This document shows positions 1-64,000 of a stretch of 64,000 nt of DNA, piece by piece. The notes beneath the pieces are model-generated. The model had not been told where the DNA came from, did no database searches, and was given only the letters and a program-made list of their open reading frames with translations. The first letter of the stretch is position 1, and each line of letters starts with the position of its first letter. The position numbers were made by a program, and so were the translations under genes. The stretch is from Thermodesulfobacteriota bacterium (GTDB taxonomy: Bacteria; Desulfobacterota; Desulfobacteria; Desulfobacterales; JAUWMJ01). Location: positions 1-64,000 of the forward strand of contig JAXHVO010000035.1 in assembly GCA_034189135.1 (NCBI GenBank). Direction: 5' to 3'.

Positions 1-199
1 TAATCAGCTTTTTATCATGCAGTTCAATATTGGAAAGAAGACGAATTTCTTCAAGGAGTTTATGGTTGAGCCTCTGGGCTTCATCAATTATCAAAAGAAC
101 GTTTTTATTTTCTGCATGTGCGTTGTGCAGAAAATCTTTTAGATGAACAAGAAAATCTCCCTTGCTCTCAAACTTTTTATTAAGGTTGCGGGACGCCCA
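1..199 (-). pseudogene. ExeA/GspA-type AAA ATPase fragment
   Basis: Open reading on the minus strand runs off the left edge of the window. It contains a Walker B segment (VLLIIDEAQRL) followed by LLEEIRLLSNIE, which is characteristic of the ExeA/GspA and PEP-CTERM-associated secretion ATPase family (TIGR03015-like). The reading frame opens directly after a TGA at 200-202, and no Walker A motif or start codon lies in the window. Walker A should sit about 100 residues upstream, so the N-terminus has been lost here. It adjoins an insertion-sequence end, so it is probably a fragment truncated by rearrangement. Whether the C-terminal part is intact lies outside the window. Confidence 0.6.
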
Positions 200-369
200 T
201 CAAATTATAAGATTCTATTCATCCAAAAACCTTCCTGAATCGCATTCGCGATTGAGTTACGAATGATGAGTTTTAAATTTAAGTTAAAAAATCGTATTTT
301 TTCCTTTCATTCGTAACCCATCAAAAAATTCTCACATAATCATCAAACACAAAAACCTTATTGCGTTAA
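200..369. other. AT-rich intergenic stretch with inverted repeat
   Basis: No gene is seen. A 10-bp perfect inverted repeat (GTTACGAATG at 256-265, CATTCGTAAC at 308-317) can form a hairpin with a 42-nt loop. A shorter one (AATCGC/GCGATT) lies at about 238-252. Function unknown; these may be ends of an eroded element. Confidence 0.4.
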
Positions 370-470
370 CGGTCGGTCGCTTCAACAAGTTTTTAAGTAG
401 AAACAAGTAAATTTTTTCGCTGCGTAGGATATCATATTATTTAAAAATTGTCCAGAATTCTAAATATTTG
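370..470 (-). mobile_element. Insertion-sequence end relic (left window copy)
   Basis: Read on the minus strand from 470, the first 29 nt match the sequence at 63850-63878 with one difference. After that both copies continue into similar but diverged sequence with an ATG about 45 nt in. In this copy the reading frame after that ATG closes after some 17 codons. This looks like a decayed insertion-sequence terminus plus the start of its transposase. The family was not identified. Confidence 0.45.
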
Positions 471-608
471 ACAGATTTACTGGATGGACCCAATTTATTT
501 GATGTATGGAATGCAACCTGCCTGGCTGAATAGTTGTAATTTTTGCACCGGTTATTTTTTGCGGAAGTTTCTGATGATAAGATTCTGCGCTTTGGACGAA
601 ATGGGGGT

Positions 609-642
609 CCAGGCTTCGCCTTCGGCTACGCCCGGCAAGCAA
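609..642. repeat. 34-nt dispersed repeat, copy 1
   Basis: Begins CCAGGCTTCGCCTTCGG and ends CCCGGCAAGCAA. It matches 7382-7415 at all but one position. Both copies lie just beyond the 3' end of a DUF1302-type reading frame, so they probably moved together as part of a duplication. Confidence 0.7.
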
Positions 643-644
643 CT

Positions 645-712
645 GGTTTCACAAAACAGGCGGCCATTGTCGCCGATATTTCTATACCTTACAGGACCGC
701 CTGACTGATCTC
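645..712 (-). pseudogene. 3'-end fragment of a DUF1302 outer-membrane protein gene
   Basis: Minus-strand translation gives SGGPVRYRNIGDNGRLFCE, which matches the C-terminus of the intact gene at 7486-9024 (SGDLARFRNIGDNDRLFCQ). Only about 20 codons remain; the last few codons and stop are replaced by the 34-nt repeat. It is a relic of a second copy of that gene. Confidence 0.7.
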
Positions 713-721
713 CATATTTTG

Positions 722-1057
722 TTATACCATAGCTTCATGCGTTTTGGTTGTCTGCATATCCTGCACCGGTAAGATGCGACGTTCAATATCAGACCAAATA
801 TTGCGCTTAACGACTCTTAAATCATGTTCAGACTGGAGATTCAGCCAAAATTGTGCCTCAATTTTAAAGTAACACTGCAATCTTAAAGCGGTATCTGCTG
901 TAATAGCACGTTTGCCATTGACGATTCCACTTATCCTGTTGGGAGGAACAGCAAGATCTCGTGCAAGTCTATTTATGCTAATACCCATTGGTTCCATAAA
1001 ATCTTCCCGCAGAATTTCGCCCGGGGTAATAGGATCGAGTAATTCTTTTGTATTCAT
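722..1057 (-). CDS. higA: HigA-family antitoxin (XRE helix-turn-helix)
   Basis: 111-residue protein opening MNTKELLDPITPGEILREDF, the usual start of HigA-type antitoxins, with a Cro/C1 helix-turn-helix at about residues 25-75 (INRLARDLAVPPNRISGIVNG). It should bind and neutralise the toxin encoded just upstream and repress their shared promoter. The toxin-first order (higB then higA, 9-nt gap) is typical of HigBA and unlike most other toxin-antitoxin pairs. The C-terminal tail (HEAMV) varies in the family. The neighbouring DNA is full of fragments, which fits a mobile or addictive module in an accessory region. Confidence 0.88.
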   Translation of the reverse strand: MNTKELLDPITPGEILREDFMEPMGISINRLARDLAVPPNRISGIVNGKRAITADTALRLQCYFKIEAQFWLNLQSEHDLRVVKRNIWSDIERRILPVQDMQTTKTHEAMV

Positions 1058-1066
1058 CTTTACACC

Positions 1067-1345
1067 TCAATGATAATCTAAAATTTTAACGTTATAAGCA
1101 TTATTGTCTTGCCACTCGAAACAAACACGCCATTTTTTGTTAATGCTGATAGCATATTGCCCTTTTCTGTCTCCTCCCAAGGCATGGAATTTGTTTCCTG
1201 GATTTAGCTTTAAGGCATCCAGACTTGGAGCAGCATGTAAAACCATTAACCGTTTTCTTGCCTGCCGTTCAAAAGATTGGAAACGTCTCACTCGTTGGTC
1301 ATTGAATAATTTCTCTGTATCTCGGCAGGAAAACGACTTAATCAT
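1067..1345 (-). CDS. higB: HigB-family toxin (RelE-like mRNA interferase)
   Basis: 92-residue RelE/HigB-fold protein. HigB toxins cleave mRNA on the ribosome. Visible family features are the N-terminal DTEKLF, the central LDALKLNPGNKFHALGGDRKGQYAISINKKWRV block and the C-terminal NVKILDYH. Length is normal for the family. The ATG at 1343-1345 lies only about 7 nt downstream of a good -10 box and has no Shine-Dalgarno sequence, so the transcript may be leaderless. It is followed after 9 nt by its antitoxin. Confidence 0.87.
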   Translation of the reverse strand: MIKSFSCRDTEKLFNDQRVRRFQSFERQARKRLMVLHAAPSLDALKLNPGNKFHALGGDRKGQYAISINKKWRVCFEWQDNNAYNVKILDYH

Positions 1346-1351
1346 TAACAG

Positions 1352-1380
1352 ATGGTATTACGTGACGGGTATTATGTCAA
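1352..1380 (-). promoter_or_regulatory. Sigma-70 promoter of higBA
   Basis: On the minus strand, TTGACA (1375-1380) is followed after exactly 17 nt by TACCAT (1352-1357). The predicted transcription start falls on or next to the higB start codon at 1345. Confidence 0.6.
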
Positions 1381-1685
1381 GCGGATTATTTCCATGGGGG
1401 TTTAATACTTTAGAGCTATTGCACAAAAAGGCAGCCAGGATATTTCGAAATAGCGCAAAATTTTGATAGCTGTTTTGCCGCACAGTGCTTTTTTGATAAA
1501 TTTTTAACATATCGATATCATAGATAAACAGGTATGGTTGATAAGATTGGTGTCTTATCTCTATCCTACCAGACTGTTACCCAAATTGTGAAGAAACAAA
1601 CATAGGCGGATTTACAATACGCTCCAGCAAGTGAAATACAAAGGCAGTCTTTGAATTTTTCAATAGCCGGTTGCAGATACCGGCT
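1381..1685. other. Intergenic stretch, convergence side of glcD-like gene
   Basis: No coding region is supported. A hairpin (AGCCGG/CCGGCT, about 1664-1686) sits immediately after the oxidase stop codon and may help end its transcript, but it lacks a clear T-tract. Near 1410-1480 the words GCTATTGCAC and AATAGCGCAAAA recur in a way that suggests an eroded insertion-sequence end; this is weak. Confidence 0.35.
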
Positions 1686-3068
1686 TTAAAATATTTTACC
1701 GGGGTTCAGGATATTGGTGGGATCGAACAGCTTTTTTATTTTTTTCATCCATTCAAGGCTGTGGCCATGTTCATCAGCCATATACTTCTTTTTCCCAATG
1801 CCCACGCCATGTTCTCCGGTGGCGGTACCGCCAAGTGATAAAGCTGCTGCAACCATTTCATGGCTGATATTGTCTATCAAATCCCAATCTTTTTGGTTTT
1901 GCTTTTTCCCTGCAAGGCAAAGATGGATATTCCCGTCCCCGGCATGGCTAAACGCATAACCGGTCAATCCTGCCGCATCTGTCATTTCACGCGCTTTAGA
2001 AATCATGTTGGCATATCCTGTTATGGGGACAGCCACGTCCAGTATTTGTACATTGCAGTCCGGATGATTTTGAAAGATCATTTCCGCCAATTCATGTCGT
2101 GCTTCAAACAGGCGATCCCTTTCATCTCTGCCCAAACCGGAACGAAATTCGCTACAACCTGAATCATGACAAATCTCTTGAGCCATTTTAAGCGTTTCTG
2201 AAAGATAGGTCACCGAAGGACCGTGAAACTCGATAAAAAGAGTCGGGGCTTCAGTCAGCCCAAGTCCCTTTTTATTATTGATCAATTCAATACACTCCGT
2301 ACTTAAAAGTTCCAATGCCGCCGGATCGAGCCCGTATCTTCTGATCTGATACACCGCTTTTCCTGCATCAGTAATGTTTGGAAAGCTCACAATGGCTGCA
2401 GAAAATTCCTGGGGAAGACCGGTCAGTTTCACGGTGGCCTCAACCACAATCCCCAGAGTCCCTTCCGAACCCACAAACAGGTGAATCAAATCATATCCTG
2501 AAGATGTTTTTGACGCCCGGGTGCCGGTTTCAATATAGCTGCCGTCGGCAAGCACAATGGAAAGTCGTATCACATAATCCTTGGCAGATCCGTAGTGAAC
2601 CGTCCTTGTTCCGCTGGAATTATTGGCGATGATACCCCCAATGGTTGCCCGCGCGCCAGGATCAGGAGGGAAAAACAGCCCTGAATATTTCAATTTTTCA
2701 TTCAGATCCTGATAAATAACCCCCGGCTCCACATCTGCCTGGAAATCCTTTGCTCTGATATCGATAATCCTGTTCATTTGAGAAAAATCGAGAACGATCC
2801 CGCCGCTCACAGGAATCGGGTTTCCTTCCAGACTTGAACCCGATCCCCATCCGGTGATGGGTAGGCGGTTTTTATGGGCATATTTTAAAATTTCCGCTAC
2901 CTCAAACCTGTCAACAGGCCATATGACCGCTTCAGGCATGGATGGCGGATGATGAGACTGGTCCTTTGAATGGAGATTCAGATTGGATTCCCCGGTGGAA
3001 AAACGATCTTTTGCCACGATCTTTTGGAGATCTTTCTTATGCGTTGAAGTTAAACGATTATAATTCAT
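1686..3068 (-). CDS. glcD: FAD-linked glycolate/D-lactate oxidase (GlcD/Dld family)
   Basis: 460-residue flavoprotein of the FAD_binding_4 / FAD-oxidase C family, which oxidises D-2-hydroxy acids such as D-lactate or glycolate. The FAD-binding PP-loop is at about residues 50-150 (GWGSGSSLEGNPIPVSGG; GATIGGIIANNSSGTR), and the C-terminal domain has the family signatures HAGDGNIH and GEHGVGIGKK. Length is normal. No GlcE/GlcF iron-sulfur partner is next to it, so the electron acceptor is not shown by context. It stands alone with no obvious Shine-Dalgarno sequence. The exact substrate cannot be told from sequence; glcD is used in the family sense. Confidence 0.85.
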   Translation of the reverse strand: MNYNRLTSTHKKDLQKIVAKDRFSTGESNLNLHSKDQSHHPPSMPEAVIWPVDRFEVAEILKYAHKNRLPITGWGSGSSLEGNPIPVSGGIVLDFSQMNRIIDIRAKDFQADVEPGVIYQDLNEKLKYSGLFFPPDPGARATIGGIIANNSSGTRTVHYGSAKDYVIRLSIVLADGSYIETGTRASKTSSGYDLIHLFVGSEGTLGIVVEATVKLTGLPQEFSAAIVSFPNITDAGKAVYQIRRYGLDPAALELLSTECIELINNKKGLGLTEAPTLFIEFHGPSVTYLSETLKMAQEICHDSGCSEFRSGLGRDERDRLFEARHELAEMIFQNHPDCNVQILDVAVPITGYANMISKAREMTDAAGLTGYAFSHAGDGNIHLCLAGKKQNQKDWDLIDNISHEMVAAALSLGGTATGEHGVGIGKKKYMADEHGHSLEWMKKIKKLFDPTNILNPGKIF

Positions 3069-3094
3069 TTATCACACCAGTTAAAGTAAAGGGT

Positions 3095-3217
3095 TTAGAT
3101 CAGGAAAGGCGATCCGCCTGAGATGGATGAACCGCCGACAACCAAATATTTAGCGCTTTGGTTTTGGAAAAGATCCAACAGGGCTTTGGGGTTGCATTCA
3201 AAACCGCCACATAACAT
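3095..3217 (-). pseudogene. Nucleotidyltransferase N-terminal fragment
   Basis: A 40-codon reading frame. Residues 12-29 (LLDLFQNQSAKYLVVGGS) match the start of DUF6036/MNT-type nucleotidyltransferases, where a hydrophobic strand leads to the GG-S/Y motif. The frame ends soon after the first motif, before the DxD catalytic aspartates, so it cannot be functional. It is probably a relic of a HEPN-MNT or AbiE-type system. Confidence 0.45.
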
Positions 3218-3313
3218 ACTAATATAACAACCGCTTTAAAGCAATGACAAATAATTCAGGATTATCTCCAAAAGAGTTGGATTGATCCTATAGGGTCAAG
3301 TGAAATACATCTC

Positions 3314-3631
3314 CTAGGAGAATCGAAAAAGAACTTCTTCAAAATTCTTTACTTTTCCTCTGTGGAATTCGATCCCTTCATCTTTGAGCATGTTTATCTT
3401 TTTCCGTATCGCAGTTCCCGATGTCTTTCCTTGAAATCCCCCAATCCGACCGGATGTGGCAATAACCCGGTGTCAGGGCACCTCGGGCGCATATGGATTT
3501 TTTCGCATGGCCTGCCCGACCCCGCGATATGCTCTGGTTTTCAGCGCGTGGGCAATTTCTTTATAGGTCGTTACACGCCCTTTAGGCACCTTCCTTAAAA
3601 GATCGTATGCTTTTTCAGCAAAGGTTTTCAT
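3314..3631 (-). CDS. ogt: Selenocysteine-containing O6-alkylguanine-DNA alkyltransferase (predicted)
   Basis: A 105-residue alkyltransferase C-terminal (DNA-binding, active-site) domain that a standard translation would cut in two. Codon 53 is TGA (3473-3475) and sits exactly where the family has its acceptor cysteine: the motif PCHRV reads P-TGA-HRV. Everything else is intact: VPKGRVTTYKEIA at 16-28, RGVGQAMRKNP at 36-46, SGRIGGFQG at 60-68, LKDEGI at 81-86, then a normal TAG stop. The ATG has a strong Shine-Dalgarno sequence (GGGGAGG). A stem-loop with a GGUC apical loop follows the TGA (3441-3459). These facts favour selenocysteine over a pseudogene. The family removes alkyl groups from O6-guanine by irreversible transfer to the acceptor residue; a selenol there would be more nucleophilic. 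An AlkA-like glycosylase lies 2.2 kb away. The alternative is a single nonsense mutation of TGC/TGT. Confidence 0.75.
3441..3459 (-). promoter_or_regulatory. Candidate bacterial SECIS stem-loop
   Basis: On the transcript, bases 14-32 after the UGA fold as CCA-C(bulge)-AUCC, loop GGUC, GGAU-UGG: seven base pairs with one bulged C. The loop guanines are at positions 22-23 after the UGA. The E. coli fdhF SECIS, as I recall it, also has GGUC in its apical loop about 19-20 nt after its UGA. Predicted from pairing by eye only. Confidence 0.55.
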
Positions 3632-4093
3632 TTTTTCCTCCCCTCTTCATCGGTATAATAAGAGCGTCCGCTCCCTCTATACGGCATTTTCGATATTTGT
3701 GATATGCGTTGGCGGCTCTCAGGCAGATTCTTTCGCCATTTTCGTTATTAACCCAGCTATCTAAAGCTGCTTTTAATGTATAAGCTTCTGCTACCAGAAA
3801 GCCTGTGGTTAAAAATAAAGGGTTTGAAGCTGTCTTTCATATTGGCTCAAAATAAGATTTACTTTTGCAAGCGAATACCATGACGTCAACATTTTTATTT
3901 GATTTTTTTAATCTGAATAGATGGGAATGTTCAATCTATGGCCGACCTGATAGGATCGCTGAGCCCGCCGGCTTGTGCCAAAATCGGGAAAAAGGAGTGT
4001 CTGGTTATGGACTCAATAAATGGAGACGTAACACAGACATACTTCTGGTGCCCAAGGGTGCTTGCTTTTAGCCAAATCATAGCAAAATCCATC
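3632..4093. other. Intergenic region with unassigned short reading frames
   Basis: No recognisable gene. Two frames have protein-like composition but no known match. One is a minus-strand frame from about 3838 into the alkyltransferase start (containing AALDSWVNNENGERICLRAA, no clear start codon). The other is a plus-strand 54-codon frame at 3938-4102 (starts MADLIGSLSPPACAKIGKKE, weak Shine-Dalgarno). Either may be a remnant; neither is called as a gene. Confidence 0.3.
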
Positions 4094-4122
4094 TTGACAT
4101 AAGATCGTGCATAAGGTAAAAT
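4094..4122 (+). promoter_or_regulatory. Sigma-70 promoter of the ankyrin gene
   Basis: TTGACA (4094-4099), 17-nt spacer, TAAAAT (4117-4122). The transcript would carry a leader of about 135 nt. This includes a 7-bp stem GCACCCG/CGGGTGC at about 4160-4202 that could be regulatory; it is not followed by a clean T-tract. Confidence 0.7.
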
Positions 4123-4264
4123 AAATTCACTTGTTTATATGAGAATAGACTTTTGGTTTTAGCACCCGCTACGGATTGGGTTTCAAGCGGTTATCGGGTG
4201 CAATTTTAATTTTTCCTGCTTCGATATCAAAAAGGGAATTGTTATCATTTTGAAGGAGAAGAAG

Positions 4265-5032
4265 ATGATACGCCATCGATCTTTTTTCTTGATCCTCATC
4301 ATGTCACTTCTGATATCGGTCCTGCAGATGGCCTCCAACACTTTTGCCAACCCGCTTTCCGAAGCTCTCATTAAAGCGACAGAGTTAGGTGATCTGGCCA
4401 AGGTAAGAGAACTCCTCGGCCGCGGCGCAAATGTTAATTTTTCTGATAGGTCTGGTTGGACCGCTTTAATCAAAGCCGCACATAACGGCCACACCGACAT
4501 CGCTCAAGAGTTGATTGCTAAAGGTGCCGATGTAAATATAAAGGAAAAAGCAGGGTGGTCTGCGCTGATGCAGGCAGCACAGTTTGGACATGTGAAAATC
4601 ACCCAAATGCTGTTGGCAAAAAAGGCCAGAGTCAACGAACAAAGCATCCACGGCTCCACTGCCCTGATGTTTGCGTCTAACAACGGACATGCCGATGTTG
4701 TCACCGACCTGTTGAAATATGACGCTCTGGTAAATACCAAAGACCGCTCAGGCACCACGGCATTAATGTTTGCCGCCCTCGATGGTTATGATACGGTGGT
4801 TAGAAAACTGATCGAGCATTCGGCAGACCTAAATATCCAAAACGACTCCGGAGAAACCGCCTTGATTTATGCGGTCAAATTCGGCCATGAATATGTCGCA
4901 CGCATACTGATTGATCATTGCGCCAATCTAAAAATAAAGGACGCTGACGGTCTCACTGCTTTGGACTATGCCAAACAGAACAACAATTCCCGAATCACTC
5001 AACTGATAATGAATGCAAAACCATGTAATTAG
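4265..5032 (+). CDS. Secreted ankyrin-repeat protein
   Basis: 255-residue protein with a signal peptide (MIRHRSFFLILIMSLLISVLQ... with a likely cleavage near ANP, residues 27-30) and about six to seven ankyrin repeats of 33 residues filling the rest (recurrent GWTALIKAAHNGHTDIAQELIAKG-type units). Ankyrin repeats mediate protein-protein contacts; the signal peptide places it in the periplasm or outside. The start is ATG 4265, because AAGGAGAAG lies just upstream; a TTG at 4250 is in frame but would include the Shine-Dalgarno sequence. The gene is monocistronic. The partner is unknown. Confidence 0.85.
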   Translation: MIRHRSFFLILIMSLLISVLQMASNTFANPLSEALIKATELGDLAKVRELLGRGANVNFSDRSGWTALIKAAHNGHTDIAQELIAKGADVNIKEKAGWSALMQAAQFGHVKITQMLLAKKARVNEQSIHGSTALMFASNNGHADVVTDLLKYDALVNTKDRSGTTALMFAALDGYDTVVRKLIEHSADLNIQNDSGETALIYAVKFGHEYVARILIDHCANLKIKDADGLTALDYAKQNNNSRITQLIMNAKPCN

Positions 5033-5054
5033 AGGTGGTTTTGTTATTGGTTAG

Positions 5055-5258
5055 TTATTGCCCGCGCGTTCTTCTGATACTAACTGTCTCTCCACCAATG
5101 CCCCAATTATCGGTTTGAACCTCATCTATCACCACAACGGTTGTTTGAGGATTTTTCCCCAGAACATTTCGCAGCAAATCAGTGGTTCCTTTTATTAATG
5201 CTGCTTTTTTCTGTGGAGTTACCCCCTCATTGGTTATTTTGATGTTAACGTATGGCAT
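5055..5258 (-). CDS. 4-oxalocrotonate tautomerase family enzyme
   Basis: 67-residue protein MPYVNIKITNEGVTPQKKAAL..., with the catalytic Pro directly after the initiator Met, as required in this family once Met is removed. Family members are small hexamers that tautomerise enol/keto acids. The start at 5258 is chosen because of Pro2 and an AAGGGG upstream; an in-frame ATG 18 nt earlier would bury the proline. The natural substrate is unknown; many such proteins lie outside any aromatic degradation cluster, as here. Confidence 0.85.
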   Translation of the reverse strand: MPYVNIKITNEGVTPQKKAALIKGTTDLLRNVLGKNPQTTVVVIDEVQTDNWGIGGETVSIRRTRGQ

Positions 5259-5329
5259 CGACGATTTCCCCTTCACCTTTATGCAGAAAAATGATTAATA
5301 TGCGACTGTACAAGAAGATAGGCTATCCT

Positions 5330-5719
5330 TCAGGATGTAAGTTTTGCCCCTCTCTCCACCAATAGCTCGCGAAGTATCGACCTGTGGCAGCGCGCTTCAT
5401 TTTCACAGTAGCAACCCACGGACAGGTTGGTCTCATGCGATAGTGCAGCCAGCAGGTCAAGAATTCTGCTCTTGTCGGGATGGGCCATCTCCTTACGATA
5501 TTTCCTCACAAATACCGCCCACTCTTTGTCTGATTCAGCAGCTTTCCCCAGCTTCATGAGTTCAGCGCTGGGGGCCACATTGGGGAGCCACACATCGTAC
5601 CAGTTCTGCGATGCGAATTTGCTCTTGGGTACACCTCTTGGTGGACGTCTCACCGTGCCTAGGCGCAGTCCTTCCCCCTGAGACCTGTTTGTACCGAGAC
5701 GTACAATTTTAATGGCCAT
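5330..5719 (-). CDS. DUF488 family protein
   Basis: 129-residue DUF488 protein. The family signature is the C-terminal CYCENEARCHRSIL segment (residues about 103-116), with conserved cysteines and the CHR motif. The start at 5719 (MAIKIVRLGTNR) follows a strong GAGGAGG. Molecular function is unestablished. It lies in the same orientation as the AlkA-like glycosylase upstream (gap about 80 nt), so the two may be cotranscribed. Confidence 0.8.
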   Translation of the reverse strand: MAIKIVRLGTNRSQGEGLRLGTVRRPPRGVPKSKFASQNWYDVWLPNVAPSAELMKLGKAAESDKEWAVFVRKYRKEMAHPDKSRILDLLAALSHETNLSVGCYCENEARCHRSILRELLVERGAKLTS

Positions 5720-5802
5720 TACATACCTCCTCAAATAGTAGTATCCGCTTACCATTCTCCACAACGTGCATCAGGAGTCCGTTGGACGTGCGGATAGATT
5801 GA

Positions 5803-6447
5803 TCATGATCTGCCGCGTTCGCTGAGATAAAAATGCCAAAGGATTCTTGCCGCCACCGCCCGCCATGGCCTCCAATGGGCTGCGATGCTGTCTACCTCTT
5901 TATAGCTTGGAATGGAATCCAATCTTCTCAATTCCTGGATGGCTTTTGCCAAAGCAAGATCACCCGAAGGCCACGCATCCGATCTGCGCAGTGAAAATAG
6001 CAGATAGGTATCGGCTGTCCATGGTCCAATTCCTCTTAATTTCATTAATCTTTTTCGAGCCTGATTGTTGTCCATAGATTCAAGATCTTCCAAACCGAAA
6101 TCTCCAACCCTAATTTTATGGGCCAGATCTCGGACATATGACGCTTTCTGGCGACTAAAGCCTATTTCCCTTAATGTGTTGTCATCCAGGGATAGGAACG
6201 TTTCAGGAATGATTGAACCGGTTACATTTTCCAACTTGACGAATGCTGCCTGTGCGGATTCCAAAGAAACTTGCTGGGACAGAATGGCAATTACCATACC
6301 GGGAAATCCAGGCGCATGAACCCAGAATGGAGGGTGACCCCACTTGGAAACAGCTTCGCCAAGATCTGACTCACGCATGGTTAACTCAGATATACCCCGA
6401 TTGTATGTTTTATCAGTCAGTGTCGGAGGACTGGATGATTTGCTCAT
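5803..6447 (-). CDS. DNA-3-methyladenine glycosylase II-like (HhH-GPD)
   Basis: 214-residue HhH-GPD base-excision glycosylase of the AlkA type, which removes alkylated bases. The helix-hairpin-helix and catalytic region are clear: LMKLRGIGPWTADTYLLF at about 133-150 and the catalytic Asp in SGDLALAK at about 160-167. The N-terminal AlkA subdomain is absent, as in many short bacterial forms. It lies 2.2 kb from the predicted selenocysteine alkyltransferase, giving two alkylation-repair genes in this accessory stretch. The first ATG has no good Shine-Dalgarno sequence, so the start is uncertain by a few codons. Confidence 0.85.
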   Translation of the reverse strand: MSKSSSPPTLTDKTYNRGISELTMRESDLGEAVSKWGHPPFWVHAPGFPGMVIAILSQQVSLESAQAAFVKLENVTGSIIPETFLSLDDNTLREIGFSRQKASYVRDLAHKIRVGDFGLEDLESMDNNQARKRLMKLRGIGPWTADTYLLFSLRRSDAWPSGDLALAKAIQELRRLDSIPSYKEVDSIAAHWRPWRAVAARILWHFYLSERGRS

Positions 6448-6528
6448 TTGAATACCAATTTTTCCGTCCGATTGAACCGTGCGGCATGGCTTTTCTGCGT
6501 CCGCACCGGTGATTTTAGCGTCATTTCA

Positions 6529-7281
6529 CTATACAGCTTTCAAAATATAAAACGAATATCCGTAATATTTATCATACGTTTTAAAGAGCTTCATTTCTTC
6601 TTCAGTTTCATTAATAACGGATTGCATGCTTCTGTCCTTCGAGCACTTTAACGATTTCATATTTTCTTGAAGTGGTCCATAGTAATTATCCCACCAAGCC
6701 TTTGACGGCAAACGGTGAATTCCCAAAATCTCGAAACCTGATAAATTTGCATAACCTGAGTTTTCTGCTTCTGTACCGATGGTGGGGTAGGCATTTTGCA
6801 TATAAGCTTGTACGGGTTCCGGCACTTCACTGGTGAAATAGTTCATTTCAGAAATAACAGCAATTCCATTAGCCGCCATCAATGGTCTCCACGCTTTCAG
6901 CGCACCTTCAAATGTCAGGTTATAAGCGGCTCCCTCGGACCAAAGAAGATCAATGGTTTCTGGTTCCCAATCAAGACTTCCCATGTCGCATTCGATAATT
7001 TCTACCAAATGTTCAAGTCCTCGTTGTTTTGCTCGCTTTAACAGTTCATCAAGAAATTCTGGCGAGAAGTCTACTGCCCGTACCTTTGATTTAAATCTGT
7101 CAGCCAAAAATAGTGTCCCTGTACCGGCACCGCAACCGATATCAGCTATACGTGGATTTTTTGGTAACTCTGTAATCAGTGAAAGTATATGTTTGGAAAA
7201 ATTTGTATCACCCGGACCTTGCCTCTCAAGACCGAGATGTAATTTTATAAGTGCCTGAATATAATTCTTTTTCTCTTCCAT
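6529..7281 (-). CDS. SAM-dependent class I methyltransferase
   Basis: 250-residue Rossmann-fold methyltransferase. Motif I is IADIGCGAGTGTLFLADRF (about residues 47-65), followed by an acidic VRAVDFSPEFL strand end and a WSEGAAYNL block, which resembles small-molecule methyltransferases of the Methyltransf_11/25 type. The start at 7281 (MEEKKNYIQ) is preceded by AGGAG at 8 nt; 13 more codons are in frame upstream. No neighbour suggests a substrate. Confidence 0.8.
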   Translation of the reverse strand: MEEKKNYIQALIKLHLGLERQGPGDTNFSKHILSLITELPKNPRIADIGCGAGTGTLFLADRFKSKVRAVDFSPEFLDELLKRAKQRGLEHLVEIIECDMGSLDWEPETIDLLWSEGAAYNLTFEGALKAWRPLMAANGIAVISEMNYFTSEVPEPVQAYMQNAYPTIGTEAENSGYANLSGFEILGIHRLPSKAWWDNYYGPLQENMKSLKCSKDRSMQSVINETEEEMKLFKTYDKYYGYSFYILKAV

Positions 7282-7381
7282 TTGGAAAACTCCTGTTTTA
7301 TAAATTGGGATCATCCCCAAAAGACTTGGAGAAAAGGGCCCCGCCTGTGGACGGATTTACACTGCATTCCAACAAAGGGAT

Positions 7382-7415
7382 CCAGGCTTCGCCTTTGGCT
7401 ACGCCCGGCAAGCAA
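7382..7415. repeat. 34-nt dispersed repeat, copy 2
   Basis: Matches 609-642 at 33 of 34 positions. It lies about 70 bp beyond the DUF1302 stop codon. The following bases (GGGGTTAAAGTGAAATA) resemble the start of the four-helix-bundle cassettes at 54.2 and 60.9 kb, so a further eroded copy may have been here. Confidence 0.6.
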
Positions 7416-7485
7416 GGGCTCCAGGGGTTAAAGTGAAATATGCTATGATTACTTAAGGTTATACCGATCAGTTACCGTCTGACGA

Positions 7486-9024
7486 CTAAAAGCTGTATTT
7501 AATTTGGCAAAACAGGCGGTCATTGTCACCGATATTTCTGAACCTTGCCAGATCACCGGACTGGTAGAGTACCACACCGCCTGTGATTTCAATAGAATCG
7601 GTCACATCGTATTCAGCGGAAATCCGTTGAAAAGCACCATCCTGACCTGTTCCGTTAAATGTGGATGCCAACAGCGTTAAGCTAAGGGTTTCATTTAGAA
7701 AATCCCTGGTCAATCTAAACACCCATTGAAATTCATCCTCCCGGGCCTCGTCCGGTGAAAGTTCCAACACATCGTCGAAATTGTTTATATGTCGGTTGAC
7801 TGCTTCAATGCTTACCGTGGTATCTTTGAAACCGGAATATTCTATTCCGGCCAACACATCCGTTCTGGAATACTCTTTGTCCGGCGAATTGAAAAATTCG
7901 AATCCGTCTAGGTAGGCCGCCTCTGTTTTTACCAGCCAGTTCCCCAATGCGACGTTAAAGGCGGAACCAACCATTTCCAGGCGGGCATGTTTCCACTCGA
8001 CTTGAAGAGGAAGGCCGGTGGATATCCGTTCCACATGCGGCATGTCGTTATAATAGTCGGCCCAGTAAAAGGATATATCCCATCCACTGAAAATTCCATT
8101 GATGGCAGCCGCATATTCGGTGTTTTTGCCACAGGAGTCCGGCTTATCTTCATGCGGTGGCGGACTGGCGGACGGATAAAAGTCGCTGCCGTATTCCGGG
8201 TTTTTGTTAAAACGGATCTCATGAACGGCGATGCCTGTCAGGCTCCAGTCAGCAAAATAATAATCTAGCCTGGACATGGCAACCGGTAGCCGCAGATCTT
8301 CGATATCGGTTAAGCCCGGTTCCCGCATGTCCAACGGATTGAGCACATCGGTCACCCGAATGTTGTCCGATTTTCCCCACACCACGATCTGACGACCGAG
8401 TTTAACATCGAGGCTTTTGGTCAGGTTTCCCTGAAGGTAGGTTTCACCCAGCTCAATTTCTTTTTCATAATGGTCCAGCACTTCATCGGTGAATTCATCT
8501 CTGCCTTGAATGGCATAGGCAAAATCATATGTCCCTTTGCCGCTGACGCGCGCCTGCCATGAACTGGAAAACTTGGCATTTAATTCAACATTAAGTCCTG
8601 CCCGCAGCCGTGACAGTCCGCGCCAGTCGGTTTCATTTCCCTGTGGCTTATCATGGGCAAAGTTGTAGGAAGCACCGAGTTCGACATCCCCGTTTAAATC
8701 GAAAATAGACGGTTTGATTTCATTTGGCGGCATCTCAGGTTTGGCCTCGGGGGAATCATCATCAAACCCGTCCAATAATTCATCGCTGGCTTTGCTGTTT
8801 GGGGCATCTTTTGCTTCATCATCAAAACCGTCAATCGCGTCTTGAATGGTATCGGCAGGCACACCCGGGTTTTTATCATCGAAGCCATTGAGGATTTCAT
8901 CCAGTGTTTCATCCTCTGCAGAAAAAGCAGGCTCCGGCAATAACAGGGCAACCGTCAAGAGGAAAACAAAACATGCAGCAATGATGTGATTTCGCCGCCT
9001 CGGGTTTTTCGTATTGACTTTCAA
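7486..9024 (-). CDS. DUF1302 family outer-membrane protein
   Basis: 512-residue protein with a signal peptide (cleavage near FSA-ED, residue about 36), then a 70-residue acidic linker with three copies of a motif ending GFDD (EILNGFDD, AIDGFDD, LLDGFDD). A long beta-barrel-like domain follows, with alternating aromatic strands and a C-terminal Phe (QIKYSF), the usual outer-membrane insertion signal. The KLGRQIVVWGKSDNIRVTDVLNP segment is typical of DUF1302. Members often sit with an LolA-like protein and an MMPL/RND transporter handling lipids or terpenoids. The LolA-like gene is 3 nt upstream here, but no transporter gene is present. A relic of a second copy lies at 645-712. Confidence 0.8.
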   Translation of the reverse strand: MKVNTKNPRRRNHIIAACFVFLLTVALLLPEPAFSAEDETLDEILNGFDDKNPGVPADTIQDAIDGFDDEAKDAPNSKASDELLDGFDDDSPEAKPEMPPNEIKPSIFDLNGDVELGASYNFAHDKPQGNETDWRGLSRLRAGLNVELNAKFSSSWQARVSGKGTYDFAYAIQGRDEFTDEVLDHYEKEIELGETYLQGNLTKSLDVKLGRQIVVWGKSDNIRVTDVLNPLDMREPGLTDIEDLRLPVAMSRLDYYFADWSLTGIAVHEIRFNKNPEYGSDFYPSASPPPHEDKPDSCGKNTEYAAAINGIFSGWDISFYWADYYNDMPHVERISTGLPLQVEWKHARLEMVGSAFNVALGNWLVKTEAAYLDGFEFFNSPDKEYSRTDVLAGIEYSGFKDTTVSIEAVNRHINNFDDVLELSPDEAREDEFQWVFRLTRDFLNETLSLTLLASTFNGTGQDGAFQRISAEYDVTDSIEITGGVVLYQSGDLARFRNIGDNDRLFCQIKYSF

Positions 9025-9027
9025 GCC

Positions 9028-9855
9028 CTACAGCCCTTTTTCCATTCTTCGAACGGAGAACAGATCAAATTCAAGGCCTTGGTTGAATTTTACCTTGCTT
9101 AACCTCAGAATGGTTTTGTGCACGGTGTTTCTGCTCTTTTTTTTGGTCACCTGCATCTCGGTTGCCACCCAAATTCCGTCGATCAGATCGAGACGTTTAA
9201 CATCCATATACTTCTTGTAGCCGCCGTCCCGAACCCAGTGAAGGGCCCGTATCACAAAAAAATTGTCCTGCCGCACAAAAAGAAGTGATTTTTCATACCC
9301 GGTTTCTTCAATGACATCCTTTGAACGGGGCACCGACCAGATGACCCATGTTTTTGCTCCTTTTACCTCTTTTTCTTTGGCCTTTTCATAAAAAGTATAA
9401 TCATAGTCCTCAAGGTTGCGGGAGGTCATATCCGAATAGGTCAGGTCCGAACCCATAAAGCTACCGCTTTTATCGGTGGATGCAATCCGCTTGGTTTTCT
9501 TAAGTGCGGGAAGGTACAGCCACTGATCATCATCTCTATCCGGGTCGTCATAATCAAAAGTAAGGAACGCCGTATCTTTAACATCCGCCGGATGTAGAAA
9601 GAACATTAAACGAAGAGTATCCTCGTCTTTGTCTTTGCTGAAGGTGTGGATTTTACGTACCCTCTGTTTTCCTTTTTTATCGATCAAGATCATTTCCATC
9701 TCGGAAACCTGGTTGTTGCCGTCGTCCCGTGCATCTACCTTTTCCATAATGGCCCGTGCTTTGGGATCATCTGCCAAGGCGCAGGGAACTGTAAAAGATA
9801 ATGCCAATAAAATGATCAAAACCGATGTTTGGCATCTTTTGATTGCTTTGCTCAT
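9028..9855 (-). CDS. Outer-membrane lipoprotein-sorting (LolA-like) protein
   Basis: 275-residue periplasmic protein with a signal peptide (cleavage after ALA, residue about 28). The body matches the DUF4292/LolA-like group that accompanies DUF1302 and MMPL proteins: DPKARAIMEKVDARDDGN, LRLMFFLHPADVKDTAFLTFDYDDPDRDDDQWLYLPALKKTKRI, and GSDLTYSDM. It has a LolA-type half-barrel and is expected to carry a hydrophobic ligand through the periplasm. AAGGAG precedes the ATG. It is cotranscribed with the DUF1302 gene (3-nt gap) and is distinct from the true lolA at 54992. Confidence 0.8.
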   Translation of the reverse strand: MSKAIKRCQTSVLIILLALSFTVPCALADDPKARAIMEKVDARDDGNNQVSEMEMILIDKKGKQRVRKIHTFSKDKDEDTLRLMFFLHPADVKDTAFLTFDYDDPDRDDDQWLYLPALKKTKRIASTDKSGSFMGSDLTYSDMTSRNLEDYDYTFYEKAKEKEVKGAKTWVIWSVPRSKDVIEETGYEKSLLFVRQDNFFVIRALHWVRDGGYKKYMDVKRLDLIDGIWVATEMQVTKKKSRNTVHKTILRLSKVKFNQGLEFDLFSVRRMEKGL

Positions 9856-10295
9856 GATGGTTCTCCTTTTAAGCCCGATATGATTTAACTTAGATTTTCT
9901 TTTTTAAACCCTTTGCTAAATAAATATCAACCCATTTTACCGTGATATCCCTATGTTGATCCTCACAGTTACCTACTATGCTCTTTATGCGTAATCTATG
10001 CCTTCAAAACATTACTTGGAAGTTAAAAGCATCCTCTTCCCAAGATTCTGCTTATCCGCTTGACTTGTTGGTAAGATTCAAGAATGACGCAATTTTGCCG
10101 CTCATTCAAAATGTCTTTAACCTGACCAAAGGCAAAAAGCCAGGGTTAGCGGTGGTGCTGTGAAATTTTTGTAAATTCATCCTGGCACCCTAAAACACAA
10201 AAAGGGAAGGCATGGTATCCCTTTTAGAAAAAATGTCAATTTTCCATATCATCCATAGCACATTGAACATACCGTTTAAATTGTCAAAACAAAGT
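9856..10295. other. Intergenic region upstream of ABC importer
   Basis: No gene is supported. A plus-strand 61-codon frame at 9978-10163 has no Shine-Dalgarno sequence or known match. A hairpin AAAAGGGA/TCCCTTTT lies at about 10199-10230. The remainder is spacer leading to the importer promoter. Confidence 0.4.
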
Positions 10296-10328
10296 TTGAC
10301 ATTTTCTTTTTCTCAGACTATATGTCTG
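10283..10328 (+). promoter_or_regulatory. Importer promoter with two overlapping palindromes
   Basis: TTGACA (10296-10301), a 17-nt spacer and TATATG (10319-10324) form a sigma-70 promoter. The palindrome GTCAAA-ACAAAG-TTTGAC (10283-10300) overlaps the -35 box, and the perfect palindrome CAGAC-TATAT-GTCTG (10314-10328) overlaps the -10 box. Both are placed where a dimeric repressor would act. The regulator is not known. Confidence 0.6.
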
Positions 10329-10339
10329 AATATAAAACC

Positions 10340-10451
10340 CCGGCTAAGAAAGCCGGAAGCCTAAAAAATCAGTTTAATTCTGCTTAGATTCAACAGCCAC
10401 GAAGGCTTTCAAGGTTAGAAAACCTTAAGTTCTCGTGGCTTTTTGTTTTTA
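10340..10451 (+). terminator. Leader attenuator: hairpin, alternative pairing and intrinsic terminator
   Basis: The leader between the promoter and the substrate-binding-protein gene contains hairpin CCGGCT/AGCCGG (10340-10356). It then has a strong terminator: outer stem AGCCACGA (10395-10402) with TCGTGGCT (10433-10440), inner stem AAGGTT/AACCTT, then a T-rich tract ending at 10449. The Shine-Dalgarno sequence AAGGAGGAGG follows directly, so termination here would switch the operon off. GAAAGCC in hairpin 1 (10348-10354) is perfectly complementary to GGCTTTC (10404-10410) inside the terminator, giving a possible alternative fold. I do not recognise a known riboswitch class. Confidence 0.65.
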
Positions 10452-10462
10452 AGGAGGAGGAA

Positions 10463-12070
10463 ATGAAGATCATAAAAAAACGATTGTTTTGTAAAACTGC
10501 TTTGCTGGTAATGGCGCTTATTCTTTCAGGACCGGCAATTTATTCAGTCCAGGCCCAGGTGGATGAAATCCGTATTGCAGACAGCAAAGGAGACTGGGGC
10601 TATCCAAACCCCTATCGGCATTATCCGCGTGGACCGGGTTATGTTCGTATGAGCTGGGTGTTTGATTCTCTTTTATGGAAAGATCAAAAAGGGTATGTCC
10701 CTGCTTTGGCAAAATCCTGGAGCTACCACCCGGATTCATTGAGTTTTAGCTTTACGCTCAATAAAGGCGTCAAGTGGCATGATGGTAAACCTTTCGGCCC
10801 GGCGGATGTGGTATTTACCGTTAATTACTTTAAAAAGCATCCGTACAAGTGGGTTCCCATGGGCGACGTTTTAGATGCGGAAGCGATTGGGCCAAATAAA
10901 GTGATTATCCGGCTGAAAAAACCCTATGCCCCTTTTCTGGCTTATGTTGGCGGCGTTATGCCGATTCTTCCCAAGCACATCTGGCAAAGTGTTGCACAAC
11001 CAAAAAAATGCAACGATGCAAAATGCTTTATCGGTACCGGGCCATATAAATTTATTGATTTCAACAAAGCCAAAGGAACCTATCTGTATGAGGCGTTTGA
11101 AGATTACTACCAGGGCAACCCCAAAGCAAAACGCCTGATATACATAAAAGCAAGCAAACCGCTTATGGCTCTATTATCAGGAAAAGTCGATCTGGCCAAT
11201 ATTAAACCGGACATGGCCGGGACACTCAAGAAAAGGGGAATGGTTATTCTTAAAAATGCAAGGGGCTGGAACAAAAAGCTGATGATCAATCATCACATTC
11301 CACCCTTTAATAACAAACGCTTTCGAAAAGCCCTGGCTTTTGCAATTAACCGGCAGGAAATCATAAACAAGGCACACCGAGGCTTCGGCTCTCCGGCTTC
11401 TTTTGGACTTCTCTCACCGGACCATGAGTTTTACAACCCCCACACACCGTCATATCCTCCCAATCCGTCCAAAGCACGCCAAATTCTGGAATCACTGGGC
11501 TACATGAAAGATGCCCAAGGATTTTATATAAAGGATGGCCGGCCGCTGAAGATTGAAATTTTATCTTCAAACATTAGCGTTGCCGGTGAGTCCGTGACAG
11601 ACAGGGACGGCGAAGTAATCAAACAACAGCTGCAAAGCGCCGGCATCAGGGTTGACCTGGTCCATTTGGAGCAGGCAACCGCGGACGCAAAGATTATTAA
11701 GTGGAATTTTAACCTTGCCATTTCCGGACACGGTGGATTGCTGGGGGATGCAAGGATCCTCAACCGTATGATACACCCCAAGGTCACCGGTTCGGTTAAC
11801 TCCGCACGCTTCGGAAAAAATAAAGAACTTCTCAAACTGCTCAAGGATCAGCTGGCTGAGATGGATGTTGAAAAACGTAAGGCCCTTGTATTCAGGATAC
11901 AGGAAATATATGCGGATGAGTTGCCGGCTATATCACTTTATTATCCGGCATCTATGGCCGCTTATAATCCAAAACAGGGAATTACTTGGTACTACACCAA
12001 AGGGGGTATCGGCCTAGGTATTCCTATTTCTCAAAACAAGATGTCGCTTTTAAACAAAAACCAGCTATAA
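10463..12070 (+). CDS. ABC importer substrate-binding protein (nickel/peptide family)
   Basis: 535-residue SBP_bac_5 (family 5) periplasmic binding protein with a signal peptide ending in VQAQ (residue about 32). It has the family features LAKSWSYHPDSLSFSFTLNKGVKWHDGKPF near residues 75-105 and FRKALAFAINRQEII near 290-304. Family 5 proteins bind di- and oligopeptides, nickel chelates, opines or sugars, and sequence alone does not choose. The His-rich ATPase in the operon and FmdE nearby hint at a metal complex. First gene of a four-gene operon, with a very strong Shine-Dalgarno sequence. Confidence 0.85.
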   Translation: MKIIKKRLFCKTALLVMALILSGPAIYSVQAQVDEIRIADSKGDWGYPNPYRHYPRGPGYVRMSWVFDSLLWKDQKGYVPALAKSWSYHPDSLSFSFTLNKGVKWHDGKPFGPADVVFTVNYFKKHPYKWVPMGDVLDAEAIGPNKVIIRLKKPYAPFLAYVGGVMPILPKHIWQSVAQPKKCNDAKCFIGTGPYKFIDFNKAKGTYLYEAFEDYYQGNPKAKRLIYIKASKPLMALLSGKVDLANIKPDMAGTLKKRGMVILKNARGWNKKLMINHHIPPFNNKRFRKALAFAINRQEIINKAHRGFGSPASFGLLSPDHEFYNPHTPSYPPNPSKARQILESLGYMKDAQGFYIKDGRPLKIEILSSNISVAGESVTDRDGEVIKQQLQSAGIRVDLVHLEQATADAKIIKWNFNLAISGHGGLLGDARILNRMIHPKVTGSVNSARFGKNKELLKLLKDQLAEMDVEKRKALVFRIQEIYADELPAISLYYPASMAAYNPKQGITWYYTKGGIGLGIPISQNKMSLLNKNQL

Positions 12071-12071
12071 G

Positions 12072-13055
12072 ATGAACACCCATTCAACTCATTTTACAAC
12101 CAGGAAGCTCGGTTTGACGGTTACCTTTGCCCTGGCCGCCCTGGTTATGATCTATCTGAGCTACGCTTTGCCGCGTTTTTTACCTGGCGATTTCGTTACA
12201 GCCATGTATGCCAGCTCGCCGGTAACACTTACCGTCGCACAGGAAGCTGAGCTCAAATCCTTTTACACCCAGGACCCCGGCTTTGGCCACTACCTGCTTA
12301 AGCTGATTAAACTCGACTGGGGATATTCCTATTCTTTTTTAACCCCTGTATCCGCTCTCTTTTTTGAGGCCCTTCCCTGGACCCTGCTGTTGCTTGGATC
12401 GGCTCATATCCTTTCCGTCTGTATCGGATTTATCACAGGAGTGGAAGCCTCCTGGAAGCAGGGAAGTAAACTGGAAAAGGGATTTGTCGGCGGTATGACT
12501 CTTTTGGAAGGCATCCCGGAAATCAGTACCGGAGTTATCTTTATGTTTATCTTTGCCTTGAATCTGCAGTGGTTTCCGGTTGGGGGAGCAGAGACGGCCT
12601 ATGCAACGATTTCTTTATGGGAACGGATCACAGACATCGGTCACCATCTGGCTCTGCCCCTGGCCACGCTGGTTCTCGCTTATACGCCGGGCAACTTCTT
12701 GCTGACCCGCAACAGCATGATGCTGGTTATCAAATCGCCTTTTATAACAACGGCCCGTGCCAAAGGGTTGGCCAACCGAAGGATAAAATATGCCCATGCA
12801 GCCAGAAACGCTTTGCTGCCCCTTTTCACCCGGTTCGGATTGCGGCTGGCTTTTATGATTACCGGTGCCCTGGTGGTAGAACGAATTTATTCCTATCCCG
12901 GTTTGGGTACACTGCTTTTCAATGCAATTCAGGCAAGGGATCTTCCGGTTATTCAGGCCATCGTTCTGATTTCTTCATTAATGGTTTTAACCATTATTCT
13001 GCTTCTGGAGCTTGTTTATAAATACATTGATCCGAGGATTAAGTATGACCGTTAA
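12072..13055 (+). CDS. ABC importer permease 1 (DppB/NikB-like)
   Basis: 327-residue inner-membrane permease with about six membrane segments. The cytoplasmic EAA loop that contacts the ATPase is visible at about residues 225-250 (TTARAKGLANRRIKYAHAARNALLP). Start codon immediately follows the binding-protein stop (1-nt gap), and its end overlaps permease 2. It forms the channel with the next gene product. Confidence 0.88.
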   Translation: MNTHSTHFTTRKLGLTVTFALAALVMIYLSYALPRFLPGDFVTAMYASSPVTLTVAQEAELKSFYTQDPGFGHYLLKLIKLDWGYSYSFLTPVSALFFEALPWTLLLLGSAHILSVCIGFITGVEASWKQGSKLEKGFVGGMTLLEGIPEISTGVIFMFIFALNLQWFPVGGAETAYATISLWERITDIGHHLALPLATLVLAYTPGNFLLTRNSMMLVIKSPFITTARAKGLANRRIKYAHAARNALLPLFTRFGLRLAFMITGALVVERIYSYPGLGTLLFNAIQARDLPVIQAIVLISSLMVLTIILLLELVYKYIDPRIKYDR

Positions 13056-13887
13056 TCAGTACTTAAATATATACAAAGACGCATGGTTCATTACCGGATT
13101 TGGCCTTTCAATCCTATTTGCGGCTACCGTTCTGTTGGGGCCGTCTCTCGTTCCTTATGATCCCTGGGATATGTCTTTCTCTCCCATCTCACCCCCTTCA
13201 ACGGAGCATTGGCTGGGTATTAACGATGGTGGACAGGACATTTTTTCAGAGCTTATCTTTGCTATTCGCAACACGGTCACTTTTGGACTGCTAAGCGGCC
13301 TGGTTACACTGGGGGTTGGAGTGGCAGTTGGTGTGCTGGCCGGCTGGTTGGGCGGATTTATCGATATGATCCTGATGCGCCTGGCAGACGTTTTGATGGC
13401 CATTCCTGCCATCATGATACTTATTATCACAGCCGCCCTTTTCAGGCCGTCGCCGTTTGTGCTTTCCTTAATCCTGGCCGGTTTGATGTGGCCAACCATT
13501 AGCAAAGCGATCCGTGCACAAACCCTCACTTTAAGAGAAAGCCTTCATGTGAAAGCGGCTGCTCAGATCGGAGGCGGCAACTGGTATATCATACGCCGAC
13601 ATCTTATGCCCGAAATGTTTCCCCTGTATCTCATCGGCCTTGCAGCCAAAACCAGGATGGCCATGTTCATGGAAGCATCCCTGGCTTTTCTCGGGCTTTT
13701 CGATCCCAGCCGCAAATCACTTGGTATGATGATCGTTTATGCAGTAAAATATTTTTACCTGGATATCTGGTGGAACTGGCTTTTACCGCCGATTGCATGT
13801 CTGTCCTTATTGATTATGGCCGTTACCTTTCTCGTAATAAGTGCAGAGAAAGCGTTTGATCCGCGTCTTAAAGAGGTTATGGGATAA
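13045..13887 (+). CDS. ABC importer permease 2 (DppC/NikC-like)
   Basis: 280-residue inner-membrane permease. ATG 13045 is preferred over the in-frame start at 13012 because it overlaps the stop of permease 1 by 11 nt, a normal coupling arrangement. The EAA loop is at about 165-190 (HVKAAAQIGGGNWYIIRRHLMPE). It begins with the usual N-terminal membrane helix and the VPYDPWDM extracellular segment of the DppC group. Confidence 0.87.
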   Translation: MTVNQYLNIYKDAWFITGFGLSILFAATVLLGPSLVPYDPWDMSFSPISPPSTEHWLGINDGGQDIFSELIFAIRNTVTFGLLSGLVTLGVGVAVGVLAGWLGGFIDMILMRLADVLMAIPAIMILIITAALFRPSPFVLSLILAGLMWPTISKAIRAQTLTLRESLHVKAAAQIGGGNWYIIRRHLMPEMFPLYLIGLAAKTRMAMFMEASLAFLGLFDPSRKSLGMMIVYAVKYFYLDIWWNWLLPPIACLSLLIMAVTFLVISAEKAFDPRLKEVMG

Positions 13888-13888
13888 T

Positions 13889-15829
13889 ATGAGTCTTGAC
13901 GTCAAATGTTTAAGAGTGATTTATCAAAACGGATCTCACAGCATACAGGCACTTGAAGAGGTCAGCCTTTCCATCGCTCCGGGAAAATGCCTGGCTGTGG
14001 TGGGGGAGTCGGGTTCGGGAAAAACCACTCTGGGAAAAGCATGCATGGGTCTGCTCCCTTCTAACGCGATCAAAGAAGGGGAAATCATGCTAAGCGGCCG
14101 GCGAATCGATAAGCTCAAAGAACCGGCTTTCAATGAAATCCGCTGGAAAAAAATCGCCATGGTTTTTCAGAACGGGGTTGAAAATCTGAATCCTGTCCAT
14201 CGCATCATTGACCAGGTAGCCGAGCCTTTGATTCAGCGACGATTGTCCGGCCGTGGTGAAGCCATAAAAAGGGCAACAAAAGCTCTGGATAAAATGGGAG
14301 TTTCCAAGGAGTCTTGGTATCGGCATCCTCATCAAATGAGCGGGGGGCAGATCCAGCGGGTCTTGCTGGCCATGGCTGTCATTCTCGATCCTGAAATTAT
14401 CATTCTGGACGAGCCCACCGCCTCCCTGGACGCTTTAAGTAAGATTTTTATATCGGATGTAATCCATCAATTTAAATCAATGGGAAAAGCGGTTCTGTTA
14501 ATTACTCACGACCTTGAAATGGCCGCAGGCTTAGCCGATACGGTGTCTGTGCTCTACTTTGGTCAAATTTTAGAAACACTCCCTGCCGCCGATCTTTTAT
14601 TAAAACCGTTTCACCCCTACACCCTGGCTCTTGGTCGATCCTACCCCACCATGACCACCGGACGTGATCTGGGCGGTATCAAAGGCGACGCCTTTTACCG
14701 AATTGTTCATCAACACGGTCAGCATAATCAGGATCAACACCAACATAGCCATATTCAAATCCCCGGTTCAAGTCATAAAAACGGCCATGCGCCGCCTACG
14801 GGTTGCCTGTTTCAAAATCGTTGTACCCAGGCAATCGAAAGATGTAAACATGAAAAAGTAGATCTTAAAAAGGTTGACAGTCACTTGGTCCGATGCCTTC
14901 GTAACGGAATTGCCAGCATTCTTGAGCTTAAGCAGATAAGCAAAAAGTACCAGGATGTAACGGCAATTCAACCTACGGATCTGACTTTAAAATGCGGTGA
15001 GATTTTGTGCCTTGTCGGCGAAACCGGATCAGGCAAAACCACCCTGGCTATGATTTCTGCGGGGGTGCTTAAACAAGACAGCGGTGAAAGAATCTTTGAA
15101 GAAAAAGATATGGATCAATGGGCCAGGCGGAAGTATCGATCCCTGGCCCGCCGCATCGGTGTCATATATCAAAACCCGGCCGAATCAATTAGTCCCAGAT
15201 TTTCCGTTTTTGATGCGGTCGCAGAGCCGATTAAAATTCACCCAAACGCCCTTGTGGGTGAAAGTATGGAAAATCGGGTTTCTCAGATTCTTTCACAGGT
15301 TCGTCTTTCTGTTGATGCATCATTTTTAAAGCGTTATCCTCAAGAATTGAATATGGGAACCATACAGCGTGTTTGCATGGCCCGTGCCCTGATACTTAAA
15401 CCGTCTCTTCTTGTAGCTGATGAACCCACCAGTTCTCTGGATCCAAGTGTTCAGGCCAAAGTGTTAAAGCTGCTTCTGGATCTCCAGACCGAACTGGGTT
15501 TATCCATGCTGTTTATCACGCACAACATCGGGGTGGCTCGAAAGATCGCAGACCGTATTGCCGTGATGCTCGCCGGTCGTCTGGTGGAAGTTGGCCCCGC
15601 CGCTAGAGTTTTGTCCGCACCGCGTCATCCTTATACCCGGATGCTTATCGACAGTGTGATTGGCACGGTCAAAGTTCCTGTTAAAGCTCAACCGCCGGTT
15701 TCATTTGGTTGCCCCTTTTCACCCAGATGCCCCCGTTCCAAGGACGTGTGCCATGAAAAAGTACCTGAAATGACTCATATGGATCTTTGCGAGGTAAGAT
15801 GCCATTTTCCTTTGACTGGTGATCGTTAA
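13889..15829 (+). CDS. Fused double ABC ATPase with His-rich linker (DppD-DppF fusion)
   Basis: 646 residues combining two nucleotide-binding subunits that are usually separate. Domain 1 has Walker A GESGSGKTTLGKA, signature MSGGQIQRV and Walker B IIILDEPT. Domain 2 has Walker A GETGSGKTTLA and Walker B LLVADEPTSSLD, but its signature reads LNMGTIQRV instead of LSGGQ-QR, so one of the two ATP sites is probably degenerate. Each half ends with the Cys-rich oligopeptide/HPY segment (GCLFQNRCTQAIERC; GCPFSPRCPRSKDVC). Between them, at about residues 273-302, lies a His-rich run (HQHGQHNQDQHQHSH, then HKNGH), which suggests metal binding. ATG 13889 lies 1 nt after the permease 2 stop. Confidence 0.85.
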   Translation: MSLDVKCLRVIYQNGSHSIQALEEVSLSIAPGKCLAVVGESGSGKTTLGKACMGLLPSNAIKEGEIMLSGRRIDKLKEPAFNEIRWKKIAMVFQNGVENLNPVHRIIDQVAEPLIQRRLSGRGEAIKRATKALDKMGVSKESWYRHPHQMSGGQIQRVLLAMAVILDPEIIILDEPTASLDALSKIFISDVIHQFKSMGKAVLLITHDLEMAAGLADTVSVLYFGQILETLPAADLLLKPFHPYTLALGRSYPTMTTGRDLGGIKGDAFYRIVHQHGQHNQDQHQHSHIQIPGSSHKNGHAPPTGCLFQNRCTQAIERCKHEKVDLKKVDSHLVRCLRNGIASILELKQISKKYQDVTAIQPTDLTLKCGEILCLVGETGSGKTTLAMISAGVLKQDSGERIFEEKDMDQWARRKYRSLARRIGVIYQNPAESISPRFSVFDAVAEPIKIHPNALVGESMENRVSQILSQVRLSVDASFLKRYPQELNMGTIQRVCMARALILKPSLLVADEPTSSLDPSVQAKVLKLLLDLQTELGLSMLFITHNIGVARKIADRIAVMLAGRLVEVGPAARVLSAPRHPYTRMLIDSVIGTVKVPVKAQPPVSFGCPFSPRCPRSKDVCHEKVPEMTHMDLCEVRCHFPLTGDR

Positions 15830-15987
15830 TATGAAAATTAGAATTGATGGTAAGAAAGATCCCCCGCTCGGCAAAAGCTTTCTATCGTTGTGATGGTTAT
15901 TGATGCAAAATTTCTTGCTTGGTATACATTGTACTGTTTCTTATAAATTTTCATGCCCGACTAGACACAACGAAGCATGAAACCTAA

Positions 15988-16228
15988 GGTTTGACCGGCG
16001 AATCGCCTATGGGCCCGTTACTATACTTAACAATCCTATCTGGAAATGAACGTACGGCAGCTATCTCGCTTCAATTAGTTTTGAGCCAGCCCCAGGGGAC
16101 AGAATCCCACGGCAGCGTTGATCGCCTCTGCCTGTATGGGTTTAACTGAAAAGATAGGGGACCTGTAACATACCGATCTTATTTGTTAAGCATTGTAACG
16201 GTCCCATAGGCAATTCCCCGGTCGAACC
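15988..16228 (+). repeat. Hairpin element A (46-bp inverted ends, conserved core)
   Basis: Inverted ends at 15988-16033 and 16183-16228 match at 40 of 46 positions (outer end GGTTTGACCGGCGAATCGCC; inner end CTTAACAA). The 149-nt interior carries the core at about 16081-16160 that recurs in element B (segments CCAGCCCC, GGGACAGAA, GGCAGCGTTGATCG, CTCTGCCTGTATGG, TTTAACTGA and AAGATAGGGG). GGCAG/CTGCC within the core and CCTATCT (16035-16041) with AGATAGG (16152-16158) can pair. No open reading frame. It lies 72 bp before fmdE on the same strand, so it could be a 5' leader RNA, a small RNA or a non-autonomous mobile element. Confidence 0.75.
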
Positions 16229-16300
16229 GAGTTAAAATGAAAAAAAGTATGTTTGGTTCTAATGATGATGTTTCATTTTAAACGATAAAAGGTGGCGAGA

Positions 16301-16915
16301 ATGAATAATAAATCAATCAGTTCTGAATTGATCAAGGCAACCATCCGTTTCCACGGCCACTCCTGTCCCGGTCTGGCCATCGGCATCCGAGTATCGGAGT
16401 TGGTTATGGACAGATTCGAACGATCAATGGATGAAGAAATCGTTGCGGTGGTTGAAACCGATATGTGTGCCATTGATGCCATTCAGTTCTTAACAGGCTG
16501 TACCTTTGGCAAGGGCAACTTGATCCATCTGGATCATGGGAAAAGTGCCTTTACTTTCCACCACCGGAACAAAGGGGAGTCGATACGAATCGTTACCAGA
16601 CCGAACGCCGTCAGCGATCCCGACGATGCGCTTATCAATCTAAGGAAAAAGAAGGCGAAAGAAAAACTAACCCATGAAGAACAGGAACAGCTGAAAAAAG
16701 CCATGGCGGAGCGAATAAAAAAGATCATGGAGTTAGATCTTGATAAATTATTTGAAGTGAAACCGGTACAAAGCCACTTGCCCCGTAAGGCCAGAATACT
16801 GGAAAGTATCGCCTGCCAGGAATGCGGTGAAGCAACCATGGAGTCCCGTACCCGTCGCCTTTTCGGCCGAACGCTCTGCATACCCTGTTTTAATGCTGCA
16901 GAAAAACGTATTTAA
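16301..16915 (+). CDS. fmdE: FmdE-family protein with C-terminal zinc ribbon
   Basis: 204-residue FmdE (formylmethanofuran dehydrogenase subunit E-like) protein. The N-terminal signature FHGHSCPGLAIGIRVSELVMD with Cys/His residues is clear, as are AIDAIQFLTGCTFGKGN and DHGKSAFTFHHR. The C-terminal zinc ribbon is CQECGE...CIPC. In bacteria these proteins occur away from methanogenesis, often near molybdenum or metal genes, and their exact role is unsettled. ATG 16301 is chosen because AAAGGTGG lies upstream; an in-frame GTG at 16292 overlaps that site. It converges with ubiE. Confidence 0.85.
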   Translation: MNNKSISSELIKATIRFHGHSCPGLAIGIRVSELVMDRFERSMDEEIVAVVETDMCAIDAIQFLTGCTFGKGNLIHLDHGKSAFTFHHRNKGESIRIVTRPNAVSDPDDALINLRKKKAKEKLTHEEQEQLKKAMAERIKKIMELDLDKLFEVKPVQSHLPRKARILESIACQECGEATMESRTRRLFGRTLCIPCFNAAEKRI

Positions 16916-16960
16916 GCGTTCCTCGTCATCTGGGTTTACCTCCCGATTTGATGATTTACC

Positions 16961-17695
16961 CTAGATTTTTTTCGCCAGATGAATGACCGCTATGCCATTG
17001 GTGAGTTTTCGGTAAGTGACGTGAAAAAATCCAATGTCCTGGAGGATAGCCTTAAGTTCATAAGGTAAGGGAAAGGCTCGTATGGACTCTGGAAGGTGGG
17101 TGTAAGCCTGCACTGAACCGGTTATCGCTTTACCCAGCAGAGGAATCACCTGAAATGAGTAATAATTATAAAGCAGGCGAAACAACGGCGAGACCGGCTT
17201 GGAAAATTCCAGGCACATCATCTTTCCTCCTGGCTTCAAAACACGATACATTTCTTTAAATCCTGTTTTCATATCCATCACATTGCGAATTCCAAACCCC
17301 ACCATGGCTGCATCAAAGCTATCGTCTTGAAAAGAAAGTTGCTGAACATCTCCCTGAATATATTGAATACGCTTTCGCAGCGGCAAATTATTTTTTTTGA
17401 ACCTGCCTGCATTTATCATGGCTCTGGAAAAGTCATACAGGGTTACATCACCTTGCGGTCTCACGGCTTTGTCAGCCAAAACCGCAAGGTCCCCGGTACC
17501 GCCGCATACATCAAGAACCTTATCCCCGTCATTTAGGCTCAGCATGCGAACCGCTATTTTTTTCCAGATATGATGAATTCCAAAGCTTAACAGGGTATTC
17601 ATCATATCATACTTTAGCGCTACTGAATTAAAATAGCCGCGAATCAATCGGGACTTTTCCCGGGTGTCGATTGTGTTGGGGTCAAATTTTGCCAT
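16961..17695 (-). CDS. ubiE: Demethylmenaquinone/2-polyprenyl benzoquinol methyltransferase
   Basis: 244-residue UbiE/MenG methyltransferase, which carries out the last (C-methylation) step of menaquinone synthesis. Visible signatures: YDMMNTLLSFGIHHIWKK, motif I VLDVCGGTGDLAVL, VGFGIRNVMD and the family end LEFSKP...YNYYSFQVIPLLGKAITGS. In a sulfate reducer the product would be menaquinone (menG function). The gene is alone on its strand; a hairpin element (17850-18091) lies 154 bp before its start in the same orientation. Confidence 0.92.
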   Translation of the reverse strand: MAKFDPNTIDTREKSRLIRGYFNSVALKYDMMNTLLSFGIHHIWKKIAVRMLSLNDGDKVLDVCGGTGDLAVLADKAVRPQGDVTLYDFSRAMINAGRFKKNNLPLRKRIQYIQGDVQQLSFQDDSFDAAMVGFGIRNVMDMKTGFKEMYRVLKPGGKMMCLEFSKPVSPLFRLLYNYYSFQVIPLLGKAITGSVQAYTHLPESIRAFPLPYELKAILQDIGFFHVTYRKLTNGIAVIHLAKKI

Positions 17696-17849
17696 ATTTT
17701 ATTCAGGACCCGATGAGGTGGCAAAGGCTGCCTGCTTGGAAACCTTTCTGCCAGCAGAGGAATGAGTATAATCAATTGGCTGAGGGTTCGGTAAGTTCCT
17801 TATCCATAGCCTTTTTTGTGAACCGTTTGAGCTTTAATATTTGTTAGTG

Positions 17850-18091
17850 GTTCATCCGCAGAAGCGCCCATTTGCCCGTATCAGCCTTAACAAATAAAAC
17901 CAGCACTCTGTACACGCCCCCTATCTTCTCAGTTAAATCCATACAGGCAGAGACGATCAACGCTGCCGTAGGGTTCTGTCCCTTGGGGCTGGTTCAAATC
18001 GAATCTCAGTCCGCCTAGGCGGACCGAACGCCAGTTTCTCGAAATCATTGTTACGGCTGATACGGGCAAATGGACGCTTCTCCGGATGAAC
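17850..18091 (-). repeat. Hairpin element B (44-bp inverted ends, conserved core)
   Basis: Inverted ends at 17850-17893 and 18048-18091 match at 41 of 44 positions (outer end GTTCATCCG, inner end TAACAA). Their sequence is unrelated to the ends of element A apart from the innermost TTAACAA/TAACAA. The 154-nt interior, read on the minus strand, contains the same core as element A (about 17905-17990), including GGCAGCGTTGATCG and AAGATAGGGGG, plus an extra palindrome GTCCGCCTAGGCGGAC. It lies upstream of ubiE on the same strand. Different outer stems that each keep pairing imply selection for the hairpin. Confidence 0.75.
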
Positions 18092-18200
18092 TGAGTGGGA
18101 ATTAAAAAAATCCCCGATCCCTCAAATTAGCTAATGCGATGTCCCAGTTTGACTAAAAGAGGCCGGGGTTGTTCGGGTTTAAAGTCGTGGGCGGTCCAGA

Positions 18201-18548
18201 TTATGCGCATCCTTCCTTTTTGAGAAGCTCATTATACCAGTTGGCGAAATCAAGCATGGCAAGATAGCGTTCATCGCCGTTTATTATACCAATACAAATA
18301 TCCACCACCCCCCTGCCGTATGCGTTGCTGTATTCTTCATGACTGGTCTGTTGGAGAAACTCTCTAATAAGCATCTGGCTGGTGCGTTTTGTTTTATCTT
18401 TACGAATATCAATGGGGTCTTTCGGTTCCTGAAACGGATCCCATTGGTCAAATCCCTTTTTAAGAATATGTTTTTGCCTTCGCGGTGACATGCTGTCAAA
18501 AACTGCTTTTTTTCGCTTTTCAGCATCTTTAATAGAAAATTCTGCCAT
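18201..18548 (-). CDS. Hypothetical protein
   Basis: 115-residue soluble, charged protein with no family I recognise. It opens MAEFSIKDAEKRKKAVFDSM and contains PRRQKHILKKGFDQWDPF, QMLIREFL and a C-terminal AMLDFANWYNELLKKEG helix. The whole chain appears helical. The start is ATG 18548, preceded by AAAGGAG at 6 nt. It follows the YkgJ-like gene by 34 nt on the same strand, so it belongs to the end of the mnmE-side operon. Function unknown. Confidence 0.7.
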   Translation of the reverse strand: MAEFSIKDAEKRKKAVFDSMSPRRQKHILKKGFDQWDPFQEPKDPIDIRKDKTKRTSQMLIREFLQQTSHEEYSNAYGRGVVDICIGIINGDERYLAMLDFANWYNELLKKEGCA

Positions 18549-18582
18549 CCCCAACTCCTTTAAACTCGCCCTGGTTTGCGGT

Positions 18583-19236
18583 TTAATCTTTCTTTAACCC
18601 CAGATATTCCTCATCATATACCGTAAGAAGCGCCATGGAAAGTGGAACCAGCATATCCACCAATTTTATATATTCAGTTTTTATTTCCTTTACAAATTCC
18701 GCAGAAATCTGCTGAAGCTTGGAATGGATGATGTCCAGATTAACCGTTGGGTATTTTTCGCCTTTAATAAAGGCCGATTTACCGCAAGTATGCCCAACGC
18801 CGCCTATGGATGTCGGTATTCCATAAAACCGACAAGTAATCGGCCGGTATTCATACAGGTCACAAGCATCTTTATCATTAAGTAACGGACATCTCACTCG
18901 TTCCTCGGCCAGCATGGCAAGTATTTCATTCTCTACGCTGCCTGCCGCCAATTTCTTATACGCGTTTCTCTTTATTTTATGAAGTTGACGATCGATATTG
19001 TTTGCCTTGTTTATAATCAGCTCCCTGGCATTTCCTGTTATCTTTTCGTTGAATTTCTGGTTTATATAAATGGCCTCGATTAAAGTAAGGTCAAATATGG
19101 CGTAACAGCAGTCCGCACATTCAATCTTGCACTTCACGCAGTCAGGATGGGCTTGAGACACACGCTCAAAGACATCATCTGCTGCCTTTGCCAATTCTTT
19201 ATATTTTTTAAAAAAAGGTTCAAAATTTATCTCCAT
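18583..19236 (-). CDS. YkgJ-family cysteine cluster protein
   Basis: 217-residue protein with the zinc/iron-chelating cysteine cluster of the YkgJ/CxxCxxCC family: CVKCKIECADCC at about residues 35-46 and CDLYEYRPITCRFYGIP at about 126-142. Members are thought to bind Fe-S or zinc; their role is unsettled. Same strand as mnmE (51-nt gap), probably cotranscribed. Confidence 0.82.
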   Translation of the reverse strand: MEINFEPFFKKYKELAKAADDVFERVSQAHPDCVKCKIECADCCYAIFDLTLIEAIYINQKFNEKITGNARELIINKANNIDRQLHKIKRNAYKKLAAGSVENEILAMLAEERVRCPLLNDKDACDLYEYRPITCRFYGIPTSIGGVGHTCGKSAFIKGEKYPTVNLDIIHSKLQQISAEFVKEIKTEYIKLVDMLVPLSMALLTVYDEEYLGLKKD

Positions 19237-19287
19237 TAACGGACTCCCCTTTTATGGGTTAATTTTTCAATTGTTTCACGTGAAACA

Positions 19288-20691
19288 TCATTTGCCGATA
19301 CAAAACTTTTCAAATATTCTTTCTACTATTTCTTCTTTAACCGAAACCCCCAATATTTTGCCCAGTGAATCGATTGCTTCCTGAAAATCGATGGCTATCA
19401 GTTCAAGAGACGTTTCTTCTCCTTCCAAGCATTTTTTAGCCCTTGATAACGCTTGCATAGACTTTTCAATTTCCTTTTTATGCCTGATATTTGGTATGAT
19501 TGCACTGTTTGGATCAATCGCCCCTTCTCCTGTGAACATTTTGAAAATGACCCTGTTTAATTGATCAATGCCTTTGTTGTACAAAGCTGATATTTGTACC
19601 GTTTTTATTGCATGCCAACTTTCGGGTATTTTGATCATTCCGTTTTTATTTACAAGATCAATTTTATTGATCACAATAATCTTTTTTTTATGTGTTAACT
19701 CTTGGAATATTTTTTCGTCCTCTTCGGTCAACGGCCAGCTTGCATCGATCATAAACAGCACAATGTCCGCTAGCTTAATTTGTTCATAGGCTTTTTCTAT
19801 TCCAAGCACCTCCACCGTATCTTTTGTATTGTGCAGTCCGGCGGTATCACTAATAATTGCCGGTATGCCATTTATTTTGATTGTTTCTTCGATTATATCC
19901 CTGGTGGTTCCGGGCAAAGCGGTCACAATGGCTCTTTCCTTGTTGGCCATCCTGTTCATAAGGCTCGATTTTCCCACATTGGGTTTTCCCGCCACAACGA
20001 GTCTAATTCCATCTTTATATACCTGTCCGGATTGAAAATTGTTTAGCAGCTGTGTCAGCGGTGTGACAAGGTCGGCTTTAATTCTACCTTTTATGGTCTC
20101 TTTATCTAAACTCTCAATCTCTTCTTCAGGAAAATCGATTCCGGCTTCTATCATACACAAAAGCTGTATCACATTTTCCCTTATTGAGCCTATCTTGGTT
20201 TTAAGCTTTCCTTCTATTTGCGAATTTGCGATCTCAAGCGATTTCTCCGATTTTGCATTAATAATGTCAATCACCGCCTCTGCCTGGGTCAGATCAATTC
20301 TCCCGTTTAGAAATGCTCTTTTGGTGAATTCTCCAGGTTGCGCAAGTCTCGCCCCGTTTTTTAGCACCAGCCCAATAATTTCATTTAAAGCAACGATTCC
20401 GGAATGTGCGTTTATCTCAACCACATCCTCTCTGGTATAGGAGTTCGGTGCCTTCATGACCGTAAGCAGGACTTCATCGATTTTTTTATTTTTTTCCTTA
20501 TCTACAATGTTTCCCAAATAGAGCCGGTGTGATTCGAATTTTTTTTTATCTTTTTTTTGCCTTTTTATAAAAATGGATTCTGCAATAGGCAGCGCGTCTT
20601 TGCCGGAAATCTTAATGATTCCTATTCCGCCGCTTCCCAAAGGGGTTGCCACCGCCGTTATGGTCGAATCGTTCATCTTGGCTATATTCAC
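19288..20691 (-). CDS. mnmE: tRNA-5-carboxymethylaminomethyl-U34 synthesis GTPase
   Basis: 467-residue MnmE (TrmE). It has the N-terminal formyl-THF-binding domain (TAVATPLGSGGIGIIKISG), the inserted G domain with GKPNVGKSSLMNR (G1, about residue 230), DTAGLH (G3) and NKID (G4), and the invariant C-terminal CIGK. It acts with MnmG to modify U34 of several tRNAs. Position next to jag/yidC/rnpA/rpmH is the classic order. A Met at residue 6 is an alternative start. Confidence 0.95.
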   Translation of the reverse strand: MNIAKMNDSTITAVATPLGSGGIGIIKISGKDALPIAESIFIKRQKKDKKKFESHRLYLGNIVDKEKNKKIDEVLLTVMKAPNSYTREDVVEINAHSGIVALNEIIGLVLKNGARLAQPGEFTKRAFLNGRIDLTQAEAVIDIINAKSEKSLEIANSQIEGKLKTKIGSIRENVIQLLCMIEAGIDFPEEEIESLDKETIKGRIKADLVTPLTQLLNNFQSGQVYKDGIRLVVAGKPNVGKSSLMNRMANKERAIVTALPGTTRDIIEETIKINGIPAIISDTAGLHNTKDTVEVLGIEKAYEQIKLADIVLFMIDASWPLTEEDEKIFQELTHKKKIIVINKIDLVNKNGMIKIPESWHAIKTVQISALYNKGIDQLNRVIFKMFTGEGAIDPNSAIIPNIRHKKEIEKSMQALSRAKKCLEGEETSLELIAIDFQEAIDSLGKILGVSVKEEIVERIFEKFCIGK

Positions 20692-20974
20692 ATCTAAGCG
20701 TATAATGTTACAGTAATTTTCAAAAATATGTTCCCTTTACAATGAGGAAACTGTCTGACTGTATGCATGTTTTCAGGTGAACACAAATCCATCAGTATTT
20801 TTTGCTGGTTTTCTGCCGCCGGAGGGTTAAAATATGAGTCTGACACAGCAAAGACAGGCGATGCATTTAGCAGGTCCGACGCTAAAATCGATCATGCTCA
20901 CCCATTGAAAAGTTCTTTTTTAACGCCTTATTTATTGATAATGAATTTTTGCAATTGCTTGCCGGGAATACCGC
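20692..20974. other. Gap between jag and mnmE with protein-like fragments
   Basis: No intact gene. On the minus strand, 20827-20901 reads V-SMIDFSVGPAKCIACLCCV before a stop, resembling the first cysteines of a 4Fe-4S ferredoxin (CxxCxxC). An overlapping frame reads NASPVFAVSDSYFNPPAAEN without a start codon. Either may be a relic of a deleted gene; neither is called. Confidence 0.3.
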
Positions 20975-21733
20975 TTAATTTGCTTTTTCAATCTTAGCTT
21001 GAACCATTTCTTTCTTTTGATAAGAACTCTTTTTAGGAAATATCACAATTTTTCTTAATATCCCTTCCCCCTTGCTTTTTGTTCCCACCTCTTTATCGCT
21101 TTTTAAAGTGATATGAATGATTCTCCTATCGTGTGCGTTCATCTCTCCCACTGATACCGGTTTTCCAAACCTTTTGCATTTATCTGCCAGACGCTTTGCC
21201 AGGCTTTTCAGATAGGAATTTCTTTTTTCCACATACCCTTCAACATCCACCCGTGTTCTGCTTCTCTTTTCATTTTTTTTATTAATCGCTTTATCCACGA
21301 TCAGTTGGATCGCTTCCAGTGTTCTTCCTCTTTTGCCGATTAATAAAGCAGAGTTTCCGCCAACCACATTAAATACTGTTTTATTTTTCCTTTGCTGGAT
21401 TTCTATTTTAGCATCATCTGTGATCGAATCGACTATTTTTTGCAAAACATCCATTCCTGTTTTGATATTGGTCTTTCTTATTTCGTTTTCCTTAATTCCG
21501 TGATCGTCAATTCCATCCTTTTTTTTCTCCGCCTGTTCTACTTTCGGCTTTTTCTCGGCTGAAATCGAAACCTCTATTTTGGCTTTTTTTCTTCCGGCCA
21601 ATCCAAAAATTCCCGTTGATCCATAAGATATCACTTTATACTTTATGTTTTCTTTATCTATTTTGAGCTTACCACATGCTTTTTTTACCGCCTGCTCGAT
21701 ATTTTTCCCTTCAAATTCAATATAAGACGTCAT
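20975..21733 (-). CDS. jag: Jag/KhpB RNA-binding protein
   Basis: 252-residue protein with the three Jag domains: Jag_N (residues 1-50, MTSYIEFEGKNIEQAVKKAC), a KH domain (about 110-180, with LLIGKRGRTLEAIQLIVDKA) and R3H (about 185-245, containing AHDRRIIHITL). A lysine/glutamate-rich linker joins the first two. It binds RNA and is linked to envelope growth; it often follows yidC, as here (14-nt gap). Confidence 0.92.
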   Translation of the reverse strand: MTSYIEFEGKNIEQAVKKACGKLKIDKENIKYKVISYGSTGIFGLAGRKKAKIEVSISAEKKPKVEQAEKKKDGIDDHGIKENEIRKTNIKTGMDVLQKIVDSITDDAKIEIQQRKNKTVFNVVGGNSALLIGKRGRTLEAIQLIVDKAINKKNEKRSRTRVDVEGYVEKRNSYLKSLAKRLADKCKRFGKPVSVGEMNAHDRRIIHITLKSDKEVGTKSKGEGILRKIVIFPKKSSYQKKEMVQAKIEKAN

Positions 21734-21747
21734 GTATGACCCCCGTA

Positions 21748-23436
21748 CTATGCATTCTTCTTGGTTATATAATGCTGCTGTGCCATAGATAGTATATTAT
21801 TTACCAGCCAGTATAAAACAAGCCCGGATGAAAAATTAATAAAAATGACTGTGAATATGATCGGCATAAACATCATCATTTTAGCCTGAGCCGCATCACC
21901 CATCGGGGGTGACATCTTCTGCTGAAGCAACATCGAGGCTCCCATAATAATGGTCAAAACCGGAATACCGTAAGGCGGCTGCATGAATGGAATTGAAAAA
22001 TCAAAGCTGAAAAGCCGGTCAGGAGCGGACAGATCGTTTATCCATAAAAAAAACGGCGCGTGTCTGAGCTCAATGGCCTCATACAGCATCCTATAAAGGG
22101 CAAAAAATACCGGAATCTGCACCACCATGGGCAGACACCCTCCCACCGGATTTATTTTATAGGTTTTGTATAAAGCCATCACCTCCTGATTCATCTTTTT
22201 CTTATCATTTTTATACTTTTCTTTTATTTCGGCCATTAACGGCTGTATCTTTTTCATTTCGCCCATAGATTTATAGCTCTTGGTTCCCAGCGGCCATAAC
22301 AATATTTTGGTGAGGATCGTTAAAATAATAATAGCGATGCCATAATTTTGAATCACATTATCGTGCAGAAAATTCATTATCCACAAACACGGCTTGGCCA
22401 ATATATCAAACATCCCAAAATCAATCGCTTTTTCCAAACGATGACCGGTTTGTTTTAAAACTTTCATGCTTTTAGGCCCTAAAAACAGCTTATACTCCAC
22501 TTTTTTCATCGTTCCCGGATTTACCCGAGTACTTGGTAAAATATATTGGGCTTTAAGCATATTGTCTTTAAATAAAAGCCTCATCACCCCTTCCGGTGAA
22601 TCGCTACCGTTTCCCGTCAGAATGCTAGACATGAAATACCGATCCTGCAAAGCGATCCATTTGAAGGTTCCGGAAAATATGTTTTGCTCTTCTATTTTTT
22701 TTACTTTTATTTGTTCAAGTTTATTATTTATCAGTGCACTCGGCCCCTCAAATCCATACATGGCTTTTTCTTGCTTAAAATACTTTATCAAAGAAAGTCT
22801 TAGTTTATCCTCAAAGGCTTGGCCCGATCCATTTTTTATATTAATACTAAGTCCGATGGTGTATTCATTGGGTGAAAAGGAAAATATTTTTTCAAAAATA
22901 ATTCCTTCCGGTGATTCCCATGAAAAACCAATTTCTCTTTTGGCGTTAACCACATCAACCGTATTCTCCTGTAACTGGCTCAAAAAAACGGCCTGTTCTA
23001 TTCCTTCAATACTGTTTCCTTCAAGCCCGAGAATAACGTTTCCCTGTTGATTTTTTTTTACGATAATTTCTTTATAGGGAGAATCTTTTTCCACTGTCTC
23101 CCTGTATTTTTTTAACACAAAGCTTCTAAATAATGCTCCCTTTTCCGATATCTTTACTGAATATAATGGGGTGTGAACCGTTATTATTCTGCCTGCTTTT
23201 TCTTTTGTTGGCTCCTGTTGTTTCTTTTCAACAACTTCTTTTGCAATTGCTCTGTCTTTTTCTGTTTCAATCGCCTTTACATAGGGTTTCTCTTGTGTGG
23301 TTGTTTTCTCTGTTTGGCTTACTTTTTCTTTTTTTTCCCGCTGTTGTACTTTTTCTTTAGGGGAAAAGAAAAATTCCCAGGCTAAAAATATGATCACAGA
23401 AAGCGCAATTGCTAATATTACCCTGCCTTGTTCCAT
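21748..23436 (-). CDS. yidC: Membrane protein insertase YidC
   Basis: 562-residue Gram-negative-type YidC. It has an N-terminal membrane segment (ILAIALSVIIFLAWEFFF), a Lys/Glu/Gln-rich linker, the large periplasmic beta-sandwich domain (about 85-350) and the five-helix insertase core (NYGIAIIILTILTKILLWPLG; GCLPMVVQIPVFFALYRML; LVLYWLVNNILSMAQQ). It inserts proteins into the inner membrane with or without SecYEG. Part of the rpmH-rnpA-yidD-yidC-jag-mnmE operon; a 150-nt gap separates it from yidD. Confidence 0.96.
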   Translation of the reverse strand: MEQGRVILAIALSVIIFLAWEFFFSPKEKVQQREKKEKVSQTEKTTTQEKPYVKAIETEKDRAIAKEVVEKKQQEPTKEKAGRIITVHTPLYSVKISEKGALFRSFVLKKYRETVEKDSPYKEIIVKKNQQGNVILGLEGNSIEGIEQAVFLSQLQENTVDVVNAKREIGFSWESPEGIIFEKIFSFSPNEYTIGLSINIKNGSGQAFEDKLRLSLIKYFKQEKAMYGFEGPSALINNKLEQIKVKKIEEQNIFSGTFKWIALQDRYFMSSILTGNGSDSPEGVMRLLFKDNMLKAQYILPSTRVNPGTMKKVEYKLFLGPKSMKVLKQTGHRLEKAIDFGMFDILAKPCLWIMNFLHDNVIQNYGIAIIILTILTKILLWPLGTKSYKSMGEMKKIQPLMAEIKEKYKNDKKKMNQEVMALYKTYKINPVGGCLPMVVQIPVFFALYRMLYEAIELRHAPFFLWINDLSAPDRLFSFDFSIPFMQPPYGIPVLTIIMGASMLLQQKMSPPMGDAAQAKMMMFMPIIFTVIFINFSSGLVLYWLVNNILSMAQQHYITKKNA

Positions 23437-23587
23437 GTTTATCTCCTATTACTTCATTGCCAACGAAGACATTTAAACACATCTCCATTGGAAGTCTTTG
23501 CTTTTCACTTTCGGATTAGGTTAAAATGCGAAGGTCTCTGTATCTTAAGGTCCTTTTATAAAACATGTCTCTATTTATAATAAAATA

Positions 23588-23818
23588 CTACGGTACAGGA
23601 TCAATTCCGCCTGGATTAAATGGGTGACACCGCAAAATTCTTTTTAAACCAAGGTAGACTCCTTTGGCCAGACCATAACGTTTTATAGCCTGATAGGTGT
23701 ATTCAGAGCAGGTTGGGTAAAATCTGCAGGTAGGGCCAAGAATTGGTGATACCAAATATTGATAGGCTTTGATACTAACCAGGAAAGGCAATAAAAATAA
23801 TCGTTTAATGATTTTCAC
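23588..23818 (-). CDS. yidD: Membrane protein insertion efficiency factor YidD
   Basis: 76-residue YidD with the signatures [17 protein letters not shown] and GGIDPVP at the end. The start is taken as GTG 23818 ([12 protein letters not shown]), which has AGGAG just upstream and gives the normal length. An in-frame ATG 13 codons earlier would add an unusual extension and deepen the overlap with rnpA. With this start it overlaps the rnpA stop by 14 nt, the usual arrangement. Confidence 0.9.
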
Positions 23819-24161
23819 TCCTAGGTATTTTTTTAAACATGCTGTCCAGTGATTCAAAAATCATATCTGCCGGAATTTCTGCTGCCTTTTTTTTCGCTAT
23901 TACATGAATATCCATAAACTCTGCAATTTTATCCCGGTTCATTCTGAAGTGTTCACGGATTAACCGTTTTATTTTGTTGCGTTGTATTGCATTTCCGATT
24001 TTTTTGCTTACCGTAATGCCGATTCGCTGTTTCTCGAATCTTCCGCCAAAATAAATGACAATAAAATTCCTGTCCTGAATTTTTGTTCCGCATTTTTGCA
24101 GTTGCAAAAATTCTCCCCGCTTCAATAGTTTGTCTTTCTTTTTAAAGGAGAATTTCTTCAA
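23805..24161 (-). CDS. rnpA: Ribonuclease P protein component
   Basis: 118-residue RnpA, the protein subunit of RNase P that matures tRNA 5' ends. The family core is present: [44 protein letters not shown] with the RNR-type basic motif, and DIHVIAKK. It follows rpmH by 70 nt. Confidence 0.94.
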
Positions 24162-24231
24162 ACTCCGCGGTTCCTATACTATCTAGTTGTTTTTACAGCT
24201 TTTTTGGAACCCTTCGATGGCTATTCCCTGG

Positions 24232-24366
24232 CTATGCGGCTAAACGAGCCCTTCCTCTTGCCCTTCTTCTGTTGATAATTTTCCTTCCTTGCTTGGTGGA
24301 CATTCTTTTCATAAAACCGTGTGTTCTGGCACGCTTAATCCTGCTTGGCTGATATGTTCGTTTCAT
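24232..24366 (-). CDS. rpmH: 50S ribosomal protein L34
   Basis: A 44-residue frame: [18 protein letters not shown], then [20 protein letters not shown] and RARLAA. This is the complete L34 consensus, a basic protein of the large ribosomal subunit. It heads the rnpA-yidD-yidC operon. A GGATACAATT spacer precedes the ATG; the Shine-Dalgarno sequence is AAAAGGAT. Confidence 0.96.
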
Positions 24367-24464
24367 AATTGTATCCTTTTAATTATACTTGTATGCTATA
24401 AACGGTTGGTTTCTATCTGTTGAAGAATTTTTATCCTTTTTAATAATTAAACATATTAATCAAT

Positions 24465-24493
24465 CATATACATTTTTGTATGTCAATAGTCAA
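24465..24493 (-). promoter_or_regulatory. Candidate promoter of the rpmH operon
   Basis: On the minus strand TTGACT (24488-24493), a 17-nt spacer and TATATG (24465-24470), within an AT-rich gap between the RNase G stop and rpmH. The leader would be about 90 nt. A weak hairpin GAAAGG/CCTTTC near 24498-24520 may end the upstream transcript. Confidence 0.45.
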
Positions 24494-24517
24494 AATGAAA
24501 GGTTGGCTTTTTCCTTT

Positions 24518-26059
24518 CTAATCCTTTAAACTTTCAAAAATTTCGAATTCCTCCATATGATATTTTGCATTGGAATAAACGATAATCTCCTTTCCAATTT
24601 CCTTTTCAAGGCTGGAAATGATCCTGCTTTCCTCACCATGTAAAAGATCTGCTATTTCCGGATTAACCTTTAGCGTAATCTTGCTATCGGTGATATCGTT
24701 TATGTCCCTTTTTATCTCCTGATAAATATTATAACATATGGTTTGCTTAGACTTTAAATATCCTTCACCGTCGCAGTAAAAACAGGGCTCGCACAGCATT
24801 CTCGAAAGCGGCTTCTTATTTCGTTTTCTGGTCATCTGTATTAATCCCATCTCAGATATTGGCAGAATATTTGTTTTTCTTCGGTCTTTTTTAAAAGCCT
24901 CTTTAAGTTTAATAAATACTTTTTCCTGATTCGATTTTTTTTCCATATCGATAAAGTCGATAATAATAATACCGCCGATATCCCGCAGGCGGATTTGATA
25001 GGCGATCTCTTTTACCGCCTCAAGATTGGTCTTCAATATCGTCTCTTCCAGGTTATGCTTTCCCACATATCTTCCGGTGTTAATATCGATGGCCACCAGA
25101 GCCTCGGTGTGTTCAATGACTATGTACCCTCCCGATCTCAACCAGACCTTTTTTTTAAGCGCCCGTGAAATGTCTCCTTCTAAATTATAAACATCAAAAA
25201 TAGGTTCCTGTTCTTCATATATTTCCACGTTTTCCTTTAAGCCGGGGGTGAATTTTTCCATAAAAGAAATGATGGATTCATATCCTGTTCTTGAGTCTAT
25301 AACCAGTTTCTCAGCTTCGTATATCAATAAGTCTCTCACCGCTCTTAGGCTTGCGGTAAGCTCCTTATGCAGCAGGCAGGGTGCGGATGCCTTTTTGTAC
25401 TTCTGCTGTAAATTTTCCCACATGTTATTAAGAAATTCCATTTCGTAGGCAATTTTTTCCTGTTGAATTCCTTCTGCCGCTGTTCTGATAATATATCCAT
25501 AATTTTCTTTTCTCAAAGAAAGGGTGATTTCTTTGAGCCTGTCTCTTTCCGCCGTATCTTCTATACGTCTTGATATTCCTATATGGTCGGATTGCGGCAT
25601 AAGTACGAGAAATCTTCCCGGAAGCGAGATATGAGATGTAACCCGTGCCCCCTTACTTCCTATGGGTGATTTATCAACCTGCACCATTATTTCCTGATTT
25701 TCCGTCAGCAGCTCCTCTATACGCCATTTGCAGTTGTTAAATGATTTTGACAAAATATCTTCTGTGGGGTCTAAATGCTCATACCCATTCTCTTCACCCT
25801 TAATGAACATTTCGTCCAGTTCCCTATCTCTTTGAGGGGCAACGTCGTTCACATAAATAAATCCTGCCTGTTCCAAACCGATATTTATAAATGCGGCATG
25901 AATCCCAGGCAAAACCCGTTGAACGATTCCCTTATAGATATTTCCCGCTATATCAGATTCATCGCCTCTTTGGACAAAAAGCTCAACCAGGGTACCGTCT
26001 TCTAAAAGTGCCACCCTTGTTTCATGTTCAGTTTCGTTAATTATGATCTTTTTATACAT
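24518..26059 (-). CDS. rng: Ribonuclease G/E family endoribonuclease
   Basis: About 513 residues. N-terminal S1 domain (NIYKGIVQRVLPGIHAAFINIGLEQAGFIYVND), the catalytic DNase-I-like region with metal-binding DINTGRYVG and IIIDFIDM, and the Zn-link CEPCFYCDGEG near the end. It lacks RNase E's long C-terminal scaffold, so it is of the RNase G type and acts in rRNA maturation and mRNA decay. The start at 26059 (MYKKIIINETEHE) fits family length; 11 more codons are in frame upstream. It follows the radical SAM gene, a pairing seen in many bacteria. Confidence 0.92.
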   Translation of the reverse strand: MYKKIIINETEHETRVALLEDGTLVELFVQRGDESDIAGNIYKGIVQRVLPGIHAAFINIGLEQAGFIYVNDVAPQRDRELDEMFIKGEENGYEHLDPTEDILSKSFNNCKWRIEELLTENQEIMVQVDKSPIGSKGARVTSHISLPGRFLVLMPQSDHIGISRRIEDTAERDRLKEITLSLRKENYGYIIRTAAEGIQQEKIAYEMEFLNNMWENLQQKYKKASAPCLLHKELTASLRAVRDLLIYEAEKLVIDSRTGYESIISFMEKFTPGLKENVEIYEEQEPIFDVYNLEGDISRALKKKVWLRSGGYIVIEHTEALVAIDINTGRYVGKHNLEETILKTNLEAVKEIAYQIRLRDIGGIIIIDFIDMEKKSNQEKVFIKLKEAFKKDRRKTNILPISEMGLIQMTRKRNKKPLSRMLCEPCFYCDGEGYLKSKQTICYNIYQEIKRDINDITDSKITLKVNPEIADLLHGEESRIISSLEKEIGKEIIVYSNAKYHMEEFEIFESLKD

Positions 26060-26141
26060 TTTTTCACTCTTTCTGTTATTGATCTCATCCATTGATTTAT
26101 AAACGCCATGACCGGTGGTCCAATATAGAAGTAGCGGGTCG

Positions 26142-28652
26142 CTAATTTTTCCTACTTCTTATTTTTACTACCGCCGCCTGCCTGATTTCCTCCTCGGTAA
26201 AATTAAATATTTTTTGTAAAACCTGATGGGGTCTGACGATTTTTCCATTATCCGGTTTCAATAAAAATTCTATTTCCTGTTCTGATTTCAGCTGAAGGTT
26301 TACCACCGCATTTTTTAAATTTATCTGTTTTGCTTTTCCCTTCTTATTTATACGCGTCACCACCACCTTCTCCTGATTATTAAAATCTTCAATCGCCCTT
26401 TTATCAAAATCACGATTTTTGGCAGCCACCCGGTAAAGGAAACCGTTTTCCCGGTTAATTTCTGATTTAGACGGTGCATCAGCGCATTCGAGTATTTGGA
26501 GACCCTCTGGAAGCTGTGGGTTTAAGGTTTGCATCACTTCTTCCGGTTTAATAAACTGGCTGACAGAAATATACATATTTTCAATTTCACTTTCGATTCC
26601 GATTGCCAGCGGATCTTGAAAAGAAATTTTCGGTTTTGGATGAAAACCCTGTGAATATTTGATGTCCAGCCCTGCCCGTTTTAAGGCTCTAATCATGATG
26701 TTCACCAGCTCCAGATGCCCGAAATATTTTGCCGAACCTGTTTTGCAGAAGGACACTTTCAATTTCCTATAAAACATGTGGTTGTTTTTTCGCTTATTAA
26801 GTGGTGCCACTACAAGAGGTTGTTTGAAAGTTCTGGGTTCGATAATTTTAAAATCACACACGCCGCAACCTTGGCAATCACCATTACGGCAGTCCCCGGT
26901 TGACTCGAGATTCTCCGCCCTCTGTTTCTCCTGTATTAAAAATTCTTTACTAATCCTTGTATCGATATGATCCCAGGGAAGCGGTTCGTCAAACTCTCTT
27001 TTTGTGCGGGTAAAAAAATCAATGTCCACCGCGCAATCTTCCAGCGCCTCCTGCCATAACCCAAAATTAAACCGGTCACTCCAGCTATCAAACTTGCAGC
27101 CTTTATTATGGGCGCCAACCAGCAATTTGGCCAGCCGCCTGTTTCCCCTGGAAAAAAGTCCCTCGAGCAGGCTTGTTTCAGGATTTTGCCACTTAAAACG
27201 AATTCCGCGCATTGTTAATTTTTTCTTTAACCAGCCGATTTTCTTTTTGGCTTCATCCAGCGAAAGCTGGGACTCCCACTGAAAAGGGGTGTGCGGTTTG
27301 GGAATAAACGTCGATACACTCACGTTTATTTGACCGAATTTCCCTTTATTTCCCTTAATTTTCGTTAGCCTGTTGACAAGATCAACAATTCCTTGAATAT
27401 CATCTTTTGTCTCCGAAGGTAGCCCGATCATAAAATATAATTTAATGACCTGCCATCCCAGATTAAAAGCATCTTGAACCGTGGTAACAATCTCTTTTTC
27501 TGAAATATTTTTATTGATAAACTTCCTCAGTCTTTCGGTCCCTGCTTCGGGCGCTATGGTAAAGCCTGTCTTCCTCACTTTTTTAATCAGACTCATCAGC
27601 TCTGTATTCAACGTGCCGGCCCTGAGTGAAGGTAAAGAAATAGCAATATGACTTGCCTGGCATGTTTCCATCATTCTTTGCATCAGTGGAATAATGCATT
27701 CATAATCACCGGTACTGAGCGATAGTAAAGATAGATCTTCATAACCGGTTTTTCCCAGTGCTTTTTCTGAAAGTTCCAGCAGTGTTTCCATAGATCGCTC
27801 CCGTACCGGCCGGTAAATCATCCCGGCCTGGCAAAACCGACACCCCCTGGTGCATCCTCTTGCTATTTCCAGGCGAAGTCGATCATGCACAGGTTTTCCG
27901 TATGGTACAATCGGCGCGTCGGGAAACGACAAGGTGTCAAGATTGCTTGCGATCGCTCTGGTTACCTTGGTGTGGTTTGAATATTTTGGTCTTAAGATCT
28001 GAATACCTTTTTCATCGTATTCCGTTTTGAAAAAGGAAGGAATATATACGCCTTCTATTTTAGACATCCATTTTAAAAGGCTTTCCTTCCCCCTATTCTT
28101 ACTTTTTTTAAACCTGAGCCACGTATCGCTAATTTCAACGATTGTGTTTTCGCCATCACCCACAACGATGATATCGAAAAAATCTGCTATGGGCTCCGGA
28201 TTGCATGTACATGGACCACCGGCAATAATGAGCGGATACGATTCATCCCGCTCTAATGAATAAAAAGGAATTTGTGCCAGCTCTAGTATATTTAAAATAT
28301 TGGTATAGCCAAGTTCATATAAAACACTAAAACCGATTACATCAAAATCGCAGACCGGTCTTTTGCTTTCCAGAGATACAAGCGGAATGTTTAATCTCCT
28401 TAATTGTTCTTCCATGTCCGAGCCGGGTGCAAAAACCCTTTCCGCACAAACCTCTTTTTTTTTATTTAAAATACTGTAAAGTATTTGCATCCCGAAATGC
28501 GACGTTCCTATTTCGTAAAGATCGGGAAACACCAAGGCAAATTTAAGTTTGACCGTATGCGGATCTTTTTTTATTATATTTATCTCGTTCCCAAGATACC
28601 GGCTTGGACGCTCTATTAACGGTAATATTTCTTGAATGTATTTTTTGCTCAT
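26142..28652 (-). CDS. TIGR03960-family radical SAM protein fused to DUF2344
   Basis: 836 residues. The N-terminal part has a B12-binding-like region followed by a radical SAM domain with CTRGCRFCQAG (about residues 264-274), characteristic of TIGR03960. A CGVCDF zinc/iron motif lies near 600, and the C-terminal ~200 residues match DUF2344/TIGR03936 (KVSFCKTGSAKYFGHLELVNIMIRALKRAGLD). The fusion is common, and the gene is widely found next to rng as here, implying an RNA- or ribosome-related modification, but the reaction is not established to my knowledge. Confidence 0.88.
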   Translation of the reverse strand: MSKKYIQEILPLIERPSRYLGNEINIIKKDPHTVKLKFALVFPDLYEIGTSHFGMQILYSILNKKKEVCAERVFAPGSDMEEQLRRLNIPLVSLESKRPVCDFDVIGFSVLYELGYTNILNILELAQIPFYSLERDESYPLIIAGGPCTCNPEPIADFFDIIVVGDGENTIVEISDTWLRFKKSKNRGKESLLKWMSKIEGVYIPSFFKTEYDEKGIQILRPKYSNHTKVTRAIASNLDTLSFPDAPIVPYGKPVHDRLRLEIARGCTRGCRFCQAGMIYRPVRERSMETLLELSEKALGKTGYEDLSLLSLSTGDYECIIPLMQRMMETCQASHIAISLPSLRAGTLNTELMSLIKKVRKTGFTIAPEAGTERLRKFINKNISEKEIVTTVQDAFNLGWQVIKLYFMIGLPSETKDDIQGIVDLVNRLTKIKGNKGKFGQINVSVSTFIPKPHTPFQWESQLSLDEAKKKIGWLKKKLTMRGIRFKWQNPETSLLEGLFSRGNRRLAKLLVGAHNKGCKFDSWSDRFNFGLWQEALEDCAVDIDFFTRTKREFDEPLPWDHIDTRISKEFLIQEKQRAENLESTGDCRNGDCQGCGVCDFKIIEPRTFKQPLVVAPLNKRKNNHMFYRKLKVSFCKTGSAKYFGHLELVNIMIRALKRAGLDIKYSQGFHPKPKISFQDPLAIGIESEIENMYISVSQFIKPEEVMQTLNPQLPEGLQILECADAPSKSEINRENGFLYRVAAKNRDFDKRAIEDFNNQEKVVVTRINKKGKAKQINLKNAVVNLQLKSEQEIEFLLKPDNGKIVRPHQVLQKIFNFTEEEIRQAAVVKIRSRKN

Positions 28653-28860
28653 GTTAATCGCTTTTTCTAATCATTTTGTAACTATGATTCATTTGCAAAA
28701 CATCCAATTCTTTACGTTGTAAGTGCAATATGCTATGTAAAAAATATACCGGTTTTGTCAAATTGTTAAAACCAATACGCTCAGCCTCATGGTAAAAAGT
28801 CGTTATTAATTTTTACCTGGCGGTTCATTTCTTTTACCGATAATAATATTTCAAACACCT

Positions 28861-30270
28861 GTGCCAAATAAACAGCCAAATAATAAATACATTCTATTTA
28901 TTAAAGCCCTTTTTACAACACTTTTTGTGCTTTTTTATTTCCCCTGTTCGACTGTTGCCGTCGAATATAGCAGGGAAACCCCCGTTGTCAGGGCCGTACG
29001 CAAAGCAAGTCCGTCTGTGGTGAATATCAGCTCTGAATACACGGTTAGAAGCCAGCGTAATCCTTTTTCAGATTTGAACCTCGATCCTTTTTTTGATTCT
29101 TTTTTTAAAGACTTTTTTGATCACGGCTTTAAACAGAAATCCAGAAGAAGCAGTCTTGGCTCCGGAGTAATTATTGATGGGAACCGCGGTATCATTATCA
29201 CCAATTCACATGTCATTGCAAATACCGGTACGATTAAGGTGGTACTAAAGGATGAACGTGAATTTACCGCTAAAATCATTGGCGCGGACCCGGCTTCTGA
29301 TCTTGCCGTCCTTCGTATCGAAACAAAACGACCCTTACCTTCTTTGAAATTGAGTTCCACCGATGATCTGATGATCGGTGAAACGGTGATTGCCATCGGC
29401 AACCCGTTTGGTTTTTCCCATACGGTCACCACCGGGGTGATTAGTGCGGTTAACCGCAGCGTCAGAACCAAAGACAGGATATACCATGATTTTATACAAA
29501 TTGATGCATCTATTAATCCCGGCAACAGCGGCGGTCCATTATTAAACATTAATGGAGATCTTATTGGAATCAACACGGCCATTTATGCGAAAGCCCAGGG
29601 GATCGGCTTTGCCATCCCTGTTGCTAAGGCCAGAAAGATCGTTTCCGATCTGATTAAACATGGTGAAGTGATTCAACCGTGGATAGGTGTCACCGTACAA
29701 AATATAGATGAAAAACTCACCCGTTATCTTAATTTCCAGAGAAAAAGCGGGGTTCTGGTTAAAGCGGTGGAAAAAAATAGTCCGGCAAATAGGGCTGGTA
29801 TTCGTAATGGAGATATCATTATCTCGATTAATCATATAAATATTCATTCTTTTGAGGAATACCATACGGTGATGAGAGGTTTTGCCGAGGGCGATCTTTT
29901 AAGCATTTCTATCTGGCGAAACAATAAAACCATCAACGTCAAACCTGTGGCCCGCCTGTTTCCGCTCAAACTTGCACCAAACCTCGCTTATATTCTCCTG
30001 GGATTAAAAGTGGAAAACCTGAATGCGAAAAACCGTCTTTATTATAAAACAATAGAAAAAAAAGGTGTGGTGATTTCCCAGCTTAATCGCGATTCCTATC
30101 TTTCAGAAATCGGTGCCAAACCTGGAGATATCATTCGCCAGATTGACGATTTAACCATTAATAATACAAATGATTTTTATAAAGCGATGGTAAAATGCCG
30201 CCAGAAAAAATCGATTATACTTCTTCTTCAACGCGGCGGTCAGGGTTACTATCTAGCAGTAGAAATTTGA
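28861..30270 (+). CDS. Periplasmic serine protease, HtrA/DegP family
   Basis: 469-residue trypsin-like protease with a signal peptide or anchor (IKALFTTLFVLFYFPCSTVAV). The catalytic triad is His in TNSHVIA, Asp in ASDLAVLRI and Ser in NPGNSGGPL. Two PDZ domains follow (about 275-370 and 380-465). It degrades or refolds damaged envelope proteins. The GTG at 28861 is the only plausible start and lacks a clear Shine-Dalgarno sequence. It is divergent from the radical SAM gene across a 208-bp gap. Confidence 0.92.
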   Translation: MPNKQPNNKYILFIKALFTTLFVLFYFPCSTVAVEYSRETPVVRAVRKASPSVVNISSEYTVRSQRNPFSDLNLDPFFDSFFKDFFDHGFKQKSRRSSLGSGVIIDGNRGIIITNSHVIANTGTIKVVLKDEREFTAKIIGADPASDLAVLRIETKRPLPSLKLSSTDDLMIGETVIAIGNPFGFSHTVTTGVISAVNRSVRTKDRIYHDFIQIDASINPGNSGGPLLNINGDLIGINTAIYAKAQGIGFAIPVAKARKIVSDLIKHGEVIQPWIGVTVQNIDEKLTRYLNFQRKSGVLVKAVEKNSPANRAGIRNGDIIISINHINIHSFEEYHTVMRGFAEGDLLSISIWRNNKTINVKPVARLFPLKLAPNLAYILLGLKVENLNAKNRLYYKTIEKKGVVISQLNRDSYLSEIGAKPGDIIRQIDDLTINNTNDFYKAMVKCRQKKSIILLLQRGGQGYYLAVEI

Positions 30271-30367
30271 TTTTACAGTTTTAGCCATTCACGGCTTGAA
30301 ATTTGAAATTATAAATTCGCTTTTCCAATTTCAACGATTTTTAACTTCATTCGAAAAAGGAAAAATC

Positions 30368-31750
30368 ATGACTCGCTCAAAAATAAAACAGCTGTTACAC
30401 TCAAAAAACCCGATAGACAATGTTCTTATTAAAGGGTGGTTAAAAACCAGAAGGGATTCTAAGGACTTTTCCTTTTTAGAAATAAATGACGGCTCTTGCT
30501 TGAAGAACATTCAGGCCATAGCCGATACTGGTTTGCCCAATTACCAGCAGATAAAAACGCTCTCAACGGGCTCTGCTGTTACGGTAAGCGGAAAACTGGT
30601 TCAATCCCCGGGTGGCAAACAAAAATGGGAAATCCAGGCAGATTCTGTTGAGATTATCAGCCTTGCACCAGATTCTTATCCGTTGCAAAAAAAACGCCAT
30701 AGCGATGAATTCTTGAGAACCATTGCACATTTAAGACCCAGAACCAATAAGTACGGTGCCGCTTTCCGTATTCGATCTGAGCTTTCATACGCCATTCATA
30801 AATTTTTTAAAGAGAAAGATTTTAAATATATTCATACGCCTATTATTACCGGCTCGGATTGCGAAGGTGCGGGGGAGCTTTTCAGGATAACTGCCCTTGA
30901 CCTGGAAAACCTGCCCAAAAAGAACGGAAAAACCGATTACCTACTCGATTTTTTTGGTAAAGAGGCAAACCTCACCGTTTCGGGTCAGCTTTCCGCTGAA
31001 ATGTTTGCCCTGTCTCTGGGTGATGTTTATACTTTTGGTCCCACCTTTAGAGCGGAAAACTCAAATACCAGGAGACACAGTGCTGAATTCTGGATGGTGG
31101 AACCGGAAATGGCATTTTGCGATATTTATGGCAATATGGACTTTGCCGAAGAGATGATAAAATACCTCGCCATATATGTCATGCAGGATTGTTCCGATGA
31201 CCTTGAGCTTTTTGCCAAGTTTGTCGATAAAACCCTGCTGTCAAACCTTGAAAACATCGCTTCTTCTTCATACATCAGGCTCCCCTATAAAGATGCCGTT
31301 GACATACTGAAACGCTCCGGTAAAAAATTTGAATATGCCATCGACTTCGGAAAAGATCTTCAATCCGAGCATGAGCGCTATTTGACTGAACAACACTTTA
31401 AAAAACCGGTCATCGTCTTTGATTTCCCCAAAACCATTAAGCCTTTTTATATGCGCATGAATGACGACAGCCAAACCGTTGCGGCCATGGATGTGCTCGT
31501 TCCGCGTATCGGTGAAATTATAGGCGGTAGCCAGAGGGAAGAACGTTTGGATGTGCTTTGTTCTCGGATGGATGAATTGGGGTTTTCCCAAGAGACCTAC
31601 TGGTGGTACATAGACTCCCGAAGATTCGGCTCTGTAGAACACAGTGGCTTCGGCCTTGGTTTTGAAAGGCTGTTAATGTTGTTTACCGGTATAACCAACA
31701 TAAGAGATGCCATTCCTTTTCCCAGAACGCCGAATAACATTGAATTTTAA
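30368..31750 (+). CDS. asnS: Asparaginyl-tRNA synthetase
   Basis: 460-residue class II synthetase. It has the N-terminal OB fold (LIKGWLKTRRDSKDFSFLEINDG), motif 2 (GPTFRAENSNTRRHSAEFWMVEPEM) and motif 3 (GFGLGFERLLMLFTG). The RRHSAEFWM/EPE pattern and absence of the archaeal AspRS features favour AsnRS. ATG 30368 (MTRSKIKQLL) follows AAGGA and matches family length; an in-frame ATG 24 codons upstream does not. Confidence 0.94.
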   Translation: MTRSKIKQLLHSKNPIDNVLIKGWLKTRRDSKDFSFLEINDGSCLKNIQAIADTGLPNYQQIKTLSTGSAVTVSGKLVQSPGGKQKWEIQADSVEIISLAPDSYPLQKKRHSDEFLRTIAHLRPRTNKYGAAFRIRSELSYAIHKFFKEKDFKYIHTPIITGSDCEGAGELFRITALDLENLPKKNGKTDYLLDFFGKEANLTVSGQLSAEMFALSLGDVYTFGPTFRAENSNTRRHSAEFWMVEPEMAFCDIYGNMDFAEEMIKYLAIYVMQDCSDDLELFAKFVDKTLLSNLENIASSSYIRLPYKDAVDILKRSGKKFEYAIDFGKDLQSEHERYLTEQHFKKPVIVFDFPKTIKPFYMRMNDDSQTVAAMDVLVPRIGEIIGGSQREERLDVLCSRMDELGFSQETYWWYIDSRRFGSVEHSGFGLGFERLLMLFTGITNIRDAIPFPRTPNNIEF

Positions 31751-31945
31751 TTTGTTTTTGCTTTCATTTAACAGACCTTAACAGGTTGACTTTCAAATTA
31801 TTTCTAATATATAGTTTACATGATATAAAGTTGCTTTAGGTAATTTGCCTACCATTTTTTCATAAGCGTCTCTTTTTTTACCAAGTACGTTTAAAGGCAT
31901 TCTTTATTAAACATATTACTTTACCAAATTGGCTTGGTTTTAACT

Positions 31946-34732
31946 ATGAATTGTCCGATTTGTCATAGTAATAATAAAGATCGCGCAAATTTTTGCAGCA
32001 ATTGCGGATTTGACCTCAAAAATCAAACACCGACCCACATAAAAGAACCCAAGCCCTATACCCCCGAACGACCCATCAACCAGCCTTCATCCGCTAAATT
32101 CTCTTTTGAAGGCGAACGCAAACTGGTCACCGTTCTTTTCACCGAGATCTCCAATTACATTACCCTGATGGAAAAAATTTCTCCGGAAGACGTTCACCAG
32201 GTCATGGATGGATTTTTTCATATTTTACTCACCGAAATCCATAAATACCAGGGAACCATTAATCAGTTTACCGGCAATGGAATAATTGCCATGTTTGGCG
32301 CGCCCCTGGCTATTGAAAACCATGCCCGAAAAGCATGTCTGGCTGCTCTGGCATCTCAAAGCTCCGTTAAAAATTATGCCATAACAATCAAACAAAAACT
32401 TGGTATATCATTTAAAATACGAATCGGTCTCAATTCCGGTCCAGTGGTAGTGGGTTCAATTGGAGATGACCTTCTCTATGACTACACGGCTTTTGGCGAT
32501 ACTACCTATCTGGCTTTTATGATTCAAAAAGCGGCCAAACCCGGCTCTGTCTTACTGTCCCACAGTGTCTATAGAAGGGTTCGCAATAACTTTGTTTTTC
32601 ACACGTTAGAACCGTTTTCCTATAAAGCATCAGCTCCGGTTAAAATTTATGAGCTAAAGCAGGATGTTACCTCTTCTCAGTCGCTTAATAAACCGGTCAT
32701 ATCCTCAACGCTAATTGGGAGAAACAAAGAACTAAATAAATTAAAACTTCATTTATCAAAAGTGATCAATGGAGAAGGCTCAATTATTAACCTGGTGGGC
32801 GAAGCGGGTATCGGAAAATCCCGCCTAATCGAGGAATTAAAAAAACAGGAGGCAATAAAAAATGTCGCGCTTCTTGAAGGCCGGGCGCTTGCTTTTGGTA
32901 AAAACCTTAGTTTTCATCCAATTATAACTATATTTAAAAATTGGGCAAAAATAAGTGAAAAAGACCCCCCGGTCGAAATGGTCAGAAAGCTGAAAAATTC
33001 CATCTGGGGGCTGTGCCTTCATGAAACTTCAGAGATTTTTCCTTTTGTGGCCACACTGATGGGATTAAGGCTATCCGGAGAATATCAAGATAAGATAAAG
33101 GATGTAGAGGATGAAGCCTTAGAAAAGTTGATTATTAACAGTATTCGAAAATTATTGATTAAATCATCCCAAACCGTTCCTTTGGTGTTTATCCTGGAGG
33201 ATATGCACTGGGCGGATACCAGCACCATAGATTTTACCGAGTCTTTGATGGGTCTGATCCAGAATAACCGCATACTTTTTATAAATATATTTCGGCCCGG
33301 ATATATTGGAACCAGTGAACGCTTTTTAAACACGGTTACTAAATTATATCCAGACATCTACACCCAGATCTCCCTTCAACCGCTGAACAGAAAGGATAGC
33401 GAAACCCTTGTGGGTAATTTTATGGATATTAAAGCGCTTCCGTTTTCTATCCGTAAGCAAATACTGGACCGGTCAAACGGCAATCCCTTTTTTACCGAAG
33501 AAATAATACGTTCTATTATAGATGTTGAAGCCGCTGTGTTAAAAAATGGTGTTTTTAAACCGACCGCGAAAATTAATGCCCTGGTTATCCCTCAAACCAT
33601 CAACGATGTCCTTATGGCCAGGATTGATCGCCTTGATAAAAAAACCAAAAACCTTCTAGCGGTTGCCTCTGTGATCGGAAGAAGCTTCTTCTACCGCATT
33701 CTGGCGGATATTGTCCATCCGGAAGAAGATTTTGATCAACAGCTTTCCATCCTAAAAGAAGCCCAGTTAATTTTTAAAAGAAATCGAATGGGAGAACTGG
33801 AATATCTGTTTAAGCATGCTCTCACCCAGGAGGTGGTGTATGAATCGATCCTTCAAAAAAAAAGAATCTTTCTGCATTTGAAAGTCGCCACCTCAATAGA
33901 ACGTCTGTTTTATGATAAACTATACGAGTTCTACGGTTTGCTGGCCTACCATTACGGGCGGGGTGAAAACCTGGGAAAAACCGAAGAATACTTAATAAAA
34001 GCCGGCGAAGCGTCGTTAAAGTCATCCGCTTCCAATGAAGCGCTAAGCTATTTTAAAGAAGCATTAAATTTATATCTTAACAAGTATGGAGATGATGCCG
34101 ATCCTGAAAAAATAGCCCTGTTTGAAAAAAACATCGGGTTGGCATATTATAATAAAGGTTTGTTTGTCAATGCGGTGGAGCATTTTGATATTGTTTTAGA
34201 TCGTTTTGCATATGGCTTCCCCAAAAATAGGTTTCATAAAGCCTTTCGCCTTGTTTTTGATATGCTTTTCCTTATGGCCAAAATTTATCTTCCGTTTCTG
34301 CAAGCAAAACGTAAACCGTCTCCAAAAGACAATATGGTTTTTGACATTTTTCAAAAAAGAGGCATTTGTTTAATATATTTAGATACAAAAAGATTCTTTA
34401 TTGAGAACATTACCTTTATTAAACGACTCACCCGGTTTGATCTTAAACAGGTGGACACCGGTGTCTATTCATACTGTTCATCCAGTGGGATTTTCGCCTT
34501 AACCGGAATTTTATTTGGTTTGAGCGGCAGAATATTAAAACATGCCGAACGCTTAATTGATAAAAACAATATCAAAGAACTTCTTTGCTACGAAATGTAC
34601 AACCGTTTTCATCAAATACTGTCCGGGCAGTGGTATAATTGCAAAAAATATAATGAAAATTTAGTGGTGCTCAATTTAAAAAAGGACGAATCTGGCTGGC
34701 TGCAACCTATATCCTTCATAACGGCCTGTTAA
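31946..34732 (+). CDS. Zinc-ribbon / cyclase-homology / AAA-type signalling ATPase, 5' frame
   Basis: 928 residues in the first frame. Order: zinc ribbon (CPICHSNNKDRANFCSNCGFDL, 2-25), class III nucleotide cyclase homology domain (about 55-235), AAA/NB-ARC-like ATPase with Walker A GEAGIGKSRLIEEL (about 285), then TPR-like helices. The two metal-binding aspartates of the cyclase motifs are replaced: FTEIS for FTDIS and GNGIIAMFG for GDG-ALFG, so the cyclase domain is probably inactive. The frame closes with about 16 codons unlike the rest, right after the heptamer A-AAA-AAG; the -1 frame continues the TPR region to 35526. The full product would be about 1190 residues. Confidence 0.8.
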   Translation: MNCPICHSNNKDRANFCSNCGFDLKNQTPTHIKEPKPYTPERPINQPSSAKFSFEGERKLVTVLFTEISNYITLMEKISPEDVHQVMDGFFHILLTEIHKYQGTINQFTGNGIIAMFGAPLAIENHARKACLAALASQSSVKNYAITIKQKLGISFKIRIGLNSGPVVVGSIGDDLLYDYTAFGDTTYLAFMIQKAAKPGSVLLSHSVYRRVRNNFVFHTLEPFSYKASAPVKIYELKQDVTSSQSLNKPVISSTLIGRNKELNKLKLHLSKVINGEGSIINLVGEAGIGKSRLIEELKKQEAIKNVALLEGRALAFGKNLSFHPIITIFKNWAKISEKDPPVEMVRKLKNSIWGLCLHETSEIFPFVATLMGLRLSGEYQDKIKDVEDEALEKLIINSIRKLLIKSSQTVPLVFILEDMHWADTSTIDFTESLMGLIQNNRILFINIFRPGYIGTSERFLNTVTKLYPDIYTQISLQPLNRKDSETLVGNFMDIKALPFSIRKQILDRSNGNPFFTEEIIRSIIDVEAAVLKNGVFKPTAKINALVIPQTINDVLMARIDRLDKKTKNLLAVASVIGRSFFYRILADIVHPEEDFDQQLSILKEAQLIFKRNRMGELEYLFKHALTQEVVYESILQKKRIFLHLKVATSIERLFYDKLYEFYGLLAYHYGRGENLGKTEEYLIKAGEASLKSSASNEALSYFKEALNLYLNKYGDDADPEKIALFEKNIGLAYYNKGLFVNAVEHFDIVLDRFAYGFPKNRFHKAFRLVFDMLFLMAKIYLPFLQAKRKPSPKDNMVFDIFQKRGICLIYLDTKRFFIENITFIKRLTRFDLKQVDTGVYSYCSSSGIFALTGILFGLSGRILKHAERLIDKNNIKELLCYEMYNRFHQILSGQWYNCKKYNENLVVLNLKKDESGWLQPISFITAC
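34674..34683 (+). other. Slippery sequence / frameshift site
   Basis: In the zero frame the codons are TTA AAA AAG, preceded by T. This gives two overlapping slippery heptamers, T-TTA-AAA (34674-34680) and A-AAA-AAG (34677-34683); the latter is the E. coli dnaX frameshift heptamer. Slipping back one base yields ...LKK-GRIWLAATYILHNG..., continuing the protein. Programmed frameshifting, transcriptional slippage and a one-base deletion in a six-A run are all possible. Confidence 0.6.
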
Positions 34733-35526
34733 AGGTTGAACAGGGAATTTTTGAAGAAGTTGAACTGATGACCCGCAAGCTTGATAAAATTTGGGAGGCT
34801 TATGAATATCAAAATGCAACCGGAAACAAATATTTTATTACCATAAAACTGTTGCTTAAACGAAGGAAAATCAAAGACGCTCTGGCCGAGGCTGAAAAAG
34901 GTATTTCTTTTCAATATGAACGAGGAGAAGAGTTACGGGCTTTACATTTTCTTGGATTAAAATCGATTATACAAATTTTACAACAAGACCTAAATGGGGC
35001 AAACATATCCTTTAAACAGGTAGAGGAAATCATATCCAAAAAGGGACGGGTTTCCACTTATTATATTATCAGCTATTTTATGGGGCGTTTGTTATTTGAC
35101 CTTAACCTGCTGGAAAAAGCAATTCATTCTGAAACTCGTGTGACCATATCAAAACAAAAGAAAAAAGCGTATGCCAGTGCAAAGAAAGCGTTAAAAACAG
35201 CAAACAAATGTTCGCTTGACAAAACAGAAGCGCTTAAACTGATGGGTACGTTTTTCTGGCTGATAAATAAACAAAAGAAAGCCCTTAAATATTGGCAGGA
35301 TAGCATTTATGTAGGAAAAAAAATAGGTTCTTCTGTTGAACTGTCAAGAACCTATTTTGAGGTCGGTAAACGGCTTTTCGAACAAAAAAGCACGTTTGAT
35401 CAATTAAATAAAATCAAAAGAAAAGACTATCTTTTAAAGGCAAGATCTGCTTTTCAAACCATGAATCTACAGCAGGATCTGCAGGAATTAAATCGGTTTG
35501 CCGATTCAGGCAATATAGAACTTTAA
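34683..35526 (+). CDS. C-terminal TPR-like part of the signalling ATPase (-1 frame)
   Basis: About 280 codons continuing the upstream gene in the -1 frame, beginning GRIWLAATYILHNGLLKVEQ. It consists of helical TPR-like repeats (ALAEAEKGISFQYERGEELRA, KALKYWQDSIYVGKKIGSS). This start lies upstream of any ATG and has no Shine-Dalgarno sequence, so it is not an independent gene; the first internal ATG is at 34768. The reading stays open and keeps codon usage like its neighbours, arguing against long-standing decay. Confidence 0.7.
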
Positions 35527-36314
35527 TCTTTTAAACATCTTAGCTTTGCCAGGTCCTCGGCGTAGCCATATAGGTGAAGCCCTTTGCTTTCGACGATCAT
35601 CTCTCCGTCTTTAACCCCAATTTCGCCCGCCATGTATTCTTTCAGGTTTTGTATACCAGCCAGATTTGCCGGTAACCCTCCCCACAGGTCCCAGGACCTG
35701 AAATAAATAAAAAAGGTGAGTGTCTCATCCTGAATCCTGGTATCGATCGATCTGAGACACGGCGGATCAACCAGGGTTAGGTCCGACGGGTGAGCCACCT
35801 GTAAAACCATCTGGTTGTTACGTACCCCGTATTTTTTATAAGTATCTATTATCCATTCAATCTGGTTTAAATAAAGGACTCCATCTTCTTCAAAAACGGT
35901 CTTTTCATCTATCTCCCTTTTATCAATAATTTCCCTGTTCTCTTTTTCCCACCAGGCCAGCTTATTGCCGGTCAGCGGTACTTTGGTAAGCCTTTCGCCG
36001 TAGGTATAGGACTCTCCGGGTTGTTTTTCACCTGTCATAAGGTATTCGATATACGATCTTTCATATCCGTTCCCTCCATAAATATATGATTCTTCCACCG
36101 GGTTTGGTATCCCGCAGGTCGGAGGGATGTCCGGCAACAACGGTTTAACAAAAGGATGGGTGATGTGGCCACAGAAAAAATCATACTCGAGTCTGGTCTG
36201 CCCCGCATAACTTCCCCGGTCTATCTTAAATTTACGACCATGGTCCAGAATATCGTTAACCGCCTGAAACCAAAGATCCGGAAGGTCTCTGGCTTTTATA
36301 AAATGAATTTTCAT
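35523..36314 (-). CDS. Thymidylate synthase-like protein (ThyA superfamily)
   Basis: 263 residues with the thymidylate synthase fold signatures: GRKFKIDRGSYAGQTRLE near the start, catalytic-type Cys in LVDPPCLRSIDTR (about 195), and FRSWDLWGGLPANLAGIQNLKEYMAGEIGV, which matches the dUMP-binding S-D----PANL-GL block of the archaeal/phage-like branch. It would make dTMP from dUMP. Divergence from classical ThyA (PPCLRS rather than PCH) leaves a dCMP/dUMP hydroxymethylase-type activity possible. It overlaps the convergent ATPase stop by 4 nt. Confidence 0.75.
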   Translation of the reverse strand: MKIHFIKARDLPDLWFQAVNDILDHGRKFKIDRGSYAGQTRLEYDFFCGHITHPFVKPLLPDIPPTCGIPNPVEESYIYGGNGYERSYIEYLMTGEKQPGESYTYGERLTKVPLTGNKLAWWEKENREIIDKREIDEKTVFEEDGVLYLNQIEWIIDTYKKYGVRNNQMVLQVAHPSDLTLVDPPCLRSIDTRIQDETLTFFIYFRSWDLWGGLPANLAGIQNLKEYMAGEIGVKDGEMIVESKGLHLYGYAEDLAKLRCLKD

Positions 36315-36464
36315 CTCCGTAGATCCGGTTATTATACTTGAAAACGACAGTTATTGATCCATTTTTACCACACAGAAAGTGTTTGCGACTCTAATAAAAT
36401 TGAGCGTCGTACCCGCTCATGCCTGTAAAATCAACTGCTCGATCTATCTCCTGCAAACGTTTTT

Positions 36465-38909
<2,445 letters not shown>

Positions 38910-38933
38910 TCACAAATAATTTTTATAATAGCG

Positions 38934-39066
38934 TCTGATGGCTAATTAAAGAGGTTTATATACAAGGCGGAGTGATTTTTCTGGGACGAGACTATACCCA
39001 TAGTATGTCGAGTTCCGGAAAAATCTCACCAACGAAGTAGATGAGCCTTTTTAATTAGCCATCAGA
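38934..39066. repeat. 133-bp full-length palindromic element (MITE-like)
   Basis: Outer arms TCTGATGGCTAATTAAA and its complement are perfect over 17 nt. Complementarity continues with interruptions to a central CTATACCCATAG, so the whole unit folds as one hairpin. It occupies the gyrB-dnaN gap. Its right arm supplies the dnaN stop codon (TGA at 39062-39064). No coding capacity. No target duplication was evident. Confidence 0.8.
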
Positions 39067-40204
39067 TTTTCATAGGCATAATTACACTCAGATAGGTTTT
39101 ATCTTTTTCAGCCTCTATAATACACGGTTTTTCTCCGCTGCTAATACTTAATAGAATTTTTTCGTCGTCGATCACATTAATGGTTTCTATAAAAAACCTC
39201 GGGTTGAACATGGCTTCGACATTATCGCCATTGTAATCGATAATAATATCCTCTCTTGATTCACCAATCTCCGGATTGGTGGAATCTATTTTTAATTTAT
39301 CTTTATCAAAAGTAAATATCACTCCTTTATAATCATCCGATGCCAAAATGGACATTCTTTTTAGCATCATTAAAAATAAGTTTTTATCCATTTTAATGGT
39401 ATGTACATCTTTCTTGGTGGTGATGTCGATGTAATCTGGAAAGTCGCCTTCTAACAATCTGATTATGATTTTTTCGCTATTTTTTTTAATTATAAAATTA
39501 TTATCTTTCACCCCCAGTTGTACCAGTTTTTCATCGTCGAGAAATTTGGTGACTTCATTTATTCCTTTTTTAGGTATTAGAATACTTTTATTAATGGGGA
39601 TCTCATCATTTTTATCATATATATGATCAGCAGTAGAAAGTCTGCTGCCATCTGTCGATACCATCCGTAATAATTTTTTATCATCCTTTTCTATTATTTC
39701 TAAATAGATCCCGATAAAATGAGCCCGCTTATCGTCCGGAGAAGCCGTGATGATCACTGTTCTTTCAATCATCTTATTTAAAGCCGTAGGATCGATGTTA
39801 AAAAACTGAACTTCTTCTATCTCAGGTATATCAGGAAAATCATCTGGATTCATCCCAACGATATTGAATTCAAGCTGCTTTTCTTCAGCAGCATCGACCT
39901 TATCTCTTCCAATTTTAATCCAGTAATTTTCTACCTCATGTATCCTTATCAGCTCATCCGGAAATTCTCTTACAATTTCAAATAGTTTTCTTGCATTTAA
40001 CGCTGCTGAGCCCTCTTTTTTTATTTCAGCCGAATAATAACCTTCAAATCCTGTTTCCAAATCTGTTGCAATAACGGACAGTTGTGAACCTTTAGCTTTG
40101 ATAAGTACGTTGGTGGTTATGGCAAGATTTGTTTTTCTCCCGGTAAGACCCTGTACTTTAGCCAAAACGTTGGAGAAAACATGTCTGTTTATGGTAAAAT
40201 CCAT
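39062..40204 (-). CDS. dnaN: DNA polymerase III beta subunit (sliding clamp)
   Basis: 380-residue beta clamp with the three-domain clamp fold (MDFTINRHVFSNVLAKVQGLTGRKT...; FDKDKLKIDSTNPEIGESREDI; C-terminal YLSVIMPMKI), ending in the usual VMPM(R/K)-type clamp end. It forms the processivity ring for replication. dnaA, which normally precedes dnaN, is absent; a 427-bp AT-rich gap takes its place. Confidence 0.96.
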   Translation of the reverse strand: MDFTINRHVFSNVLAKVQGLTGRKTNLAITTNVLIKAKGSQLSVIATDLETGFEGYYSAEIKKEGSAALNARKLFEIVREFPDELIRIHEVENYWIKIGRDKVDAAEEKQLEFNIVGMNPDDFPDIPEIEEVQFFNIDPTALNKMIERTVIITASPDDKRAHFIGIYLEIIEKDDKKLLRMVSTDGSRLSTADHIYDKNDEIPINKSILIPKKGINEVTKFLDDEKLVQLGVKDNNFIIKKNSEKIIIRLLEGDFPDYIDITTKKDVHTIKMDKNLFLMMLKRMSILASDDYKGVIFTFDKDKLKIDSTNPEIGESREDIIIDYNGDNVEAMFNPRFFIETINVIDDEKILLSISSGEKPCIIEAEKDKTYLSVIMPMKI

Positions 40205-40631
40205 AGTATTTCCTTTAATATTGTTAAAATCTAATAGTTTTAATAAGTACGGTCAATAAATACAATAAACTTTTAACCAACTGATTATATATGTATAATA
40301 TTATAAATACACATCAATAAACCGGTTAATAAATCACCAATAATTATTTTTTTTTTAAGTTGTACAAAAAAAGATGTTTATATAAAGATGTTTGTTAACA
40401 ATTTATTGTCCAGATATAAACAACAGTATCATTTTATAGTTTGGTTTTTAAATGGGTATATTATAGAATTTTGCAAAAAAAACCAAAACACAATATTCTA
40501 TAATTTAAAGGGCGGTAACATCAACATATAGTATATAACCCGATAAATAATAAATATATATAGAGTATTGAGGTAAAATATACAAGAGAATTTTGTGTGT
40601 TAACGCTATTTTTAATGAATAAGGAATGTAA
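40205..40631. other. Very AT-rich divergent intergenic region (oriC candidate)
   Basis: Lies between leftward dnaN and the rightward PHP-UvrD gene. It is strikingly AT-rich and has a tandem direct repeat (AAAGATGTTTATAT then AAAGATGTTTGTTA at about 40368-40397), the palindrome TTGTTAACAA and many ATA/TAT runs. I found no clear DnaA box (TTATCCACA or one-mismatch forms). Origin function is therefore only suggested by position; promoters for both genes must also lie here. Confidence 0.35.
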
Positions 40632-43600
40632 GTGAAATTTATCGCCGATCTCCACATTCACTCTAAATTTTCTATCGCCACGGCCAAAAAGTTAGACCTT
40701 GAAAATCTTTATATTGCCGCCCAATTAAAAGGGATAACCGTGATAGGAACAGGTGATTTTACCCATCCGGGATGGTTTGCTGAATTAAAAGATAAACTTG
40801 TTCCAGCTGAACCGGGTCTTTATAAGTTAAAAGACCATCTGGCAAAGGAGTGTGATAAACAAGTTCCCCTTTTATGCCGGTCAAAGGTTCGCTTTGTTTT
40901 AAGTTGTGAAATAAGCAATATTTATAAAAAGGACGGAAAAGTAAGAAAAAATCACAATCTTATATTCATTCCGGATTTAGCAACGGCTGAAATTTTTAAT
41001 TCAAAGCTGGATAAAATAGGAAATATAAAGTCCGATGGAAGACCGATATTGGGTCTTGATGCAAAAAACCTGCTCGAAATAATGCTCGACACTTCAGATC
41101 AGGCCTTTTTCATACCCGCCCATATCTGGACGCCCTGGTTTTCGGTGATGGGTTCTAAATCCGGTTTTAATTCCATAGAAGAATGTTTTGAAGACCTTAC
41201 TTCACACATATTTGCCGTTGAAACCGGTCTTTCTTCCGATCCGCCGATGAATTGGAGAATATCCTCGCTGGATGGCCTCACCCTTGTATCAAATTCGGAT
41301 GCCCATTCACCCATGAAACTTGGTCGAGAGGCAAATCTGTTTAATACAGATCTTTCATACTATGGCATCAGATCAGCCATAAAAGAAGGAGATAAAAAAC
41401 GATTTCCCGGCACGTTCGAGTTTTTTCCCCAGGAGGGCAAATATCATCTGGACGGACATCGGAAATGTAATCTGCGTTTAACACCCAAAGAGACCATGAA
41501 ATATAAAGGTATATGCCCTGTTTGTAATAAACCTTTAACATTGGGGGTGTTATATAGAGTTGAGGAGCTTGCGGACAGGCCTGATAATATAAATCCGCAA
41601 CAGAAAAATCCGTTTTATAGTATTGTGCCATTAGCCGCGATACTATCCGAAATTTTAAAAGTGGGTCCAACTTCAAAAAAGGTTAAACAAAAGTACAATG
41701 ATTTGCTGGAAAAATTTGGTCCCGAATTTAACATACTTCACCAAATAAATGAGGATTCTCTAAAAAAATCGGGAATTCCTTTATTGAGTGAAGCCATTAA
41801 AAGAATGAGAAACAAACAAATCACGCTTCAGCCCGGATACGATGGAGAATTTGGCAAGGTAATCATATTTACCCAGGAAGAAAGAGAACGGCTTTCAAAA
41901 CAGAAAACGCTGTTTAATTACCAGCCCGTAACAAATGCGTCTAACCAACAACATGTGGAGAAAAAAGAAAAACCATTAAAAGAAGAAAAAAAACAGATAA
42001 CCACGCTCAAAACAAAAAGAGAAACAGAACACGATATACTAAACTCATTAAATCAAGATCAGCAAAAAGCCGTCTTACATAAAAACGGTCCGCTGATGAT
42101 CATTGCCGGACCCGGTACGGGAAAAACAAGAACCCTTACACACCGAATAGCCTATCTGATAAAAGAAAAGGAAGTACCAGCGAAAAACATACTGGCCGTT
42201 ACTTTTACAAATAAGGCGGCCACGGAGATGAAACAAAGACTGGAGAGATTACTGGGAGGAATTAAACAATTTCCTCTTATGGTTACTTTCCACGCGTTTT
42301 GTTATCAGCTATTGCAACAACAGGACAACCTGTCAAAGATATCCGTCATAGATGATGATGAACGAAAAGCGACGGTTTTACAGGCGATAAATGATATCAA
42401 AAACAAAGGATTGAACATCAATGAAAAACCCAATGTTCTTTCAGACAAAATCGTCTATGCCAAACAGCACATACTTGGTCCTGACGACGATCTTAAAGAC
42501 ATTACTGGGGAAAAAAACACAGAACCATTTGCCCTTGTTTACCGGGCTTATCAAAACCTTTTATCCGCACAAAAACTATGTGACTTTGAAGATCTGATAT
42601 ATTTAGTAGTAAAACGTTTTGAACAAAATGATATCAAAAATAAACGATACACCAACAAGTTTAAATTTGTTTTTGTGGATGAATACCAGGACATAAACCA
42701 CGGGCAATATAAAATAATAAAAGCGCTGGCTCCGCCGGATAAGCCAGCCGGCAACCTGTGTGTGATCGGTGATCCCAATCAGGCCATTTATGGATTTAGG
42801 GGTTCGGATATCAGGTATTTTAATCGGTTTACCAAAGATTACAGTGATAGCAAAATCATATCACTGACAAAAAACTATCGCTCCACCAAAGCCATTCTTA
42901 ATGCATCGTATCAGATTATTAAAAACAGAAGCCCGATTCATTCAGCCAATAAACCAAACAAAACGGAACGATCAGACAAACTGACCACCCGGATTTATTC
43001 TGAGATAAAAGGATTAAAAAAAATATTAATCCTTGAATGTTTAACGGAAAAAGCGGAAGCAGAATCAATCTGCCATGCCATTGAACAAATGATAGGAGGA
43101 ACGGGGCATCACAGTATTGATACCGGAAGGGTTAATGATTTTTATTCCCCAAAAGAAATGAGCTTTTCCGATTTTGCCGTTTTATACCGGACCAAAACTC
43201 AAAGCCGAATCATAACCGATGTTTTAAATAAAAGAGGTGTTCCTGTTCAAACGGTAAGCAGGGATGATATGTTTAACCATAAACATATTAAGCAACTTAT
43301 ATCATTATTAAAAATTGTTGAGGAGACCGGGTCATACAACGACCTTAAAAGGGTAATAAAGACCATATCGCCCGGAATCAGCAGCCAGACAGCGGATATT
43401 TTTTTATCCTGGGCGAAAAAAAATAAATTTTCTTTAAAAAAAGCCATAATTACCAGCAGTCGCTTTCCCATCACAGGGATGAGCAGCAAAAGACAGATCC
43501 GCTTTCAGACATTTTTGGATACTTTTTCAGGATTTAAAACCGAAACCAAGGAGATGGACGTTGAAGAGAAACTTTTATATATCACGGAAAACACCAAACT

Positions 43601-44078
43601 GAAAACGACCAGCAAAAACAACCCTGCGTCAAAAGATGTGTTTGACAAGCTGATTGATATGTCAAAAAAACACGGAAATAGTTCAAACGAATTTTTTACC
43701 ACATTGACCCTGCAAAGCGACACGGATAGCTACTACCCACAGGCTGAAAAGGTGTCACTGATGACCATGCATGCCGCCAAAGGGTTGGAGTTTGCCGTTG
43801 TGTTTATTGCCGGTTGTGAAAAAGGCTATATACCCTTTGAAAGAAGTGGGGAAAAAAAGACAGACATCAATGAGGAAAGACGCCTTTTTTATGTGGCCAT
43901 GACCCGTGCCAAACAAAGGCTGTATTTAACCCGGGCGAAAAAACGCACCATCTTTGGAAAAACGCTGTCCAGAGATCTCTCCCCATTTGTAGCAGATATT
44001 GAAAAGCAATTAAAAAAACAGGAAACACCCGTTCCACAGAAAAAGAAAAACAGACCGGTTCAACTGGAGCTATTTTAG
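40632..44078 (+). CDS. PHP-domain endonuclease/phosphoesterase fused to UvrD-type helicase
   Basis: 1148 residues. The N-terminal ~400 are a PHP metallo-phosphoesterase (MKFIADLHIHSKFSIAT; GTGDFTHPGW; FIPAHIWTPWF; SNSDAHSPMKLGREAN) with a zinc-knuckle-like CNLRLTPKET...CPVCNKPL. The C-terminal ~700 are a superfamily 1 helicase with GPGTGKTRTL (Walker A, about 495), VFVDEYQDIN (motif II), GDPNQAIYGFRG (motif III) and MTMHAAKGLEFAVVFIAG (motif V). The fusion suggests nucleic-acid repair coupling unwinding with phosphoester cleavage. The start is GTG after AAGGAATGTAA. Divergent from dnaN. Confidence 0.9.
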   Translation: MKFIADLHIHSKFSIATAKKLDLENLYIAAQLKGITVIGTGDFTHPGWFAELKDKLVPAEPGLYKLKDHLAKECDKQVPLLCRSKVRFVLSCEISNIYKKDGKVRKNHNLIFIPDLATAEIFNSKLDKIGNIKSDGRPILGLDAKNLLEIMLDTSDQAFFIPAHIWTPWFSVMGSKSGFNSIEECFEDLTSHIFAVETGLSSDPPMNWRISSLDGLTLVSNSDAHSPMKLGREANLFNTDLSYYGIRSAIKEGDKKRFPGTFEFFPQEGKYHLDGHRKCNLRLTPKETMKYKGICPVCNKPLTLGVLYRVEELADRPDNINPQQKNPFYSIVPLAAILSEILKVGPTSKKVKQKYNDLLEKFGPEFNILHQINEDSLKKSGIPLLSEAIKRMRNKQITLQPGYDGEFGKVIIFTQEERERLSKQKTLFNYQPVTNASNQQHVEKKEKPLKEEKKQITTLKTKRETEHDILNSLNQDQQKAVLHKNGPLMIIAGPGTGKTRTLTHRIAYLIKEKEVPAKNILAVTFTNKAATEMKQRLERLLGGIKQFPLMVTFHAFCYQLLQQQDNLSKISVIDDDERKATVLQAINDIKNKGLNINEKPNVLSDKIVYAKQHILGPDDDLKDITGEKNTEPFALVYRAYQNLLSAQKLCDFEDLIYLVVKRFEQNDIKNKRYTNKFKFVFVDEYQDINHGQYKIIKALAPPDKPAGNLCVIGDPNQAIYGFRGSDIRYFNRFTKDYSDSKIISLTKNYRSTKAILNASYQIIKNRSPIHSANKPNKTERSDKLTTRIYSEIKGLKKILILECLTEKAEAESICHAIEQMIGGTGHHSIDTGRVNDFYSPKEMSFSDFAVLYRTKTQSRIITDVLNKRGVPVQTVSRDDMFNHKHIKQLISLLKIVEETGSYNDLKRVIKTISPGISSQTADIFLSWAKKNKFSLKKAIITSSRFPITGMSSKRQIRFQTFLDTFSGFKTETKEMDVEEKLLYITENTKLKTTSKNNPASKDVFDKLIDMSKKHGNSSNEFFTTLTLQSDTDSYYPQAEKVSLMTMHAAKGLEFAVVFIAGCEKGYIPFERSGEKKTDINEERRLFYVAMTRAKQRLYLTRAKKRTIFGKTLSRDLSPFVADIEKQLKKQETPVPQKKKNRPVQLELF

Positions 44079-44110
44079 CTAGTCTGCCAACCGAATTTTA
44101 AAGGTATCGC

Positions 44111-44788
44111 TTATTTACCCGCCACTTCTCGTTGACAGTGCTTGCAAATCTTGGCTTTCTTTTTTATTATTTCCGCACAAAAGGGGCATTCTCTGGTAAA
44201 AAATCTTTCATGTATCTTGTTGACTGATTTGGCAATTTCTTTTTCAATAATTTCATTGCCGACCGTAAGGTTTCGCAGCGCGTCGATGGCTTCCAGCTCT
44301 CCGATATCTCCTAACATTTCCGCTGCTTTTAATCGGACCTTGGCCGGTTCGGTCGGATCCAGCAGCAACCTGAGGACCGCGGGTGAATCCTTTGACACAT
44401 AGCAATCGGCCAGGATGGAGAATCCCTTTTTGGTTGCCTGTTTTAAAGCCTCTTCGGCAGCCAGAATTTTGTCGTCGATAATCTGCCCGGTGGCACCCAT
44501 CGGACTGAAAACAGGCATCAGTTCAAAGGTCTTTGTACCGGGATAATTCATGCATCTGTATGAGGCGGTTTGATTAAAATTTTCCTTCAGGTTTTCCCAT
44601 CCTTTTTTGTACAACGGACAATCATCGTTAAAACAGAGAAAAAGATAGGGTTCGCCCCATCCCAACCCATCGCTGAAGGTAACCGGAGGAACTTCCCAGA
44701 TGCTCATCTCTTTTTTGCAGTGCGGACATAGGGGTTTTTTCATGGATATTACTTTTTCAAAAACCTGCTCTTTGGTTTCAAATGTCAT
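44111..44788 (-). CDS. HEAT-repeat protein with zinc ribbons
   Basis: 225 residues. An N-terminal CPHCKKEMSIWEVPP zinc-binding segment, a central domain with Cys motifs (LFLCFNDDCPLY), HEAT-like repeats (LRLLLDPTEPAKVRLKAAEMLGDIGELEAIDALRNL) and a C-terminal zinc ribbon (CPFCAEIIKKKAKICKHC). The last motif is common on regulatory and membrane proteins of Desulfobacterota. Function unknown. It converges with the PHP-UvrD gene and is separated by 101 nt from the oxidoreductase upstream. Confidence 0.75.
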   Translation of the reverse strand: MTFETKEQVFEKVISMKKPLCPHCKKEMSIWEVPPVTFSDGLGWGEPYLFLCFNDDCPLYKKGWENLKENFNQTASYRCMNYPGTKTFELMPVFSPMGATGQIIDDKILAAEEALKQATKKGFSILADCYVSKDSPAVLRLLLDPTEPAKVRLKAAEMLGDIGELEAIDALRNLTVGNEIIEKEIAKSVNKIHERFFTRECPFCAEIIKKKAKICKHCQREVAGK

Positions 44789-44889
44789 TTTGCTCTCCCA
44801 ATTTTGATTAACAACTGCTTATTAACGTAAGTTCCTTTTTTTACCTGTCAACCATATGGAGTTTTATATCACAGTAGCCGCCAATATCT

Positions 44890-46659
44890 TTATGATAGAG
44901 GAACGCCCTTTGGATCCCACCCGCGAAGATGATAATAATCTTGAATCATCAGGTTCAGTTCTTCTGGTGTAATTCCTTGACCGTTCTTTAATTGCTGTTT
45001 ATGCAATCGTGTCGGAAGGCTGTCGTGTTCCGCTTTCAAGCCTTCCCGTATATTAAACCGTCGAATCAGGGTGGATATCCGAGCGGCTCTTTGTTGAAGC
45101 GTTTCTTTATTCTCCTCCAGTCCGGTGGTGATTTGAAGAATCTGTCGCAAACGGTCCCAGGGATATAGATCCCGGTAAAACCGGCACAGGATAAAGGTAT
45201 CAAAAATGGTCAGGCGGTCTTCAAAATCAATGAACATGTCGGCCTTGCCCTTAATTTCTGCCGGATCTATCAATCCTGCCAATTCCGGATTATGAAAGGT
45301 TGCCCTTAAATGGCATGCCCCACGGTCGGAAGTGGCAAACGCAAGCCCGCTTCCTTTTAACACCCGGGGATCATAACCCGGCGGTTCAAGCCCCTTTACA
45401 TGGACAGCCATATCCTCGAGACCCCATTCATTGGCTGCATGTCGTATCCCCCGGGCAAGGGTTTGACCGATTCCGCTTTGGGTGGCTATGTCGTTAAGCA
45501 GATCTGCAATTGCATCCACATCTCCATATTCAATATTATGGTCGATTCTCTTTTTTGTGGCCGCCTCGATGGTAAAGGCGCACAGGTTACCGGCAGATAT
45601 TGTATCCAGGCCAAGCCTGTCACAGATATCATTTAAGTAGGCAATCTCTTCAATGCTGTCGATCATACACAACCCCCCAAAGGCGAAAATGGTCTCATAC
45701 TCCGGGCCTTCGATAACAAGCCCGGCATGGCGGCCATTTTTAACCGTGGTCATTCGGCCGCAGGCGACAAAACACTTGGCGCATGCTTTGGGGACCACGC
45801 TGCACTGTTCATGAAGTGCCTGAGCGCTGATTTTTTCCCAGTTCTCAAAAACTCCCTCATTCCAGTATCGGGTAGGGAATGCGCCGATTTTATTGGTGAG
45901 CGTGACCATATTCGGCGTGCCCCATTTTTTAAAGGCAATCGCTGCAGGATGATCCTTTGAGGTGGCCAATATCTCCTTGGAAAAGCTTTTCAAGCCTGTT
46001 TTATCCGATACCAGACGGGTTCTGTCACCCTGGAAAAGAAGCGCCTTTAAATTTTTTGATCCCATGACCGTTCCCGCACCGGTCCTTCCGGCACAGCGCC
46101 AGTGATCGTTTGCGATCACCGCAAACCGCACCAGGTTTTCTCCGGCCGGACCGATCACAGCAGCTCCGGATTTTTTTACCGCAGGGCCTGAGCTGTTAAA
46201 TCTTTTCTGTACCGCATCTTCCGCAGCAAAGGTATCCATCCCCCAGATGTCCCCGGCCTGATGGAAACCGACTCCTTCCGGGTGGATTTCCAGTATACAT
46301 GGCGCAGCGCTTTTTCCGCTAATGACAATGGCATCAAAGCCTGTGCTGTCGATGGCTTCCGGCACCCTGCCACCCGAGTAAGATTCAGAGTAAAAACCGG
46401 TCTGGGGCGACTTGGTGAAAACGCCGTAACGACTGGAACCCCAAACAGCGCTTCCGGTCACAGGACCGGTGGCAAATATCAGGCAATTGGCGGGGTCTAG
46501 CGGATCGATACCGGGAGGATTCAGTTCGGATAAGAGATAAGAAGCCAGTCCCTTCCCCCCTAAATAGGTAAAGTATATTTCATGATCAAGTTTAACGATG
46601 CTGTATTTTTTTTCCGTTAAATCAATTCGTAAAACCCTGCCGTAAAAGCCGTGCATCAT
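44890..46659 (-). CDS. Aldehyde:ferredoxin oxidoreductase (tungsten/molybdopterin)
   Basis: 589-residue AOR-family enzyme. N-terminal MHGFYGRVLRIDLTEKKY and GGKGLASYLL, the pterin-binding GSSRYGVFTKSPQTGFYSESYSGGRVPEAI, the 4Fe-4S ligands CxxCxxxC (PKACAKCFVACGR, about 288-300) and a distal Cys (FILCRFYRDLYPW). It oxidises an aldehyde to the acid with ferredoxin as acceptor. It follows ackA and xsc on the same strand, so an aldehyde of that pathway, or acetaldehyde, is a possible substrate. GGAGG precedes the start; the second Met is equally good. Confidence 0.9.
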   Translation of the reverse strand: MMHGFYGRVLRIDLTEKKYSIVKLDHEIYFTYLGGKGLASYLLSELNPPGIDPLDPANCLIFATGPVTGSAVWGSSRYGVFTKSPQTGFYSESYSGGRVPEAIDSTGFDAIVISGKSAAPCILEIHPEGVGFHQAGDIWGMDTFAAEDAVQKRFNSSGPAVKKSGAAVIGPAGENLVRFAVIANDHWRCAGRTGAGTVMGSKNLKALLFQGDRTRLVSDKTGLKSFSKEILATSKDHPAAIAFKKWGTPNMVTLTNKIGAFPTRYWNEGVFENWEKISAQALHEQCSVVPKACAKCFVACGRMTTVKNGRHAGLVIEGPEYETIFAFGGLCMIDSIEEIAYLNDICDRLGLDTISAGNLCAFTIEAATKKRIDHNIEYGDVDAIADLLNDIATQSGIGQTLARGIRHAANEWGLEDMAVHVKGLEPPGYDPRVLKGSGLAFATSDRGACHLRATFHNPELAGLIDPAEIKGKADMFIDFEDRLTIFDTFILCRFYRDLYPWDRLRQILQITTGLEENKETLQQRAARISTLIRRFNIREGLKAEHDSLPTRLHKQQLKNGQGITPEELNLMIQDYYHLRGWDPKGVPLS

Positions 46660-46785
46660 TTATCCTCCGAAATCCGAGATAGCGGTACAATTATATTTTG
46701 ATTTAAGTTTTTTTAAAACAGGTTCAAGTTCTTGTCCGTTCGAGTCCGGTTGCCGGATGGTCCCTCCCAGGCTTAACCCAGGCAT
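46660..46785 (-). CDS. Possible small ORF between ackA and the AOR gene
   Basis: A 41-codon frame starting MPGLSLGGTIRQPDSNGQEL and ending ISDFGG, directly after the ackA stop and ending just before the AOR ATG. Lys/Leu composition is protein-like, but there is no clear Shine-Dalgarno sequence. The terminal Gly-Gly is encoded by the GGAGGA that forms the AOR Shine-Dalgarno sequence. It may be spurious or a leader that couples translation. Confidence 0.25.
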   Translation of the reverse strand: MPGLSLGGTIRQPDSNGQELEPVLKKLKSKYNCTAISDFGG

Positions 46786-46788
46786 GCT

Positions 46789-48003
46789 TTAGCCTTGTCT
46801 TTCTTGATGAAGAAGCTCGAGGGTCTGAAGGGCGATTTCCTGTTCCTCGTCAGTGGGAATGACCAGCACTTTCACCGGACTTTCCTCACTTTGTATTTCT
46901 CGACACGTTTTATTAGCTGTTGCATTTTTTTCCGGATCAAGGATAATGCCCAGGTTTTTTAAGCCCTGGCAGACCAACTCCCTGATCAACGGTGAGTTTT
47001 CTCCGATCCCTGCGGTAAAAACAACGGCATCGATGCCGCCTAAAACAAAAGTGTAAGCACCAATAAATTTTTTGATCCGGTAAGTGAAAACCTTAACCGC
47101 CATGTCAGCCTGTTTATTGCTTTTTTCACAGGCTTGGAAAATATCACGTAAGTCGTTACTGCCGATTCCGGCAAGACCCAATAGGCCACTTTGCTTATTC
47201 AACAGTTCATTAATCTGTCGAGGATCAAGCTGTTTGTGTTCCATAAGGTAAAAAACGATGGCCGGATCAATATCCCCGCAACGGGTCCCCATCATCAGTC
47301 CCTCCAGGGGGGTGAATCCCATACTGGTATCTATGCTGCGGCCTCCGTCAACCGCTGTAATACTGCACCCGCTACCAAGATGGCAGGATACGATTTTTAG
47401 TTCCTGCAATGGCCGATTGAGAAAGTTGGCCGCAGTCCGGGAGACATATTGATGGCTGGTGCCTTGGAAACCGTACCTGCGCACTTGGTCTTCCTGATAT
47501 AGCGCATACGGCAATCCGTAAAGATAGGCATGTTGCGGAATTGTCTTGTGAAATGCGGTGTCGAAAACGGCTACCTGAGGAACACCCGGAAAGATATCCT
47601 CGCACGCTTCAACCCCCTCCAGGTTCGGCGGGTTGTGTAACGGGGCCAATTCAAAAAAGCTTTTTATAACCTGTTTAATCCGATCATCAATCACAACAGA
47701 GCGGTTGATCGTCTCCCCGCCGTGAACCACCCGGTGACCGATGCCGGCAATATCCATCCCGGGTTGAATATTGCCGGCATTTTTATTGGTCAGAAAATCT
47801 GCGATAAGTCTTACCGCCTGGCGGGTGTTTGCCACCTGTATTTCTTTGGAAGCCCGTTTACCTCCAGTTGTCTTCATGCTGATTTTTGTGCCTTTTTGCC
47901 CGATTCGCTCCACGATACCGTCGGCCATCACCTTTAGATTGTCTTTTTTAAACAGGGTAAATTTAACGGAAGAACTACCCGTGTTGATTATCAGAACATA
48001 CAT
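46789..48003 (-). CDS. ackA: Acetate kinase
   Basis: 404-residue acetate kinase: LIINTGSSSVKFTLF at the start, GHRVVHGGE, FDTAFH, HLGSGCSITAVDGGRSIDTSMGFTPLEGLMMGTRCGDIDPAI, and FTAGIGENSPLIRE. It converts acetyl phosphate and ADP to acetate and ATP. No phosphotransacetylase gene is adjacent; the acetyl phosphate maker here is the upstream xsc. The gap to xsc is 182 nt on the same strand. Confidence 0.95.
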   Translation of the reverse strand: MYVLIINTGSSSVKFTLFKKDNLKVMADGIVERIGQKGTKISMKTTGGKRASKEIQVANTRQAVRLIADFLTNKNAGNIQPGMDIAGIGHRVVHGGETINRSVVIDDRIKQVIKSFFELAPLHNPPNLEGVEACEDIFPGVPQVAVFDTAFHKTIPQHAYLYGLPYALYQEDQVRRYGFQGTSHQYVSRTAANFLNRPLQELKIVSCHLGSGCSITAVDGGRSIDTSMGFTPLEGLMMGTRCGDIDPAIVFYLMEHKQLDPRQINELLNKQSGLLGLAGIGSNDLRDIFQACEKSNKQADMAVKVFTYRIKKFIGAYTFVLGGIDAVVFTAGIGENSPLIRELVCQGLKNLGIILDPEKNATANKTCREIQSEESPVKVLVIPTDEEQEIALQTLELLHQERQG

Positions 48004-48185
48004 ATCAAGTTTTTTTCCGTGTTATCTGATGATGGTAACATGGCCCGCAGCCGTGCAGTTACGGCAAGCGGCATGAGCAAAACAAGGACCTCTTTGAGAA
48101 AGGCATCGGCCTCGCTCCAGATGAAAAAATTATTTCCGACTCCAAGGCCTGAAAACGGAGGAATCTTCTCTCATTAACTCCACGA

Positions 48186-49919
48186 TTACTTGGCGTTTAA
48201 ATGGGCATATTTATCCAGGTAACGTACCGGCATGTTCAGCGCATCTCTTCTGAACGGTTCTGCCAGCACTTCTTCCCCACCCTGGACAATGGCATTGATC
48301 ACGCACGGTTTTCCCGAAGCGATGGCCTGCTTCATCACATCGGCCACCTGGTCAGGATGATCAACGCGAAAACCCAGGGCGCCCATATCTTCCGCCAGTT
48401 TTTCATAATCCGGGTTTTCCGGGAGGTTTGCACCGACAAAGCGGTTGTCATAGTAGTCAATCTGGTTTTTCTTTTCAGCCCCCCACTCGTAATTGGTGGC
48501 CACAATGGCGATCACCGGAATATTTTCGCGGACAGCGGTCATCACTTCAGCCACACCGCTGATACCGTAAGCACCGTCGCCCTGAAAGGCGATTACCGGA
48601 GTATCGGGCTTTCCGATTTTGCAGCCCAGCGCCGCGCCATAGGCAAATCCGCAGTTTCCCCAGGATAGCGCGGAAATGTGCTGACGAATGCCCTCAAACT
48701 TCAGGTAGGCATTGATCATGGAGGAGTTGTTGCCGATATCGGTGGTTACGATGGACCCTTCGGGCAGAGCTCGGGTCCATTCCCGGTGAAAGCGACGGGG
48801 ATGCATGGGTCGCGACTGTGAACCGGTGCTCCATTCAGCCAGTTCGGTACCCCAGATGTCTTTTTCCTTTTGTACATCGGCCAACCGCTGGTTGTTCTTT
48901 TCCATGTTCGGGTTTAATTCCCTGATTCGTTTGAAAAGCAATGCGGTAAACTCTTTAACATCACCGCAACTATACACATCGGCTTTTTTCGACAGACCGA
49001 GAGCGCTGATATTGACGTCACACTGGATAAGCTTGGCTTGGTCCGGCCAGTAGACCATGTCGTACTGAGGCAACGTTCCGAACGGTCCCAGGCGGGTGCC
49101 CAGGGCGATGACCACATCCGCTTTGTTGATGATCCGCATGGCCGCTTTGGAACCGCAGTAGCCGATAGGGCCGCAGGCCAAGTCATGACTGGCGGGGAAC
49201 GTATCGTTATGAAGATAACTGTTAACCACCGGAGCGGTGATAAACTCTGACAGATTCCTGACCTCGGTCAGGGCATCCGCCTGGGAAACGCCACCACCGG
49301 ACACGATCACCGGAAACCTGGCATGAACGATCAGTTGAGCCGCTGCTTCCAAATCCTCCATGGAACCCGCACCGCGTTTGATGACCGGTGTTTGGTAGAT
49401 TTCGTCGTTGCATTCGCCGTAGAAAAAGTCACGGGGAATGTTCAGATGGGTGGGCCCGTTAAAATTCTTGGCCATGTAAAAACAGCGGCGGGCCAGTTCA
49501 GCCATCCGTTCGGGCCGGTTGACCCGTACCTGGTAAACCGTTTGTTTTTCGAACATGGCCATCTGGTCCAGTTCCTGGAAGCCACCGGTTCCAATGCCCA
49601 TCGAGCCGGTTTCAGGTGACAGAGCCACCACCGGGGAGTGTGCCCAGTAAGCGGCCACCAGGGCGGAAACGAAATTGGCAACTCCTGGACCGTTCTGACC
49701 GATGCAGGCCTGGGGTTTGCCGGTTATTCTGGCCAAGCCATCTGCAGCATGGGTGGCAGCTTGTTCGTGGGCCACAGGAATGAAACGGATGCCGGCATCG
49801 GGAAACAGATCCAGTGCATCCATGTAAGCCGATCCCACAATTCCAAAAACGTTTTTCACCCCTTCTGCCACCATGGTCTCGACCAAGGCTTCACTCGGGG
49901 TCATCTTGACTTTGCTCAC
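48186..49919 (-). CDS. xsc: Sulfoacetaldehyde acetyltransferase
   Basis: 577-residue ThDP enzyme. It cleaves sulfoacetaldehyde with phosphate to acetyl phosphate and sulfite. The Xsc character is shown by the start KMTPSEALVETMVAEGVKNVFGIVGSAYMDALDLFP, HEQAATHAADG with the ThDP Glu/His region, and the ThDP motif GDGAYGISGVAEVMTAV...NYEWGAEKKNQ, which together separate it from acetolactate synthase. Length matches the family. No taurine aminotransferase, isethionate enzyme or sulfonate transporter lies in the window. A strong inverted repeat at 49988-50010 in front of it suggests regulated expression. Confidence 0.93.
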   Translation of the reverse strand: MSKVKMTPSEALVETMVAEGVKNVFGIVGSAYMDALDLFPDAGIRFIPVAHEQAATHAADGLARITGKPQACIGQNGPGVANFVSALVAAYWAHSPVVALSPETGSMGIGTGGFQELDQMAMFEKQTVYQVRVNRPERMAELARRCFYMAKNFNGPTHLNIPRDFFYGECNDEIYQTPVIKRGAGSMEDLEAAAQLIVHARFPVIVSGGGVSQADALTEVRNLSEFITAPVVNSYLHNDTFPASHDLACGPIGYCGSKAAMRIINKADVVIALGTRLGPFGTLPQYDMVYWPDQAKLIQCDVNISALGLSKKADVYSCGDVKEFTALLFKRIRELNPNMEKNNQRLADVQKEKDIWGTELAEWSTGSQSRPMHPRRFHREWTRALPEGSIVTTDIGNNSSMINAYLKFEGIRQHISALSWGNCGFAYGAALGCKIGKPDTPVIAFQGDGAYGISGVAEVMTAVRENIPVIAIVATNYEWGAEKKNQIDYYDNRFVGANLPENPDYEKLAEDMGALGFRVDHPDQVADVMKQAIASGKPCVINAIVQGGEEVLAEPFRRDALNMPVRYLDKYAHLNAK

Positions 49920-49987
49920 GTTGTTTCTCCTAAATTATCTGCTAGTTAAATGAATTGATTAAGGATAAAGGTATTTGTCATTTCGTA

Positions 49988-50010
49988 TATCAGATATCTA
50001 ATATCTGATA
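49988..50010 (-). promoter_or_regulatory. Palindromic operator candidate upstream of xsc
   Basis: Perfect 9-bp arms TATCAGATA and TATCTGATA around TCTAA, 69 bp before the xsc start. On the minus strand a TTGACG box (about 50012-50017) lies just upstream, so a bound dimer would cover the core promoter. The regulator is not known; GntR-type repressors use similar AT-rich dyads. Confidence 0.55.
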
Positions 50011-50311
50011 CCCCGTCAACACAAATTGGAAAAACCAGTCAAGAGACATTTCCGCACAGGCCGATAGTTTGAAAAGAATTCCCGGCGCAAATAGCGTGAC
50101 CCAATCAGGATGAATACGCGAATCGACAGGTATCGTTTTTCGATCATTAAATATCCAGAAATTTCGCACAATTTTCTTATTTAAAACGGAACATATTTAT
50201 GACACCCACTATAATAAAATAGTGGTCGTCGGGCAGGCAGTCATTCATGCACGATAGTTAACGGTGAATAGTTCTGCGGTTGGGGAGTTTTTCAAACTTG
50301 TTGCAAAAAGC
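50011..50311. other. Intergenic region between xsc and the hydrolase
   Basis: No gene. It contains a hairpin CCACTAT-AATAAA-ATAGTGG (50206-50225) and a ~24-nt word (TTTAAAACGGAACATATT...) that recurs at about 60817-60840 (TTTAAAACGGAATATATT...). The rest shows nothing recognisable. Confidence 0.4.
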
Positions 50312-50914
50312 TTAAATATGGGAAGACAAGACCGATTCAAGCTCGCCCAAGCATCCTGTATAGAAATGATCCGCTCCTGTTATGATTTCCAGATGTGCTG
50401 TTGGATTCCACAAAGGGCGCATGGTTTTAATTCGATCGGCAGGGGCAACATCATCCTGGCTGCCGGTTACCACCAGCTTAAGGCAGGGGATTGAATGAAC
50501 CGGATTAAAATCGACAAACCCGACAGGCGGCGACACCATGACCATATTCTCAACCAAATTGATCTTATTGATTGCCAGCGCATTGACCCAGGTGCCAAAG
50601 GAGTAGCCTGCCAGATTGATCTCTTTGATCCCTTTGTCTTTAAGGATTGAAAGTGCAGCACGGACATCTTCCTGTTCGCCTGCGCCGTCATCGTAACTTC
50701 CCTGGCTGTTTCCCGCGCCGCGAAAATTGAATTTTAAGGTGGTAAAACCTTTTTTTTGATAGGCACGGGCAATGAGATCGACAATAAAATTGTGCATATC
50801 CCCGCCATAAAGGGGGTGTGGGTGGGTAATGACCACCCCGTTGTCCATGCTGTTTTTATCGAGCAGGCCTTCCAATTGGTAATTTTCAGATAGAAAAGAA
50901 ATGCTCTGTTCCAT
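50312..50914 (-). CDS. Alpha/beta hydrolase
   Basis: 200-residue alpha/beta hydrolase of the COG2945-like group: VVITHPHPLYGGDMHN (oxyanion region), FRGAGNSQGSYDDG, nucleophile elbow GYSFGTW with Ser, and a late His in GADHFYTG. Substrate unknown. The ATG overlaps the stop of the upstream lipoprotein gene (TAATG), so translation is coupled. Confidence 0.82.
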   Translation of the reverse strand: MEQSISFLSENYQLEGLLDKNSMDNGVVITHPHPLYGGDMHNFIVDLIARAYQKKGFTTLKFNFRGAGNSQGSYDDGAGEQEDVRAALSILKDKGIKEINLAGYSFGTWVNALAINKINLVENMVMVSPPVGFVDFNPVHSIPCLKLVVTGSQDDVAPADRIKTMRPLWNPTAHLEIITGADHFYTGCLGELESVLSSHI

Positions 50915-51516
50915 TATTCAATGACAAAATGCACGCGTCTGTTTTTTCTTTTTGATTCTTCGCTGCGGCTCTTATATGAGGGACATTCCTTCCCATAGCT
51001 GACAACGGTCAGCCGTGACGGCGATATACCCATCTTTATCAAAAAACTTTTTACCTCCCCCCCGCGCCTTGCGCCAAAGGCAAGGTTATACTCGGCGGTA
51101 CCCGGCTCATCTGTATGTCCTTGAATGATTACCGAAATTTCAGGATTAGTTTTTAGCCAGCCGGCTTTTTTCTCTAACAATGCCTGTGCTGCTGAAGACA
51201 GGGAATAACTTCCTTTGCTAAAATAGATGTCTTCATTTTCGAACAGGTTCATGGCATCCGCCATGTCACGTTCCGCTTTTGCCGATGCTTCTCTCAGACG
51301 TTCTTCCTCGAGAATTCGCTGCTGTTCAAGCTCTTCCTGTCTTTTTATTTCGGCAAGTCGTGATTCTTCTTCCTCTTTCTGTCTGGCAGCCTCATCCTCA
51401 GATACCTGACTTAAAGAAGGCTCGTCTTCAATGGTCTTGCCGGCACATGAGATAAAATAGACATGACCGGGTAGAATAAATAAGAGGGCCAAACCGATCC
51501 ACAGCTTATTTTTCAT
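50914..51516 (-). CDS. Pal/OmpA-like peptidoglycan-binding lipoprotein
   Basis: 200 residues. Signal peptide with a lipobox Cys (YFISCAG, residue about 24), a Glu/Arg-rich coiled coil (about 40-90: SEDEAARQKEEEESRLAEIK), then an OmpA C-terminal domain (GHTDEPGTAEYNLAFGARRGGEVKSFLIKMGI; SYGKECP). It anchors the outer membrane to peptidoglycan. ATG 51516 is chosen for AAGGAGAAGGGA just upstream and for the signal peptide. Confidence 0.87.
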   Translation of the reverse strand: MKNKLWIGLALLFILPGHVYFISCAGKTIEDEPSLSQVSEDEAARQKEEEESRLAEIKRQEELEQQRILEEERLREASAKAERDMADAMNLFENEDIYFSKGSYSLSSAAQALLEKKAGWLKTNPEISVIIQGHTDEPGTAEYNLAFGARRGGEVKSFLIKMGISPSRLTVVSYGKECPSYKSRSEESKRKNRRVHFVIE

Positions 51517-51545
51517 TCCCTTCTCCTTTTTTGCCGGGGTTTTCT

Positions 51546-51908
51546 TTATTCTCCATAGATATGCAGCCTTTCGTGGTACCATATCCCCAGGACATCAAAA
51601 ATCTCAATATCGGCAAAGTATACCTTGGTGAGTCCGTGTTTTTTTGCAATATCCCCAATGGCATTGGAGTTAAACTCCGTATAAAGCCCGTAACCGGACA
51701 CCGGCTCCTCTATATGGATGATTAACCCACGCGCCTGGCTATCCGTTACAGGCGTGTTGTGAAGATCTATTGTATATGGTAGCCTGTAGTGCTTGAAGAC
51801 CCTGCCTCGTAAAATACTATTGTCAGAAAGACCTATGGACATACATCCGCTTATTAACGGAAGAAGCAAAAGCAGGCCTGCTAAAAAGATATATTTTTTA
51901 AGTGTCAT
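51546..51908 (-). CDS. TRL-like lipoprotein (1)
   Basis: 120-residue lipoprotein: signal peptide LIFLAGLLLLLP-type core and lipobox ISGC (Cys about 22). The remainder (RGLIIHIEEPVSGYGLYTEFNSNAIGDIAKKHGLTKVYFADIEIFDVLGIWYHERLHIYGE) has the TRL-like pattern, ending in a short beta hairpin and an aromatic/YGE tail shared with the next gene. Function unknown. It is followed by the Pal-like gene after 29 nt, so the three lipoproteins may form one operon. Confidence 0.75.
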   Translation of the reverse strand: MTLKKYIFLAGLLLLLPLISGCMSIGLSDNSILRGRVFKHYRLPYTIDLHNTPVTDSQARGLIIHIEEPVSGYGLYTEFNSNAIGDIAKKHGLTKVYFADIEIFDVLGIWYHERLHIYGE

Positions 51909-51920
51909 GTGATGTTACCA

Positions 51921-52217
51921 TCAATCCCCATAAACGATCACTCGCCACCGGGCATATATTCCGAAAAATATCTGGGTTGATTCCTGGTCCGCATGTTTTA
52001 AAACCGTAATATTTCCGTTTTTTGCTGCGGCCGCATAGCTGGCATCCCCCCATGAAACCAGCCAGAAGAGGCTGTAAGCTTCGGCAACTCCCACTTTGGA
52101 ACCCAGTTCTGTTCTGTCGAGGTTCGAATCATAGGGAGTTTTGATATGCACATAGGCACAGCCGCTGAAGATTAAAATGACGGCAAGCAAAATTGCAAGT
52201 TTGAATCCGGATTTCAT
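51921..52217 (-). CDS. TRL-like lipoprotein (2)
   Basis: 98-residue lipoprotein with a signal peptide and lipobox FSGC (Cys about 20). The body (SKVGVAEAYSLFWLVSWGDASYAAAAKNGNITVLKHAD) is typical of the TRL-like protein family (PF13146), which is often found as tandem paralogues; it ends ...RWRVIVYGD, like its neighbour. The gap to the next gene is 12 nt. Function unknown. Confidence 0.8.
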   Translation of the reverse strand: MKSGFKLAILLAVILIFSGCAYVHIKTPYDSNLDRTELGSKVGVAEAYSLFWLVSWGDASYAAAAKNGNITVLKHADQESTQIFFGIYARWRVIVYGD

Positions 52218-52383
52218 AACAACTCCTTATCATATGGATGGGTTTATCATCTTTATAGCAAAAGGGTTTTCCTTTTTCAATACAATATCTTCAATCTGAA
52301 TTTCAGCAACTAAAAAACAGTTATTTAAAAAAGCTAAAGTTTTAACCGGTAATGACCGATGGATAAATCAGGAGGTTCATATC

Positions 52384-52590
52384 GTGGATATTATCGTTGG
52401 CGGCATGCCTTTTATCAAAAAGGACCCGCCCCAAGAAAAAATGGCTTTACGCTCCAATACAAAGCTGTTTCGCAAAGATCAGCGGAAAAACAAACAGGAT
52501 CGGCGAAAGAGTGTAAGGGATGGTGTGTTTGTGTCGCTGTCGTATAAAAAAGATCGTCGAACGCAGCGGGATAGAAGAAAAAGCTATTAA
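52384..52590 (+). CDS. Small basic protein of unknown function
   Basis: 68 residues, rich in Lys/Arg/Asp: two related basic blocks (RKDQRKNKQDRRKSVRDG and KKDRRTQRDRRKSY) separated by VFVSLSYK. The GTG start follows GGAGGTTCATATC. The blocks suggest nucleic-acid or membrane-surface binding, but no function is known to me. It is isolated and opposite in strand to its neighbours. Confidence 0.55.
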   Translation: MDIIVGGMPFIKKDPPQEKMALRSNTKLFRKDQRKNKQDRRKSVRDGVFVSLSYKKDRRTQRDRRKSY

Positions 52591-52717
52591 GACCTGCAGG
52601 CCAAAGAGGGCATGTTGACACGGCCTATATAGAGGGCGATAGCAAAGACCAAATCACCACCAGCGTTACGGACAGGCAAAAGGTTCCGCATGGCAGAAAA
52701 ATAGCCATATGCGGATG

Positions 52718-53332
52718 TTACTGGCTTTCCACCGGGGCCACAATCAGTTTTTGTCCGGGATGAATGACCGCCTCAGGAGTCAGGCGGTTTAATTTACGCA
52801 AATCATCCACCGTGATCCCGTAACGGCGGCTGATCTGATAGAGTGTTTCCTTGGCCTTGACCTCATGATAGACCGGATGCGCCATTTTTTGCGACACCTT
52901 TGCCGGTTCCGGTTTTTTGCTTTTAGCAGTTTTACGGCCCCTGTTTGGCGAGGTGTAAAGCTCATTGTTGATAATATCCAATTTTAAAGACGTTGACGTT
53001 TCAAACCTGTCGAACCGGTCGAGCAACAGGTCAAATTTTTTCCTCTGCGTATCAAAAAGTGTCAGTTCTTTATCGATGTCGGCCAGTTTAACAAGTCTTT
53101 CTTCAAGATGGGCCACGCGTTTCTCCAGGGTGACGATTTCTTTTTTGCTTGCCATATCAGTCGTTTTTGTGAGGAAAATGATAAATAATAAAATCATCAC
53201 CACAAAACCAACGCCCAGCAAAATAATAGGCATGGGAGATGATTTTTTTCTGTCCCATATATGGCGCTCGTCTTCATTTAAATAATCCTCTCCGGTCACT
53301 TCCTCTATTGTGTCAATATACTCCTCATCCAT
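52718..53332 (-). CDS. Membrane-anchored LysM protein
   Basis: 204 residues: a cytoplasmic acidic N-terminus (MDEEYIDTIEEVTGEDY), one membrane helix (IILLGVGFVVMILLFIIFLT, about 35-54), a coiled coil (about 60-120, KKEIVTLEKRVAHLEERLVKL) and a C-terminal LysM domain (HEVKAKETLYQISRRYGITVDDLRKLN). LysM binds peptidoglycan. It lies beside a lytic transglycosylase on the same strand, consistent with cell-wall work. Confidence 0.83.
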   Translation of the reverse strand: MDEEYIDTIEEVTGEDYLNEDERHIWDRKKSSPMPIILLGVGFVVMILLFIIFLTKTTDMASKKEIVTLEKRVAHLEERLVKLADIDKELTLFDTQRKKFDLLLDRFDRFETSTSLKLDIINNELYTSPNRGRKTAKSKKPEPAKVSQKMAHPVYHEVKAKETLYQISRRYGITVDDLRKLNRLTPEAVIHPGQKLIVAPVESQ

Positions 53333-53444
53333 GGTTCTTTCTCCTTTGATTCACCATTTTTAAAATGAATAAAATAATACATGTTGTGTGTCAAGGGAAA
53401 AGCAACACAATATATAGTGGATAGTGGGGAAAGGGGTCAGCGTT

Positions 53445-54092
53445 TTAGGAATACAGCCGGCTGGCATCCAGTTGGGTTTTATAGTATCGGTAATACTTAA
53501 TCACCTTTTTGACATAGAACCGGGTTGCCCCGAAAGGCGGGATTCCGCGGTGCTCCCTGACTTTTCTGCTCCCGGCGTTATAAGCTGCCAGTGCCAGCTC
53601 CACATCTCCATCAAACTGGTTTAACAGCTTTCTGAAATAACGGACACCGGCATTTATGTTGTGTTCAGGGTTGAAAATGTCCTTTACACCAAGAGATCTG
53701 GCGGTTTTCGGCATCAACTGCATCAGACCCTTGGCGCCTTTTTTAGAAACGGCTTTGGGATTATAACTGGATTCAGCCATAATGATAGCCATCACCATGG
53801 CCGGATCCACCTTATAACGATTGGCCGCTTTGAGAACAATGGGCTGAAACAGATGCTCCGCTGAATTCCAGCTGAGAATGGGTCGCCTTTGATCCTGTTC
53901 GGCAACCGGTGGCTTTTCTTGCAAAGGATCAGAAATGATAGGCTGCCCGATATCATGCTCTTTCGCCACCACCAGAGCGGTCTTAGATTCCTCATATATC
54001 GACGGCATCACCATGCCCATAACGATTGCAACGACGGTTAGCCACAAAGCCAGGTTCATCGAAGGAGGATTTATGGGGGAGTCTTCTTTCAT
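53445..54092 (-). CDS. Lytic transglycosylase (SLT domain)
   Basis: 215-residue lysozyme-like transglycosylase with an N-terminal membrane segment (LALWLTVVAIVMGMVMP) and an SLT domain at about 85-200: catalytic Glu in IMAESSYNPKAVSKKGAKGLMQLMPKTA, then AGVRYFRKLL and LALAAYNAGSRKV. It cleaves peptidoglycan with formation of 1,6-anhydro-muropeptides. It precedes the LysM protein by 112 nt. Confidence 0.88.
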   Translation of the reverse strand: MKEDSPINPPSMNLALWLTVVAIVMGMVMPSIYEESKTALVVAKEHDIGQPIISDPLQEKPPVAEQDQRRPILSWNSAEHLFQPIVLKAANRYKVDPAMVMAIIMAESSYNPKAVSKKGAKGLMQLMPKTARSLGVKDIFNPEHNINAGVRYFRKLLNQFDGDVELALAAYNAGSRKVREHRGIPPFGATRFYVKKVIKYYRYYKTQLDASRLYS

Positions 54093-54237
54093 AACGAATC
54101 ATCAATAAGGATTTAATGATCAGTATTATAATAGGGTAAATCGAGATGTATGTCAATAAAAACAGGGGACCATGGCAGGGTAAGCCCTTCGTGGTAAACC
54201 GATTCTATGCTAACAAATGCGTTTAACATGTTAGGTT

Positions 54238-54753
54238 CTTCTCCAAATTAGTTGGAGAAGAGGGTCCAAGGACTCCAGGGATCAAGGATTCCCCGATGAC
54301 GGGATCTCCGTTTTACTACGACAAGTGTTTGTTTTCTAAAGATTTTATCAGCGCTTTTATAGTGGTTGTTAAAAAACGTTTCTTAATCTAAACGATTTTT
54401 CTTACAACCACATATACCGCAATTCCATATTTTGGAATTTATTTATGAAAAGCGGTACAACATTCTTTCGATCTCTGCTATGTCTTTTTTTGCTGTATCC
54501 AATTCACCTTTATCAATGAAGCCTAAATCTCCAGCTAATAATATCTGGGTTTCCAGTTCGCAAACCGAACCATAAGAAATGTAAAGCATCCTCATGTAAT
54601 CAAGGGTTGTCTTTCTTCATTGGGGAATTTTGCTGTTATTAATATATCTTTAAACAGAGTTTGTATGACTCTCACCAGACATTCAACGCCTTGTAATTCT
54701 TTAGTATTTCACTCGAACCCTTGAAACCTTGGCTCCTTGAACCCTCTGGAACC
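54238..54753 (-). mobile_element. Decayed four-helix-bundle cassette, copy 1
   Basis: In its own (minus-strand) orientation: a purine-rich run of CAAGG/GGTTC words (about 54710-54753), a broken four-helix-bundle gene, more CTTGA/CCTGG/GGACCC words (about 54260-54290), then the palindrome TTCTCCAA-N5-TTGGAGAA (54239-54259) and GAACC. The same order and terminal palindrome recur on the opposite strand at 60854-61118. Confidence 0.6.
54443..54712 (-). pseudogene. Four-helix-bundle (S23/IVS-type) gene, degenerate
   Basis: The downstream part reads cleanly as YMRMLYISYGSVCELETQIL then GDLGFIDKGELDTAKKDIAE and ends RMLYRFS-stop, the C-terminal half of the four-helix-bundle family encoded in 23S rRNA intervening sequences (TIGR02436). 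Upstream, NYKALNVW and ESYKLCLKIY match the first helix but are broken by stops, and a frameshift near 54605 and an internal deletion remove the middle. Not functional. Confidence 0.7.
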
Positions 54754-54991
54754 ACACCGACCCACTTGAAGATGATTCACATGCTTTGTCTGAATTAACT
54801 ACAACTAATCGGAAGCTGATCCACATGTTATTATAAATGGGATTTATTGTAAGGTCATCAATTATGGGTGATACTTTTTACGCCACCATCAAAATTGCTG
54901 CAAGATACTGTTTACAAAATGATTGCAATCACGTATTGAAACATTGTCTCTGACCCTGTTTCTGCTTTTTTTATCAAGATGGAGTTTTAAA

Positions 54992-55651
54992 ATGAATTTC
55001 AGGATAATTTTATATCTTTTTTGTGCTGTTATCTTTTCTGGCACAGCTGCAATTGCAGGCGAAAAGCCGCTGTCTTTAAACGAAATCATGGATAAGGTGG
55101 AAAAAAGATACGATGTGGACGATTTTTCATCGTATTTTGTTCAGGAGTCCACACTTAAAGCCATGGACATCTCGGACGTGGCTTCAGGAAGTATATATGT
55201 CAAGCGCCCGGGCATGATGAGATGGGAGTATGATAAGCCGGACAAACAAACAATCACCACCAACGGGGAAAAGTTATGGGTATATAAGCCGGATGACAAC
55301 CAGGTGATGATCGGTAAGGCGCCTTCTTTTTTCGGGGACGGTAAAGGGGCGGGCTTTTTGTCCGATATAAAGCTGATTCGTGAAAAATTTGAGGTTTATT
55401 TTGAAAAACAAAAAAGTGATCATGACTACGTGTTAAAGCTGTTACCCAAAGAACAAACAGCGGGAATCACTGAAATTTATCTGGCAATTTCAAAAATAAC
55501 CTTTAAAATAAAAAAAATTACCACGCGAAACCAATATGATGATGAAACCGTCATTGATTTGATTAATTCAAAATTTAATCTCAACCTGGACAAGTCGCTG
55601 TTTCACTTTATTGTACCCGAGGGGACGGATGTGATAATGATGGATGAATAG
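54992..55651 (+). CDS. lolA: Outer-membrane lipoprotein carrier protein LolA
   Basis: 219-residue periplasmic LolA with a signal peptide (cleavage after AIA, residue about 23). Family features: SSYFVQESTLKAMDISDVASG, RPGMMRWEYDKPDKQTITTNGEKLWVYKPDDNQV, and VIDLINSKFNLNLDKSLFHFIVPEGTDV at the end. It carries lipoproteins from LolCDE to the outer membrane. ATG 54992 has GGAG upstream; longer in-frame starts have no signal. Confidence 0.9.
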   Translation: MNFRIILYLFCAVIFSGTAAIAGEKPLSLNEIMDKVEKRYDVDDFSSYFVQESTLKAMDISDVASGSIYVKRPGMMRWEYDKPDKQTITTNGEKLWVYKPDDNQVMIGKAPSFFGDGKGAGFLSDIKLIREKFEVYFEKQKSDHDYVLKLLPKEQTAGITEIYLAISKITFKIKKITTRNQYDDETVIDLINSKFNLNLDKSLFHFIVPEGTDVIMMDE

Positions 55652-55701
55652 TGAGATGGTTTTTTTTACAAATTCATCGAAGTTAACTTGATAGGATAAA
55701 C

Positions 55702-56598
55702 ATGAAAGAAAAAATAAAACAATTACTTAAAGAAAAAAAAGCGATTATGCTGGCGCATAACTACCAGCCGCCGGAAATTCAGGACCTGGCGGATCTTTGC
55801 GGTGATTCATTGGAGCTCAGTATAAAAGCGGCCCAAACCGATGCAGAGGTGATTCTGTTTTGCGGCGTGCATTTTATGGCTGAAACAGCCTCGATTTTAT
55901 CACCGGACAAGACCGTACTTCTTCCGGTAAAAGAGGCCGGATGCCCCATGGCGGATATGGTCACACCCGAACAACTGAAAGCCAGGCTGGATAAACTGCC
56001 CCCCATGCCGGTGGTGACCTATGTAAATTCGAGCGCATCTGTCAAGGCCATCTCTACAGTTTGCTGTACATCCGCAAACTCCATTGAGGTGGTAAACAGC
56101 CTGGATGAAAACGAGGTTATGATGGTTCCTGATCGAAACCTGGCGATGTATACCGCCTTACACACCGAAAAGAAAATACATCTGTGGGAGGGATACTGCC
56201 CGGTTCATGAGGGACTGACGGTCCAAGCCTGTATGACGGTTAAAGATAACTATCCGGAGGCCGTTTTTATGGCACACCCTGAATGCCGGCCGGAAGTACT
56301 GCAACTGGCGGATGTGATCGCCAGTACTTCGGGAATGATACGTTATGCCGCTGAATCCGCAAAGAAAGCGTTTATCGTGGGAACTGAAGTGGGCCTGGTT
56401 TATGCCCTGCAAAAGGCAAACCCGGGCAAGAAATTTTATCCCGCTTCAGCCGGTATGGAATGCATAGATATGAAACGGATTTCCCTCGATGATGTGGCAA
56501 CAAGTCTCGAATTTATGAAAGGAGAAGTGAATGTGCCGGAAAATATCCGGGTACCGGCGCTAAAGGCGGTACAGCGTATGGTTGATCTGTCTCGTTAA
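55702..56598 (+). CDS. nadA: Quinolinate synthase A
   Basis: 298-residue NadA, which condenses iminoaspartate with dihydroxyacetone phosphate to quinolinate for NAD synthesis and carries a 4Fe-4S cluster. Visible motifs: AHNYQPPEIQDLADLCGDSLEL, FCGVHFMAETASILSP, YVNSSASVKA, HPECRPEVLQLADVIASTSGM and GTEVGLV. Conserved cluster cysteines (CCTSANS, HPEC, SAGMEC) are present. Downstream of lolA by 50 nt. Confidence 0.95.
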   Translation: MKEKIKQLLKEKKAIMLAHNYQPPEIQDLADLCGDSLELSIKAAQTDAEVILFCGVHFMAETASILSPDKTVLLPVKEAGCPMADMVTPEQLKARLDKLPPMPVVTYVNSSASVKAISTVCCTSANSIEVVNSLDENEVMMVPDRNLAMYTALHTEKKIHLWEGYCPVHEGLTVQACMTVKDNYPEAVFMAHPECRPEVLQLADVIASTSGMIRYAAESAKKAFIVGTEVGLVYALQKANPGKKFYPASAGMECIDMKRISLDDVATSLEFMKGEVNVPENIRVPALKAVQRMVDLSR

Positions 56599-56663
56599 AA
56601 ACCGTCACAACGGCGATACCGCCATGGGGCCGAAAAGGTGCGAAGCATAAAAACGTCCAATTT

Positions 56664-57407
56664 TTAAATGTTATTTACGATATCCTCCGGTATATCCGCA
56701 TTGGTATAAACTTTCTGCACATCATCACAGTCATCCAGGGTTTCCATCAGCTTGACCATCTGCAGGGCTTGTTTTCCCTCAAGGTTTGTGGTGGACTGGG
56801 GGAGCATGGTCACCTCCGCATCGATATAGGCAAAAGCCGCCTGATCGATGGCCGCTTTTACCGATTCAAAATCGTCCGGTTCGGTGATGATTTCAAAGGA
56901 CCCGTTATCCTCGCGGACATCTTCCGCACCGGCTTCGATGGCGGTTTCCATTAAAGAATCTTCATCCACCTCTTTTTTTTCTATGGCGATATAGCCTTTT
57001 TTATCGAACATCCAGGCCACACATCCGTTTTCTCCCAGATTCCCCCCGTTTTTACTGAAAATATGGCGAATATCAGCCACCGCCCTGTTTTTGTTATCGG
57101 TGACCGATTCGATAAAAACAGCAGCCCCGCCGGGACCGTAACCTTCATAGGTGCTTTCTTCGTAATTCACTCCTTCCAGTTCACCGGTTCCCTTCTTTAT
57201 CGCCCTTTCAATATTATCTTTGGGCATGTTTTCACTTTTTGCTGCGGCTATGGCGGTCCTCAATCGGGGATTGGCATCCGGATCTCCGCCACCCATGCGT
57301 GCGGCAACGGTGATTTCTTTAATGAGTTTGGTGAAGATTTTTCCCCTTTTGGCATCGGTGACCCCTTTTTTATGTTTAATGGATGACCATTTACTGTGAC
57401 CTGACAT
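56664..57407 (-). CDS. yebC: YebC/PmpR-family transcriptional regulator/translation factor
   Basis: 247 residues beginning [28 protein letters not shown], the invariant YebC start. It also contains [46 protein letters not shown]. The family includes transcription regulators and factors that help ribosomes on proline stretches. ATG 57407 follows CAGGAGG; ten in-frame codons upstream are not conserved. It converges with nadA. Confidence 0.95.
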
Positions 57408-57437
57408 AGTGACCTCCTGATTATAGTAAGCGTTCAC

Positions 57438-57561
57438 GGAACGCTGAAATTAGAAAATAGAAATGGGACATTTGGCCTTCATGCTTTTGTGCTGCTCTCG
57501 TTTCATCTCTTACGAGTTTCTACTTTCCAGTTTCGAGTTTCAAGCCGTGAGCGGCTAATGA
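57438..57561. repeat. Intergenic dispersed repeat (hairpin plus GAAA words)
   Basis: On the minus strand AGCCGCTCACGGCTTGAAA is followed by further GAAAC words. A similar unit begins at about 30282 (AGCCATTCACGGCTTGAAA) between htrA and asnS. The first 14 nt form a short hairpin. A second hairpin GCGTTC-ACG-GAACGC lies at about 57430-57444. Confidence 0.5.
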
Positions 57562-58167
57562 TTATAACGCCTTCTTTTTTTTAGCGATAATATAAACTTC
57601 CTTGCTTGCTTTGCGACTGCTTTTGGGTTTGAAAATATGGCAGGTGGCAAAACAGCGTTTGACCGAATGTACAAATTGGTTAAAATCTTCTCCCTGAAAT
57701 ATTTTGCAGGCAAAGGCGCCACCGGGCAGCAGTACATCTTTGGCAATTTCAAGGGCCGCCTGGCAAAGATTAAACGATCTTGCCGAATCAACGCTTTTAA
57801 TGCCGGTGGTGGAAGGCGCCATATCACTCATCACCACGTTAAAGTCATTTCCTATGGATGGGGAAAATGAATCAAAGGAGAAAATATCACCGGTACAGCT
57901 GGTCACATGCGGCGGAAGATTGATTGTCACCGGCTTAAGATCTATACCGGTCACATGTCCTTTATTTCCCGTTAGTTTAGCGGCATAAATCAGCCAGGAA
58001 CCGGGACAGCAGCCCAGATCAAGCACCCGGTCCCCCTTTTTGATCAGGTGGCACTTCTGCTGTATTTCCTGAAGCTTGTAAACAGATCTGGCCGGGAAGC
58101 GTTCCTTTTTGGCCCGGTGCGCATAGTGATCGTTCCACTTACCGTGTTTTTTCCCTGATCGATTCAT
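57562..58167 (-). CDS. rlmE: 23S rRNA 2'-O-methyltransferase (RrmJ/FtsJ)
   Basis: 201-residue RlmE that methylates U2552 of 23S rRNA. The FtsJ fold has SVYKLQEIQQKCHLIKKGDRVLDLGCCPGSW (motif I), VVMSDMAPSTTG and the catalytic K-D-K-E residues (Lys in ARSVYKL, Asp in SDMAP, Lys in FACKIF, Glu in KEVYII). The N-terminal basic segment (RSGKKHGKWNDHYAHRAKKE) is also typical. Confidence 0.92.
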   Translation of the reverse strand: MNRSGKKHGKWNDHYAHRAKKERFPARSVYKLQEIQQKCHLIKKGDRVLDLGCCPGSWLIYAAKLTGNKGHVTGIDLKPVTINLPPHVTSCTGDIFSFDSFSPSIGNDFNVVMSDMAPSTTGIKSVDSARSFNLCQAALEIAKDVLLPGGAFACKIFQGEDFNQFVHSVKRCFATCHIFKPKSSRKASKEVYIIAKKKKAL

Positions 58168-58228
58168 AACCTTAAGTATATTTCATGTCAAGTAGCGAGA
58201 CCTGCGTGCCAAGCAAACCAGTTGGGAA

Positions 58229-59596
58229 CTAAAATAGGGTTTCAATGCATTCAGCTATAGTTTTTATTCCTGTCATATCGATCCCGGTTATATTCGACAT
58301 GCGTTTCAGGTTGCTTTCCGGGACCAGACATCGGGTAAAACCCATTTTCTTTGCTTCGCCGACCCGTATTCCTGCCTGGCCGATGGCCCTGACTTCACCG
58401 GTAAGTCCGACTTCACCCAGGACCACGGTGGCTTCCGGAATGGGTTTATCCAAAAAACTGGATGCCACCGCGGAAACAACACCAAGGTCAACGGCAGGTT
58501 CATCGATTTTTACCCCACCGGCGACGTTCATAAAGATATCATGGCCCATTAGATGCATACCTAACTTTTTTTCCATCACCGCGGTCAGGAGCGCCACCCT
58601 GTTTTGATCCAGTCCCAGTATGGTTCTGCGCGGTGTCCCGAAACTGGTACTGCTGGCAAGAGCCTGGAGTTCAACAAGTATCGGCCGGGAGCCTTCGATA
58701 CTGGCGGTGACCACCGATCCCGCTGCGTTTTCCGGTCGCTCAGAAAGAAACATCGCCGAAGGGTTGGTGACTTCATCCAGGCCCTGTTCTTTCATTTCAA
58801 ACACGCCGATTTCATTGGTCGAACCGAATCGGTTCTTGACCGCCCTTAGAATCCGGAAAATATGGTTTCGGTCGCCTTCAAAATATAAAACCGTATCCAC
58901 CATATGTTCCAGAAGCTTCGGCCCTGCGATGGCTCCGTCTTTGGTGACGTGACCCACCAGGAAGGTGGGAATCCCGGACTTTTTTGCCATGAGCATCAGC
59001 TGGACCGTCGATTCCCTGACCTGGCTCACGCTTCCGGGTGCAGACGTCAGTTCCGCACTATACATGGTCTGAATCGAATCGATGACCAGCACCTGCGGAT
59101 GGGTTTTTTCAACCATGGACAGGATGGAATCGAGATCGACTTCCGATACAACCAGTATATCCGGCGATACGGTGGAAAGCCTTTTGCTTCTTAAGCGGAT
59201 CTGCTTGATCGATTCTTCGCCTGAGACGTAAAGCACCTGGCGTCCGTTTTTTGCCAGGCCATAAAGTGCCTGCAGCATAAGGGTGGATTTGCCGATACCG
59301 GGATCGCCACCGATAAGGACAAGGGTGCCCGCCACCAGCCCACCGCCCAGGGCACGGTCGAATTCCTTAATCCCGGTAAGCAGCCTGGTTTCATTTTTAA
59401 GATCAATGGTGTTAATGGGAACCGGCGCTACAGAAGATGCCGGCAAACTGCGCTTTACACCCCTGGCCTGTTTAAGTGTCTGTTTTTCTTCCACCAGGCT
59501 GTCCCAAGCCCCGCAATCCGGGCATCTTCCCATCCATTTATGGGCCTGATAACCGCAGGACTGGCAGCAGAATACTGTTTTGCTGGTTTTTTTCAT
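58229..59596 (-). CDS. radA: DNA repair protein RadA (Sms)
   Basis: 455-residue RadA: N-terminal zinc finger (CCQSCGYQAHKWMGRCPDCGAWD), RecA-like core with Walker A GDPGIGKSTLML (about 97-108), the family-specific KNRFGSTNEIG motif, and the Lon-like C-terminal domain (GGVKIDEPAVDLGVVSAVASS). It promotes branch migration in recombination repair. Confidence 0.95.
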   Translation of the reverse strand: MKKTSKTVFCCQSCGYQAHKWMGRCPDCGAWDSLVEEKQTLKQARGVKRSLPASSVAPVPINTIDLKNETRLLTGIKEFDRALGGGLVAGTLVLIGGDPGIGKSTLMLQALYGLAKNGRQVLYVSGEESIKQIRLRSKRLSTVSPDILVVSEVDLDSILSMVEKTHPQVLVIDSIQTMYSAELTSAPGSVSQVRESTVQLMLMAKKSGIPTFLVGHVTKDGAIAGPKLLEHMVDTVLYFEGDRNHIFRILRAVKNRFGSTNEIGVFEMKEQGLDEVTNPSAMFLSERPENAAGSVVTASIEGSRPILVELQALASSTSFGTPRRTILGLDQNRVALLTAVMEKKLGMHLMGHDIFMNVAGGVKIDEPAVDLGVVSAVASSFLDKPIPEATVVLGEVGLTGEVRAIGQAGIRVGEAKKMGFTRCLVPESNLKRMSNITGIDMTGIKTIAECIETLF

Positions 59597-59907
59597 GATG
59601 TTAAATTGGTTGAAAGTGTGTTATGGTTCAAATATGGATAACATGTCGGATGAATACGATCAAGATGGTTTACCTTTTTATTAACGTCTTTTTGCAGCTA
59701 GTCAGACTGAAGGTGTTTGGGATGAAGGGGGTCGGAAGAAGATGATTGCCATATCTTGGTGGAAATATCTGCTTCGTTCACCAAACACGACTTCAAGATA
59801 CGTTTTTTCCTAACAGCCTTCAGTCTATCCACCTGAGTGGTTAGGCTTTTTTCTATTCCTACCTCTGTGCTTAAAGGTAAGGGATTAGTCCGAATCGAGA
59901 GATTATA
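59597..59907. other. Intergenic region between radA and the PHP phosphatase
   Basis: A 311-bp divergent gap. No gene and no convincing promoter were identified by eye; it has AAAGGTAAGG shortly upstream of the phosphatase start. Confidence 0.4.
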
Positions 59908-60726
59908 ATGATCGATTATCATATCCATACCAAACTTTGCAATCATGCCAGGGGGGTGATGGGCGCCTATGTGAAGCGGGCGTTGGAGAAGGGTTTGCAA
60001 GAAATATGTTTCCTGGACCACCTGACACTTACCGAGCCCGGCAACCGGCTGTCAATGACACCGGGCGAAGTCCCCTTTTATTTTCAGGCCGTACAACAGC
60101 TGAAAAAGAGTTTTAACGGTATGATCAGCGTAAAGGCGGGCCTGGAGGTCGATTTTAGCCCGGAGAATACGGATCGGGTGGAACAGATCATCGAAACGTT
60201 TTCTTTTGATGTGATCGGCAGTTCCATTCATTTTCCCGGAAATATCGATATCGTAAACAGCCAGTCGGACTGGAAACAGGGAAGGTTCGATACAGATGAG
60301 GTGTACGGGCTTTATTTTTCTCAACTTAAAACCATGCTCCAATGTGACTATTTTGATGTCATCTGTCATCTTGACCTGCCGAAGAAGTTTGGCAGGCAGC
60401 CGGTAAACGATTTTAATAAACAATTGGATGAAATTATCACCCGGATCAAAGATAAAGATCTTACCGTTGAGCTTAATACCGGCGGGTATAATCACCCGGT
60501 GGCTGAAGCGTACCCGGCACCCGGTATAATAAAAAAGTGTCATCAGGCAGGAATCCGCATGACCCTCGGTTCAGACGCACACCATCCCGACGACGTCGGC
60601 CGGCACTTTGACCGGGCGATTTCCCTGCTCCGAGAAGCCGGATACACGCACCTGGCCTCATTTACAGGGCGACAGCGTTTTGCTATTCCACTGGAAAAGC
60701 ATGGGCCGAAAAGCGAAATGAAATAG
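59908..60726 (+). CDS. PHP-family histidinol-phosphatase
   Basis: 272-residue PHP-domain phosphoesterase of the HisK/HisJ type: MIDYHIHTKLCNHARG (metal-binding HxH), CFLDHLTLTEPGN, GLEVDF, GSSIHF, DYFDVICHLDLPKKFGR, LTVELNTGGYNHPVAEAYP and GSDAHHPDDVGRHF near the end. It removes phosphate from histidinol phosphate in histidine synthesis, though the family includes other phosphatases. No his genes are nearby. Confidence 0.82.
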   Translation: MIDYHIHTKLCNHARGVMGAYVKRALEKGLQEICFLDHLTLTEPGNRLSMTPGEVPFYFQAVQQLKKSFNGMISVKAGLEVDFSPENTDRVEQIIETFSFDVIGSSIHFPGNIDIVNSQSDWKQGRFDTDEVYGLYFSQLKTMLQCDYFDVICHLDLPKKFGRQPVNDFNKQLDEIITRIKDKDLTVELNTGGYNHPVAEAYPAPGIIKKCHQAGIRMTLGSDAHHPDDVGRHFDRAISLLREAGYTHLASFTGRQRFAIPLEKHGPKSEMK

Positions 60727-60853
60727 CCGGCCGATTTTGGCTTGTTCTAAATGGGACACGGATAAACGCGGATAAACACGGATTTCACCGGTATTTATAT
60801 ACGAGTTTTTCATCGTTTAAAACGGAATATATTTATGAGAAACAGTAAAAAAA

Positions 60854-61118
60854 AGGATTCAAGGGGTCGAGGGGTCAAGGATACGAGGGGAACACTATAG
60901 TATTACAGGCTCTTAAAAGCTTAGTATAAGTTCTATAAACTCTGTTTGCACGTTTCCAGAATAATTAAAACTTCCTAAAAGAAGATGGATACGGCCTGAA
61001 ATTACAACTAAGAGGACAGGATGTCTAATACATTGATAAAAATGATAGACAACAGGCACTTGAACCCTCGAGCCCTTGAATCCTGGAACCCTTTTCTCCA
61101 ACTAAATTGGAGAAGAAC
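60854..61118 (+). mobile_element. Decayed four-helix-bundle cassette, copy 2
   Basis: Starts with purine-rich words (GGATTCAAGGGGTCGAGGGG...), ends with CTTGAACCC...CCTGGAACCC and the palindrome TTCTCCAA-N5-TTGGAGAA (61094-61114) followed by GAACC. Inside, the plus strand contains KEDGYGLKLQLRGQDV, matching the EERYGL-xxQLRRAAVS segment of the four-helix-bundle family, and L-ALK before it, but with several stops and deletions. The first and last parts align with copy 1 in the opposite orientation. Confidence 0.6.
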
Positions 61119-61148
61119 CACTTATTATAATAAAAGGATATAACATAT

Positions 61149-62030
61149 ATGCGGCAAAGCGGAAGAGATGTAAAATTTTTTGTCCTCACTATTGGCTTTA
61201 TGTTGATGATGCTGTTTGCACCGTCTCAATCCTTTGAAACAGAGCGAAAAGGCAATCATTTTGATTCCCTGATGGAGCAACTGGTCAACGACGGTTTTGA
61301 TAAAGAAACTATAAAAGTCATTTACCATAACTCAAAAGTTGCTTTTGAAGCCAAAGGGGTGTCACTGTTTTTTATCCACAGTGAAGAAAGGCTCGATTAT
61401 GACCAGTATTCGGTCACAAGCCAGATTAAGAAAGCCAGGTCATACATGAACAAGCACCTCGCTTCACTTTCGCGGGCGGAAAAGGCGTATGGAGTGGATA
61501 AAGAGGTCATCACCGCCATCATCCTGATAGAAACTCAGTGCGGCACCCTGCTGGGAAACAGGTCTGTGTTAAATACGCTTTCCACCCTGGCCAGCCTTTT
61601 TGATGTGGAGGTTCGGGAAAAACTGTGGAAAGAAATATCCAACACCCCTGAACTGACCAGGGGAAAGTTCGATCAAAAAGCGGATAAAAAATCAAAATGG
61701 GCCTACAGAGAACTAAAGGCGTTTCTTAACCACACCCTGTTTGAAAAAATCGATCCTGTGGCCATCAAGGGTTCATATGCAGGCGCCATGGGCATTTCTC
61801 AATTTATGCCGAGCAATATACCGGAACTGGCAAAGGACGGGAACAACGATGGCAGTATCGATCTGTTTAACCACGCGGATGCCATCGCCAGTATTGCGTA
61901 TTTTTTAAAGCATCATGGATGGAAACCGGGTCTAAGCCAGCAAAAGGCGGAAAAAGTGGTCCACCATTATAATCACAGCGAAAGATACGTGGAGGCGGTA
62001 TTGAAGATATCCAAGCTTCTGGAAGGCTGA
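61149..62030 (+). CDS. mltB: Lytic murein transglycosylase B
   Basis: 293 residues with a signal peptide (VLTIGFMLMMLFAPSQS) and an SLT_2 domain. Motifs: YGVDKEVITAIILIETQCGTLLG with the catalytic Glu (about 123), AYRELKAFLNH, SYAGAMGISQFMPSNIPELAKDGNNDGSIDLFNHADAIASIAYFLKHHGW. It cleaves the peptidoglycan glycan strand. Usual N-terminal additions of E. coli MltB are absent, and no lipobox is seen. AAAGGA lies 12 nt upstream of the ATG. Confidence 0.9.
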   Translation: MRQSGRDVKFFVLTIGFMLMMLFAPSQSFETERKGNHFDSLMEQLVNDGFDKETIKVIYHNSKVAFEAKGVSLFFIHSEERLDYDQYSVTSQIKKARSYMNKHLASLSRAEKAYGVDKEVITAIILIETQCGTLLGNRSVLNTLSTLASLFDVEVREKLWKEISNTPELTRGKFDQKADKKSKWAYRELKAFLNHTLFEKIDPVAIKGSYAGAMGISQFMPSNIPELAKDGNNDGSIDLFNHADAIASIAYFLKHHGWKPGLSQQKAEKVVHHYNHSERYVEAVLKISKLLEG

Positions 62031-62144
62031 CGGTCTCGTCAATCCCGCTACGCCTTTTTATCCCGCTGCTTTTTAGCGGGGGAATTTGAACTTTTTACGA
62101 AACCGTCCAAATCTGACGATCTACGGGTTCAACAAGGACTGAAA

Positions 62145-62354
62145 ATGACATTAAAAACGTTCGCTATATTTTTGGGATTATGCGTGCCTTTTTTTCTCAT
62201 GACCATCTGGGCCATTGTCGATGCCGCCCAGAAAGATTTCGGTACGGTGGGGAAAAAAGCGTTCTGGTGGCTGATTGCATCCATTCCTTTTGTTGGATTT
62301 ATTCCCTACTTTCTCATCGGGTTCAGAAAAGGAAAGAAACCAGATAATGGGTGA
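62145..62354 (+). CDS. Small membrane protein (PLDc_N-like)
   Basis: 69 residues with two membrane helices (FAIFLGLCVPFFLMTIWAIVDA and FWWLIASIPFVGFIPYFLIGF), separated by QKDFGTVGKKA. This is the two-helix PLDc_N pattern (phospholipase_D-nuclease N-terminal) found alone as small inner-membrane proteins. Ends in a basic tail (RKGKKPDNG). Function unknown. Confidence 0.7.
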   Translation: MTLKTFAIFLGLCVPFFLMTIWAIVDAAQKDFGTVGKKAFWWLIASIPFVGFIPYFLIGFRKGKKPDNG

Positions 62355-62421
62355 GATTAACCAGTCTCATGGCGGATGGTGCTGATCAACAATATGAGAA
62401 GCTTATTAACGAGAAAGGGAT

Positions 62422-63363
62422 ATGCAAATAGAGATCCTTGGAGCTGAGTCCTTAGGCGTAAGGGGTCTTTGTTGTTTGGTGACCACCAAGCACAGAAACA
62501 TACTCATCGATCCTGGAACGGCTTTGGGCTACATGAGAGAAAAACTACTGCCTCATCCGGTGCAGATCGCTGTGGATGAAAAAGTGCAGCAAAAGGTCAT
62601 ACGTGCCTGGGGAAATGCCACCGATATCGTGATCAGTCATTTCCATGGGGATCACGTCCCTTTGGCCGATGCCAACCCCTATCAGTTGGACATAAAAAGA
62701 CTGATTGGATTGAATGAAAAACGTAACATATGGACCAAAGACCCGTGCCATTTTTCTCCGACTGAAACACAGCGGGCAAAACATCTTTCTTCCTTGCTGC
62801 AAACCGATCTGATTCCAGCCGAAGGTAAAAAAAAAGGGTGCATGTCATTTTCTGAGGCGGCACCGCATGGAAAGGCAAATGACCGGATGGAAACCGTCAT
62901 GATGACCAGGATTGAAGAAGACCAGGTTTTTGTTCACGCATCGGATATACAGCTTCTCGATGATGAGACGGTGTCTTATATTCTGGCCTGGAAGCCGGAC
63001 ATCCTGCTGGTGGGAGGGCCGGCCATTTATTTGTCCAGGTTATCGAATGGCCTGATTAACCGGGCCTGGAAAAATGCGGTAAGGCTTTCTGAAGCCATCG
63101 ATATGGTGATTCTCGATCACCATCTTATGCGGAGCCATGAAGGCCTTGACTGGATAGCGCGACTGAACACTGGGAGCGGAAAAGCGGTGATGTGTGCGGC
63201 AGATTTTATGCACACGCCCAGGATGCTGCTTGAGGCCGATCGCAGAGAGCTATATGAAAAAATGCCTGTTCCCGTGGGATGGCATGAAGATTATGCGGCA
63301 GGCAAATCCAGCACCGACGATTTTTGGCGTTCGGCAAAGTCATCATCTATTGTTGCAAACTAA
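62422..63363 (+). CDS. Metallo-hydrolase of the UPF0282/metallo-beta-lactamase fold
   Basis: 313-residue metallo-beta-lactamase-fold protein: IEILGAESLGVRGLCCLVTTKHRNILIDPGTALGY at the start and the metal motif SHFHGDHVP (about 72-80), then VFVHASDIQLLDDETVSYI and LDHHLMRSHEGLDW. The combination with the C-terminal AADFM block matches the archaeal UPF0282 group, uncommon in bacteria. Substrate unknown. It is the last clear gene before the tRNA. Confidence 0.8.
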   Translation: MQIEILGAESLGVRGLCCLVTTKHRNILIDPGTALGYMREKLLPHPVQIAVDEKVQQKVIRAWGNATDIVISHFHGDHVPLADANPYQLDIKRLIGLNEKRNIWTKDPCHFSPTETQRAKHLSSLLQTDLIPAEGKKKGCMSFSEAAPHGKANDRMETVMMTRIEEDQVFVHASDIQLLDDETVSYILAWKPDILLVGGPAIYLSRLSNGLINRAWKNAVRLSEAIDMVILDHHLMRSHEGLDWIARLNTGSGKAVMCAADFMHTPRMLLEADRRELYEKMPVPVGWHEDYAAGKSSTDDFWRSAKSSSIVAN

Positions 63364-63541
63364 ATTTTACTTGCTGTTAACGCAATTTAATGGCTGTCTC
63401 TCAATGATGAAGTTGACTTAACCCTTAGTGCGGCGGGCCGGATGTGGAGATATCGCTTAAACAAACGCTTTTTAATATAAATCAATTCAGCAAATAGTCT
63501 TGACATGAAAGCCTGTTTTCTATATTCATGGCTCAAATACA

Positions 63542-63616
63542 GGTCCCATCGTCTAGTGGTTAGGACGCTGGCCTCTCACGCCAGTAACACGGGTTCGAAT
63601 CCCGTTGGGATCACCA
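63542..63616 (+). tRNA. tRNA-Glu (anticodon CTC)
   Basis: 75 nt with encoded CCA. Acceptor GGTCCCA pairs with TGGGATC (one G-T), D arm GTCT/GGAC, anticodon stem CTGGC/GCCAG with loop CTCTCAC (anticodon CTC, reads GAG), T arm ACGGG/CCCGT with loop TTCGAAT. Confidence 0.96.
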
Positions 63617-63626
63617 GGAAACCAAG

Positions 63627-63652
63627 AGAGCCTCGAATGTGGGGCTCTTTTT
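63627..63652 (+). terminator. Intrinsic terminator after tRNA-Glu
   Basis: Stem AGAGCC/GGCTCT, 10-nt loop, then TTTTT. Lies 10 nt past the tRNA CCA. Confidence 0.75.
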
Positions 63653-63656
63653 ATAT

Positions 63657-63717
63657 AGGTTAGGACGTCCCGCTTTTCAGCGGGATAACACGGGTTCGAA
63701 TCCCGTTGGGATCACCA
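63657..63717 (+). pseudogene. Truncated tRNA-Glu-like copy (3' half)
   Basis: The last 32 nt (63686-63717) are identical to the tRNA-Glu 3' end at 63585-63616. Part of the D arm (GGTTAGGAC) is also kept. The 5' acceptor strand is missing, and the anticodon arm is replaced by CCCGC-TTTTCA-GCGGG, whose loop is the wrong size. Not a working tRNA; possibly a remnant of an integration site or of a tandem tRNA gene. Confidence 0.8.
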
Positions 63718-63728
63718 CCAATATTCAT

Positions 63729-63760
63729 AAGGGTTTACGGGAAACAGTAAGCCCTTTTTT
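63729..63760 (+). terminator. Intrinsic terminator
   Basis: Stem AAGGGTTTAC/GTAAGCCCTT (one wobble), 8-nt loop, then a run of T. It lies after the truncated tRNA copy, so it may end the original tRNA transcript. Confidence 0.7.
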
Positions 63761-63849
63761 AATGTCCTATTTTTTCGTTTCCAGCCCTATTTCCAACCTC
63801 AAATCGCTTTATTTCTATATTTTAGGTAATCGGCAAAGAGTTAATCAGC

Positions 63850-63894
63850 CAAATATTTAGAATTCCGGACAATTTTTATCAAATATGTTATCAT
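63850..63894 (+). mobile_element. Insertion-sequence end (right window copy)
   Basis: The 29 nt from CAAATATTTAGAATTC match the left-window copy (442-470, opposite strand) with one difference. They precede a reading frame that opens at 63895. Confidence 0.5.
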
Positions 63895-64000
63895 ATGCAC
63901 CTAAAAAACTGGCTTGTTTCCACTTCAATCCAGTATCCAAAAGTTTTAAACACGATTTCTATCTTTGAATTTATGAAGCTTTTGGGGCGTAGTCGGCTAC
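63895..64000 (+). CDS. Start of a probable transposase, cut by the window end
   Basis: 35 codons open to the right edge, beginning MHLKNWLVSTSIQYPKVLNT. The frame is directly behind the insertion-sequence end and is matched by a broken frame at the left of the window. The family cannot be identified from so short a part. Confidence 0.4.
   Translation, partial: MHLKNWLVSTSIQYPKVLNTISIFEFMKLLGRSRL

Follow-up and report, generated by a model that had tools for sequence, protein, structure and literature searches.

The inverted terminal repeats of AAV carry an asymmetric insert within a palindrome, and this insert occurs in two orientations, flip and flop, at equal frequency. These repeats form the ends of the viral genome and flip through hairpin replication. 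Among bacterial MITEs, the Correia/NEMIS, ERIC and RU elements are small, intergenic and dispersed, with terminal inverted repeats, target duplications and the potential to form long hairpins (PMC2229807). The template-switch evolution of inverted repeats and quasipalindromes has been traced both in coding genes of yeast and in RNA genes. There, template switching homogenizes the arms of an inverted repeat and inverts its spacer (PMC8604942); it can also yield compensatory changes, and consistent mutation patterns have been reported in RNA genes (PMC8794818).

The two hairpins described here lie in a window of 64,000 nt, the whole stretch of DNA that was analyzed, from a genome of the order Desulfobacterales. 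They resemble the Correia/NEMIS, ERIC and RU elements in being small, intergenic and dispersed and in their potential to form long hairpins, and the second of them also in its terminal inverted repeats and target duplication. They differ in that the hairpin lies inside outer ends distinct from it, surrounds a core whose conservation spans the order and reaches further, and occurs in different outer shells and in both orientations, with arms that are unrelated between bacterial families. Arm homogenization, compensatory double changes and spacer inversion recall the template-switch systems, whereas in the present material the process seems to operate over about 100 paralogous copies and several bacterial families, and clustered multi-base changes are missing. 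The likeness to AAV flip/flop lies in an asymmetric insert that occupies a palindrome in two orientations.

With a probability of about 0.72, we consider both hairpins to be copies of a MITE that carries a flip cassette, whose arms exchange sequence at the DNA level and whose core sometimes inverts. Such a cassette would consist of a conserved core of about 147 nt between two long inverted arms, enclosed by outer transposon ends. Covarying stems are usually read as functional RNA; here, the covariation bears marks of DNA copying, a practical reason for caution when new RNAs are sought through covariation. Taken together, the many copies of a single genome and the related ones from other families form a large natural data set, and they offer simple controls, namely wobble bias, transversion-type double changes, spacer orientation, and comparison of arms with outer repeats.

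Two hairpins within larger units

The original prediction placed one hairpin at 15988–16228 and another at 17850–18091. Both are real, and their predicted folds are far more stable than those of shuffled sequences (z of −7.2 and −10.0, respectively; 0 of 200 shuffles as good). They share an inverted core of 94 nt with 88% identity (16074–16167 versus 17911–18004), and the genes between them are, as described at first, convergent and of the FmdE and UbiE types (the latter a UbiE methyltransferase) by Pfam. This adjacency is not special, because the genome holds about 100 copies. The initial boundaries proved too narrow: both hairpins lie inside larger units that have outer ends of their own. 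The first unit, designated A-type, is composed as follows.

15941–15987, plus strand: left outer end (F1 type), TTATAAATTTTCATGCCC...GCATGAAACCTAA, common to about 45 places in the examined loci of the source genome
15988–16033, plus strand: left arm, 46 nt, 87% complementary to 16183–16228 and homologous to the arms of other copies
16034–16182, plus strand: spacer with the conserved core, strongest at about 16051–16165 and in plus orientation (core alignments A1–A3, models R1 and R2)
16183–16228, plus strand: right arm, pairing with the left arm
16229–16270, plus strand: right outer end (F2 type), diverged here, its outer limit uncertain and close to fmdE

The F2-type end is common to about 44 places in the examined loci of the source genome. 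A-type elements have conserved F1 and F2 ends, without a clear terminal repeat pair or target duplication, and their outer shell differs from that of the second unit. The latter, designated B-type, is a 342-bp MITE (17782–18123) with outer inverted repeats of about 20 bp and an 8-bp target duplication, inside which the hairpin lies.

17774–17781, no strand: left target-site duplication (AATTGGCT), 7/8 match to 18125–18132 with one extra base allowed at the right junction
17782–17849, minus strand: long outer end, starting with the terminal inverted repeat (GAGGGTTCGGTAAGTTCCTT), from the terminal-repeat scan
17850–17893, minus strand: arm, 44 nt, 93% complementary to 18048–18091
17894–18047, minus strand: spacer with the core at about 17910–18032 in minus orientation; this copy has the GGTCCGCCTAGGCGGAC palindrome variant
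18048–18091, minus strand: other arm, pairing with 17850–17893
18092–18123, minus strand: short outer end, with the terminal inverted repeat at 18104–18123, from the terminal-repeat scan
18125–18132, no strand: right target-site duplication (AATTAGCT), the counterpart of AATTGGCT

The arms had been described as unrelated in sequence. This holds between bacterial families but not between the two window copies, whose left arms are identical at 30 of 44 positions, whereas 1000 shuffles averaged 21.8 and never exceeded 29; intermediate arm sequences are present in other copies. Within the spacer, at 18004–18032 of the window and at the same place elsewhere, some A and B copies have GCAGCTATCTCGC swapped for a short palindrome, TCCGCCTNAGGCGGA or TCTGCCTGAGGCAGA.

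A dispersed family and the presumed mobilizer of its B shell

Searches with blastn and the core motif located the roughly 100 copies, which are dispersed over the 4.63-Mb assembly of the source genome. The alignment used below comprises 109 units; almost every one belongs to this genome, and the few others come from the same genus. Arms and outer ends distinguish two main subfamilies, A and B, between which intermediates occur. None of the 86 analyzable copies lies inside a long ORF, and copies are commoner between convergent than between divergent genes (29 versus 12, p = 0.012), counts that are approximate because ORFs were called mechanically.

Most B-type elements measure 336–343 bp and have GAGGGGTCGGGGAGTTTTTC terminal repeats of about 20 bp and an AT-rich 8-bp duplication. 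With small offsets allowed, the duplication matches at 7/8 or better in 31 of 49 full-length copies; a control with right flanks reassigned at random from copy to copy gave 6%. Insertion polymorphism at orthologous sites in sister species was seen in both directions: one element of the source genome (L052) has no counterpart between the two corresponding genes of either G001 or G002, and one element of G001 (L064) is missing at the matching place in the source genome. These empty sites are not base-exact, since the intergenic flanks have diverged. Core-deleted forms also occur in both subfamilies (L141 in B; L171, L172, L173 and L179 in A), and the 156-bp L141 form from G002 keeps perfect arms and the 8-bp duplication. 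B-type elements combine terminal repeats, a fixed-length duplication, insertion polymorphism and ends common to an autonomous transposon. The mobile character of the family is well supported, and both hairpins are best read as members of a MITE family, dispersed and non-autonomous. The original prediction had proposed either a structured RNA or such an element with a conserved RNA core; the mobile element is supported and the core is indeed conserved, while an RNA nature of the core stays hypothetical.

Among 389 genomes searched within the order, 75 carry the B terminal repeat. In two of them, G360 and G327, an insertion sequence shares the terminal repeats of the B-type MITE (C/GAGGGGTCGGGGAGTTT) and, in G327, is likewise flanked by an 8-bp duplication (AACTAAGT). 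It differs from the MITE in its length of 1140–1152 bp, in having two ORFs (118 and 217 aa), and in that no hairpin cassette was noted in it (coordinates, L271 434–1573 and L279 1501–2652). Similarity to IS1182/IS5-family transposases is weak, every profile score lying below its curated cut-off (PF13751, 20.8 bits versus 25.1; IS1182, 29.9 versus 270). Because the larger transposase ORF was not detected in the source genome (95.5% complete, 140 contigs) or in its two sister species, we infer mobilization in trans: the B shell, which has GAGGGGTCGGGGAGTTTTTC ends and duplicates 8 bp of target, probably owes its movement to a DDE insertion sequence that shares these ends.

Copies of the presumed mobilizing transposase in G222 (L346, L349 and L350) and G147 (L347) have internal stops or are fragmentary, which suggests that the autonomous element is decaying. 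Among the genomes searched, G067 has the most B-type terminal repeats (123, or 64 + 59; L283 and genome-wide count), and the TTTTTT variant accounts for most of the listed ones.

A core shared among families and its orientation

When 389 genomes of the order were searched with a covariance model of the core, 13 proved to contain it; a second draw of 389, overlapping widely with the first, yielded 17 with an enlarged model. A draw across the phylum added two further genomes, from one family outside the order. The core of about 147 nt is thereby known from seven or more families within the order and from that one outside it; copies per genome are lower bounds, as few candidates per genome were scored. 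The description of the core as conserved was therefore right, since it exists far beyond the source genome. Near-invariant across families are ACGGCAGC, CAGCCCC, CTCTGCCTGT and GGGGGCGT. Within the source genome, identity is 0.86–0.90 in the central 80 nt, 0.81–0.83 in the outer flanks and 0.75–0.79 at the core edges.

In nearly all examined copies, the core is framed by arms of about 36–67 bp that match within the copy, a few copies (e.g., L241, L326, L340 and L341) being without matching arms by this measure. Among copies passing a 75% filter, the arms are 88–97% Watson–Crick paired by family, and arms of different families are often only 0.1–0.5 identical. The outer ends that accompany the core are of three types or more: B repeats in G026, G187 and G211, A-like ends in G147, and TTATTACTCCGGCAA in G126 and G203. 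A 19-mer scan of 84,980 genomes returned no true member except CSMAG_1936, the remaining hits being chance matches; the core motif was not found in IMG/VR, and blastn gave no match of a B element to plasmids or of an element of family f30 to phages.

Relative to the asymmetric outer ends, the core takes both orientations at similar frequency in the source genome (A, 16:15; B, 17:24) and in G001 (6:5). Both orientations also occur in family f30 and, by inspection, among the copies of G126 and G203. From these mixed orientations among copies we infer spacer inversion; no flip was caught within a strain.

Because the core is conserved, it should have some role in the spread of the element. Its presence in several transposon shells across the phylum, beside a freely changing stem, is a testable, unexplained feature. 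One tentative interpretation, which we think rather unlikely, is that the hairpin cassette forms an independent genetic entity: some factor of the host or of the transposon would recognize the core within a hairpin of DNA or RNA, any pairing arms would suffice, and the cassette would have passed from one transposon shell to other, unrelated ones throughout the phylum.

Three other ideas about the core were considered. A pseudoknot of GGCAG/CTGCC with CCCC/GGGG is possible, but the positions concerned are nearly invariant and hence uninformative. A coding core was dropped because alignment inspection showed that the reading frame is not kept between families. The TTAACAA/TTGTTAA motifs at the inner arm ends raised the possibility of an integron attC site, but the dispersed location of the copies and the lack of the motif in other families led us to reject it.

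Pairing of the arms and its possible causes

Each arm matches its own partner at 0.95–0.97 and the partner of another copy at 0.79–0.81. Where both were compared within single B copies, the match was 0.81 for the outer repeats and 0.96 for the arms (p = 6e-7); the latter value refers to the best-aligned stretch and favors the arms somewhat, and fixed-window counts agree. The arm match is not lower in copies with a decayed target duplication. Over 3566 arm pairs, the mismatches comprise 75 G–T, 70 A–C and 108 others (G–T versus A–C, p = 0.74), and a second count without gaps, within the own family, gave 22 G–T and 41 A–C; no excess of G–T was seen in any of seven families. Neither count shows the G–U excess expected under selection on one RNA strand. 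The 109-unit alignment shows strong covariation in the arms. Comparison of nearest copies yielded 114 double changes, 63 transition-type and 51 transversion-type, a spectrum the same as that of the single changes (81 and 52; p = 0.44). These double changes are unclustered, with adjacent runs at the shuffled expectation, and long copied tracts are consequently not seen.

Changed sequence with kept pairing had been taken as a sign of selection on structure, a reading that the data do not support. If the element were a structured RNA, the whole hairpin would be transcribed, and the stem would be kept by selection on RNA pairing. The very stable predicted folds, the strong covariation of the arms and the conservation of the core across the order and one family outside it are what such an RNA would offer, and 12 hand-picked core pairs, above all an xACG/CGTy helix, exceed shuffles, although they were chosen after looking at the data. 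The unbiased pair scan of the core (Neff 46), however, found no coherent helix and almost no covariation, consensus folding likewise showed almost no covariation, and neither window element matches Rfam at gathering or relaxed thresholds; the original prediction had recognized no Rfam class either. Together with the lack of a G–U excess over A–C mismatches in every family, the 51 transversion-type changes among 114 and the near 1:1 orientation of the core relative to the outer ends, these results make selection on an RNA unlikely. Selection could instead act on a perfect DNA hairpin or cruciform, which would leave arms paired without G–U bias; mobility would then require a perfect single-stranded hairpin, for instance as a substrate of a recombinase or of replication, and unpaired copies would not spread. 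Near-perfect arms in every family despite unrelated sequences, and the perfect arms of the core-deleted L141, agree with this. Selection at the time of spread, however, leaves unexplained why arms still match in copies whose outer repeats and duplications have decayed, and why the core is oriented at random; moreover, a double-strand DDE transposon is what the outer repeats and duplications point to. We regard this explanation as distinctly improbable.

The kept pairing is best explained by copying between the arms at the DNA level, a conclusion that is fairly well supported. After insertion, the arms would exchange sequence through replication template switching or recombination within the hairpin, so that a new mutation is copied to the other arm and the core is now and then inverted; arms could thereby drift freely yet stay paired, and core orientation would become random. 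Template switching is consistent with arms that resemble their own partners more than those of other copies, to a degree that other parts of equal age do not reach, and with spacer inversion as judged from the copies. Its signature of clustered multi-base changes is missing, and copying at single sites fits the double-change data. Very similar traces would be expected if the arms recombined with each other. A dedicated recombinase that flips the arms or core as a phase switch would also account for a core orientation near 1:1 and for a conserved core sequence, but arms wholly different between families would be hard for one recombinase to handle, about 100 copies sit in unrelated intergenic places, and no recombinase was recognized among the tested genes beside the two window copies. 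Site-specific inversion is therefore very improbable.

Two minor observations concern related palindromes. A second dispersed palindromic repeat, TATACCGCTTGCCATAAATATG...GTGGTTGTAGAAAAAAACGTTTCGATAACGGAACGTTTTTTTGACAACCACTATAG, lies beside the arms of some copies (L048, about 1400–1530; L137, about 2270–2390; parts in L112 and L130), and its ends resemble the A-type F1 end. A very short palindrome at about 3032–3094 of L158 consists of little beyond two B-type terminal repeats and the outer tips of the arms.
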